Source of the DNA: an uncultured bacterium
GTDB taxonomy: Bacteria; Planctomycetota; UBA8108; UBA1146
Direction of reading: 5' to 3'
DNA: 39,394 nucleotides
Assembly: GCA_913056395.1 (NCBI GenBank)
Contig: CAJXMG010000026.1
Coordinates: 1 to 39,394 of the forward strand
Under the pieces are notes generated by a model that worked only from the letters and a program-made list of their open reading frames with translations, ran no database searches and had not been told where the DNA came from. Position numbers and translations under genes: made by a program. Of the stretch, positions 1-39,394 are shown piece by piece (position 1 is the stretch's first letter; each line of letters opens with the position of its first letter).

Positions 1-346
1 CCGCCTTGGGTCCGTTAAACTGAATCCCTTCAGGCGGATGATCCTTAACTTCGATGCAGAGGCACAATGAACGGACATTGACCTTTGTGACTTCCAGTGG
101 CGTCTTACTATGATGTTTATAAACATCGCCGGTTGGGTAAAACAGAGCACGTTTTGGGTCTAGTTGTGCGAGTAATACGATGTCAATGTCTCGTGGATTT
201 TCGCCATGGCATTGAACATTTGGGATAATCTGGACGAATGAATTAGTCTCGTCGTTAATCCAGGGCCAAGCTTTTTCTAGTGCTGATTTAAGAGCATGAG
301 CAGCGTCTGATTCAGGTCCAGATTCGTGGCCTACGACATTGATCAT
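1..346 (-). CDS. Partial nuclease-like protein, PD-(D/E)XK / NERD-type N-terminus
   Basis: An open frame of 115 codons starts at ATG 346 and leaves the window at base 1, so only the N-terminus is visible. The start follows a purine-rich GAGAGAACGAG stretch, and an in-frame stop lies upstream at 383-385. The segment PRDIDIVLLAQLD, about 40 residues before LCIEVKDH, has the spacing of the Asp and Glu-x-Lys residues of PD-(D/E)XK nucleases, as in nuclease-related (NERD) domains. Such domains often begin larger proteins with helicase or NTPase modules; whether this one does cannot be seen. Codon use is AT-richer than in the genes to the right. The frame looks coding because the motifs and hydrophobic pattern fit the fold. 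The family call is tentative, the presence of a gene less so. Confidence 0.55.
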   Translation of the reverse strand, partial: MINVVGHESGPESDAAHALKSALEKAWPWINDETNSFVQIIPNVQCHGENPRDIDIVLLAQLDPKRALFYPTGDVYKHHSKTPLEVTKVNVRSLCLCIEVKDHPPEGIQFNGPKA

Positions 347-477
347 GATCTCGTTCTCTCTTGCGAATTTCGGCTCTAGATATCATTAAAGTGTCTCGAA
401 CTAGTACTTCCCAGGGGGATTCCCTTCTGGATAAATTAGTGTAACAGGGCCCTATTTCCAGTGAGGAGTCTTCAGAT

Positions 478-1422
478 ATGTCCTGCAATCTGCTTCTAAA
501 ATGGATCACGATCTTCATTACCGTGTTTTGGTCATGTCAAACCATTGGGAAGAATATAGGGGATGGCTGGGGAAAAATAACACAGGAACAAGCACAGTTT
601 TATAAAGCAAATGATGTCTCGGAGACAACGCTCAAGCTTACCAAAAAATGGTACGAAATCGCTTCAGCAGCTTGGGGAAATTATGGGCCAACGGAGTTCT
701 GGTTGGTTGGTAAGAGTGCGGAGGCGGCGGAGGATCTGAACCGGAAGTATTGTGAGGTTCGCAAGGAGAAGGAACCTCGACTGAGGCTGAAGGATTGCCT
801 GGGTCGGGATTACAGCTTTGGGGATTATGTTCGCGATGGGGGTGCGGGTCTGAATACCCGTCGGGGTGAGCACTCGGACTGGTCCGGTTTTATCATCACC
901 CTGTCTGCCAAATATCCTGGGCCCGAAGAAGAGGATTACCGGGTGGTTGTGCTGCATGAATACTTCCATATCTATCAGCACGCTCACATTTTCAGTCGCA
1001 AGGAATCGGAACGAAACAGTCGCAACCAGGTCAATCCCTGGTGGGCCGAGGGTGGGGCCGAGTACATGGCCCAACTGCTGTATTCCCGGCAGAAGGGAGT
1101 CCGCCCCGGATATCTGAAAGAGAAGATGCGGCAGAAGCTGCGTTCGCTGAAAGACCTCAAAAAAGGGGAGAGTATCACCGAGATCCCCTATGGGGAGAGG
1201 GCGATGATCGCCTATGACCTGGGCACCTGGTTTATCGCCTATCTCATCGACCGCACCAGCGAGGAAGCCTATCTGAAGGGCTTTTATCGAGATCTGAACA
1301 AGGAAGGGTTCGAGGGGTCTTTTCAAAAGAACTTCGGTCTTTCATCGAAGGCGATGCTGGAAGCCTTTCACCAGTCGTTCCTTCCCCTCAGCGAAGAAGA
1401 GAAGCTGAAAATCCTGCCCTGA
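478..1422 (+). CDS. Secreted HExxH zinc metallopeptidase-like protein
   Basis: This 314-residue protein has a hydrophobic N-terminus (residues 5-24) that looks like a signal peptide or anchor; Cys20 follows W-S, a poor lipobox. Residues 160-164 are HEYFH, an HExxH zinc motif, and residues 188-196 read WWAEGGAEY, giving a downstream glutamate (Glu191 or Glu195) as third ligand in gluzincin (peptidase MA) style. The expected role is a zinc-dependent peptidase in the envelope, with unknown substrate. GAGGAG at 463-468, nine bases before the ATG, supports the start. It is read divergently from the left-edge nuclease-like gene, with about 130 bases between. The first third is AT-richer than the rest. 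The fold assignment rests on motif spacing only. Confidence 0.75.
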   Translation: MSCNLLLKWITIFITVFWSCQTIGKNIGDGWGKITQEQAQFYKANDVSETTLKLTKKWYEIASAAWGNYGPTEFWLVGKSAEAAEDLNRKYCEVRKEKEPRLRLKDCLGRDYSFGDYVRDGGAGLNTRRGEHSDWSGFIITLSAKYPGPEEEDYRVVVLHEYFHIYQHAHIFSRKESERNSRNQVNPWWAEGGAEYMAQLLYSRQKGVRPGYLKEKMRQKLRSLKDLKKGESITEIPYGERAMIAYDLGTWFIAYLIDRTSEEAYLKGFYRDLNKEGFEGSFQKNFGLSSKAMLEAFHQSFLPLSEEEKLKILP

Positions 1423-1548
1423 AGAATGAAGATTCTGTGAGGTGGAGAGTGACGGTTCATAGTCGCTTGTGGCCCGCGGAGAGACTGCGATATCCTGCCT
1501 CCATCGGCTCACTTTCTGAGTTTTGAAATGCATGAGAGGCTTGGCACC

Positions 1549-2028
1549 ATGACCAGGATCAGATTCATTACCGTTCTTCTACTGCTTGCGACCCTGATCG
1601 CAGGTTGCTCCTTCTCCATCGACATTCGTCGCCCTGTGGAGGCAGATGATCAGGTCGAGGCACTGATGCAGCGGTACTTCGACGCCTTCAATGCGGCTGA
1701 TGTCGAAGCGGTGAAGGATTGCTGGCACGCGCCGGGGTGGATCTCCAATGGCGAAACGAACCGGTCACTGGTGACTCTCGATGAGGTCGGGGAAATGTAC
1801 GTCGCTCTCTTTGAGAAAATCAAGGCGGAGGGCTGGGATCACTCGGAGCTGATCGACGAGGAGATTGACGTAGTCAATGACACGTTGGCCACGGTGAAGA
1901 TCCATTTCCGCCGGGTCAACCAGGATGGCGAAGTGATGCAACCGGAAGTCCGTGCAGGGATGTACAAGGTGCTGCTCTTTGACGGTGAGTGGAAGATCAC
2001 GACTCAGGCCGTGACCTCTCCGAAGTAA
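1549..2028 (+). CDS. NTF2-like (SnoaL-type) lipoprotein
   Basis: This protein of about 159 residues begins with a lipoprotein signal, MTRIRF then a hydrophobic run ending LIAGC, so the mature protein should start at a lipidated cysteine. The body has the pattern of a small cone-shaped NTF2-like domain: an opening helix (VEALMQRYFDAFNAADVEAV) and a closing strand with LLFDGEWKITTQA, typical of SnoaL-like and DUF4440-like proteins. These proteins may bind a small ligand or have no enzyme activity, so no reaction can be named. An in-frame ATG lies at 1528, but only the ATG at 1549 has a suitable ribosome site (AGAGG, nine bases before) and puts the basic residues directly before the hydrophobic segment. 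A strong terminator follows. Confidence 0.75.
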   Translation: MTRIRFITVLLLLATLIAGCSFSIDIRRPVEADDQVEALMQRYFDAFNAADVEAVKDCWHAPGWISNGETNRSLVTLDEVGEMYVALFEKIKAEGWDHSELIDEEIDVVNDTLATVKIHFRRVNQDGEVMQPEVRAGMYKVLLFDGEWKITTQAVTSPK

Positions 2029-2047
2029 CGGTTCTACCGGAATTGAA

Positions 2048-2090
2048 AAACCCTCCGCTCTTCAGTTGAAGAGCGGAGGGTTTCTTTTTG
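2048..2090. terminator. Bidirectional rho-independent terminator
   Basis: A perfect 14-bp stem (2051-2064 with 2067-2080) with a two-base loop is extended by AAA/TTT and flanked by A-rich and T-rich runs. It lies between the convergent lipoprotein gene (plus) and the thioredoxin-like gene (minus) and can serve both. Confidence 0.92.
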
Positions 2091-2119
2091 TCTTGAGTGA
2101 AGTCTAAAGACCGAACTCT

Positions 2120-3049
2120 CTAAAGACCCATGTCACGCAGCTTTTTGAGCAGCTCCTTGCGGTGCTTGCTCGCTTCCTTGCTGAGCTTCTCGAGTCTTTC
2201 GAACTCTTCCTCAATCTCCTTGTAGAGCTTGAAGGAGTCGACGATCTTCTTCTCTTCCTTGAGGCGCGCAGCTTCGATCAGCATCTCGTTGCCGGTCTTC
2301 TCGATCTCCTCGAGATCCTGGTCGACCAGTCGAGAGACGAACCCGCTCATGATCTTGCGGTTTTCGACCATCTTGTCGAGCATGACGATGGCCTTGCCGT
2401 AGCGTCCCGCATCCATGTGCTTACGAGCCTTGGCGCGCTCCGCCAGGTGGGTTTTACGCAGTCTCAGGCGCATGTCGCTGAGCTTTTTGGTACTGCGGAT
2501 CACCTTGACGAACTTGGGCGGATCGACACAGAGCTGCTGCTTGTGGAGCAAACCACCTTCGGAGTCGAAGAAGAGCAGAGCCGGCTTCTTCGGATCCAGC
2601 TTGAAGGGCTCGAGGAGTTTCTTTTCCTCATCCTTCAGGGACTCGATCACTTGCTTGTAACATGCCCAGGATTTGAACTCCTTGACCGAGTCACGATCAC
2701 GGAAGAGGGCGCGCTCAAAGTTGGCGCAGCAACAATCCTTGTTCATGGTGCTGGAGTAAAGGAAGACCACCATCGGCTTCTTCGAACCGGCTTCGCGGTT
2801 CATGGCGTGATGGAAGCCCTGACCTTTTTTCCAGTCGAGAAGGGTGCTCTCACCGGGGACGTACGGTGCAGCACCGCCGTGTCCGGATCCACCGGCACCG
2901 GATCCACCGGGTGCGGAGGGGGGGTTGGAGCCGCGGGAAACTCCCGTGGCAGGACCGACGCCTCATCACTGTGCGTGGAGGGTGGCACTCGAAATCGTGA
3001 ACAGGATCACCAGGCTGGTGATCAGTGCCCACCGGAATTTGAGATCCAT
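2120..3049 (-). CDS. Thioredoxin-like secreted protein with two in-frame UGA codons
   Basis: The conventional frame begins at ATG 2803 (227 aa), but the coding signal continues upstream in the same frame. Before that ATG the codons give DWKKGQGFHHA, the usual first helix of a thioredoxin-like fold, then a Gly/Ser/Pro-rich linker, then two adjacent TGA codons (2968-2966 and 2965-2963). Before those is a clean signal peptide of 27 codons, MDLKFRWALITSLVILFTIS and then SATLHAQ, from ATG 3049 with GGAG five bases before it. After the linker come a thioredoxin-like core (KKPMVVFLYSS, then CCCA where CxxC would be expected) and a charged, coiled-coil-rich C-terminus. No other in-frame ATG, GTG or TTG lies between the stops and 2803. 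Recoding, error or decay are all possible. The thioredoxin call is moderate; the interruption is directly visible. Confidence 0.65.
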
Positions 3050-3178
3050 TATTGCTCCAAATGTTTCTTAAGGATTCTTGGGTCCTTGTATGAGTCCACC
3101 ATTATACGGGAAGTCGTTTGAGTCATCCACGGGGCCAGAATCGGTGATTAAACGCCAATAGGCAGCAATTCAGGGAAT

Positions 3179-3445
3179 TTACGATTCAGAAGTATCAGTT
3201 TCCCGGTCGTCGCTTTCGTCGGCTTCGGAATTCAGCACTGATCCGAGGATCATGAAGAGTGCGCCAATGGCAGCCGTGCTGCCGAACAATACGGCACCTC
3301 CGTAGGCGAGAAATACGAACCCCAGACCATTGTCACCATGGGGAAGAACACCCGGGATCATCATCACAAAAAATGGAGCGAAGCAGAGAGCCATAAGAAT
3401 CAATGACACTGTAGCGATCCGCTTGCCGGATTTTTTTAGGCTCAT
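3179..3445 (-). CDS. Small two-span membrane protein
   Basis: This 88-residue protein has a basic start (MSLKKSGKR), two hydrophobic segments (about residues 10-34 and 42-70) and an acidic, Ser/Thr-rich tail. I do not recognise a family. The frame extends to 3544, but ATG 3445 has GGAG seven bases upstream and gives a normal positive-inside N-terminus, whereas the longer version adds unconvincing residues. It stands alone between the thioredoxin-like gene and the beta-lactamase-like gene, on the same strand as both. Function unknown. Confidence 0.6.
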   Translation of the reverse strand: MSLKKSGKRIATVSLILMALCFAPFFVMMIPGVLPHGDNGLGFVFLAYGGAVLFGSTAAIGALFMILGSVLNSEADESDDRETDTSES

Positions 3446-3602
3446 GTGATGTCTCCACTTTGGAATTTTTGACGTGTGAGTGCGACGCCATTCTTGGCAT
3501 AACGCAGACAAGTCACCCCTTGTTCCATTAGGAGTACAGTTCAAGATTTCTGATCTAGCAAGTATTCTCCTGAACGCAGTGGCATGGTGCGCTTTTTAAC
3601 TT

Positions 3603-4853
3603 TTATTCGACCTCACCATAAAGAGCCTTGCGGATGTCGATGGGCAACTCAAAGTTATATTCCCGGGCCCGGGTAAAGAAGAGTCCATACAGTTTGTTGG
3701 CAGGGTCGATCCAGAAGTGGGTGTTGTGATATCCGGACCAACCAAAGCAACCGACCGGTGCCAGGCTGCCCTCCAGTTGCGGGTTGTTGAGAACGAAGAC
3801 GCTGTCAGCCATATCGTAGGCCGGTGTGACGTCACCAAAGGCGGCCACTGTCGAAGTCGTGGTCATCTTCCGAAGGCTTTCTTCGGAGAGGAATCGCTTG
3901 CCGCGGAACATCCCGCCACCGGCGAGCATCTCGCAGAATCTCGAGTAGTCTTCCGGGCAGGAGATGAGGCCTTCGCCACCGAAGTGGGCCTGACTTTTGG
4001 GTGAGTAGGTCAGCTCGTTGAGCAGATCGGTGTAGCCAAAAAGATCTCCGGAGTTGATGAAGAGGGGCTGGAAGAGATCGAAATCGGATTCCTCCAGAAC
4101 AAAACTGGTGCGGTTCATTTCCAGCGGTGTGAAGATCAGCTCCTGAAGAGATTCGGCAAAGCTCTTGCCTGTCAAAACCTCGACCAGTCGTCCGAGGATC
4201 GCCTGGTTGATGCCGTAGAGAAAGTTGGTGCCGGGATCAAAGGCCAAAGGGGTCTCTGCCGCAACCTCGCAAAACTGCTGAAGGTTATCGAAGCGGGTCT
4301 GGGTGGTATGAGGATGATGGTAGGAAGGTGGGTTGGTGGTTCCCATCGGCGGCATTCCGGGCCATGGGGTGTAATAGCCATATCCCGCACGATGGTTCAT
4401 CAGGTGCTCGATCAGCAGTGGGGTTTTTGCCGCACGTACCGTATCCCCTTCAGCCACAGTCAGGTTTTCAAAGCAGGGGATGTATTGGGACACCGGATCC
4501 TTCCATTGGAAGAGACCCTGTTCGTGGAGCAAATGCATGGTGACGATGGTGATCGGTTTGGACATCGACCAGATGGGAAACAGGGTTTTATCGGTGATGT
4601 CCCGGTCCCCGGAGCGACCGGAGTTGGTGGTGGAGCGATAGATCTCCTGCCCATCCCTGACGACCATCAGAAAGTTGCTGCCGGTGATCTCCTCGTCGAT
4701 CAGGGAATCCTGAAGGGCCTGCAGATCTTCCTCGAAAGAATCGTTGAGCAAGGCACGATCAGGGGTGTGACCCCTGTCCTGGAGTGGGGCACAGGATGAC
4801 AGGAGAATGAGCGAGCAAAGCAGCAGGCAGAACAGTCGGCAGGAGGAGGCCAT
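3603..4853 (-). CDS. Class C beta-lactamase-like serine hydrolase, lipoprotein
   Basis: This protein of about 416 residues has a lipoprotein signal ending LLSSC and a beta-lactamase/penicillin-binding-protein domain. Residues 96-99 are SMSK, the SxxK nucleophile motif, and residues 213-216 are YGIN, matching the YxN motif. A late GWSGYHNTHFWIDP stretch fits the third conserved block, which often deviates from K[ST]G in this esterase-like branch. Members hydrolyse esters, D-amino peptides or beta-lactams; the substrate cannot be told from sequence, and true resistance activity is not implied. ATG 4853 has AAGGA seven bases before it, while the upstream in-frame ATG at 4868 has no ribosome site. 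It is probably monocistronic. Confidence 0.85.
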   Translation of the reverse strand: MASSCRLFCLLLCSLILLSSCAPLQDRGHTPDRALLNDSFEEDLQALQDSLIDEEITGSNFLMVVRDGQEIYRSTTNSGRSGDRDITDKTLFPIWSMSKPITIVTMHLLHEQGLFQWKDPVSQYIPCFENLTVAEGDTVRAAKTPLLIEHLMNHRAGYGYYTPWPGMPPMGTTNPPSYHHPHTTQTRFDNLQQFCEVAAETPLAFDPGTNFLYGINQAILGRLVEVLTGKSFAESLQELIFTPLEMNRTSFVLEESDFDLFQPLFINSGDLFGYTDLLNELTYSPKSQAHFGGEGLISCPEDYSRFCEMLAGGGMFRGKRFLSEESLRKMTTTSTVAAFGDVTPAYDMADSVFVLNNPQLEGSLAPVGCFGWSGYHNTHFWIDPANKLYGLFFTRAREYNFELPIDIRKALYGEVE

Positions 4854-4978
4854 GGGTGATTCCTTCATGAAGAGTGAACGACACGCCTATCCGAATGGCG
4901 GATCCGGCAGGAAGTTCAAAGATTATCACAGGATCCTGTTTTGACAAAAATCCCCTAGAAAAGGGCTCTCTTCAGGGA

Positions 4979-4995
4979 ACCCCATAGATTGGGGT
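4979..4995 (-). terminator. Possible weak terminator hairpin after typA
   Basis: A six-base stem (ACCCCA with TGGGGT, five-base loop) lies eight bases after the typA stop. There is no clear U-run, so it may instead stabilise the mRNA end. Confidence 0.35.
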
Positions 4996-5002
4996 GCGTG
5001 GG

Positions 5003-6865
5003 TCAGGAATCCTTCTCGGCTTTGGCGCGGCGCTTTTCGCGGCGGCGGTCCGCTTCCTTGAGAAGATGTTTGCGCACGCGGATGCTTTCGGGGGTGATCT
5101 CGACCAGTTCCCCTTCGACCACAAACTCGAGAGCCTCTTCCAGCTTGAGTTTCTTGAGGGGGCGCACGCTGCTGTTGTCGTCTTTACCCGCTGCACGGAC
5201 ATTGGTCAGCTTCTTGGTGCGGACCACGTTGACTTCCAGATCGTTGTCGCGGTTGTGCTCGCCGACGATCTGACCCTCGTAAACCTGTTCCCCGGGCTCG
5301 ACAAAGAAAACTCCGCGATCAAAGAGAGCATCGAGGCTGTACGGAGTGGCCTGGCCACTCTCGACCGCGATCAGTGATCCGGAATTGCGGCGGGGAATGG
5401 AACCCGCCTGGGGACCGTGCTCCAGATAACTGTGGTGCATGATCACTCGGCCTGCAGTAGCGGTCAGAAGTTTGGTGCGCAATCCGATCAAACCCCGTGC
5501 GGGGATCTTGAACTCCATGTGGACCATGTCACCGGTGGAGCGGGTACTCATGTCGAGCATCTCTGCACGCCGTTCTCCCACCAGCATCATCACGGGGCCC
5601 TGGGCATCGACGGGGCAATCCATCACCAGATGCTCAAAGGGCTCATGCCACTTGCCCTCCACCTGGCGTTCAATTACTCGGGGCATGCCGACGCACATCT
5701 CGAAGCCTTCGCGGCGCATGTTCTCAAGGAGAATGCCCAGATGCATGAGACCGCGGCCTGAGACCATGAACTCTTCCGGTCGTTCACCCTGCTCGACCTT
5801 CAGGGCCACGTTGCGTTCCAGTTCCTTGTCGAGGCGATCCTTGAGCTGGCGTGAGGTGACAAATTTGCCTTCTCGTCCAACAAAGGGACCGTCATTGACC
5901 CGGAAGGTCATATGCAGGGTGGGTTCGTCGACGAGAATCGCCGGCAGAGCGGTGGGATTCTTGAGGCAGGCGATGGTGTCACCGATCTCGATGTTTTCGA
6001 TACCGACCACTGCACAGATGTTCCCCGCTTCGGCGGTCTTGACCTTCTTGCGACCCAGCCCCTCGAAGAGGTGAAGTTCCTGAATGCGGGCTTTGCGAGG
6101 CTCAGCGTTGGGACTGAGGACTTGGACCTCTTCATGCTGGGAGAGTTTGCCGGCGGCGATGCGGCCGATGGCGATGCGACCGATGAACTCGGAGTGGTCG
6201 AGGGTGCTGACCCGCAGTTGAAGGGGTGCGTCGAGAGTTACGGGTGGAGGAGGGACATGTTCGATGATGGCATCGAAGATCTTTTGCAGATCGTATCTTT
6301 CACCACCCAGCTCTTCTTCACACCAGCCGTCGCGGCCGGAACAGTAGAAGATGGGGAAATCGAGGGTTTCGTCATCCGCTTCCAGGCTGACGAGCAGGTC
6401 GAAGACCTCGTCGACCACCTCGGATGGGCGACCGTCGGGGCGATCCGCCTTGTTGACGATAACCATCGGTTTGAGATTGTTTTCGAGAGCCTTTTGCAGG
6501 ACGAAGCGTGTCTGGGGCATCGGTCCATCAAAGGAGTCGACCAACAGCAGTACTCCGTCCGCCATCGAAAGAACCCGCTCTACCTCGCCACCAAAGTCGG
6601 CGTGGCCAGGGGTGTCGATGACATTGATGCGATAGGTGGTTTCTCCGCGCTTCACCTCGATGGCGCAGTTCTTGGCGAGAATGGTGATGCCACGTTCCCG
6701 CTCAAGGGGGTTGCTGTCGAAGATCAGGCCATGTTGGCCTCCGGCGAGTCGGTCCAGTTCCTCATTGCGGAACATTCCTGATTGATACAGGAGTCGATCG
6801 ACCAGGGTGGTTTTGCCATGGTCGACGTGGGCGATGATCGCCACGTTGCGAATCTGTTCCTGCAT
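5003..6865 (-). CDS. typA: Ribosome-associated translational GTPase TypA/BipA
   Basis: From the ATG at 6865 the product is 620 residues, the usual TypA/BipA length. Visible GTPase motifs are the P-loop AHVDHGKTT (residues 12-20), ERERGIT in switch I, DTPGHADF in switch II, NKAD, and CSGRDGW as the G5 region. They are followed by EF-G-like domains and the TypA-specific C-terminus (GLIGLRTKLLTATAGR, then the HNRDNDLEVN region). BipA binds the 70S ribosome and helps ribosome assembly and stress or cold adaptation. The frame continues to 6925, but the family begins at MQEQIRNVAIIAHVDHGK, so the shorter start is chosen; its ribosome site is weak. It appears to be monocistronic. Confidence 0.96.
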   Translation of the reverse strand: MQEQIRNVAIIAHVDHGKTTLVDRLLYQSGMFRNEELDRLAGGQHGLIFDSNPLERERGITILAKNCAIEVKRGETTYRINVIDTPGHADFGGEVERVLSMADGVLLLVDSFDGPMPQTRFVLQKALENNLKPMVIVNKADRPDGRPSEVVDEVFDLLVSLEADDETLDFPIFYCSGRDGWCEEELGGERYDLQKIFDAIIEHVPPPPVTLDAPLQLRVSTLDHSEFIGRIAIGRIAAGKLSQHEEVQVLSPNAEPRKARIQELHLFEGLGRKKVKTAEAGNICAVVGIENIEIGDTIACLKNPTALPAILVDEPTLHMTFRVNDGPFVGREGKFVTSRQLKDRLDKELERNVALKVEQGERPEEFMVSGRGLMHLGILLENMRREGFEMCVGMPRVIERQVEGKWHEPFEHLVMDCPVDAQGPVMMLVGERRAEMLDMSTRSTGDMVHMEFKIPARGLIGLRTKLLTATAGRVIMHHSYLEHGPQAGSIPRRNSGSLIAVESGQATPYSLDALFDRGVFFVEPGEQVYEGQIVGEHNRDNDLEVNVVRTKKLTNVRAAGKDDNSSVRPLKKLKLEEALEFVVEGELVEITPESIRVRKHLLKEADRRREKRRAKAEKDS

Positions 6866-7043
6866 TTCTGGTTCCGTCTCTCCGGTCAGGGGGTGCCGGC
6901 CGGTAAGCCGGGTCTTGAAACGCAAATCTTACTGATCCTGCCCGATTGGGGAAGCAAACCGGAGGGATCCAAACCGGTCACGGAATGCACGATTTGACCT
7001 CTCTCGCACAGGGTTGGGCCCTGTCCCTCGCTATCCTTGAGGC

Positions 7044-7199
7044 ATGGCCAGGCAAAAGAAGAAATCCGACCTCGAGCAGAAGATCTGCCCCATCTGTGAG
7101 AAGCCTTTCTCATGGCGAAAAAAGTGGGAAAAGAATTGGCCAGAAGTCCGGTACTGCTCGGAGAGGTGCAGAAATCAGCGAAGAAAAATCCGAAAATAA
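7044..7199 (+). CDS. DUF2256 mini-protein, zinc-ribbon-like
   Basis: This 51-residue protein has CPIC (Cys15, Cys18) and CSERC (Cys38, Cys42), with the aromatic/basic core PFSWRKKWEKNWPEVRYC between them. That is the signature of DUF2256, a small family often seen beside photolyase/cryptochrome genes, though none is present here. The four cysteines probably bind one zinc ion. The ends are very basic (ARQKKK, RNQRRKIRK), which would suit nucleic-acid contact, but no function is established. A GAGG lies almost directly before the ATG, closer than usual. It lies upstream of the beta-barrel gene and divergent from typA. Confidence 0.85.
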   Translation: MARQKKKSDLEQKICPICEKPFSWRKKWEKNWPEVRYCSERCRNQRRKIRK

Positions 7200-7254
7200 T
7201 GGAACCGTATCTTCGACGCTGGCGTAGGGACGAGGTCGTTACAATCCTTGCTCG

Positions 7255-7269
7255 ACAATCGGGGATTGT
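7255..7269. promoter_or_regulatory. Inverted repeat upstream of the beta-barrel gene
   Basis: ACAATC-GGG-GATTGT is a perfect six-base inverted repeat, and a third ACAATC copy lies at 7241-7246. It is about 50 bases before the proposed TTG start at 7318. It could be an operator or part of a promoter, but nothing in the sequence decides this. Confidence 0.3.
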
Positions 7270-7317
7270 GCTAAATTCCGATTCTGTCAAGTCCTTGAAA
7301 AGTCACGAGGAGGACTT

Positions 7318-8391
7318 TTGCTTCGCCCGCACCTTTCCAAGTTTTTATGGATCTTCTTTCTGATCCAGCTTTGTGCCGGTCCTTCTCTATGGGCCCAGGG
7401 CTGACCTGCCTGAACCAATCCGGGTGCCCCTGATCCGGGCGCCCTGGGATCCGGTCTGGGTTCCATGTCACAGGGTTCAGGTTCGATTCAGACGCGTCTC
7501 TCCATTAGCCGGGGATTCGGCTTTGATGGCACCCATTACGAAGACACGGGCATCGATGAATTCGGCAACACCATATCCGTGCCGGGTCACGTCCACGATG
7601 TCACCCTCGATCTCTTCCGCGTGGTGATGCAGTTTGACTACGTTATCGACGATCCATGGAGTATTCGCGCTCGCCTTCCACTGGAGAGAAGAACCCGAAC
7701 ATCTTCCATTTCACAGATCGATCCGGCGGCAACACCGGAACAGATCGAGGCGATGGAGCGAAATCTGCAGATCCATCACCCTTCAGAAATTCTGACAGGC
7801 TTCGGAGATCTGGAATTGCTCGTCGGTCATCAGTTCCGTGATTTCGGGGTCGAGATGGGCAGCCTGTCCATCGCATTGGGTTCGACACTGCCCACGGGCA
7901 AGACAGAAGACAATCCCTATGAATTGGGAGATGCAGGGGAGCGCCATGAACACATCCAGTTTGGCAGTGGCACCTTTGATCCCATCCTCGAGTTTTCCTA
8001 CGTTCGCCCCTTTGGTGAGTCGAGTGTCTTTAGCCTTTATGGCCAGGGGCGATTCCCTACTTCCACCAGCAGTAAGGGCTACAAGGGGTCGCAGTTGATC
8101 CAGGGTGGCATGGGTGTCGTGACGGCTCTGGGCGAGGTGGGTCCCTGGGAACATCTGAACGGGGTTCTGGGCCTGTTTATGCAGGATATGGGTCGAGCAT
8201 ATTGGGAGGGGGAAGAAGACCCGAATACGGGTTTTCAGAACCTTTCCCTGCAGTTGGGAATCAACTGGCGTGACGAAATGATGAGAAGTTGGAATCTGTC
8301 TCTGATCCTGCCGCTGTCTGTCGATACTTCATCTGGCCCTGAGGGCACCTATGATCCCGGGCCGGTGATCAATCTGGCGATTGGTTTTTGA
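7318..8391 (+). CDS. Outer-membrane beta-barrel-like protein with two in-frame UGA codons after the signal peptide
   Basis: The usual gene call starts at ATG 7465 (308 aa) and lacks a signal peptide, although the protein looks like an outer-membrane barrel: alternating amphipathic strands and a terminal phenylalanine (NLAIGF). Extending the same frame upstream gives a Gly/Pro/Ser linker, then TGA at 7408-7410 and 7402-7404, then a signal peptide (MLRPHLSKFLWIFFLIQLCA followed by GPSLWAQG). That segment starts at TTG 7318, four bases after the strong site GAGGAGG (7307-7313). The interruptions are codons 29 and 31. The gene itself also ends with TGA, so UGA cannot be sense everywhere. The barrel resembles DUF3187/transporter-like barrels, which is tentative. 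Its last 23 bases overlap the convergent MaoC-like gene. Confidence 0.65.
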
Positions 8392-9505
8392 CGGCGGCAT
8401 CCATCCGTGGCCGAATCAGTGTGCGTACGGACTGAAGCACGATTTTTTCCAGCAGTTCAGGAGATTCCTGAGCGCAGATTTCCTCTATTTCATTTCGTGA
8501 GCGCTGCTTCTCCTTGAGAAGGCGTTTAGGAAGTCTGTTTCCGGATCCGAAGTCTTCTGGGGCGATATTTTTAAGCCCGAGTGTTTTGACCCTGACCGCT
8601 TCCAGGTGGTTGTCGATGGGGTCGACAGAAAGAATCCGGCTAATGGCACTGACCTGATCTCCAGGCGAAACAGGATGAAGATGGGAGCAGTGAAGGACTG
8701 CTTCATCGAGAACCTGCAGGAAGTCCCGATTGCTGATGGCGGAAACCAGTGAGTAAACCAGTCCCCCGGAGATGATCAATCCTCCCTTGCCGTATCGGTC
8801 GGCATCCCAGTGAATCGGGTGGGATTCCTGAAGCATCGTCGAAACCGACAAATTTTCTGACCAGGAGATGGGACGTTGGGAGCGGTGGTGGAAGACATCA
8901 CCACGAACAAGATGAAGCTGTGGGGCCTCGGGGAACGCAGCAAGGTCTTTGTAGCGTTGGGTGAAAAACTCTGCGGCCTGTTGAAAGTATTGGTCAGCGT
9001 GGAATCGTGGGGTCGGTTCCGGTTTAGTTTTGATTTCGCTCAGTGGATCAAAGTAATAACGCATCTGAAGCGAGTAGATGCGCTCATTTCTTTGGTTCAC
9101 CAGAATGTGGGTCATCGAAAGAACACTGGCGTCACCGCGACTGGTATTTCTGATCTCCTCCACCCTGGAGTAGCTTTTCAGGGTATCGCCGGCATAGACG
9201 GATTTTTCCTGTCGGGCATTTTCAAACTCCAGTTGGTATCGACACTGGTCAGAGAAAGGGTCCAGAGCAAAACTCAGCGACATGTTCAGGAGAAGATCAG
9301 GGGGGAACGGAATCTCTGAAAAACCACAGGCTTTGGAGTATTCGAGACTGGTGTGAATCCTTTGGGAAATTGGGAAGATGGAAGACCAGCGGCTTCGCCA
9401 TTGATCTTCGACAGTGATCTCGTGTGGGCTTTCCAAGATCAATCCTGGCCATGCATGGTTCAGGTCAAATACGGGCGAAGCTGTATAGGTCAAAAAAGGC
9501 TCCAT
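8369..9505 (-). CDS. MaoC/Htd2-type double hotdog acyl-CoA hydratase paralogue (second copy)
   Basis: This protein of about 378 residues aligns along its whole length with the next gene upstream in the operon (shared ILESPHE, ENARQE, NTSRGDASV, TLGLKN). The C-terminal half carries ESHPIHWD...Y...GG, the hotdog hydratase catalytic region in the variant seen in Htd2/mesaconyl-CoA hydratase-like proteins (usually N.HxIHxD). Members add water to, or remove it from, acyl-CoA double bonds. Here the first position is Glu, whereas the sister has Asn, so the two may differ in activity. The frame runs back to 9595, but ATG 9505 lines up with the sister's N-terminus; its ribosome site is poor. It shares the strand and probably the transcript with the lyase gene. 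The convergent barrel gene overlaps its last 23 bases. Confidence 0.7.
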   Translation of the reverse strand: MEPFLTYTASPVFDLNHAWPGLILESPHEITVEDQWRSRWSSIFPISQRIHTSLEYSKACGFSEIPFPPDLLLNMSLSFALDPFSDQCRYQLEFENARQEKSVYAGDTLKSYSRVEEIRNTSRGDASVLSMTHILVNQRNERIYSLQMRYYFDPLSEIKTKPEPTPRFHADQYFQQAAEFFTQRYKDLAAFPEAPQLHLVRGDVFHHRSQRPISWSENLSVSTMLQESHPIHWDADRYGKGGLIISGGLVYSLVSAISNRDFLQVLDEAVLHCSHLHPVSPGDQVSAISRILSVDPIDNHLEAVRVKTLGLKNIAPEDFGSGNRLPKRLLKEKQRSRNEIEEICAQESPELLEKIVLQSVRTLIRPRMDAAVKNQSPD

Positions 9506-9596
9506 TGCATTGGGCGGCCCCAAGTCACTGATTTTTTTCTCAACGCACGCCCTCCTCTTTAAGTTCCCCGATCCCCTATGGTCTAAACACTGCACT

Positions 9597-10691
9597 TTAT
9601 ATGGGTCGTAAGAGAGATCGGGTGGCTTGCATGGCTATCCTGCCTGCAAGAACAGGGCACCGGTCCCTACAAATAGCTTCGATTTCTGAAGGTCTGAGCT
9701 GCTCAAGAGAAAGAAGTTCAGCCGGAATATCGACCCCAGAGAGTTCTCTTCCCACATCGACATTTTTCAGCCCGAGAGTTTTCACAGTAATCCGCTCCAG
9801 CTTCTCTGAGATTTGTTCTGATTCGATGATTGTTGAGATGGCACCCAAGCCATCTTCGGGTGTCACCGTGTTGATGTGGGAAGAGTGAACCAGGGTGTCA
9901 TCCAAAATTTGCCTCAGTTCACGATCAGCCGCCGCAAAAACCAGCGATTGCACAAAGCCGCCACAAACAACAATTCCGTCACGGCCATAATGGGTTGAAT
10001 CCCAGTGCACCGGATGGGTGTTTCGATAGGTTGTCGACAAAGCCAGATTTTCTGACCAACCCAAGGGTCTCACCATGGGATGAAGGATCAGTGATCCGGG
10101 TTTCAGTGGATGGGTTTGAGCAGAAGGAAAAGTTGTCACTTCGCTGTAGTGGTCAATCAGCGAGGTTGCAGATCCCTCAAAAAATCGTGAACGATCGTTT
10201 GAAACAGGTTCAGCTGTGCTCTTTGCCGAGACGGGCAATGGATCGTAGTAGGATCTCTTCTTCAGAGAGAAGACTCTTTTATCTCTCTGATTGATCAGGA
10301 TGTGAGTGGAGTGGATAACGCTGGCGTCCCCACGGGAAGTGTTCGCCATGCCATCGATTCTTGTGAAACTTCTCAGGGTGTCCCCGCAATAAACCGGTAC
10401 TTCCTGTCGAGCATTTTCCAAGCCCAGGTGAAGTCGACAGCTTTGGGAAAACGGTTCAACGGAAAAACACAGGGTCATATTGAGAAGCATTGCCTGAGGA
10501 ATGGGGATCGAATTGAACCCGCACCGGGCTGCATATTCTGAGCTGGTATGCAGATGATTGGACGTCGGAAAGACCGATTGCCACTGCATGCGCCACGATT
10601 CATCGATGGTGACTTCATGGGGGCTTTCCAGAATCTGGCCCGGAGCAGCTGTATTCAAATCCAGTCCGTAGCGCGGCAATTCTCCGATCAT
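9597..10691 (-). CDS. MaoC/Htd2-type double hotdog acyl-CoA hydratase (mesaconyl-CoA hydratase-like)
   Basis: This 364-residue protein has two hotdog-like halves. The C-terminal one contains NTHPVHWDSTHYGRDGIVV and then a Gly-Gly pair, matching the N.HxIHxD region of Htd2/mesaconyl-CoA hydratase-type MaoC proteins. The expected reaction is reversible hydration of an enoyl-CoA-type thioester such as mesaconyl-CoA. The start ATG shares its A with the stop of the lyase gene (TGATG), and GGAGG lies seven bases upstream, so translation is coupled. Pairing with a CitE/HpcH lyase is the arrangement expected for making or cleaving beta-methylmalyl-CoA-like compounds, but the exact substrate is inference. 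The next gene downstream is a diverged tandem copy. Confidence 0.78.
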   Translation of the reverse strand: MIGELPRYGLDLNTAAPGQILESPHEVTIDESWRMQWQSVFPTSNHLHTSSEYAARCGFNSIPIPQAMLLNMTLCFSVEPFSQSCRLHLGLENARQEVPVYCGDTLRSFTRIDGMANTSRGDASVIHSTHILINQRDKRVFSLKKRSYYDPLPVSAKSTAEPVSNDRSRFFEGSATSLIDHYSEVTTFPSAQTHPLKPGSLILHPMVRPLGWSENLALSTTYRNTHPVHWDSTHYGRDGIVVCGGFVQSLVFAAADRELRQILDDTLVHSSHINTVTPEDGLGAISTIIESEQISEKLERITVKTLGLKNVDVGRELSGVDIPAELLSLEQLRPSEIEAICRDRCPVLAGRIAMQATRSLLRPI

Positions 10692-11584
10692 CAGGCGACC
10701 TCCACTTTTTCCAAGGCAGCCTGAGAAAGGATGCGTTGGGCGATTTTTACCATTGGTGGACCCACCATTTCGCCGTCCAGCATGGCGATACTCCCTTGCT
10801 CCTTCACTGCGGCGATGACTCTTCTGGCGTGCTCAATTTCTTCAGCAGTTAAGGAATAGATTTCCAATGCCCACTGCGCTTGTTTGGGTGTCAGGGCCAG
10901 GCAGCCATCAAAACCCATTTTTTTCATGCGCCCGTTTTGATCTTTGAAACCATCTTTATCTTCGAGATCCAGATAGACGGTAGAGACCGCTGAGATCTGA
11001 CAGGATCGGGCCACCTGCAAAACGGTTTGTTGTGTATTTTGATAGCACTCTTCACTGAGCTCGGAGTGCATTTCGACGCAGTAGTCGACGTGTCCGAATG
11101 CCAGAGCAGCGACTCTTTCTGAACTGCGTGCAATTTCTTGCAGAGACAGAACAGCACCGGGTCTCTCAATCAGGGGAATTACTGAAATTTTGCCTGGGGG
11201 AAGTCCCAGCGTGGACTCCCTCCTCTGAATCAGATCCACTCCATGTTTCACTTCTGCAGCGCTCTGGACCATGGGAATCATGATGCCATCCAGATCCTTG
11301 TGCAGGCATTCGATGACATCGGAGTGCATCTCTTCAGGCTGGTCGGGGCCATTGATTCGCAGGATCACTTTTCGGTCCTGAAACAGACCCATGTGGAACA
11401 TGCGGCGAACGCGGTGTCTTTGCGTGGATTTCTGGTCGTTGGGAATGCTGTCTTCCAGATCGAGGATCAAGGTGACCCCTGCGGGAATGGAGCGGATCTT
11501 CTCCGGGGATGCCGTGGATTTGACAAACATCAGCGCACGGAAGTGCTGAGGTCCCAGATTGTGGGTAGGGATTTGTGAAGCCAC
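10691..11584 (-). CDS. HpcH/HpaI aldolase family CoA ester lyase (CitE/malyl-CoA lyase-like)
   Basis: This 297-residue protein has the CitE-type barrel: LILDLEDSIP near residue 40, an arginine in ILRING, IPLIERPGAVLSL with the metal-ligand glutamate, AFGHVDYCVEM in place of GxEDl, and the closing DGEMVGPPMVKIAQ segment. Such enzymes reversibly cleave (S)-malyl-CoA, beta-methylmalyl-CoA or citryl-CoA type esters in a Mg2+-dependent reaction. The start is GTG 11584, six bases after AGGAGG. That ribosome site sits inside one arm of a perfect 14-bp hairpin (11587-11627), suggesting translation control. The stop overlaps the next gene's ATG (TGATG), so lyase and hydratase should be made together. 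The substrate is not determined. Confidence 0.82.
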   Translation of the reverse strand: MASQIPTHNLGPQHFRALMFVKSTASPEKIRSIPAGVTLILDLEDSIPNDQKSTQRHRVRRMFHMGLFQDRKVILRINGPDQPEEMHSDVIECLHKDLDGIMIPMVQSAAEVKHGVDLIQRRESTLGLPPGKISVIPLIERPGAVLSLQEIARSSERVAALAFGHVDYCVEMHSELSEECYQNTQQTVLQVARSCQISAVSTVYLDLEDKDGFKDQNGRMKKMGFDGCLALTPKQAQWALEIYSLTAEEIEHARRVIAAVKEQGSIAMLDGEMVGPPMVKIAQRILSQAALEKVEVA

Positions 11585-11586
11585 GA

Positions 11587-11627
11587 CGATCCTCCTGAGT
11601 TTCTCATCGGGATACTCAGGAGGATCG
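11587..11627 (-). promoter_or_regulatory. Perfect hairpin covering the Shine-Dalgarno of the lyase gene
   Basis: Bases 11587-11600 and 11614-11627 are exact inverted copies (CGATCCTCCTGAGT and ACTCAGGAGGATCG, 13-base loop). On the minus-strand mRNA the 3' arm contains AGGAGG, six bases before the GTG start, and the 5' arm contains CCTCCT, which would pair with it. When folded, the ribosome site is fully masked. No U-run follows, so it is not a normal terminator. It could be a thermosensor, a protein-binding or ligand-dependent switch, or a palindromic operator in DNA. Confidence 0.65.
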
Positions 11628-11655
11628 GACTGCTGATTTCAAAAAAACCTGAAAA

Positions 11656-13032
11656 TCAGGGGCAGGGGGGAGAATCACACCCCAGAGGGTCAAATGTGGG
11701 GTCTGGGCCGCATGTTCCGAACGGATCTGCCGGGGCAGATCCACCAGAGAAGAGGTAGCTGAGCAGGAAGATGGTATCGGCAATGTTGAAAGCCCCATCG
11801 TCGTTGGTATCGCCCGCATCTTCGCAATCGAGAGGCCCTGCACCGCTGAAGAGGGATTCCAACTGAGTGATTCCATCGGAGAGATCGATGGAACCGTCCA
11901 GATTGACGTCTCCGCGAATGAAGTTTTTCACGATAGGCGACATCATCAGAACGCTGTCTTCCTGACAGACACCCCCGGTGCCGAATCCTGTGAAATCGAT
12001 TTCATTGTTGACTCCCAGAGTGTTGTCAAATCGAAGCCAGCTGGAGACGCAGGCAGAGGGTGAAACCGCTGATGGAATCGTCGAATAGGTCGCTTCGACG
12101 GCGATGAGGCCACCGTTGAAGGGGACCACATCGATTCCAGCGGTGTCGACGGTCATGTCGATGGTCCAACCATTGTCGAGAATCTCGACCAAAACCAGGT
12201 CGGGTCCGGCACCACCATTGGATTCGGCGAACTGTCCGGAAGGGATGACGCTGTCGACCTGAAAAAGGTTGCCGTCGTGGGAGACCGCCATCGAAAGGCC
12301 ATCCAACTCGAATGAGGGCACAAGGCCTGCAAGAATCACGGGTTCGATGGAGATGCTGCCGATTCCACTGCCCCCATCGTAGGTGCCGGCGGAGAAGGGC
12401 ATACGGTAAATCGCCATGGGATCAACGACGCCATTAAACATGAAGGTGTCAAATGTGTAGGGGGGAGTGGCGACCGATTCACTCAGGATCATATTCGAAT
12501 AGGTCGATCCGCCAGGGTCACAAAAGGTCAGATCTGTCCAGAAGGATCCTGTGGGGACCCATGCATAGTCTACTGAGTAGATGTGCAGGTCTTCGTCTGC
12601 AGGGAGCGTCAACGCCAGGGTCGAATCGAGAATTGTCTCAACCGTGAATCCGTTGGAAAATGGGGTAATGGCCTCGAACTCCGGTGGCGCAGGCAGATTC
12701 GTGACAGCGCTTCCGTAATACAGGTCGTTCCACTCCACCTCTGTTTCTTCATGACAGATCGTGATGATCCAACCGTTTACAGGGCCACCGTGTTGGGTGT
12801 CGAGCAACACATCAACAGTGGGCAGTGGCGGAAATGGATGTTCCATCTTCAGCAGATAGACGTCACTGGCTGAAGCAGTGCTGCAAAACGTCCCCAGACA
12901 CAGGAGCCATGCTGTCACGGCCCAGGCCAGCGGATGGGTTTTGGCGATTCTGGTTTGGTTCATCGAGGTTTGGTTCATCGAGGTTTGATCTATCGAGGGG
13001 CTTTTCTGCGTGTGATTCAGTGTTTGAACCAT
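11656..13032 (-). CDS. Secreted protein with cohesin-like modules and dockerin-type repeats
   Basis: This 458-residue secreted protein begins with a hydrophilic extension built from three five-residue repeats (SIDQT, SMNQT, SMNQT; residues 13-27). A signal peptide follows (PLAWAVTAWLLCLGTFCSTA, then SAS). The middle is beta-rich with paired cysteines and resembles cohesin-like modules of planctomycete exported proteins. The end (from NFIRGDVNLDGSIDLSDG) carries two EF-hand-like calcium loops, DVNLDGSIDLSD and DTNDDGAFNIAD, each followed by a LxxLFSG helix: a dockerin pair. These modules may hold proteins together outside the cell. ATG 13032 has GGAG five bases before it. Unusually, the signal peptide begins some 35 residues in; an internal start (the Met beginning MNQTR) is possible. 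Confidence 0.72.
   Translation of the reverse strand: MVQTLNHTQKSPSIDQTSMNQTSMNQTRIAKTHPLAWAVTAWLLCLGTFCSTASASDVYLLKMEHPFPPLPTVDVLLDTQHGGPVNGWIITICHEETEVEWNDLYYGSAVTNLPAPPEFEAITPFSNGFTVETILDSTLALTLPADEDLHIYSVDYAWVPTGSFWTDLTFCDPGGSTYSNMILSESVATPPYTFDTFMFNGVVDPMAIYRMPFSAGTYDGGSGIGSISIEPVILAGLVPSFELDGLSMAVSHDGNLFQVDSVIPSGQFAESNGGAGPDLVLVEILDNGWTIDMTVDTAGIDVVPFNGGLIAVEATYSTIPSAVSPSACVSSWLRFDNTLGVNNEIDFTGFGTGGVCQEDSVLMMSPIVKNFIRGDVNLDGSIDLSDGITQLESLFSGAGPLDCEDAGDTNDDGAFNIADTIFLLSYLFSGGSAPADPFGTCGPDPTFDPLGCDSPPCP
12955..12999. repeat. Three tandem 15-bp repeats
   Basis: Two exact copies of TTTGGTTCATCGAGG are followed by a third copy differing at two bases. They encode the S-M-N-Q-T type repeats before the signal peptide of the dockerin protein. 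Because the unit is a multiple of three, copy-number change would keep the frame. Confidence 0.85.
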
Positions 13033-13107
13033 AACGGCTCCATCCAGCGAGCCGACTGGCGAACACTATTCCTGATTATACAAAGCAATATCAAAGAAGA
13101 GAACCCT

Positions 13108-13680
13108 CTACCCGGCGTCAGAGGATTGCCCATCTTTCCAAATCAGAAAAGATTTGAGAGTTCCAAATGCAAACAGGGCAATGATCAGTGCAAAAATGCC
13201 CATGAATGCAGTGTAGAAAAGAAAGTTCCCGAAATCAGAATCTTCATCACCGGGAACCAACAGGGATTTTTGTGGATCGTCCCGGTGGTGATAAACGAGA
13301 ACTTCCTCGCCAACCTGGAAGTCGCGAAGAAAACGGGTGACGGTACTTTTCGGTTGGTTCTCCTGAATCAACTCCACCAGATCATTTTCATAGGTATCGC
13401 CATTGACGACATATCGATAACTGATCTGCGGGTAGTACCTCCGCATGCTTTTTTCGTTTCTGGAGAATCCGACTTCGGAAGTGAGTACTTCGCCGGTGAC
13501 GAAAGGCCAGCGGTAGGATTCCTGATAGCTCATTCCATCGAGATACCAAAAATTAAAACCTGCGAGCCACGCAGATGAGATCAGCAATATAAAGATGATC
13601 TGCGCGATCAAACCCCCTGTGGTCTGAATCTTTGCAGTGCCCAGTGGCTCTTCCTGGTTTTCATGTTCCTGATTTTCCAT
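13108..13680 (-). CDS. DUF3592 membrane protein
   Basis: This protein of about 190 residues has one membrane span near residues 24-45 and another near 155-178, enclosing a soluble domain. Conserved DUF3592 features are WPFVTGEVLTSEV, YYPQISYRYVVNGDTYEND, and VGEEVLVYHHRDDPQKSLL. Their role is unknown. A second, shorter member (15508-15993) lies beyond the methyltransferase fusion, so two paralogues flank that gene. The frame can start at TTG 13692, but ATG 13680 is the more ordinary choice; neither has a strong ribosome site. Confidence 0.85.
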   Translation of the reverse strand: MENQEHENQEEPLGTAKIQTTGGLIAQIIFILLISSAWLAGFNFWYLDGMSYQESYRWPFVTGEVLTSEVGFSRNEKSMRRYYPQISYRYVVNGDTYENDLVELIQENQPKSTVTRFLRDFQVGEEVLVYHHRDDPQKSLLVPGDEDSDFGNFLFYTAFMGIFALIIALFAFGTLKSFLIWKDGQSSDAG

Positions 13681-13963
13681 GGGCCCATTCAAGCAAGAGC
13701 AGGATGAAAAACCAAGTAGAGAATTCCTGGTTGTAACAGCAATTTCTGTAGAAGCGTTCCACGAGAGCCGGGTTGGTTTACAACGCCAAATCTGGCTGAA
13801 GTTGAGATTTTTCGGGTCCGAAAGATGTCAGATTCCGCATTTCAATCACATGGCATTTTGGGGAGGGCCTGCCGATACGCATGTCCCTGTCCGCAATTTT
13901 TTACCAGAACCACTGCGCGATGGAGCTTCAGGCTTCTTCGCTTCATTGTGACAGGAAATACCC

Positions 13964-15412
13964 ATGGCAGTTTTTGAAATGGTGGAGTTTTTGGAGGGAC
14001 TCACGGATCAGGACCGAGATTGGATTCTGAATTCAGGGGTTGAGCGTCAGGTCATCACCAATACCCAGATCATCGAACAGGGTGAAAAACTGGAGAAAGT
14101 TTTCGTCGTTCTGGACGGTGTTCTGTCGGTCTACACGAAGGAGTGCCCCCAGCACGACCTGGCACTTGTCGGATTGGGTGAGTTTGTTGGTGAGTTGTCT
14201 TTCATTGAGGGAAGAGCAGCGACTGCCAGTGTGCGGGCGAAGGAAAACAGCCTGTTGCTGGAAATCCCTTCTGATCAATTGACGCAAAAACTGCAGTCGG
14301 ATGACTCCTTCTCTGCGAGATTTCATGTCGCCATCGCAAAATTGATGGCGCAGAGACTGAGAAACAATGCTCGTCAGCTTCAGCCCAAACAGGCAGAGGA
14401 TCATCCTCAGGATCTCGAAGTGACCCAGGTGTTGACCACCGCCCTGAACCGCTTCAAAGCCCTGTTTTTGCAGGCAGAGGAGATGGAGCGAACCCGTAAA
14501 GGGGGGCTGACAGAAGAACTTTCCACCGAGTTTCTGGAGCATATGAAGCATCTCGAAGGGCTCATCAACGATCTGATTGGTTCAGAGAGCGAGCTCAGTT
14601 CAGTTCGCTGTGAGCAACTGGGAAGAGAGTTGATGAAGGAGATGTTGCCCTACCTCTTCTTCTCAAGGATCGCGGAACGCTCCTACTCCAAGCCGCGGGG
14701 CTACGCCGGTGATTTCATGACCATCGAATGGATCTACCAGAATAAACCCGAAGGACAGGGTCCGCTCGGGGCTCTGATGGATCAGGCTTTCCTCGACCTG
14801 AGTTGTGGACAGGCGGTTCGAAACAGGCGCGGATTGATCACGGAGCAGATTGAGAGAGCGTGCCAGCTCAGGCCCGAAGGACCGATTGAAATTACCAGCC
14901 TCGCCTGTGGGCCGGCCCGGGAGGTTTACGATCACTATCAAGCCCACGGGATAGAGTCGAGAGTCAACAGCCATCTGATTGATATCGATGAACAGGCGTT
15001 GGAGTTTGTCGGTCAATGGCGTGGAGAGATGGGTCTGGAATCCAAAATCGATTTGCAGAGACTCAATCTCGTTTATCTGTCTCTGGGCCGCGGGCAGCTC
15101 GATGTTCCCCCACAAGACCTCATTTACAGCATCGGTTTGATCGATTACTTCAGCGACGAGTTCGTCGTGCGATTCCTGAACTACATTCATGGCCTTCTGC
15201 GTCCAGGTGGAAGAGTGGTTCTCGGAAACTTCCATACTTCCAACCGATCCAGGGCGCTGATGGATCACCTGCTCGACTGGAAGCTGATTCACAGGGATGA
15301 GGCGGACATGAACCGGATCTTCAGAGAGTCAAAGTTTGGCCGGGATTGCACGGAGATCCTCTATGAAGAGCAGAAACTGAACCTCTTCGCCTGTTGTGAG
15401 AGGGATCACTGA
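13964..15412 (+). CDS. Cyclic-nucleotide-binding domain fused to a class I SAM methyltransferase
   Basis: This 482-residue protein has an N-terminal CRP-type cNMP-binding domain (about residues 5-135). The phosphate-binding cassette GEFVGELSFIEGRAATA keeps the key Glu77 and Arg84. A helical linker leads to a Rossmann methyltransferase (about 235-480) with the conserved KPRGYAGDF (243-251), motif I TSLACGPARE (311-320), an acidic LIDID after strand 2, and DLIYSIGLIDYFSD. The RGYAGD type is often annotated as related to 3-hydroxypalmitic-acid methyl ester synthesis (PhcB-like), a signalling-lipid methylation; that link is family knowledge, not shown here. cNMP binding probably gates the enzyme. 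AGGAAA lies a few bases before the ATG. DUF3592 genes flank it. Confidence 0.85.
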   Translation: MAVFEMVEFLEGLTDQDRDWILNSGVERQVITNTQIIEQGEKLEKVFVVLDGVLSVYTKECPQHDLALVGLGEFVGELSFIEGRAATASVRAKENSLLLEIPSDQLTQKLQSDDSFSARFHVAIAKLMAQRLRNNARQLQPKQAEDHPQDLEVTQVLTTALNRFKALFLQAEEMERTRKGGLTEELSTEFLEHMKHLEGLINDLIGSESELSSVRCEQLGRELMKEMLPYLFFSRIAERSYSKPRGYAGDFMTIEWIYQNKPEGQGPLGALMDQAFLDLSCGQAVRNRRGLITEQIERACQLRPEGPIEITSLACGPAREVYDHYQAHGIESRVNSHLIDIDEQALEFVGQWRGEMGLESKIDLQRLNLVYLSLGRGQLDVPPQDLIYSIGLIDYFSDEFVVRFLNYIHGLLRPGGRVVLGNFHTSNRSRALMDHLLDWKLIHRDEADMNRIFRESKFGRDCTEILYEEQKLNLFACCERDH

Positions 15413-15423
15413 AGCAACAGATG

Positions 15424-15482
15424 CAGCCCCTTGCAGAGGCTTCCATGAAATTCAGGTTTCATGAGTTCTCTGCGGGGGGCTG
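15424..15482. terminator. Large imperfect hairpin between convergent genes
   Basis: Nested arms pair CAGCCCC with GGGGCTG, GCAGAG with CTCTGC and CATGAAA with TTTCATG around a six-base loop. It lies between the methyltransferase stop and the stop of the minus-strand DUF3592 gene, and probably ends or protects both messages. There is no good U-run. Confidence 0.55.
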
Positions 15483-15507
15483 ATTCTGATCCGTGCTGCT
15501 GGGCCTT

Positions 15508-15993
15508 TTACTTGCGAATCCACGCCAGGATGGTCATCCCCAGAAATACAAGGGCCCCAACCCCGGCAAGAACAAGAAAGATGCCTGAATGCCCGGGGAT
15601 CTTTGGTTGGAGGATGGAAGTAGCGGGGTTAGATTCGGAGTAGTAAACCGTCAACACGGGAAGCGCCTGATAACTTTTGAGGGCTTTTTCTGCATCTGAA
15701 CGATCACTGAAGTCATCGTCGAGGACCTGTATTTTGTCGTTCTGATATACCTTGCCCGCCACTTCGTATCGGTATTCCAGATTGAGGCGGTACTTGGATG
15801 ATCTTCCCCGTCTTCTTTTGATTTCCTCAACTTCCCCAGAGACCAGTTCCGCACTGACGATGGGCCACTTCTCTGCATCGGCGTAGGTCTGCAGGTCCAT
15901 GAGGTAAAAACCAAACATTCCACACCAGACGATCAAAACAGCGGTCGTCACATACGGATTCCGAAATCGACGCGGGATGAGGTTGAACTTCAC
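15508..15993 (-). CDS. DUF3592 membrane protein (second paralogue)
   Basis: This 161-residue protein has two membrane spans (about residues 15-32 and 137-158). The soluble domain between them carries KWPIVSAELVSGEV, YRLNLEYRYEVAGKVYQND and LPVLTVYYSESNPATSIL, the three conserved blocks of DUF3592. The end WIRK is positively charged. The start is GTG 15993 with GGAG five bases before it. Function unknown. It is convergent with the cNMP-methyltransferase gene and immediately upstream of nothing obviously co-transcribed; the next minus-strand gene on its 5' side is the small dockerin protein ending at 16015. Confidence 0.85.
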   Translation of the reverse strand: MKFNLIPRRFRNPYVTTAVLIVWCGMFGFYLMDLQTYADAEKWPIVSAELVSGEVEEIKRRRGRSSKYRLNLEYRYEVAGKVYQNDKIQVLDDDFSDRSDAEKALKSYQALPVLTVYYSESNPATSILQPKIPGHSGIFLVLAGVGALVFLGMTILAWIRK

Positions 15994-16014
15994 ATTGACT
16001 CCGTAAGGGGTTGC

Positions 16015-16665
16015 CTAGGGACAGATGGGATTTTGGCAGTCAGGAACAGGGCCGCCTGGGTCAGCAGGTCCGCAATCCGGGAAGGGTGCCGGGGGATCGG
16101 GGGCTGCCTGAAACAGGACGTTCAGCATTTGGATCGAATCGCCAATGTCGTCGTTGCCACTGAGATCCATATCACACGCATCGCGGCAGGCTGGTGGTGG
16201 GCCAGAGGCGAAGAGGCTGGTCAAATGATAAATCACATCGGCAACGTTGAAGGAGATGTCATTGTTGCAATCACCGCGAATAAATTCGGGGCCGCTGGAA
16301 GGATTGCAGCCAATGGGATCAAACGTTCCACCGCTGATGCAAAGAGTCGGGAAGCAGATGCCGACACAATCCCAGGCGGTGCCGCTGAGAAGGCCATAGC
16401 TGCCAGCAGGGGGCATGGGCAATGCGCCCAGATCGGCGGCGATATCTCCGATTGCAGGATCGTCGGGGTAAAAGACGAGACACATCCCCAATGGGTCCAT
16501 TTCAAAGGTACCGCAGACTGCAATGTCAGTTTGTGCCAAGGCCGGTTTTGCCAGAACAAGCAACAGTAATCCAAGGGCAAATCCGGCTATCGGGGGCCTT
16601 GAGGGTGAAGTGAATGGAAGGCGGGCCACCCCTTCTCGAATCATGGGCACGAGTTTCGTCTTCAT
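16015..16665 (-). CDS. Small secreted protein with dockerin-type repeats
   Basis: This 216-residue protein has a long n-region and a signal peptide ending ALAQ, then a short cysteine-containing domain (about 80 residues) and a dockerin-like pair: FIRGDCNNDISFNVADVIYH with LTSLFASG, then CDMDLSGNDDIGDSIQ with LNVLFQ. Calcium-loop Asp/Asn spacing is kept. The final NPICP resembles the PPCP end of the larger dockerin protein (11656-13032), so the two share a C-terminal module. The frame extends to 16773, but ATG 16665 has GGAG five bases before it and gives a normal signal peptide. Role unknown; probably surface attachment. Confidence 0.72.
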   Translation of the reverse strand: MKTKLVPMIREGVARLPFTSPSRPPIAGFALGLLLLVLAKPALAQTDIAVCGTFEMDPLGMCLVFYPDDPAIGDIAADLGALPMPPAGSYGLLSGTAWDCVGICFPTLCISGGTFDPIGCNPSSGPEFIRGDCNNDISFNVADVIYHLTSLFASGPPPACRDACDMDLSGNDDIGDSIQMLNVLFQAAPDPPAPFPDCGPADPGGPVPDCQNPICP

Positions 16666-16841
16666 GCCAACTCCTTCCATTGTTCTGAATTTTGCAAAAT
16701 GCATAGGATTCACACATTCCATTTTACTTGCTGTCGTGGGGAAGAGAACCGGCGAGTCCATGGGGAGTGCCACGGAATTGCAAAGGAAGTGTGTTCACGT
16801 GATTTCGGATTATCGTCCGTCTAACGCGCCAGGAATCACTA

Positions 16842-17801
16842 TCATGCGGCGATGCTGGAAATATTGTTCTGATTTTGCTGAGCCAGTTTCTTTCTCAGGA
16901 TCTCGGAGCTGAGGTACTTGAGGAGGGGCTGGTTGTCGTCGCTGTCGTTCATGCCGCAGCAGGGGATAGCGCCGCTGTAGGCACCGGGAAAGTGGGGTAT
17001 TGCGATGCCCTTTACTCCGGCGATGTGGAAGACGGGGATCGTCATCTCTTCCAACTTCTGCAGGGTTCTCTTGCGCGGGGCGGGATAGGTTTCGTTGAGG
17101 ATGATGATCCCCTGCCACAACTGCGGCATCCGCTCCTCGAGTGCGCCTTTCCTGGCGACGTCGATGAGGATCACCCTTTCTCCCCGCAGAGATTCCGGGA
17201 TCGGGTCATCGCAATCGACGGTGTATACCGAGCGCCCCTGCGTCTGAAGGAGGCGTTGCAGCGGGGCACCAACGCTGCCGTGTCCGCCGAGCAGGATCAC
17301 AGGAGTCTCCGTCTCGATGGAGAGCTGCTGTCGCAACTCCTTCTCGGCGCGGAACACTACCTGAGCGACTCGACTCGATCTCCTCTTCAACTCGAGCGGC
17401 TCCAGTACACCTGCTCTGTGCATGGAACTGGGCAGGATGCCGGAGTATTTGACGCTGGAGATGCCGAGCCAGCGTGCGATCTGATCCGATTTCTTCTTCA
17501 GGTCTGAGAGGAACCCCGGCTTCTTGAAGTCGGACTCGGTTCCCGAGATGCCAAGAATCAATCCGGGAGTTCCACCCTGAAAGTACACACCGCAGATCAC
17601 AGGGGTTTTCTTCAAAGCAGGCTGTAGGAACTTGAAAGCGTAGTGATCGACATATCGTTGGCTGGCGGGGTATATGACAAAGAAAGAGCGAAACGGGCGC
17701 AAGAACAATCTGTTAAGGAGACCGAGCAGTACCAGCGAGAGCGGATTGCTTAGGAACACGATGGAGAGCAACACCAGTGATTTCCTGCATAGATTCTTCA
17801 T
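16842..17801 (-). CDS. Membrane-anchored Rossmann-like protein of unknown function
   Basis: I do not recognise a named family. The 319-residue protein starts with a hydrophobic segment (about residues 8-30), followed by a soluble body. Residues 168-180 (VILLGGHGSVGAP) form a glycine-rich loop after a strand, and SVYTVD follows at the distance of the second Rossmann strand, suggesting NAD(P) binding. Later blocks are RVILIDVARKGAL, GIIILNETYPAPRK, and a Cys pair in AIPCCGMND. ATG 17801 is preceded by GGGAGG at good spacing. It stands between the small dockerin gene (same strand) and pntA (divergent). A dehydrogenase or reductase of a lipid or quinone is possible but unsupported. Confidence 0.6.
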   Translation of the reverse strand: MKNLCRKSLVLLSIVFLSNPLSLVLLGLLNRLFLRPFRSFFVIYPASQRYVDHYAFKFLQPALKKTPVICGVYFQGGTPGLILGISGTESDFKKPGFLSDLKKKSDQIARWLGISSVKYSGILPSSMHRAGVLEPLELKRRSSRVAQVVFRAEKELRQQLSIETETPVILLGGHGSVGAPLQRLLQTQGRSVYTVDCDDPIPESLRGERVILIDVARKGALEERMPQLWQGIIILNETYPAPRKRTLQKLEEMTIPVFHIAGVKGIAIPHFPGAYSGAIPCCGMNDSDDNQPLLKYLSSEILRKKLAQQNQNNISSIAA

Positions 17802-18016
17802 AGTGCCTCCCTTTTATTCAATGGTGGTGAACAACCGTGCACAGCTTGGCTGTCAAAGCGAAAGGGGGGTGGCGACCAACCCCGGATAGATTCATCCGGA
17901 AAGGGGATCCCCCGGGACATGAAAGTGGGGCGGAATACCCCGGAATTGCTACAAAGTAGGGGCTGAAATACGCATCATGGGTCCATAGGCAGGAATCCGC
18001 CTTGAAAGGATCGGTC

Positions 18017-19570
18017 ATGAAGATCGGTGTTGTGAAAGAAGCGTGGCCCGGTGAATGCCGAGTGGCCGCTTCTCCCAAAAATGTCCAGCGCCTCATCAAG
18101 CAGGGCTTTGAGGTGCAGGTGGAATCGGGGGCCGGCGTTGCCGCCAGCTTCACCGATCAGGCTTACCAGGATGCGGGAGCCAGTATTTGCGATACTCGCG
18201 CCGCATGGGGGCAGTCCGATTTGGTCATCAAGGTGCGTGAGCCGATGGAGCGTGCGGATCTGGATCTCCATGAAGCGGATCTCCTCTCCGAGGGTGGAAC
18301 ACTGATCAGTTTCATCTGGCCTGGCCAGAACAAGGATCTGGTGGATCGCCTCGCCGCGCGCAAGGCCACCGTTCTGGCGATGGATTGCATTCCCCGAATC
18401 AGCCGTGCGCAGAAGATGGACGCGCTTTCTTCGATGGCCAACATCGCCGGCTACCGGGCGGTTCTGGAGGCGGCCAACGAGTTTGGCAGTTTCTTCACAG
18501 GACAGATGACTGCTGCTGGCAAGGTGCCGCCCGCCAAGGTATTGGTGGTGGGTGCCGGAGTGGCAGGACTCGCTTCCATTGGCGCTGCCCGCGGGCTTGG
18601 GGCGATCGTCCGGGCTTTCGATACACGCCCGGCGGTGGAAGAACAGGTTCAGTCGATGGGCGCCGATTTCCTGACAGTGGAGATCGAAGAGGATGGAACC
18701 GGCTCAGGTGGATATGCCAAAGAGATGAGTCAGGCCTTCATCGATGCCGAACACGCTCTCTTTGAGGAGCAGGCGAAAGAGATCGACATCATCGTCACTA
18801 CGGCGCTGATTCCCGGAAAGCCGGCTCCCCTGCTGATCACCGAACAGGCGGTCAAGAATATGAAGCAGGGCTCCGTCATCGTTGATCTGGCTGCGGAGAG
18901 AGGCGGAAACACCGCCGGTGCCGTTGCTGACGAAGTGGTGGAAAGCCACGGGGTCAAAATCATCGGTTACACCGACCTGCCCAGCCGCATGGCCAATGTT
19001 TCCAGTGACCTTTACGGCAACAACATCTGCCACCTCCTCGACGACATGGGCAAGGCAGAGGAATACCGTATCGACGAAGAGGATGAAGTCGTCCGTGGAG
19101 CTCTGGTGCTTCGCGGCGGTGAAATGAAATGGCCCGCACCGGTCAAGAAGTTGGCTGAAGAGTTAAAAAAGCCGGAACCGGCCAAGGTTGAAGCTGCACC
19201 TGTTGCTGCAGCAGAACCCAAAGAGCAGAAAGACCGGGGGCCATGGGTGCTGATGTTGATTGGTCTCGCACTGATCGCCGTCGGCTGGACCGGAAGTGAA
19301 GGCTTCCTTCATCAGGTCACCGTTTTTGTGCTTTCCTGTTTCGTGGGCTATCAGGTGATCTGGAATGTCAGCGCTTCCTTGCATACCCCGCTCATGAGTG
19401 TGACCAATGCCATCAGTGGAATCATCATCGTCGGCGGAATGCTGCAGTTGGGTGGTCCGCTGAATGAGCCCGCAACAATGCTCGGGGTCGTCGCTGTTTT
19501 GTTTGCCACCATCAACATCGCCGGGGGCTTCCTCGTTACCCAGCGCATGCTGAAAATGTTCCAGGGTTAA
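18017..19570 (+). CDS. pntA: NAD(P) transhydrogenase subunit alpha
   Basis: This 517-residue protein is the proton-translocating transhydrogenase alpha subunit: an alanine-dehydrogenase-like NAD(H)-binding domain I ([13 protein letters not shown], then [18 protein letters not shown] at about 179, and RAFDTRP) followed by an Ala/Pro/Lys linker and hydrophobic helices from about residue 408. With PntB it couples hydride transfer between NADH and NADP+ to proton movement across the inner membrane and supplies NADPH. Its length and single-chain alpha form match E. coli PntA. The TTG frame start at 18002 is rejected: ATG 18017 has AAGGA six bases upstream and matches the family. pntB follows after ten bases. 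Confidence 0.96.
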
Positions 19571-19580
19571 GGGGGGCACG

Positions 19581-21023
19581 ATGATACCAGCAGGAGCCAT
19601 TATCGCGTCTTACCTCGTTGCCGGGGTGCTCTTCATTCTCAGTCTGGGAGGGCTTTCCGCCCAGAAAACCGCCAAGCGTGGAAACCTGTACGGCATCATC
19701 GGAATGTTGTTGGCGATCGGTGCGACCACCTTGTGGATCACTGGTAATGCAGAAGGTCTCAACACAGAGGCGTTACTCAGTGATTCGGGAACCAAAACAG
19801 CCTTTGCTGCCGCGATCGGTGTTGGTGCACTGATCGGTGGCGTGATGGCTGCTCGAGTGGGCATGACATCGATGCCAGAGCTGGTGGCAATTTTGCACAG
19901 CTTCGTCGGGCTTGCCGCAGTGCTCGTGGGGCTCTCCATGTACAGCAACCCCAGCGTGGATGTGGCGGAAAAAGGATCCTTTGTCCTCAACATTGAGATC
20001 TATCTCGACGTCTTCATCGGCGCCATCACCTTTACCGGATCTGTGCTTGCCTTTCTCAAGTTGAGAGGCAGTGTTTCCGGTAAGCCGCTGACACTCCCGG
20101 GCCGACACCTGATCAATATTCTGATGGTGGCTGCCTGCGTCTGGCTAGCCATCGACTTTGTTCCGGCAGATCTGAACTCCAACTGGCAGCCCCTGCTGTG
20201 GATGACTCTGATCGCCTGCGTAATCGGTTTACACATGGTCGCAGCCATCGGTGGCGCAGACATGCCGGTGGTGGTCTCGATGCTTAACAGTTACTCCGGT
20301 TGGGCCGCCGCTGCAGCAGGTTTCATGCTCAAGAATGATTTGCTGATCATCACCGGTGCATTGGTGGGATCTTCTGGAGCAATTCTCAGTTACATCATGT
20401 GTCGTGCGATGAACCGTTCCTTCATCAGTGTGATCCTCGGTGGATTTGGTACTGACGGAGGCGGTGGAGGTGGAAGCAAGTCCCAGGATCAGGGTGAAGT
20501 TCAAACCTTTGATGTGGGCGAAGCCGTTGAAGCGATGCGTGAAGCTTCCAACATCATCATCGTGCCGGGTTATGGAATGGCAGTGGCACAAGCCCAGCAT
20601 TCTCTCAGTCAGGCGGTGGATTTCCTGCGCGAAAAAGGCAAAGAGGTTCGCTTTGCAATTCACCCTGTGGCAGGCCGTCTTCCCGGTCACATGAACGTTT
20701 TGCTCGCAGAAGCCAATGTTGATTACAACATCGTTCTCGAAATGGAAGAGATCAACGACGACTTCCCTGAGACAGATCTGGTGCTGGTGATCGGAGCCAA
20801 TGACATCGTCAACCCGGATGCCCAGGAAGATCCGGCGAGTCCCATCGCTGGTATGCCGGTCCTCGAAGTCTGGAAGTCGGAGACGACCATCGTCATGAAG
20901 CGGAGTATGGGTACCGGTTACGCCGGAGTCCAAAACCCACTCTTCTTCAAGGACAACACACGTATGTTGTTTGGCGATGCAAAAGCAGTGGTTGATCAGC
21001 TGCTGACAGGATTGAGACAGTAA
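19581..21023 (+). CDS. pntB: NAD(P) transhydrogenase subunit beta
   Basis: This 480-residue integral membrane protein has eight or nine hydrophobic helices in its first ~285 residues, a Gly-rich hinge ([13 protein letters not shown]), and the NADP(H)-binding domain III. Domain III shows [52 protein letters not shown] and [16 protein letters not shown], the family's diagnostic blocks. It forms the proton channel with PntA. ATG 19581 follows a G-rich ribosome site and lies ten bases after the pntA stop, so the two are co-transcribed and coupled. A hairpin follows. Confidence 0.96.
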
Positions 21024-21040
21024 TAAAAACCCTGCAGGAA

Positions 21041-21071
21041 ATGTGGCCCAATCGGACCTATTGGGCCACAT
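21041..21071. terminator. Hairpin terminator after pntAB
   Basis: Twelve perfect base pairs (ATGTGGCCCAAT with ATTGGGCCACAT, seven-base loop) are followed by a short TTTCC. It lies 18 bases after the pntB stop and probably ends the operon, although the U-run is poor. Confidence 0.65.
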
Positions 21072-21290
21072 TTCCACAGGTTCAGATCATTTGCTCCCTG
21101 TTCACCAAGGTGTGCAGATTTATCCAATTCGTGCCAAATACCCGCATTGCGGCAGTCCTACTTCTCCCACAGCAAGTTCGTGGAAACCAAGTCCGCTCCT
21201 CTGTCGTTTTCGGATAGGGAAATACAGGGCTCTTGAACAGTCTGGTGATGTTCATGGAGTGCCGTATCGCTGGTGAATGGGAGAGTGCTG

Positions 21291-24170
21291 GTGGGCCCAA
21301 AGAAGCAATCTGCTCAAAAAATCGTCCTGATTGCGTGGAACAAATCCGTTGAAGAAAAAGAACTGACGGTCCTGCGCAAATCTTTAGCCGATTTGAATTA
21401 CCGGGTGGATGTTGTCTACGAGCTGTCACAGTTGGACCAACAACTTTGCGAGTATGAAGAAAAAGGCGAATCTCCCCAGGAGATCGTCTCGCATTTCCAT
21501 TTCCCAAAAGTGCCGCTGTCAGGGTTAAATCGCCGCATATTGCGACGACTCAAAGAAGCAAATCCGCAAGTACAACCACGTATCACTGCTGTGACACAGA
21601 GATTACTCGGTGCAGACCTGAATCAATTCGCTATCGATTCTTTTGCAGATGAGATGGTCAAAGCCGCAGATCTTCCCCAAACAATCATTGATATCTTCAA
21701 CGTACCCAAAGACACCGAAAATAGTGAAGTACGGAAACTTCCTGTTGTTCATGCAGACTTGAGAAACGACAGGCTTGAAACAAGCCTGATAGAATTGTTC
21801 AAAGCTCAGGATCAGCAGTTGAAACCGATCAATCTGGAGGATTGCAAAAACAAAAACAGGGTGCGATGTGGGATTCTTCTTGTTTCAGAGTCGGTGATCA
21901 GAGGATTAAAAAATCAGAAGCCTGCCACATCTCTGGTGAGTCTGACAGAAGTTGCCGGCGTCGTTGTCGTCATGGATTCGCACAAGTCAAAAACGGAAAC
22001 AGAGAAACGTGAGCAAGAGTTCTACTATCAGGGTGTGTTGGATTGCATATCACCTGATACCAGTGAAAAAGAGATGGTTCATCGAGTCCTGAGTGCGAGA
22101 AGAAACAGGGCCAGAAGTAATCTTGAGAACCAATACCACAACGCGTTGAAGAAAAACTCTCGGGAATGGAAAGTCTTCCAGGAAGTCTCGAGCCTCGAGG
22201 CTGCAAGCATCATTCATGACGACAACGGAAAGATCTATTTCGTCAATGAAGCCGCTACAAACCTGTTTGGGTACGATGAAAAAACGTTTGAGCAAATGCA
22301 CATCCGTTCATTGCATCCTGCGAATTACGAAAGTACTCGAAAAGAGATCTACGAAAACTTTCTGAAGAATGGCTCGGTGAAGTGGGAAGCCCAATTTGTC
22401 AAAGCGAACGGCGAAACATTCGATGCTCTTTTGACGGCCAATCCAGCCAATGAGTTTTCTTCCGATGGGAAGCATCTGATATGTGCTCATATTCATAGTT
22501 TGGAGCACTACAAATTCCTCAAGAACTCTGTCCTGAACATGATGAGCGCAGATCCAGGGGAGTTGGATGTTCACATACAGGCGATTTTCAAGGATCTCAG
22601 TCGTCTGATAGATGGTATCCGCTCCATCCAGGTCTTTAAAAAGGTCAAGGGTTACGCTCAAAGAGAGTTGAGTTGGTGCAGTCCGGCTGGACTTGGTGGC
22701 GAGGGGTCTGACCAAATTTCTCTCAGAAGGCTATGGACGGTTTTCGAGAACGGTGAAAAGTTCGTTGAAGATGACACCTCATCTGTTTTACCCGATATGC
22801 CGTATGCGGTTCGGGAGGTGCGCAGTCTCATCTTCCCAGACTCAAATCGGGGATTCGTTCTCACGCCCATGAAAGTCGGAGAGAAGCTACTGGGGTGCAT
22901 CGCTGTTGAATTGGATGGAGAGCGACACGGTATGCAATGGGATGCTCCCATGGCGTATCGAAAGCAGTTGGTCCGCGGCTACCTTTCTTTGGTTGCGTTA
23001 ATGGTAGCAAGTGGAATAGAGCAACATCGAAAAGAGTTGACGCGGAAAAAGTTGGAACAGCTCAGCTTCCAGGAGGACAAAAAACGGAGCATCAACAATA
23101 TAACGGACGGCATTGCTCATGATTTCAACAATTTGCTTCAATCCATTAGCGGTCACGTGTCATTGCTCTTGCGCTCAGGGTCTTTGGATGAAAAAGAGAA
23201 GAAATCACTGAAGTCGGTGAAGAGTGCTGCAGAGTTGGGGGCTTCCCTGAGTAGTCGAATTAGAGATGTATCTACACCTTCCAAAGAGATTTCCAAATTC
23301 TCACTTCACAAGTTGATTCGGGAAGTTGCTGAGTTGGTCACTTCCAGCCTGGTTTCAAATCAGAAGCCTGCTCTGAATCTCAATTCCGACCTGGACATCA
23401 TCAATTGCGATCGTTCTCAGGTTCACCAGGTATTCATGAACCTATTTACCAATGCCAATGATGCGATGAGGGACTTCAATGAGAACGGCCGCATCTCTAT
23501 TTCGACCCGTTTTGTTACCAATCAGTTTGGGCAACGGATGATCAAGGTCATCTTTAGTGATGAGGGCCCTGGAATTCATAGAGACGACGTTTTCAATATC
23601 TTTGAACCCTACTTCTCCACCAAAAAAGAAACGAAGCAGGGTACCGGGATGGGTTTATGGATTATCTACCGAATAATGCGGAATCATGGGGGCAGTATTC
23701 GTGTGCTGAATCATCAGCCAGGGGCAGCATTCGAGCTCGAATGGCCATTGGTTGAGGAAAGAGCAGATACCCGTGAATTGCCTTCAGAAATTCTAAGTGG
23801 TCATGGCACCATCTTGATTGTCGACGACGATTTTATGGTTAATGAATCCTGCAAGCTGCTTCTTGAACATATTGGGTTCAATACCATGAGTGCATACGAT
23901 GGTGTTGAGGCACTCGATCTCTATCGGAAGAAAATGGATCAGATCGATCTGGTTATTCTCGACCAAAAGATGCCAGGTATGTCGGGGGCAGATTGTTTCG
24001 AAGGTCTCGTCAGGCTGGATGACGGGGTCAAGGTTCTGCTCTGCAGCGGAAATCAGATCGATTCCGCAGGCTTCAGTTCAGAAAAAAATATTGTCGGAAT
24101 TCTCAACAAGCCTTTTTCACTCAGGGATCTCAGCAGATCGCTGCGAAGAGCAAAGGTCGTACAGGAATGA
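21291..24170 (+). CDS. Hybrid histidine kinase with PAS, GAF and response-regulator domains
   Basis: Numbered from GTG 21273, the frame has 965 residues. Residues 16-285 hold two receiver-like but degenerate segments. A PAS domain follows (about 300-410), a GAF-like domain (about 430-585), and the kinase core: H-box GIAHDFNNLLQ with His616, N-box NLFTNANDA, G1 DEGPGI, F-box IFEPYFSTK and G2 GTGMGL. The C-terminal receiver (845-960) has the acidic LIVDDD, phospho-acceptor Asp897 in ILDQKMPG, and Lys946 in NKPFS. Autophosphorylation and internal phosphotransfer are expected; no output domain is present. GTG 21291 is preferred since GGGAG lies seven bases before it. Base use is AT-richer than in pntAB or the Clp genes. 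The stimulus is unknown. Confidence 0.88.
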   Translation: MGPKKQSAQKIVLIAWNKSVEEKELTVLRKSLADLNYRVDVVYELSQLDQQLCEYEEKGESPQEIVSHFHFPKVPLSGLNRRILRRLKEANPQVQPRITAVTQRLLGADLNQFAIDSFADEMVKAADLPQTIIDIFNVPKDTENSEVRKLPVVHADLRNDRLETSLIELFKAQDQQLKPINLEDCKNKNRVRCGILLVSESVIRGLKNQKPATSLVSLTEVAGVVVVMDSHKSKTETEKREQEFYYQGVLDCISPDTSEKEMVHRVLSARRNRARSNLENQYHNALKKNSREWKVFQEVSSLEAASIIHDDNGKIYFVNEAATNLFGYDEKTFEQMHIRSLHPANYESTRKEIYENFLKNGSVKWEAQFVKANGETFDALLTANPANEFSSDGKHLICAHIHSLEHYKFLKNSVLNMMSADPGELDVHIQAIFKDLSRLIDGIRSIQVFKKVKGYAQRELSWCSPAGLGGEGSDQISLRRLWTVFENGEKFVEDDTSSVLPDMPYAVREVRSLIFPDSNRGFVLTPMKVGEKLLGCIAVELDGERHGMQWDAPMAYRKQLVRGYLSLVALMVASGIEQHRKELTRKKLEQLSFQEDKKRSINNITDGIAHDFNNLLQSISGHVSLLLRSGSLDEKEKKSLKSVKSAAELGASLSSRIRDVSTPSKEISKFSLHKLIREVAELVTSSLVSNQKPALNLNSDLDIINCDRSQVHQVFMNLFTNANDAMRDFNENGRISISTRFVTNQFGQRMIKVIFSDEGPGIHRDDVFNIFEPYFSTKKETKQGTGMGLWIIYRIMRNHGGSIRVLNHQPGAAFELEWPLVEERADTRELPSEILSGHGTILIVDDDFMVNESCKLLLEHIGFNTMSAYDGVEALDLYRKKMDQIDLVILDQKMPGMSGADCFEGLVRLDDGVKVLLCSGNQIDSAGFSSEKNIVGILNKPFSLRDLSRSLRRAKVVQE

Positions 24171-24408
24171 CAGTTACAGCAGTATTCTGAGGACTTTAGG
24201 ACTCAGTTGGGAGCGTAGTCCCACAGTTGCACCCCTAAGAACGAGCAGATACCATCGTAAATCGTTCTCTATTCTATGTTTGAGAAAATGAGATCCTTGC
24301 ATCTGCATTTGGTCTCGGGCGACTATGAAAATAGTGGAGGCGAAAATGGGTCATTGTTCCCTTTTCGCAAGGTTGGGCTCTTGAGAGGGAAGAGGGAGTG
24401 AGGCTTTG

Positions 24409-27060
24409 ATGGCTGATTCAACCCTGAATAAAAGTGTGCTTTGGCTCTCCATTTTGACCTGCCTGATTCTTGGTGGAGGAGACATTCTGGCGCAATCTGA
24501 CCTGAATGTTTCAGATCCCGTTGCTTCGGCGATGGCAGACCAACTGGGTGCGACAGAGGCTTACCCACAAAGGTTGCTCTTCGATCAGTTTGCTGATGGG
24601 GAATTGCTGGTTGAAGTGAACCTTCCCGGCACTGGACCAGTCACGCTGAGTCTTTTCCCCCATTCCGTTCGGAGTGACCGGTTTCAGGTTTTGGTGGATA
24701 ACGGCAATGGATTGGAGCCTTACCCCGCACCGCCGGTGATGACCCGCCGGGGAAGAATACTCGAGATCCCTGGAACAACAGTTTCAGGCAGTTTTGATGG
24801 CTCTTCTTTGACCGCCCTGATTCGCAACGGTAATGAATTGTTCTCCATCGTTCCTGCAAAAGAAGCGGGATATGGCGGTGATTCCGAGTGGCACGTCATC
24901 ATCGATGACAAAGATGTCATCGATAACGGCGAGTTGTGCGGAACCAGTGGATTTTCGACTCCGGGGACACCGAACAGGAATCCTGCACCCCAGTCCTTTG
25001 GTACGACCTACTATCTGACGGAAGTGGGAATTGACGCAGATTTCGAGTTCTTTCAGGAGAACGGCGGCAGTGTAAATAACACTGTTGCTGACATTGAAAA
25101 TGTGATGAATGCGGTGACTGAAGTCTATGAAGACCTATCCATAAGCATCACTTACGAGATTTCGATTCTCGTTGTCAGAACCACCAGCTCTGACCCTTAT
25201 GGTTCCATTTCCAATTCCAGTCAGCTTCTGGGTACTTTCAGTAATGTCTGGTCTTCGTCGCCTGAAAACCAGATCCCCAGAGATGTGGCACACCTGTTTA
25301 CGGGTGTGAATCTCGATGGGGGTACCATCGGGGTTGCCTACCTCGCAGATATTTGCACCAACAATGCTTACGGTTTGTCGGAATCACGCTTCAGTTCTAT
25401 CTTCAGTAGACGTGTTGCACTGACCACCCATGAGCTGGGGCACAACTGGTCCTCTTCCCACTGTGACAGTCAGGGAACCTGCAGAATCATGTGCTCAGTG
25501 TTGAATGGCTGTAATGGAATCAACCCATTGAGTTTTTCTCCGGCACCTGTGGGCCAGATCGTCAGTTACCGGAATTCAAGAAATTGTCTTTCCAGCAAAA
25601 CCCCGGCTTTGGCATTGCCTTTCTTTGACGATTTTCCAACGGGCTCCGTCGATTCAAATCTGTGGATCTACAATGAGGGTGGAATCGTCAGCAGTCAGGG
25701 TGTTGGTGAGCCGAGTGGTCCCACCTCTCTTCAGTTGAACAGGAGTGGTGGAGGGGAATACGAATATGACGAGATTCGTTCCAACGTGATACTGCTGGGC
25801 GGCACCAATCCTGTGTTGCAGTTTTACTCCAACCACTCAGGTGTAGAACCTGGCGAAGAATTGGTCGTCGAGTATCTGAGCGCCTCTCTCGCATGGGTTG
25901 AGTTGGACAGAATTTCCTCAACCGGAGGATCGCCTTCCTCCTATGCAACCAACACCTACACGTTGCCAGCCAATGCCCGGCACGATCAGTTCCGATTGCG
26001 CTTCCTCACCAATACCAATGAAAACAATGATAATTGGTATATTGATGATGTCAGTGTTTCTGATGGTCCTCCTCCGACCTTGGATCCACCGCTGATCACA
26101 GGTATCAACCCACCTGACGGTTCCACTGCAGGGGGTGCCTTCATTACGATCACCGGCCAGAATTTTACTTCTGATGTTGCAGTACTGTTGGGCAACTCCC
26201 TGGTCGACAATCTCAGCTTTGTCAGTGATACCCAGCTGGTGGGCAATGTACCTCCAGCGACGGTACCGGGATTTGTGGCAGTGATTGCAAGTCAGGCCTC
26301 TGGAAGCGATTTGCTGAACCCGGGATTCCTTTACACAGAGGAGTACATCTTCCACGACAGTGCGGAAGGTTCGCCGGGAAGTCCTGTGGCGGTGACGGTC
26401 AGTGCTGATCACGATACCGTAATTTCAGGTTATTCACTGGCGGTCGATTTTGATGCCAATGACGTGATCGTCTCCTCCATTACTGCCGAAAACAGTGTCG
26501 CACTGGGGGCCGATTTCTTTGAGCCGGCATTCAACAATGATCTGACTCCAGGAGGCGGCTGGTGGACTCTGGGTGCGATACTCAGTTTCACGGGAACGAC
26601 GACAGTGGCACCCTCAGACCAGACGATCCTCGCCACTGCCAACTACATTTTGCAGCCGACCGTCACCGTGGGGAGTGAGATCCTCCTGGAGATGGCCAAT
26701 GGTGTGGGCCCTGCTATTCCACCCTCTGAAAACCTTTTGGTTGATCCGGGAGGCAATGCGGTTCCGCCGTTACTGGAGGGGGGAAGCATCGTCGTCGGTG
26801 CCAACTCGTTCATTCGTGCGGATGGAAACAACGACCTGACGGTGAACGTGGCCGATGCAGTCTTCATCCTCAATTTCCTCTTCAGTGGATTGGCTTCCGA
26901 TTGTCTCGACGCATTGGATGCCAACGACGATGGCGGAAACGACATCGCAGATGCGGTGGCTGTGTTGGCGTTCCTGTTTTCTTCAGGGCCCGCTCCGCCA
27001 CCGCCCTTCCCGAACCCGGGACCGGATCCGACGGCGGACAGCCTTGATTGCAATAACTAG
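24409..27060 (+). CDS. Secreted metzincin metalloprotease with IPT, cohesin-like and dockerin modules
   Basis: This 883-residue protein has a signal peptide ending ILAQ, a propeptide-like region, and a metzincin catalytic domain with HELGHNWSSSH (from about residue 341). That fits HExxHxxxxxH, with Ser where the family usually has Gly; a Met in CRIMCSV can serve as the Met-turn. After it come a jelly-roll-like segment (about 400-550), an IPT/TIG domain (PPLITGINPPDGSTAGGAFI), a cohesin-like domain (VTVSADHDTVISGYSLAVDF), and two dockerin-type calcium repeats (DGNNDLTVNVAD, DANDDGGNDIAD). The role is probably extracellular protein digestion. ATG 24409 is preceded by GAGG at five bases; the TTG just before it is not needed. 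A strong terminator follows. Confidence 0.87.
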   Translation: MADSTLNKSVLWLSILTCLILGGGDILAQSDLNVSDPVASAMADQLGATEAYPQRLLFDQFADGELLVEVNLPGTGPVTLSLFPHSVRSDRFQVLVDNGNGLEPYPAPPVMTRRGRILEIPGTTVSGSFDGSSLTALIRNGNELFSIVPAKEAGYGGDSEWHVIIDDKDVIDNGELCGTSGFSTPGTPNRNPAPQSFGTTYYLTEVGIDADFEFFQENGGSVNNTVADIENVMNAVTEVYEDLSISITYEISILVVRTTSSDPYGSISNSSQLLGTFSNVWSSSPENQIPRDVAHLFTGVNLDGGTIGVAYLADICTNNAYGLSESRFSSIFSRRVALTTHELGHNWSSSHCDSQGTCRIMCSVLNGCNGINPLSFSPAPVGQIVSYRNSRNCLSSKTPALALPFFDDFPTGSVDSNLWIYNEGGIVSSQGVGEPSGPTSLQLNRSGGGEYEYDEIRSNVILLGGTNPVLQFYSNHSGVEPGEELVVEYLSASLAWVELDRISSTGGSPSSYATNTYTLPANARHDQFRLRFLTNTNENNDNWYIDDVSVSDGPPPTLDPPLITGINPPDGSTAGGAFITITGQNFTSDVAVLLGNSLVDNLSFVSDTQLVGNVPPATVPGFVAVIASQASGSDLLNPGFLYTEEYIFHDSAEGSPGSPVAVTVSADHDTVISGYSLAVDFDANDVIVSSITAENSVALGADFFEPAFNNDLTPGGGWWTLGAILSFTGTTTVAPSDQTILATANYILQPTVTVGSEILLEMANGVGPAIPPSENLLVDPGGNAVPPLLEGGSIVVGANSFIRADGNNDLTVNVADAVFILNFLFSGLASDCLDALDANDDGGNDIADAVAVLAFLFSSGPAPPPPFPNPGPDPTADSLDCNN

Positions 27061-27080
27061 TACCGGTTCAAGTTCATAAA

Positions 27081-27119
27081 AAAAAGCCCGCTCATCCCCA
27101 TGGGATGAGCGGGCTTTTT
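27081..27119. terminator. Bidirectional rho-independent terminator
   Basis: A perfect 13-bp GC-rich stem (27086-27098 with 27102-27114) has a three-base loop and A5/T5 flanks. It lies between the convergent metalloprotease and ClpX-like genes. Confidence 0.93.
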
Positions 27120-27132
27120 CAATTCCCAAACA

Positions 27133-28521
27133 TTAACGCTGAGAGCCCTCGATCTTTTTCAAGGCCAACAGGAGATCTCCTTCGCTTTGCTGAATTGCTT
27201 CGCAAAGGAAAGAGAGAGAGACCCCCGCCTGTTGGGCGCGAGCCAGCAACTGCAGGAGGACTCGCTGTCCTTCTCCCACATGCTTGCGACGAATCGCCCG
27301 CCAGGTTTTGTCCTGTTCTGCCGTAAGAGCGAGTCGTCCCATGGAAAGCTCCAACTGCTCCAGCGCTGCCCCGGCATTGGCAAGTGGCATCGCCATGATC
27401 GAGGGTTCGATGGGAATGACGCTGTCCGGCTGCTGCGTCTTTTCAGTCTGGAATCCCGCCCAAACCGACTGCAACAATGATTCCAGAGAAGAATCGGAAT
27501 CACTTTGGGTGATTTGCGGAAGGCTCCCATTCTCGATGTGGGATCGGTCATATTCGATTTCCTGAACTCCCTTGCGGGCGAGTTCGGCAATTCGATGATC
27601 GATGGGGTCGAGAATCTTTTCGATCAGGCCGTTGAGGGCACGGGCTCCGTCTCCCATCGCCTGTGCCTGTTCTGCGATGGCTTCCAGAGCGGCTTCCGTG
27701 AATATCAGATCGATGCCGTGGGCTTTCCAGAATGTGATCTTTTGTGAAAGAACACCGTTTTGCATCTCTTTCAAGAGATGAACAAAGTCGGAAGTACCCA
27801 GAGGGTTCAGCAAAGACACCTTGTTGAATCTGGAAGCGAGTTCGTCACTCAGACCCAGGGTCACGAGATCCGATTTCTGGATGAGATCCCGTATGTGTGT
27901 TGTCGATTCCGGTTCTTCGTCGATCTGAAAGCCGATGCGTGAGCCTTCCTCGAGTCGCTCTTCAACGGCGGCCTGAATCCACGGGAAGGCTCCGCAGCAG
28001 ATGAAAAGCAGGCGGGATGTATCCAACCGGTTTTGCGGTTCCTCCTTGTTCTGAAGGATCACTCCATCCATGAGTGTCATGAGCGCTTCCTGAACAGCAA
28101 GCCCCGGATCTCCAGGAGAAGGGCTGGTGCGCAGGCAGTGGTCGAGACGGTCGATGAGAACGATGCCGTGCTGGGCGAGATTCAGATCGCCTCCGGCGCG
28201 ATGCAGCAGGGCATCGGTGATCCCTTGCAGCGCCTGCCCTGCCATGGCGGGCTGGACCAGCGACGAGGCATCGACCTGAACCCATGGCACACCGAGGAAC
28301 TCCGCAGTCTTTTGAACAAGGAAGGTCTTGCCGACGCCTTCCGGTCCAGCGAGCAGAAGGTGCTGCCCTTGCGGTTTGGAGTCCTTGAACAGATGGTGAT
28401 TCAGGTAGTGATTGTAGACCGCCACCGAGATTTCCCGTTTGGCGTGTTCCTGACCCCGAACGTGGAGTTCCAGATGATTCCAGATTTCCATGGGGTCGGG
28501 GAATGCGGACCGATCAGACAT
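27133..28521 (-). CDS. ClpX-like AAA+ protein with altered Walker B
   Basis: The 462-residue product aligns with the ClpX AAA+ module but lacks the N-terminal zinc finger. Visible are RGQEHAKREISVAVYNHYL, Walker A GPEGVGKT (residues 59-66), a Walker B reading GIVLIDRLDH where ClpX has IDEID, the RIGF element (ClpP-contact IGF in ClpX), the LSDELASRFN arginine-finger block, and sensor 2 as GARAL. The catalytic Glu is therefore Arg (residue 125) and the GYVG pore loop is not recognisable, so ATP hydrolysis and threading are doubtful. The C-terminal 120 residues are unique. ATG 28521 has AGAGGA upstream; the longer frame to 28548 is less likely. It may be a regulatory or scaffold unfoldase relative. 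Confidence 0.8.
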   Translation of the reverse strand: MSDRSAFPDPMEIWNHLELHVRGQEHAKREISVAVYNHYLNHHLFKDSKPQGQHLLLAGPEGVGKTFLVQKTAEFLGVPWVQVDASSLVQPAMAGQALQGITDALLHRAGGDLNLAQHGIVLIDRLDHCLRTSPSPGDPGLAVQEALMTLMDGVILQNKEEPQNRLDTSRLLFICCGAFPWIQAAVEERLEEGSRIGFQIDEEPESTTHIRDLIQKSDLVTLGLSDELASRFNKVSLLNPLGTSDFVHLLKEMQNGVLSQKITFWKAHGIDLIFTEAALEAIAEQAQAMGDGARALNGLIEKILDPIDHRIAELARKGVQEIEYDRSHIENGSLPQITQSDSDSSLESLLQSVWAGFQTEKTQQPDSVIPIEPSIMAMPLANAGAALEQLELSMGRLALTAEQDKTWRAIRRKHVGEGQRVLLQLLARAQQAGVSLSFLCEAIQQSEGDLLLALKKIEGSQR

Positions 28522-28693
28522 GCGAGTCTTCCTCTCAATTTCACACATGGCAGTCTAGCGAATCCTGTGAACCATGACATCGTTTGTTCTACGGATCCGG
28601 CAGGCTTACCCCTTTTTTATGAAATCCTCATGGCGACAGATTCACTGCTGGATTCCAATCAGGGCGTCTCTGCTGAATGAAATCGAGGCTGAC

Positions 28694-30124
28694 ATGACAT
28701 CCCCTTCTGAAGAGTTGCACTGGGATCCGGAAACGGTGAGAAAAAACGCTTACAAGGCGGTCGACTGGGTCGTCGACTATCTGAGCGGTGTGGAATCGCG
28801 CCGGGTCTATTCGGACGCCGAGCCGGGATCAATTTTTGACAGCCTTCCAGCGGCCCCTCCGGAAAAGGGCGAAGATTTCGACTCGATCCTGAAGGACATG
28901 GACGAATTGGTGATGCCGGGTCTGACTCACTGGCAGCACCCGTCCTGGTTTGCTTTCTTCAACGCCAACTCTTCCGGGCCGTCCCTGGCCGCGGACATTC
29001 TCAGTTCGGGTCTCGCGGTTCAGGGGATGCTGTGGCAGACCAGTCCCGCCTGCACCGAAGTGGAAACCCGCATGATGGATTGGCTTCTCGACCTGCTCGG
29101 TCTTCCGCAGGAGTTTCATTCCAGCGGTGCCGGCGGCGGAGTGATTCAGGACACGGCGTCCAGTGCGACCCTGTGTGCCCTGATTGCGGCCCGGGAAAAG
29201 GTCTCCGGTTTCGCCGTCGATCAGGATGGGGTGACAGAAAAGATGACGGTCTACGCCTCCGGGCAGACCCATTCATCCATCGAGAAAGCGGTGCGCATCG
29301 CCGGCCTTGGCAGTCGTCAGTTTCGTCAGGTCGCCACCGATGCCGATCTGCGTCTGGATCCCGCCGATCTCGATCGACAGATCACGGAAGATCGGGCACG
29401 GGGACAGATCCCGACGATGGTGGTTGCTACCGTGGGGACGACTGCGACCACGGCGGTGGATTCGGTTTCAGAGATCGCAGAGGTGTGTCGCAGGCATGAT
29501 GTCTGGCTCCACGTCGACTCTGCCCATGCGGGGACCGCGGCCATCGTTCCCGAGATGCGCTGGATTCACGACGGGGTCGAAGACGCCGATTCTTTCACCT
29601 TCAATCCCCACAAGTGGATGTTCGTCGGCTTCGACTGTAACGCCTTTTGGGTCAAGGATCGTCAGATGCTCGTCCAGGCGCTCAGTGTCCTGCCCGAGTA
29701 CCTGCGCAATGAAGCCACCGAATCGGGGAAGGTCATCGATTACCGCGACTGGCACATTCCCCTCGGTCGAAGATTCCGTGCCCTGAAGCTGTGGTTCGTG
29801 ATGAGAAGTTATGGGGCAGAGGGCCTGCGTCAGCTGATCGATGAGCATTTACAGTGGGCGCGCTGGTTTGAAGAGCAGGTCTCAGAAGATCCCCAGTGGA
29901 AAGTGACCCACCGTCGCACCATGAATCTGGTGTGTATCGCTCACAGGGATGGCTGCGATCGGACCGAAGCCATCGCCAAAGTCCTGAACAGCGAGGGGCA
30001 GATCTCGGTGACGCCGACGACAGTGGAAGGTCGACGGATCATTCGATTCTGTTTTGGTGGAACCCAGACCCGCATGGAGCATGTGGAAGGTGCGTGGGAG
30101 GCGTTACAGAGAGCAGCTCGATAG
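28694..30124 (+). CDS. PLP-dependent aromatic-L-amino-acid-type decarboxylase
   Basis: This 476-residue protein is a group II amino-acid decarboxylase. The PLP lysine is in TFNPHKWMF (Lys307), with the partner aspartate in WLHVDSAHAG (Asp275) and the stacking His193 in GQTHSSIEKA. The N-terminal LTHWQHPSWFAFF block is typical of aromatic-amino-acid decarboxylases (DDC/TDC-like). The reaction would be decarboxylation of Tyr, Trp, Phe or DOPA to the amine with CO2 release; the exact substrate is not decided. ATG 28694 has GAGG five bases before it; the upstream frame to 28574 overlaps the promoter region of the divergent ClpX-like gene. It ends only 13 bases from the convergent M16-like gene. 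Confidence 0.92.
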   Translation: MTSPSEELHWDPETVRKNAYKAVDWVVDYLSGVESRRVYSDAEPGSIFDSLPAAPPEKGEDFDSILKDMDELVMPGLTHWQHPSWFAFFNANSSGPSLAADILSSGLAVQGMLWQTSPACTEVETRMMDWLLDLLGLPQEFHSSGAGGGVIQDTASSATLCALIAAREKVSGFAVDQDGVTEKMTVYASGQTHSSIEKAVRIAGLGSRQFRQVATDADLRLDPADLDRQITEDRARGQIPTMVVATVGTTATTAVDSVSEIAEVCRRHDVWLHVDSAHAGTAAIVPEMRWIHDGVEDADSFTFNPHKWMFVGFDCNAFWVKDRQMLVQALSVLPEYLRNEATESGKVIDYRDWHIPLGRRFRALKLWFVMRSYGAEGLRQLIDEHLQWARWFEEQVSEDPQWKVTHRRTMNLVCIAHRDGCDRTEAIAKVLNSEGQISVTPTTVEGRRIIRFCFGGTQTRMEHVEGAWEALQRAAR

Positions 30125-30137
30125 ATTCGTCAAAAAA

Positions 30138-31457
30138 TCAATCAGCGGGTACGGGTGCACTCGGGATAACGATCCCGGTCACAGACCGTTCGTCCGAGAT
30201 GTACTCGCTCTTCAACTTCTCAAGCTGCGGGCGGATATCCCTGCCAAAGAGATTGACCAGCTGCCTTTCATCGACGTTGTCGATCCTTTGAACCATCAAC
30301 GCTTCCGCAGCGGACATCGGATCATGCATCGATGTTTCATCATGAACCCGTGCAATCCCCAGCAGACCGCCGAAGCTCTCGCGGGCGGTTTGCATGTCAC
30401 TCAGTTCCACCGAAGGTTGCAGCCCATATCGAATCGCCGCATCGAGGCGGGCTTGGGCTTCGAGGAGTGCGGTACGGGGATCCTTGCTCTCAGCGGCGAT
30501 GGGTACGGTGATCGTCAACAGCTCCGGGTTGACGGTGGGGTCCCAATCGATGGAGGAGGGGCCGGTCTGAAGGATTCGCAGGACACGGGGAATGAAAAGC
30601 CCCAGCGCCAGAGACTCTTTGGTTCCCGGGGAAGGCACCCGCCAACTGCGGACGATGGCACCGGGGACCTGGGGGAGATTCTTTTTGACGCCGATATCGC
30701 CGTACAGTGCCGGCCTGGGAGTGACCTTTGCTACCGGCTTTCCCGCGGGGATTCTGGCGAGTTTGCGGCGGGCAATCTCCAGAGTAGGGGCGGGGTCATG
30801 GGGACCAACGATGGCGATGTGCAGGTTGGCCGGAGTGAAAGTTTCCTGACGCAGTTTTTCCAGGTCTTCAAGGCTGAGAGGCCCCAACTGGTATTGGCCT
30901 CGGGGACCGGAGTTCTGCGGAAGCAGGCGATCGAGAACACGATCCTGCAAGCCGGGGACCAGAGTTTTCAGCTGTTGCTTTTGTGCCGCGAGCAGATCTC
31001 CGCGAACCCGACCCACCAGCGATGCTTCGGTGAGTTTGAATTCCAGGCGGTCGACGATTTTGTTGAGGTGCGCTTCCACATCCGCGGGCGGAACCTGTTC
31101 GACCCACCAGGTGCGCTGGTTGCCGACTCTGATTTCACCCTCAGCGGTTGGAGCCCTGTGGGCACGGCGCAGAACCTCCGCCAGAAAAAGGGTTCTTCCT
31201 GAAAGTCCCTGGGGATCGTGCTGGGAGCCCATTTGCCAACTGGTGATGATGATGGCGCGCTGGTCTTCTTCGGAACGAAACGAAGGCAAAGGAAGAGAGC
31301 CAAACTCGAGACCGTTCTCGAGGGGGTACCAGACCTGTCTGGGAGACTGGGCGTGCACCGGATCTTGAGTAAAAGGAGATCCCGGAAGAACCCCGGTGAG
31401 AAGTGCGAGTGCCAACAGGGCCTGAAGCCAGTGTCGAGTTCCCAAAATCTTCACCAT
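30138..31457 (-). CDS. Exported M16-like protein lacking the zinc motif
   Basis: This 439-residue protein has a signal peptide (HWLQALLALALLTGVLPG, cleavage near HAQ) and an M16-type layout. The M16 start block is recognisable as IIITSWQMGSQHDPQGLSG, but the following TLFLAEV replaces the HxxEH zinc motif. The middle repeats the M16 pattern FTPANLHIAIVGPHDPAP with RRKLARIPAG. Such inactive subunits normally pair with an active M16 protease or help bind a substrate, so a non-catalytic envelope partner is likely. It is last in the minus-strand group after the Clp/release-factor fusion (78 bases between) and convergent with the decarboxylase. Confidence 0.75.
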   Translation of the reverse strand: MVKILGTRHWLQALLALALLTGVLPGSPFTQDPVHAQSPRQVWYPLENGLEFGSLPLPSFRSEEDQRAIIITSWQMGSQHDPQGLSGRTLFLAEVLRRAHRAPTAEGEIRVGNQRTWWVEQVPPADVEAHLNKIVDRLEFKLTEASLVGRVRGDLLAAQKQQLKTLVPGLQDRVLDRLLPQNSGPRGQYQLGPLSLEDLEKLRQETFTPANLHIAIVGPHDPAPTLEIARRKLARIPAGKPVAKVTPRPALYGDIGVKKNLPQVPGAIVRSWRVPSPGTKESLALGLFIPRVLRILQTGPSSIDWDPTVNPELLTITVPIAAESKDPRTALLEAQARLDAAIRYGLQPSVELSDMQTARESFGGLLGIARVHDETSMHDPMSAAEALMVQRIDNVDERQLVNLFGRDIRPQLEKLKSEYISDERSVTGIVIPSAPVPAD

Positions 31458-31535
31458 GGTGTGTCGTTTCCTCCCTGCACTTCCATCTGACGAAAAAACG
31501 CCGTCGAGATCAACTGCAGTTCAGATTCGAAATAA

Positions 31536-34500
31536 TCAGCGACTCTCCGAGGTATGGCGCGTCGAAGCCCAACTGGCGACCAGATCAAAATTACCATCCA
31601 GTGCTTCTTCCGGTTGGGTGAATCGCCAGCCCTCAACCAGATTGACCAATTTCGGGTCAGGATTCAGGCGGTAACGCTGCACGATTTCATCCTTGCGGGG
31701 AGAATCTTCCAGCAATTTTTGCGCATGACGGACACGCTCATTACGGTCGCCGGGTGGCAAGCCGAGGGGCTGCGGGGCGATGGAGATGCGAGCGTGGATT
31801 TTTCGATCCTTGTGATGAGCCTCAGGGTTCTCGAGTTCATGCAATCCACCAAGAGGATGGAGGAAACGCCAGGAAGCGAAGCCGGTCACTGCGACGACCC
31901 ATTCACCATCGGGCGTATGGGTCAGTTCCTCCAGCTGCATGTTTCGCTTGTCCGCCCAATCAACGATCATCTTTTTCAATCGGGAAGACCAGGCGACCTG
32001 TTCCTCCTGTGATTCCCGATCGCGCTGAACCGGCTGAATTCTCAGGTAGGCATCCTGGGGAAGGTCTTCGTCGAGGACCTCCACCGCATGGTCGAGAAGG
32101 TAGATCTGCTGAGCGAGCCTCTGAATCAGGGCAGGGGGGTAACTGTCCCGGGAAGTTTCCGCATCACCGGAGAGTCGGTCGAGCAGCGATCGGGCTGTTT
32201 CGGTTCCATGGTCGATGCGATCCCGCAACTCGGCACGGGCCAGAACCGGTAATCTCTGTGGATCGTCCCAGAAGCCGGCAACGCCCATGCTTTCCATCGC
32301 CTTGGCTCGGGCTTCACTCCACTCCGTGGATTCGACAAGGTTTTCCAATTTGTCGACCTGTTCGGCCAGTGCTTCGACCTCTTCCAGACGGCCGGAACCA
32401 CGCATGGCGATGTAAGGAACGAGCAAACGGGGAGAGGAATCGGAGCTGTCCTCCAGTTCGGGGATGGGGACCAGCTTCTGTTCCGCCACTGCCTGTTCGG
32501 TGGCATCCGGATCGACAAAGTCGACGACGATTTTGCCCCCTTCGCCGCGGACGAAAAGGAACTGGTCTGCCTGCGGATCATCGTGGGCGAGCATTTCCCG
32601 GGCGATGGGAGTCAGAGCATAGCGTTCGACCGCCCGGCGCAGCGGCCGTGCGCCCAGGTCGGCGGTCAGGCCCTGAGTGAGCAAGAGATCGATGGCGGAA
32701 TCTTCCCACTCCACGGCCCACGGGCGATCCTTGAGACCCCGGCGCGAGAGCACCCTTTCCAATTCCAGCTCGAGCAGTGCCCGCTGCTCCGTTCGTGAGA
32801 AGGGACGGAAGGTGACGATCTGGTCGATCCGGTTGAGGAACTCGGGACGGAAGGTCTCCCTGAGAGCGGTTTCGTAGGGGTTGTCTGATCCTCCGGCACT
32901 CTTGAAGCCGAAGGAGCCCTGGGAAGCTTCCCGGGCACCGACATTACTGGTCAGGATAAATACCACGTGTTTGAGGCTGACCACGTGACCCGCTGCGTCA
33001 GTCATACGCGCATCATCGAAGGCCTGCAGGAATAGATCCCAGACATTGGGATGGGCTTTTTCAAACTCATCGAGCAGCACCACACTGAAGGGCTGGTTGC
33101 GAATACTGTCGAGCAGACTGCGCTGGTGATGATTCTGAACACCACTGCCGGAACCAAAGAGTTTGCTGAGATCTTCGTAGGATTGCAGTTCACTCATGTC
33201 GACCCGCAGCAGCCGGTCCTTCGATCCAAACAGATACCGGGCGAGAACCTTTGCGCTCTCGGTTTTTCCGGTACCGGTGGGGCCAGCGAAGAAGAACACG
33301 CCCAGAGGACGGTCGGTGTCGGTCAATCCCGCTTTCAGCAGGGTGATGCGATCAACCATGCACTGGATCGCCTCCTCCTGACCGATCAGGTGATCGCGGA
33401 AGAATTTTTGAACCTTATTTGGATCGAGGCTTTCGTTGGGATCGACGAGAACCGTGGGTAGTCCCGAGAGATGGGTGATCTCTTCAAAGACATCCTCGGG
33501 GGTCAGCATGATCTTTTCAGCCGGGGCCTTGTTTGCCGATTTTTTCTGCACCAGTGATTTCATCAGATCAAAGGCGCCGCCGAGTGGAGCCTGGAATGAG
33601 AGGAACTGGCTGCTGAGTTCGACCATCAACTTGGCGACGGTGGCGGGGGTAGAAATACCACTCTCACCCTCCAGTCGTTGTGCTTCGTGAAGGAGGATTT
33701 CTTCAGCGGTACTGGATTCTGGTGAAGGGATGGATTCGACGTCGTAAAACTTCCGCAGGGCAGAGTTGCTGCGCAGCATCCTTTCCATGTCGTTCTCAGA
33801 AAGAACACCCAAAACTGTGATGCGCTGGCGCCGGACTTCATTGTTGAGTCGGTCGAGAAGTCCAATCGGGTTTTGCATGTGTTTGCCCGCATGTTCCATC
33901 TCGGCAAAGTCAGGAATGTAGAGGATAGTTTTCGGCTGCTGCAGTTCGGGCAGAATTTTCGTCCAGCGCTCTTCCATCTGACCGATGAACATCATTCCGG
34001 CTATCAGGTCCTGAGCCGATGATTCGAGAACGGTCCATCCCTGATCTTCCAGCTGACAAAGCAGTGCCAGGGCGATGGTTTTCTTGCCCACTCCGGATGG
34101 CCCGGTGATCAGCAGTGATCGGGGATCGTCGAGACTGAAGCGCTCGACGCTGGAATGCAGATGGTCCTTCTGGGTGCTGATCAGGGAAGACTGGCGCAGC
34201 TCTGCTTTTTCTTCGGCGCTTTTTTCAGGCCAGACTTCGAAGATGCCTTCGAGTTCGCTCATGCGGAGTTCCTCTCGCAGGGTTTCAACTTCCTCTGCGT
34301 TCAGGATCGCAGACAGGATGGAAACAGATTCTTTGGGGTCGTCGGAACCTTTGCAAAGCTCCACCAGTTTCGGTAGCTCTTCGGCAAAGGGTGATTTTTT
34401 CAGTAGGTGATCCCGGTTGTCGATGATCAGTTGAGTCCACTGTGGATTGTCCACCCAGGGATACTCGCAGATCGCTGTCTCCAGAGTGACGGTCGGGTCT

Positions 34501-35120
34501 CTTAGCATCAGGACTCTGGCGGCAAACAGGTTCCACTGATCGGGCATTTCCGCGGAATCCAGTGAGTTTTTCAGGGTGTCGTCCGGAAGGGGAACATCGA
34601 CCACTTCGGGATCACCCAGAGCGACCAGGGCTGCTGAGCTGCCTGGGTAGTTTTCAAGGTTCAGGGAGAGTTCGACGACCGCCTGGTGATCGTGGCTCTT
34701 TTTGACTTCTTCAGTGAGCTCTTCCAAAGGTGAAGAGAAGATGGTGAAGCCGTACATCTCGAGTTCTTCACCCAGATCGAATTCGGCAGCGTTTGCGTCA
34801 GGCATTTCCGGATCTGTTTCATCTTCCGGTACTTGATTGTTGCCCCTCAGATAATGATCGACACTTTTGCGAACCAGATAGACAAAGAGTCCGCAGAGCA
34901 ACAGCATCAGACAGGCGACAGCTCCGTCGACCGGTTTCCCATTTCCTGCGACAAGATTCCACAGAATTTGGGTAGCTCCGATCAGCAGGAGGACCGAGAG
35001 ACCGTAAAGAGCGATGGTGACCAGAATGGAAGACAGGGTAATGAAGCCACCGAAGACGGCGGTCACAATTTTCAGGGCGACCGATGGCGTATTTTTATGA
35101 GAGTCTTCGGCGGTAGACAT
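31536..35120 (-). CDS. Membrane-anchored Clp-type AAA+ protein fused to a GGQ-less release-factor-2-like domain
   Basis: This 1194-residue protein starts with hydrophobic spans (about residues 16-57 and 66-83), then an unfamiliar helical region (100-320). AAA1 has Walker A GPSGVGKKT (340-348), but its Walker B region, ILYIPDFAEM, lacks the DE pair. AAA2 is ClpA/B-like and intact: GPTGTGKT (613-620), VVLLDE (680-685), sensor LTSN, arginine finger FLNR (Arg764), and GARPLRR (823-829). Residues ~905-1187 resemble RF2: GFWDDPQRLP, DAYLRIQ, WADKRN, GGLHELENPE in the GVHRLVRKSPF position, and IVQRYRLNPDPKL ... ALDGNFD. The GGQ-containing segment is missing and the SPF decoding tripeptide is NPE. 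No long ClpB-style middle coiled coil is seen. It would sit on the cytoplasmic face of the membrane. Confidence 0.88.
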   Translation of the reverse strand: MSTAEDSHKNTPSVALKIVTAVFGGFITLSSILVTIALYGLSVLLLIGATQILWNLVAGNGKPVDGAVACLMLLLCGLFVYLVRKSVDHYLRGNNQVPEDETDPEMPDANAAEFDLGEELEMYGFTIFSSPLEELTEEVKKSHDHQAVVELSLNLENYPGSSAALVALGDPEVVDVPLPDDTLKNSLDSAEMPDQWNLFAARVLMLRDPTVTLETAICEYPWVDNPQWTQLIIDNRDHLLKKSPFAEELPKLVELCKGSDDPKESVSILSAILNAEEVETLREELRMSELEGIFEVWPEKSAEEKAELRQSSLISTQKDHLHSSVERFSLDDPRSLLITGPSGVGKKTIALALLCQLEDQGWTVLESSAQDLIAGMMFIGQMEERWTKILPELQQPKTILYIPDFAEMEHAGKHMQNPIGLLDRLNNEVRRQRITVLGVLSENDMERMLRSNSALRKFYDVESIPSPESSTAEEILLHEAQRLEGESGISTPATVAKLMVELSSQFLSFQAPLGGAFDLMKSLVQKKSANKAPAEKIMLTPEDVFEEITHLSGLPTVLVDPNESLDPNKVQKFFRDHLIGQEEAIQCMVDRITLLKAGLTDTDRPLGVFFFAGPTGTGKTESAKVLARYLFGSKDRLLRVDMSELQSYEDLSKLFGSGSGVQNHHQRSLLDSIRNQPFSVVLLDEFEKAHPNVWDLFLQAFDDARMTDAAGHVVSLKHVVFILTSNVGAREASQGSFGFKSAGGSDNPYETALRETFRPEFLNRIDQIVTFRPFSRTEQRALLELELERVLSRRGLKDRPWAVEWEDSAIDLLLTQGLTADLGARPLRRAVERYALTPIAREMLAHDDPQADQFLFVRGEGGKIVVDFVDPDATEQAVAEQKLVPIPELEDSSDSSPRLLVPYIAMRGSGRLEEVEALAEQVDKLENLVESTEWSEARAKAMESMGVAGFWDDPQRLPVLARAELRDRIDHGTETARSLLDRLSGDAETSRDSYPPALIQRLAQQIYLLDHAVEVLDEDLPQDAYLRIQPVQRDRESQEEQVAWSSRLKKMIVDWADKRNMQLEELTHTPDGEWVVAVTGFASWRFLHPLGGLHELENPEAHHKDRKIHARISIAPQPLGLPPGDRNERVRHAQKLLEDSPRKDEIVQRYRLNPDPKLVNLVEGWRFTQPEEALDGNFDLVASWASTRHTSESR

Positions 35121-35212
35121 CCTGATGCTTTCAAACCTGTGTATTCGGTACTCAGCGACAGATTTTCAAATGAACTCAGAGGCCGTTCCCCCATCTTTGC
35201 ATAAATCGGGAT

Positions 35213-36379
35213 TCACTGCCACGAGGAGAAAACCATTCCCTCGCGCAGATAGATGAACAGGCGTCTGTTGATCCCCGTTTCCCGCCAGTTCTCAGACCGC
35301 CGGAGAGACGCGGCATAACGATCAAAAACAGTGGGGTACTGTGATTGAGGGGAGCCAGGGGATCTCCCACAGGCTCGTCGAGGCAGGGTCAGGCGTTCTG
35401 CCTTTCGCTGCATGAGAGCGGTCGATATATCGGTTCCGGCAGGGAATCTCTGTCGGTGAAGGGAAACCCGTTCTTCTCCAAACAGGGCTTTGGATGGGGT
35501 GGAGGAAGAAGAGGGGGGCGAGAGTTCGATCAGGGTCCACTCTTCCGTGGATGGTGGAATGGAATGGTGAGGAAAGATCGGGAAGAAAGCCGGTGAAACC
35601 GGGGGACGCAATTTTCCCGGTTCAACTGGCGCAGGATCTCCGAGCCCCGCTTGCAGATCTGCCAGGATGAAGCGGCGATTTTTTCGATGAACTTCGGCGA
35701 GGTTAAGGTCGAGTTGGATCCAGGCACTGGTCCATTGTTGTCGTATCCACTGAAGACACGAATCGGGATTGACCCGCTGGAACAAGAGCCGATTGCCGCG
35801 GCGCGTTGCACCCCCGGGAAGAGGGTCGAAGGCTTCGATGCCCTGGGCGATGACCTGATGCAGGGGAGAGCAGGCGGTATCACCGAGACAGGGACAGAAA
35901 AAAATCGGAGAACGATCCCGTTCCTCTTTTATCGCAGCCACTATCAGATCATTTGGGATCGACCCATGAATTAATTGGGTCAGGCTTTCAAACATGGCGC
36001 GACGGAGTACAGGGGGATATCGCATATGAAGAATGGCGGTTGAGCCGCAGACTTTTGCGGCACAGCCAGGGGGGAGAAAACCTGGCGAGTGTTGTGTCAG
36101 AAGAGCCGCGGCCACCCGGGTGGCAACACGTGCATGAAACCCTCCACCCGAGGTGTCCATTCCCGCTCCTGCAGGAAAGATGATGGTCATCGATTCCAGA
36201 TCCGGGAGTTTCGGGCTGCCATCCATTTTTCCGGGAACGAGTGAGATGCAGAAGGGGGGTTTCCACAGCCAGATCTGCGGTGGGCCGGGAGGGTGCTCAT
36301 GACATTTTTCCAGTCCCAGAGGACAGGATGAAAGGGAGACCCCCAGAAAGCCGAGAAGTGTCACCGCTGGAATCCACAT
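35213..36379 (-). CDS. Lipoprotein, possibly degenerate M16-like
   Basis: This 388-residue protein has a lipoprotein signal (GFLGVSLSSC). The body lacks an obvious enzyme motif. A block resembling the M16 opening strand and helix (MTIIFPAGAGMDTSGGGFHA) and a later LPGGATRRGNRLLF followed by QWIRQQWTSAWIQLDLNLAE parallel M16 layout, but HxxEH is absent. The similarity is weak and may be coincidental. It precedes the Clp/release-factor fusion by 92 bases on the same strand, so the two are probably co-transcribed. ATG 36379 has AAGGAG upstream. It is read divergently from yaaA. Function unknown. Confidence 0.5.
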   Translation of the reverse strand: MWIPAVTLLGFLGVSLSSCPLGLEKCHEHPPGPPQIWLWKPPFCISLVPGKMDGSPKLPDLESMTIIFPAGAGMDTSGGGFHARVATRVAAALLTQHSPGFLPPGCAAKVCGSTAILHMRYPPVLRRAMFESLTQLIHGSIPNDLIVAAIKEERDRSPIFFCPCLGDTACSPLHQVIAQGIEAFDPLPGGATRRGNRLLFQRVNPDSCLQWIRQQWTSAWIQLDLNLAEVHRKNRRFILADLQAGLGDPAPVEPGKLRPPVSPAFFPIFPHHSIPPSTEEWTLIELSPPSSSSTPSKALFGEERVSLHRQRFPAGTDISTALMQRKAERLTLPRRACGRSPGSPQSQYPTVFDRYAASLRRSENWRETGINRRLFIYLREGMVFSSWQ

Positions 36380-36506
36380 CGCATCTCCTTTCAGGAAAGA
36401 GTGGTCGTATCCGCCCGAAAAATCAGGGCAGGAAAACGGTCAGCGACCCGTTCCCGGACGACGCAGATGGGGTGACGGAGAGGTCCTCCTCGGGTAATTT
36501 CCTGAT

Positions 36507-37304
36507 ATGTCAAAACTTCTCGCCATCCTCTCTCCTGCCAAGACTCTCGACATGGAAGCCGAGCTTCCCAAGGGAGCCCCGGCTGTCACCCGCCCACGCA
36601 TGGCTTCCCGCTCCAAGGAGTTGGTGGGGGTCCTGCAGGGATACTCCACCGGTCAACTGGAATCGCTGATGTCGATCTCTCCCAAACTGGCAGAGGTCAA
36701 CCGTGATCGCTGGTCCAGTTTTGGCAGTCGCTCCAATCCGAAAGGGCCGGCGGCGATCTGTTTCCGGGGAGATGTCTTTCAGGGTTTTGAAGCGTGGACG
36801 ATGAAGGGCAAGTCCCTCTCCTGGGCCCAGGACCACGTTCGTATTCTCAGCGGTCTTTACGGAATGCTGCGTCCCCTCGATGTGATCCAGCCTTACCGCC
36901 TGGAGATGGGCACAGCCCTGAAGACCGATTCGGGCAAGAACCTCTACGAGTTCTGGGGTGATCAGGTTCACAAGTTGCTGAAGAAAGACATGAAGGAAGC
37001 GGGGGCAGAGATCCTCGTCAATCTGGCCAGCGCCGAATACTCCAAGGTGGCGCGGGTTGCCGAACTCGGCTGCCCGGTGGTCGACGTCAAGTTTTTGCAG
37101 GTGGACAAGGGCAAGGCCAAGTTCATCACTCTCTTCGGCAAACAGGCCCGTGGTCTTCTCGCGCGCTGGATGGCGGATCACCGCCCGAAGAATCTCAAGG
37201 ATCTGCAAGGGTTTGATTCGCAGGGGTATCGCTTCCATGCGGAAGACAGCACCGATGATGTGATGGTCTTCACCCGTCCCAAGCCACCTCCGGTGCGTCG
37301 TTAA
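36507..37304 (+). CDS. yaaA: Peroxide stress protein YaaA family
   Basis: This 265-residue protein matches the YaaA/UPF0246 family in length and blocks: LAILSPAKTLDM at the start, RGDVFQGFEAWTM, RILSGLYGMLRPLDVIQPYRLEMG, ILVNLASAEYSKV, and VDVKFLQ with the KGKAKFI stretch. E. coli YaaA lowers free intracellular iron under peroxide stress and so limits DNA and protein oxidation; it is a DNA-binding protein of novel fold. No Fenton-related partner lies beside it here. The ATG fits the family N-terminus; the ribosome site is weak. It is divergent from the M16-like lipoprotein gene. Confidence 0.95.
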   Translation: MSKLLAILSPAKTLDMEAELPKGAPAVTRPRMASRSKELVGVLQGYSTGQLESLMSISPKLAEVNRDRWSSFGSRSNPKGPAAICFRGDVFQGFEAWTMKGKSLSWAQDHVRILSGLYGMLRPLDVIQPYRLEMGTALKTDSGKNLYEFWGDQVHKLLKKDMKEAGAEILVNLASAEYSKVARVAELGCPVVDVKFLQVDKGKAKFITLFGKQARGLLARWMADHRPKNLKDLQGFDSQGYRFHAEDSTDDVMVFTRPKPPPVRR

Positions 37305-37388
37305 CCGGGGCGAGACCTGCAAACCCACTTGTTGACCTTGCATCCACTCTCCGTGACGATGGGCTGAACCCCTTCCAACGGAGAAATC

Positions 37389-39394
37389 ATGCATCGTTGT
37401 CTTCGCCTGTTATTGCTCTGGGTATTGCTCACGCCCTTCATGGGTGTTCCTGTTTCACCTCTTCTTGCACAGGATAGCGACCTTTCCCGAGATGATCTGA
37501 TCCGCACTGTTCGCGATGCGGCCTGCATGAAGTGTCATCAGGGAAGTGGGGTGCGTGCCTCAGAGTTCGCAGCGGTGAATCCTCCGCTGATCCTCAGGGC
37601 CAGCGATCGTTTTCGTCCTGAGTGGCTGGTGCGCTGGTTGACCAATCCGGAAGCAGTCGAGCCTGGAACGCGCATGCCCCATGCCCTCGGGTCACTCCCT
37701 GAGGAAGAGCGGGAAGAAACCGCCCGCGATCTCGTTCATTTCCTTTTCGCCAGGGACCGGATCAACGATCTGGAGTGGTTGCCAGAGCCCTTTGAGGAAT
37801 CGGTTTTGGAGAAAGGGGAAGAACTCTTCTTCAGTATCGGCTGTGCCGCCTGTCACGATGGCGACCAGATCTCTTCACAAATGACCGATCGCACCACCAT
37901 CCCGATGTTGACCACAGAGTTGCAGAATGCCCACCGCTGGCATCCTTCCGGGCGCATGCCGCAAATCCCCATGGAGGAGGAAGAAGCACGGGCGCTGGCT
38001 ACATGGCTGGTGCGCGGGCAATCCCTCGACGGGGATGGCAACCCGGTCGTCGATGAGGTGCAGGGGCTTCGATATGAACTGCACCACCGCTCCTTCCACA
38101 GTTGTGACCAACTGCTCGAGGCGGAGCCGAGTGGGGGTGGTCATACGACCGTCATCTCCAATGCTGTTCGCCCCAAGGATACGGATTTCGGGATTCGCTT
38201 TGTCGGTTCCTTCGAAGTGAAAAATTCGGGAGCCTACACTTTTGCTCTCTCCAGCGATGATGGTTCTGTTTTGTGGATCGATGGCGAAAAACGGATCGAC
38301 AACGATGGCAGTCATGGAACCGTGACCAAGAGAGCCACAGTCCAATTGGAAGCGGGCTGGCATCCGATTCAGATCTGTTTCTGGCAAGGCGCAGGTCCAT
38401 CCCATCTGGATCTGACCATCGAGGGTCCGGGGATTCCGCAAGCCCGACCCTTCATGGCTGAGGAGTTGCGCACCCGCAGTCGTATCGCAGTTCCCGATGA
38501 ACCACTCTTCCGCCCCGATCCTGCACGCATCATTCGCGGCGGGCGTGCCTACAACACCTATGGCTGCAATGCATGCCATGAACCGAAGGCGCTTCCGAAA
38601 CGTCCCTCATGGAGTGAGATGACATCGGGGAACCCGGGTTGCATGGGAGAAGAAGCTCCCAAAGGTGGGGTTGCCTATCGATTCTCTCCGGAGATCCAGA
38701 GCGGGATTCTTCAACTGCTCACCGAAACCGAATTCATGGCACCGGAACCGGAGCAGGATGCCCACTGGGCAGTCAACGATGCCGGCTGTCTGCCCTGTCA
38801 TGTCCGCGATGGAGTGGGTGGGCCCAATGCCGAGATCAATCGCCTCTTCAAGGGAACGGCCGAGCTGGGGGATGAAGGTCGTCTTCCGCCCCTGCTGACC
38901 GGAATCGGCAACAAGCTTCGTCCGGAGGTGATCCACGAAACGGTCGCCGAGGGACTGAAGATTCGACCCTATGTGCTGACGCGCATGCCGGCCTATCCGC
39001 AACCGGTTGCCGGGCATGTCTCCGACATGTTGATCGCAGCCGACAATGAACCTCCGGCCCCACCCCATACCCCGGAGTTCAGTCTGGAGGCGCGCAGTGC
39101 GGGGCATCAGCTGGTGGGCACCGATGGCTTCCGCTGCATCGACTGCCATGTCTTTGCGGGACAGCCATCCCTCGGTGAACCCGCTTACGACCTTGCCATC
39201 ATGGCCGAGCGGTTGCAGCCGCGCTGGTTCCTCGACTATATGAAGGATCCCCAGTCCAAGCGGCCGGGCACGCGCATGCCGACCTTCTGGTTTCCCGATT
39301 TTGCGCTCTACCCCGATCTTCTCGGCGGAGACACGGATGCCCAGGTTGATGCCATCTGGACTTACCTTTCCGCAGGCTCATCGGCACCCTTCCC
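37389..39394 (+). CDS. Secreted multihaem cytochrome c with PA14 domain (incomplete at the right edge)
   Basis: The frame from ATG 37389 stays open to the end of the window (668 codons). GGAG lies five bases before the start. A signal peptide ends LLAQ, so the protein is exported. Haem-binding CxxCH motifs are CMKCH, CAACH, CNACH, CLPCH and CIDCH, giving at least five haems. A PA14-like domain lies between the second and third (about residues 220-350: TFALSSDDGSVLWIDGEKRI). Methionine ligands are likely in the GTRMP-type loops, which occur at least twice. Such planctomycete proteins are thought to carry electrons or bind surface sugars outside the inner membrane; the exact role is unknown. 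Its C-terminus is outside the window. Confidence 0.88.
   Translation, partial: MHRCLRLLLLWVLLTPFMGVPVSPLLAQDSDLSRDDLIRTVRDAACMKCHQGSGVRASEFAAVNPPLILRASDRFRPEWLVRWLTNPEAVEPGTRMPHALGSLPEEEREETARDLVHFLFARDRINDLEWLPEPFEESVLEKGEELFFSIGCAACHDGDQISSQMTDRTTIPMLTTELQNAHRWHPSGRMPQIPMEEEEARALATWLVRGQSLDGDGNPVVDEVQGLRYELHHRSFHSCDQLLEAEPSGGGHTTVISNAVRPKDTDFGIRFVGSFEVKNSGAYTFALSSDDGSVLWIDGEKRIDNDGSHGTVTKRATVQLEAGWHPIQICFWQGAGPSHLDLTIEGPGIPQARPFMAEELRTRSRIAVPDEPLFRPDPARIIRGGRAYNTYGCNACHEPKALPKRPSWSEMTSGNPGCMGEEAPKGGVAYRFSPEIQSGILQLLTETEFMAPEPEQDAHWAVNDAGCLPCHVRDGVGGPNAEINRLFKGTAELGDEGRLPPLLTGIGNKLRPEVIHETVAEGLKIRPYVLTRMPAYPQPVAGHVSDMLIAADNEPPAPPHTPEFSLEARSAGHQLVGTDGFRCIDCHVFAGQPSLGEPAYDLAIMAERLQPRWFLDYMKDPQSKRPGTRMPTFWFPDFALYPDLLGGDTDAQVDAIWTYLSAGSSAPF

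Follow-up and report, generated by a model that had tools for sequence, protein, structure and literature searches.

A membrane-anchored Clp-type ATPase with a C-terminal domain derived from release factor 2 in Planctomycetota and other bacterial phyla

Introduction

The DNA studied here, which we call the window, is a whole stretch of 39,394 nucleotides from an uncultured bacterium of the Planctomycetota. One of its genes raises an unusual question. A first-pass annotation, made from the sequence alone, had described its product as a membrane-anchored Clp unfoldase which ends in a domain resembling release factor 2 (RF2) without the catalytic GGQ segment. Is this domain a true descendant of RF2, and what may such a domain do at the end of an unfolding motor? 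We will start with the layout of the gene, follow with the evidence for the origin of its two halves and their distribution in Bacteria, and then weigh the functions which they suggest.

Organization of the gene

The protein has 1194 amino acids and its reading frame is uninterrupted across positions 31536-35120 of the minus strand. Full-length homologues show 64-96% identity within the genus and 48-53% within the family; their comparison indicates that the coding of this frame is kept across relatives. The parts which follow one another from the N-terminus are membrane spans, a helical region, two AAA+ domains of the Clp type and an RF2-like domain of about 290 residues. Their positions are given in Table 1. 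We call the proteins with this combination fusions, and they are of two types. In type I, to which the window protein belongs, domain 3 of RF2 is absent in all 26 members. In type II it is present, but its GGQ loop is degraded, as in RGGRGRLL; none of 19 has the Q of GGQ.

The N-terminal spans of the window protein are a predicted membrane anchor, followed by the basic residues VRKSVDHYLR. Most full-length type I relatives also have an N-terminal hydrophobic span. The helical region of the window protein has no Pfam match of its own; in two type II relatives this region contains the Pfam domain HEAT_2 (E 1e-8). The model of the full-length window protein has a pLDDT of 78 and a pTM of 0.51.

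Table 1. Features of the gene and of its protein product, with positions in the window
Feature	Residues	Position	Strand	Basis
Whole gene: membrane-anchored double-AAA Clp-type ATPase with RF2-derived C-terminal domain		31536..35120	minus	ORF, homologues
N-terminal hydrophobic spans	~17-56 and 66-84	34869..35072	minus	Hydropathy; two long helices in model
All-helical region	115-300	34221..34778	minus	Full-length model
AAA domain 1 (D1)	330-530	33531..34133	minus	Alignment to relatives and planctomycete Clp proteins
AAA domain 2 (D2)	604-768	32817..33311	minus	Pfam AAA_2, E 3.5e-44; alignments
GF loop SFGF	736-739	32904..32915	minus	Alignment with ClpP-docking LGF loop of ClpC
ClpB_D2-small domain	778-847	32580..32789	minus	Pfam PF10431, E 4e-10
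RF2-derived domain (RF2 domains 1, 2, 4 without domain 3)	~900-1188	31557..32423	minus	Profile, fold, tree
RF2 domain 1 equivalent, with GFWDDPQ	914-1018	32067..32381	minus	Alignment
RF2 domain 2 equivalent; GGTE and SPF elements replaced	1023-1118	31767..32054	minus	Alignment
Site of missing GGQ-bearing RF2 domain 3		31746..31766	minus	Gap in 26/26 type I members
RF2 domain 4 end (IVQRYR...ALDGNFD)		31566..31685	minus	Alignment

The AAA+ motor

The motor is ClpC-like. The closest solved structures to the full-length model are those of ClpC within ClpC-ClpP complexes. The best NCBIfam matches of the window protein are ClpA and ClpB, far under their cut-offs: for ClpA it reaches 269 bits, compared with a curated cut-off of 993 bits. 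The Clp N-terminal domain (Clp_N) is not found among the 25 Pfam matches listed for this protein.

With its two hydrophobic spans and its double AAA, the protein agrees with the earlier description of a membrane-anchored Clp protein. In D1 the window protein has a Walker A-like sequence GPSGVGKK, with a lysine in place of threonine, and an aromatic sequence similar to a pore loop, MFIG. The Walker B of D1, which had been noticed as unusual, is without the acidic pair (TILYIPDF in the window); D1 is probably hydrolysis-dead. D2 is of the ClpA/B/C type and keeps the Walker A GPTGTGKT, the Walker B VLLDE and the arginine-finger region EFLNRID. It had been called intact. This is the case for its Walker motifs and for the domain as recognized by Pfam (Table 1), but not for the GYVG pore loop, which is shortened or replaced in both types.

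D2 also contains the GF loop, which the first-pass annotation had not noticed. Its GF dipeptide is invariant across the type I alignment and is found in type II as well; in an alignment with the canonical Clp proteins of planctomycetes it falls on their LGF. The loop of the window protein reads SFGF, with F where the ClpP-docking consensus [LIV]G[FL] has L, I or V; it is flexible in the full-length model (local pLDDT <50). A partnership with ClpP is plausible from this loop, although the tail, placed on the ClpP side, might hinder it. ClpP was found in 17 of the 18 fusion genomes searched, and the one genome without a match may be incomplete. ClpP is nearly universal, so that its presence in the hosts says little.

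Origin of the C-terminal domain

Taken alone, the window sequence has a weak similarity with RF2. It matches the NCBIfam model prfB (TIGR00020) with E = 0.0032, residues 916-1070 corresponding to model positions 2-160, and scores 16.6 bits against a curated cut-off of 370 bits. When this single sequence is compared with the PDB, the two top matches are RF2, both weak (E about 0.2). The profile of type I tails (A5) gives much lower values: among all PDB sequences its best 16 entries are all RF2 (2e-18 to 7e-12), and RF1 starts at about 1e-11. A comparison of the A5 profile with an RF2 alignment by hhalign gives Prob 99.2 and E = 3.3e-19. It covers domain residues 57-316, nearly all of the domain, and RF2 9-348, with a gap which coincides with domain 3; the reversed profile, used as a control, is not significant (Prob 0.7). 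In seven of eight relatives Pfam PCRF scores above the curated cut-off, with up to 66 bits. With single-sequence BLAST the tail of the window protein matches type I tails, these in turn match type II tails, and many of the latter match all 24 genuine RF2s compared. The profile A1, built from 12 tails of the phylum, also finds free-standing RF2-type proteins (E ~1e-20 to 1e-44), in most of the 392 genomes of the phylum.

The fold is in agreement. The AlphaFold2 model of the tail is confident (pLDDT 89.8, pTM 0.88) and, when compared with the PDB by Foldseek, the best 50 of its 51 significant matches are all RF1 or RF2. The highest TM-score among the matches listed is that of free RF2 (1gqe), 0.57. 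Profile and structure searches had been proposed in the first-pass annotation as a test of the RF2-like tail which it claimed; both match release factors significantly. The motif pairs on which it relied (GFWDDPQ, DAYLRIQ...WADKRN, GGLHELENPE in place of GVHRLVRKSPF, and IVQRYR...ALDGNFD) are all in register with RF2. From sequence comparison and modelling we take it as confirmed that the C-terminal domain is homologous to RF2: it shares the fold, and its domains 1, 2 and 4 follow one another as in RF2.

Which features of RF2 have remained? In E. coli numbering, the positions W47, M151, G185, L192, E195, G197, H199, V222, R324, Y326, D335, V348 and G351 are kept, most of them in nearly all fusions. 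The lost positions are G137 and G138 of GGTE, R200, R203, SPF 205-207, R213, T215 and GGQ 250-252. Neither Q252 of GGQ nor F207 of SPF is found in any of the 45 fusions compared, as expected from the earlier reading that GGQ is cut out and SPF replaced. RF2 contacts the mRNA and the decoding region through GGTE, HRLVR-SPF, R213 and T215. By analogy with known RF2 structures, the residues kept would be those needed for the fold, and those lost would be the ones in contact with the ribosome. As far as the sequences tell, stop-codon reading and the chemistry of peptide release are lost: the motifs disappeared first, the whole of domain 3 later.

Across phyla, no part of the tail is better conserved than the end of domain 4. 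Most type I members also have a C-terminal block rich in basic and aromatic residues, RRYRExPSPLVRDxxRGWRTG; at three of its places the R, R and D of most relatives are Q, V and N in the window protein. Since the tail is conserved across phyla, with this block in most type I members, it is under selection.

Distribution and history of the fusion

In the phylum of the window the fusion is present in 39 of 392 genomes, as counted with the A1 profile (E <= 2e-48) and long open frames. A survey of planctomycete genomes, suggested at the outset, thus does find the fusion, although its scope was too narrow: about ten other phyla have it. When 84,980 species genomes were scanned with a type I alignment, 47 loci were obtained, and their architecture was checked. 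The scan covers type I patterns, so that type II may also occur beyond Planctomycetota. According to the titles of the records, these loci belong to Planctomycetota, Acidobacteria, Spirochaetales, Rhodothermales, Calditrichia, Eisenbacteria, Rokuibacteriota, Delta-, Alpha- and Gammaproteobacteria, actinobacterial MAGs and Bacteroidota, including Ulvibacterium marinum CCMM003. A mixed-profile search of 149 genomes around an acidobacterial one (G397) gave two matches. The fusion family spans Planctomycetota and about ten other phyla, a count in which single MAG assignments may be wrong.

In the tree of the tails, the 45 fusions form one clade (100/100) which adjoins planctomycete RF2; type I is also a clade (100/100). 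The tree of the AAA part has one fusion clade (89) and again a single type I clade (100). Absence of the tail in homologues of the AAA part had been named as a possible objection; in this tree every member of the fusion clade has it. Clp relatives without a tail do exist, and we reject them as counter-evidence: all of them fall outside the fusion clade.

From both trees, all fusions appear to come from one event. Type II is the older form, and type I lost domain 3 afterwards. The simplest reading is one fusion, one loss of domain 3 and a later transfer between phyla, whose direction we infer. Since the fusion clade lies on a long branch of the tail tree, its exact RF2 ancestor is unsure: it may be inside or beside planctomycete RF2. 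A genuine RF2 scores above the cut-off in 17 of the 18 fusion genomes examined. As nearly all hosts examined have genuine RF2, and nearly all have ClpP, the fusion replaces neither of them.

Gene neighbourhood

Neighbours were clustered around 47 loci of many phyla, and hardly any family recurs beyond close relatives. Twenty neighbours scanned with Pfam are unrelated enzymes or have no known family. On this basis we reject an operon or a multi-gene system, either of defence or of secretion. In the family of the window a few genes remain close by, among them an M16-like gene, with varying orientation. The M16-like gene, which is adjacent in this family, was considered as a partner and discarded: its strand is reversed in the other genus, so that there is no stable operon. 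The gene seems to work alone, because no neighbour is conserved across phyla.

Possible functions

The explanation which we prefer is a ClpC-like membrane motor with a pseudo-RF2 tail which docks a translation-related partner; taken as a whole, its chances appear evenly balanced. The protein would assemble as a ring on the cytoplasmic face of the membrane. The D2 ring would supply the power, and the hydrolysis-dead D1 ring would keep its aromatic pore loops gripping the substrate. At the opposite end, the pseudo-RF2 domains would most likely be non-catalytic docking modules. They may bring the motor to its partner or receive it there; this partner may be the ribosome, its factor site or one of the translation factors. 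Membrane-associated proteins would then be remodelled, or degraded if ClpP docks on the GF loop.

Several observations speak against this explanation. The loss of the decoding residues removes the contacts known for RF2 in the A site. The D2 pore tyrosine is also lost, which makes classical threading doubtful. The extra 33-kDa domains on the side which faces ClpP could block it. The substitutions of the window protein in the Walker A of D1 and in the C-terminal block also count against it, as does the long branch of the fusions, which makes their exact RF2 ancestor unsure.

The RF2 fold might instead have been re-used outside translation, for binding substrates or adaptors or for bracing the ring. 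We consider this a good possibility, short of a probable one. The kept residues look related to the fold and the lost ones to ribosome contact, a long branch separates the fusions from RF2, and the type I C-terminus has a conserved motif of its own, PSPLVRD-RGWRTG. On the other hand other folds would do equally well, and the C-terminal block has remained basic in most type I members.

A ribosome-docked unfoldase, as proposed in the first-pass annotation, is possible, but doubtful; it is a special case of the preferred explanation in which the ribosome is the partner. Its pseudo-RF2 would bind stalled or membrane-bound ribosomes at the factor site or the A site, and its motor would remove or unfold a protein there. 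Its ancestor was indeed a ribosomal A-site protein, the folds of domains 1, 2 and 4 are kept, and arginines are conserved at the type I C-terminus. It is also favoured by Balon and Rv2629/Msmeg1130, which bind the A site without GGQ and belong to another fold family (PMC10901736), and by Vms1, a release-factor relative which works with the AAA+ unfoldase CDC48 (PMC6514570). However GGTE, HRLVR, SPF, R213 and T215 are lost, no neighbour links the gene to the ribosome or to rescue genes, and its occurrence is sporadic. Moreover, the A site and the peptide exit are distant from each other: the A site lies opposite to the exit of the nascent chain, so that a motor docked there could not easily pull on this chain.

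A fuller version would be a bacterial quality-control machine which has spread horizontally: a membrane Clp unfoldase, possibly with ClpP, docking on membrane ribosomes through its pseudo-release factor. We find it rather unlikely. If it is true, it would be in principle a bacterial counterpart of the eukaryotic quality control by a release-factor relative and Cdc48.

The protein may also be a membrane protease similar to ClpCP, in which the GF loop recruits ClpP and the tail is merely a regulator. It is compatible with the other readings, and we judge it unlikely. The invariant GF of type I, aligned with the LGF of ClpC, argues for it, together with the structural matches to ClpC-ClpP complexes and the ClpP of 17 out of 18 genomes. 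The extra domain facing ClpP and the missing D2 pore loop argue against it, as does the one genome, possibly incomplete, in which no ClpP was matched.

A Clp ATPase carrying a functional release or rescue factor, which the RF2 ancestry might suggest, is refuted by the missing catalytic domain and has practically no probability: the Q of GGQ is in none of the 45 fusions, domain 3 is absent in type I, and nearly all hosts checked have a genuine RF2. Chance resemblance, for which the weak single-sequence match (E 0.003) could be invoked, is ruled out by the agreement of profile, reversed-profile control, fold and tree, and a misassembly or frameshift joining two genes is refuted by the recurrence of this architecture in dozens of assemblies independent of each other and in about ten further phyla; both together are extremely improbable.

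Comparison with known systems

Both halves of the protein belong to known families, and by its sequence the combination would be a new architecture. The first-pass annotation knew of no described protein of this kind; a full-text search of the literature outside subscription sources and preprints found none either, nor is Clp mentioned in a survey devoted to the evolution of release factors. The fusions are descendants of RF2 which have kept its fold, lost the chemistry of termination and become the permanent tail of an unfolding motor. RF2, the fusion with a degraded GGQ and the fusion without domain 3 form a series in which a translation factor has been converted into another kind of protein. 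Should the tail prove to bind ribosomes or a translation factor, it would point to an unrecognised tie of translation with the quality control of membrane proteins in many bacterial phyla.

With RF2 (prfB) the fusions share the fold and the order of domains 1, 2 and 4, and they adjoin planctomycete RF2 in the tree. They differ by the absence of GGQ and SPF, by a domain 3 which is deleted in type I or degraded in type II, and by their position behind an ATPase. ClpC and ClpA (Hsp100 class I) likewise have two AAA domains, a live D2 and a D2-small domain; their ClpP-docking loop is at the place where the fusion has its GF loop. In contrast the fusion has a membrane anchor, a helical region and the RF2-like tail, has no match to the Clp N-domain, and has lost the Walker B of D1 and the pore loop of D2. 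FtsH is also a membrane-anchored AAA+ protein with a cytoplasmic motor, whereas the fusion is a Clp-type double ring without a zinc protease domain and with an RF2-like C-terminus.

The hibernation factors Balon and Rv2629 are release-factor relatives which also lack GGQ (PMC10901736). However they have the aeRF1 fold, which is not found among the Foldseek matches listed for the tail, rather than the RF2 fold, and they are not fused to an ATPase. In eukaryotic ribosome quality control, Vms1/ANKZF1 with Cdc48 (PMC6514570) is another case in which an AAA+ unfoldase is coupled to a relative of release factors.

Other genes of the window

Directly downstream of the fusion is an M16-type peptidase-like gene, which has no obvious HxxEH zinc motif. 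It is kept across the family of this organism, and in the other genus it has the opposite strand orientation. The single-AAA Clp-like ATPase is conserved within the genus. Conservation of the 388-aa ORF upstream is limited to close relatives; a Pfam search with this ORF gave no match, and its reading frame may not be real. The dehydratase-like pair and the lyase gene resemble a pathway of the mesaconyl/malyl-CoA type.

Genes of the window discussed in this section
Product	Position	Strand	Match	Location
Two adjoining MaoC/FAS1-dehydratase-like genes and HpcH/HpaI lyase gene	8369–11584	-		
Single-AAA Clp-like ATPase, short, 471 aa	27133–28548	-	AAA_2, E 1e-12	Near fusion
M16-type peptidase-like protein	30138–31457	-	Peptidase_M16_C, E 5e-7	Directly downstream of fusion
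388-aa ORF	35213–36379	-		Upstream of fusion

Other loci

Seven acidobacterial fusions (loci L133, L134, L135, L136, L163, L166 and L171) have a common neighbour family nearby on the opposite strand, which by eye looks like an M48-type peptidase. Behind the fusion of L148 there is a small ORF (10317–10661, 114 aa), RelE-like as judged by eye; the same gene is found in L155. In L142 (G046:C133) in-frame stops divide the fusion gene into two ORFs: it is either a sequencing error or a decayed copy.

Three consecutive Clp-type double-AAA genes are found in G049:C50:19742–27842 (L124) and also in G037:C16:9913–17694. In the AAA tree, those of the genes that were tested (L124 and L019) cluster together and fall outside the clade of the fusions. 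One of the genes, the L124 frame at 4073, has a C-terminal stretch (RGEQGLHR) with a faint likeness to the RF2-like domain (E 6e-5 in a five-sequence search).
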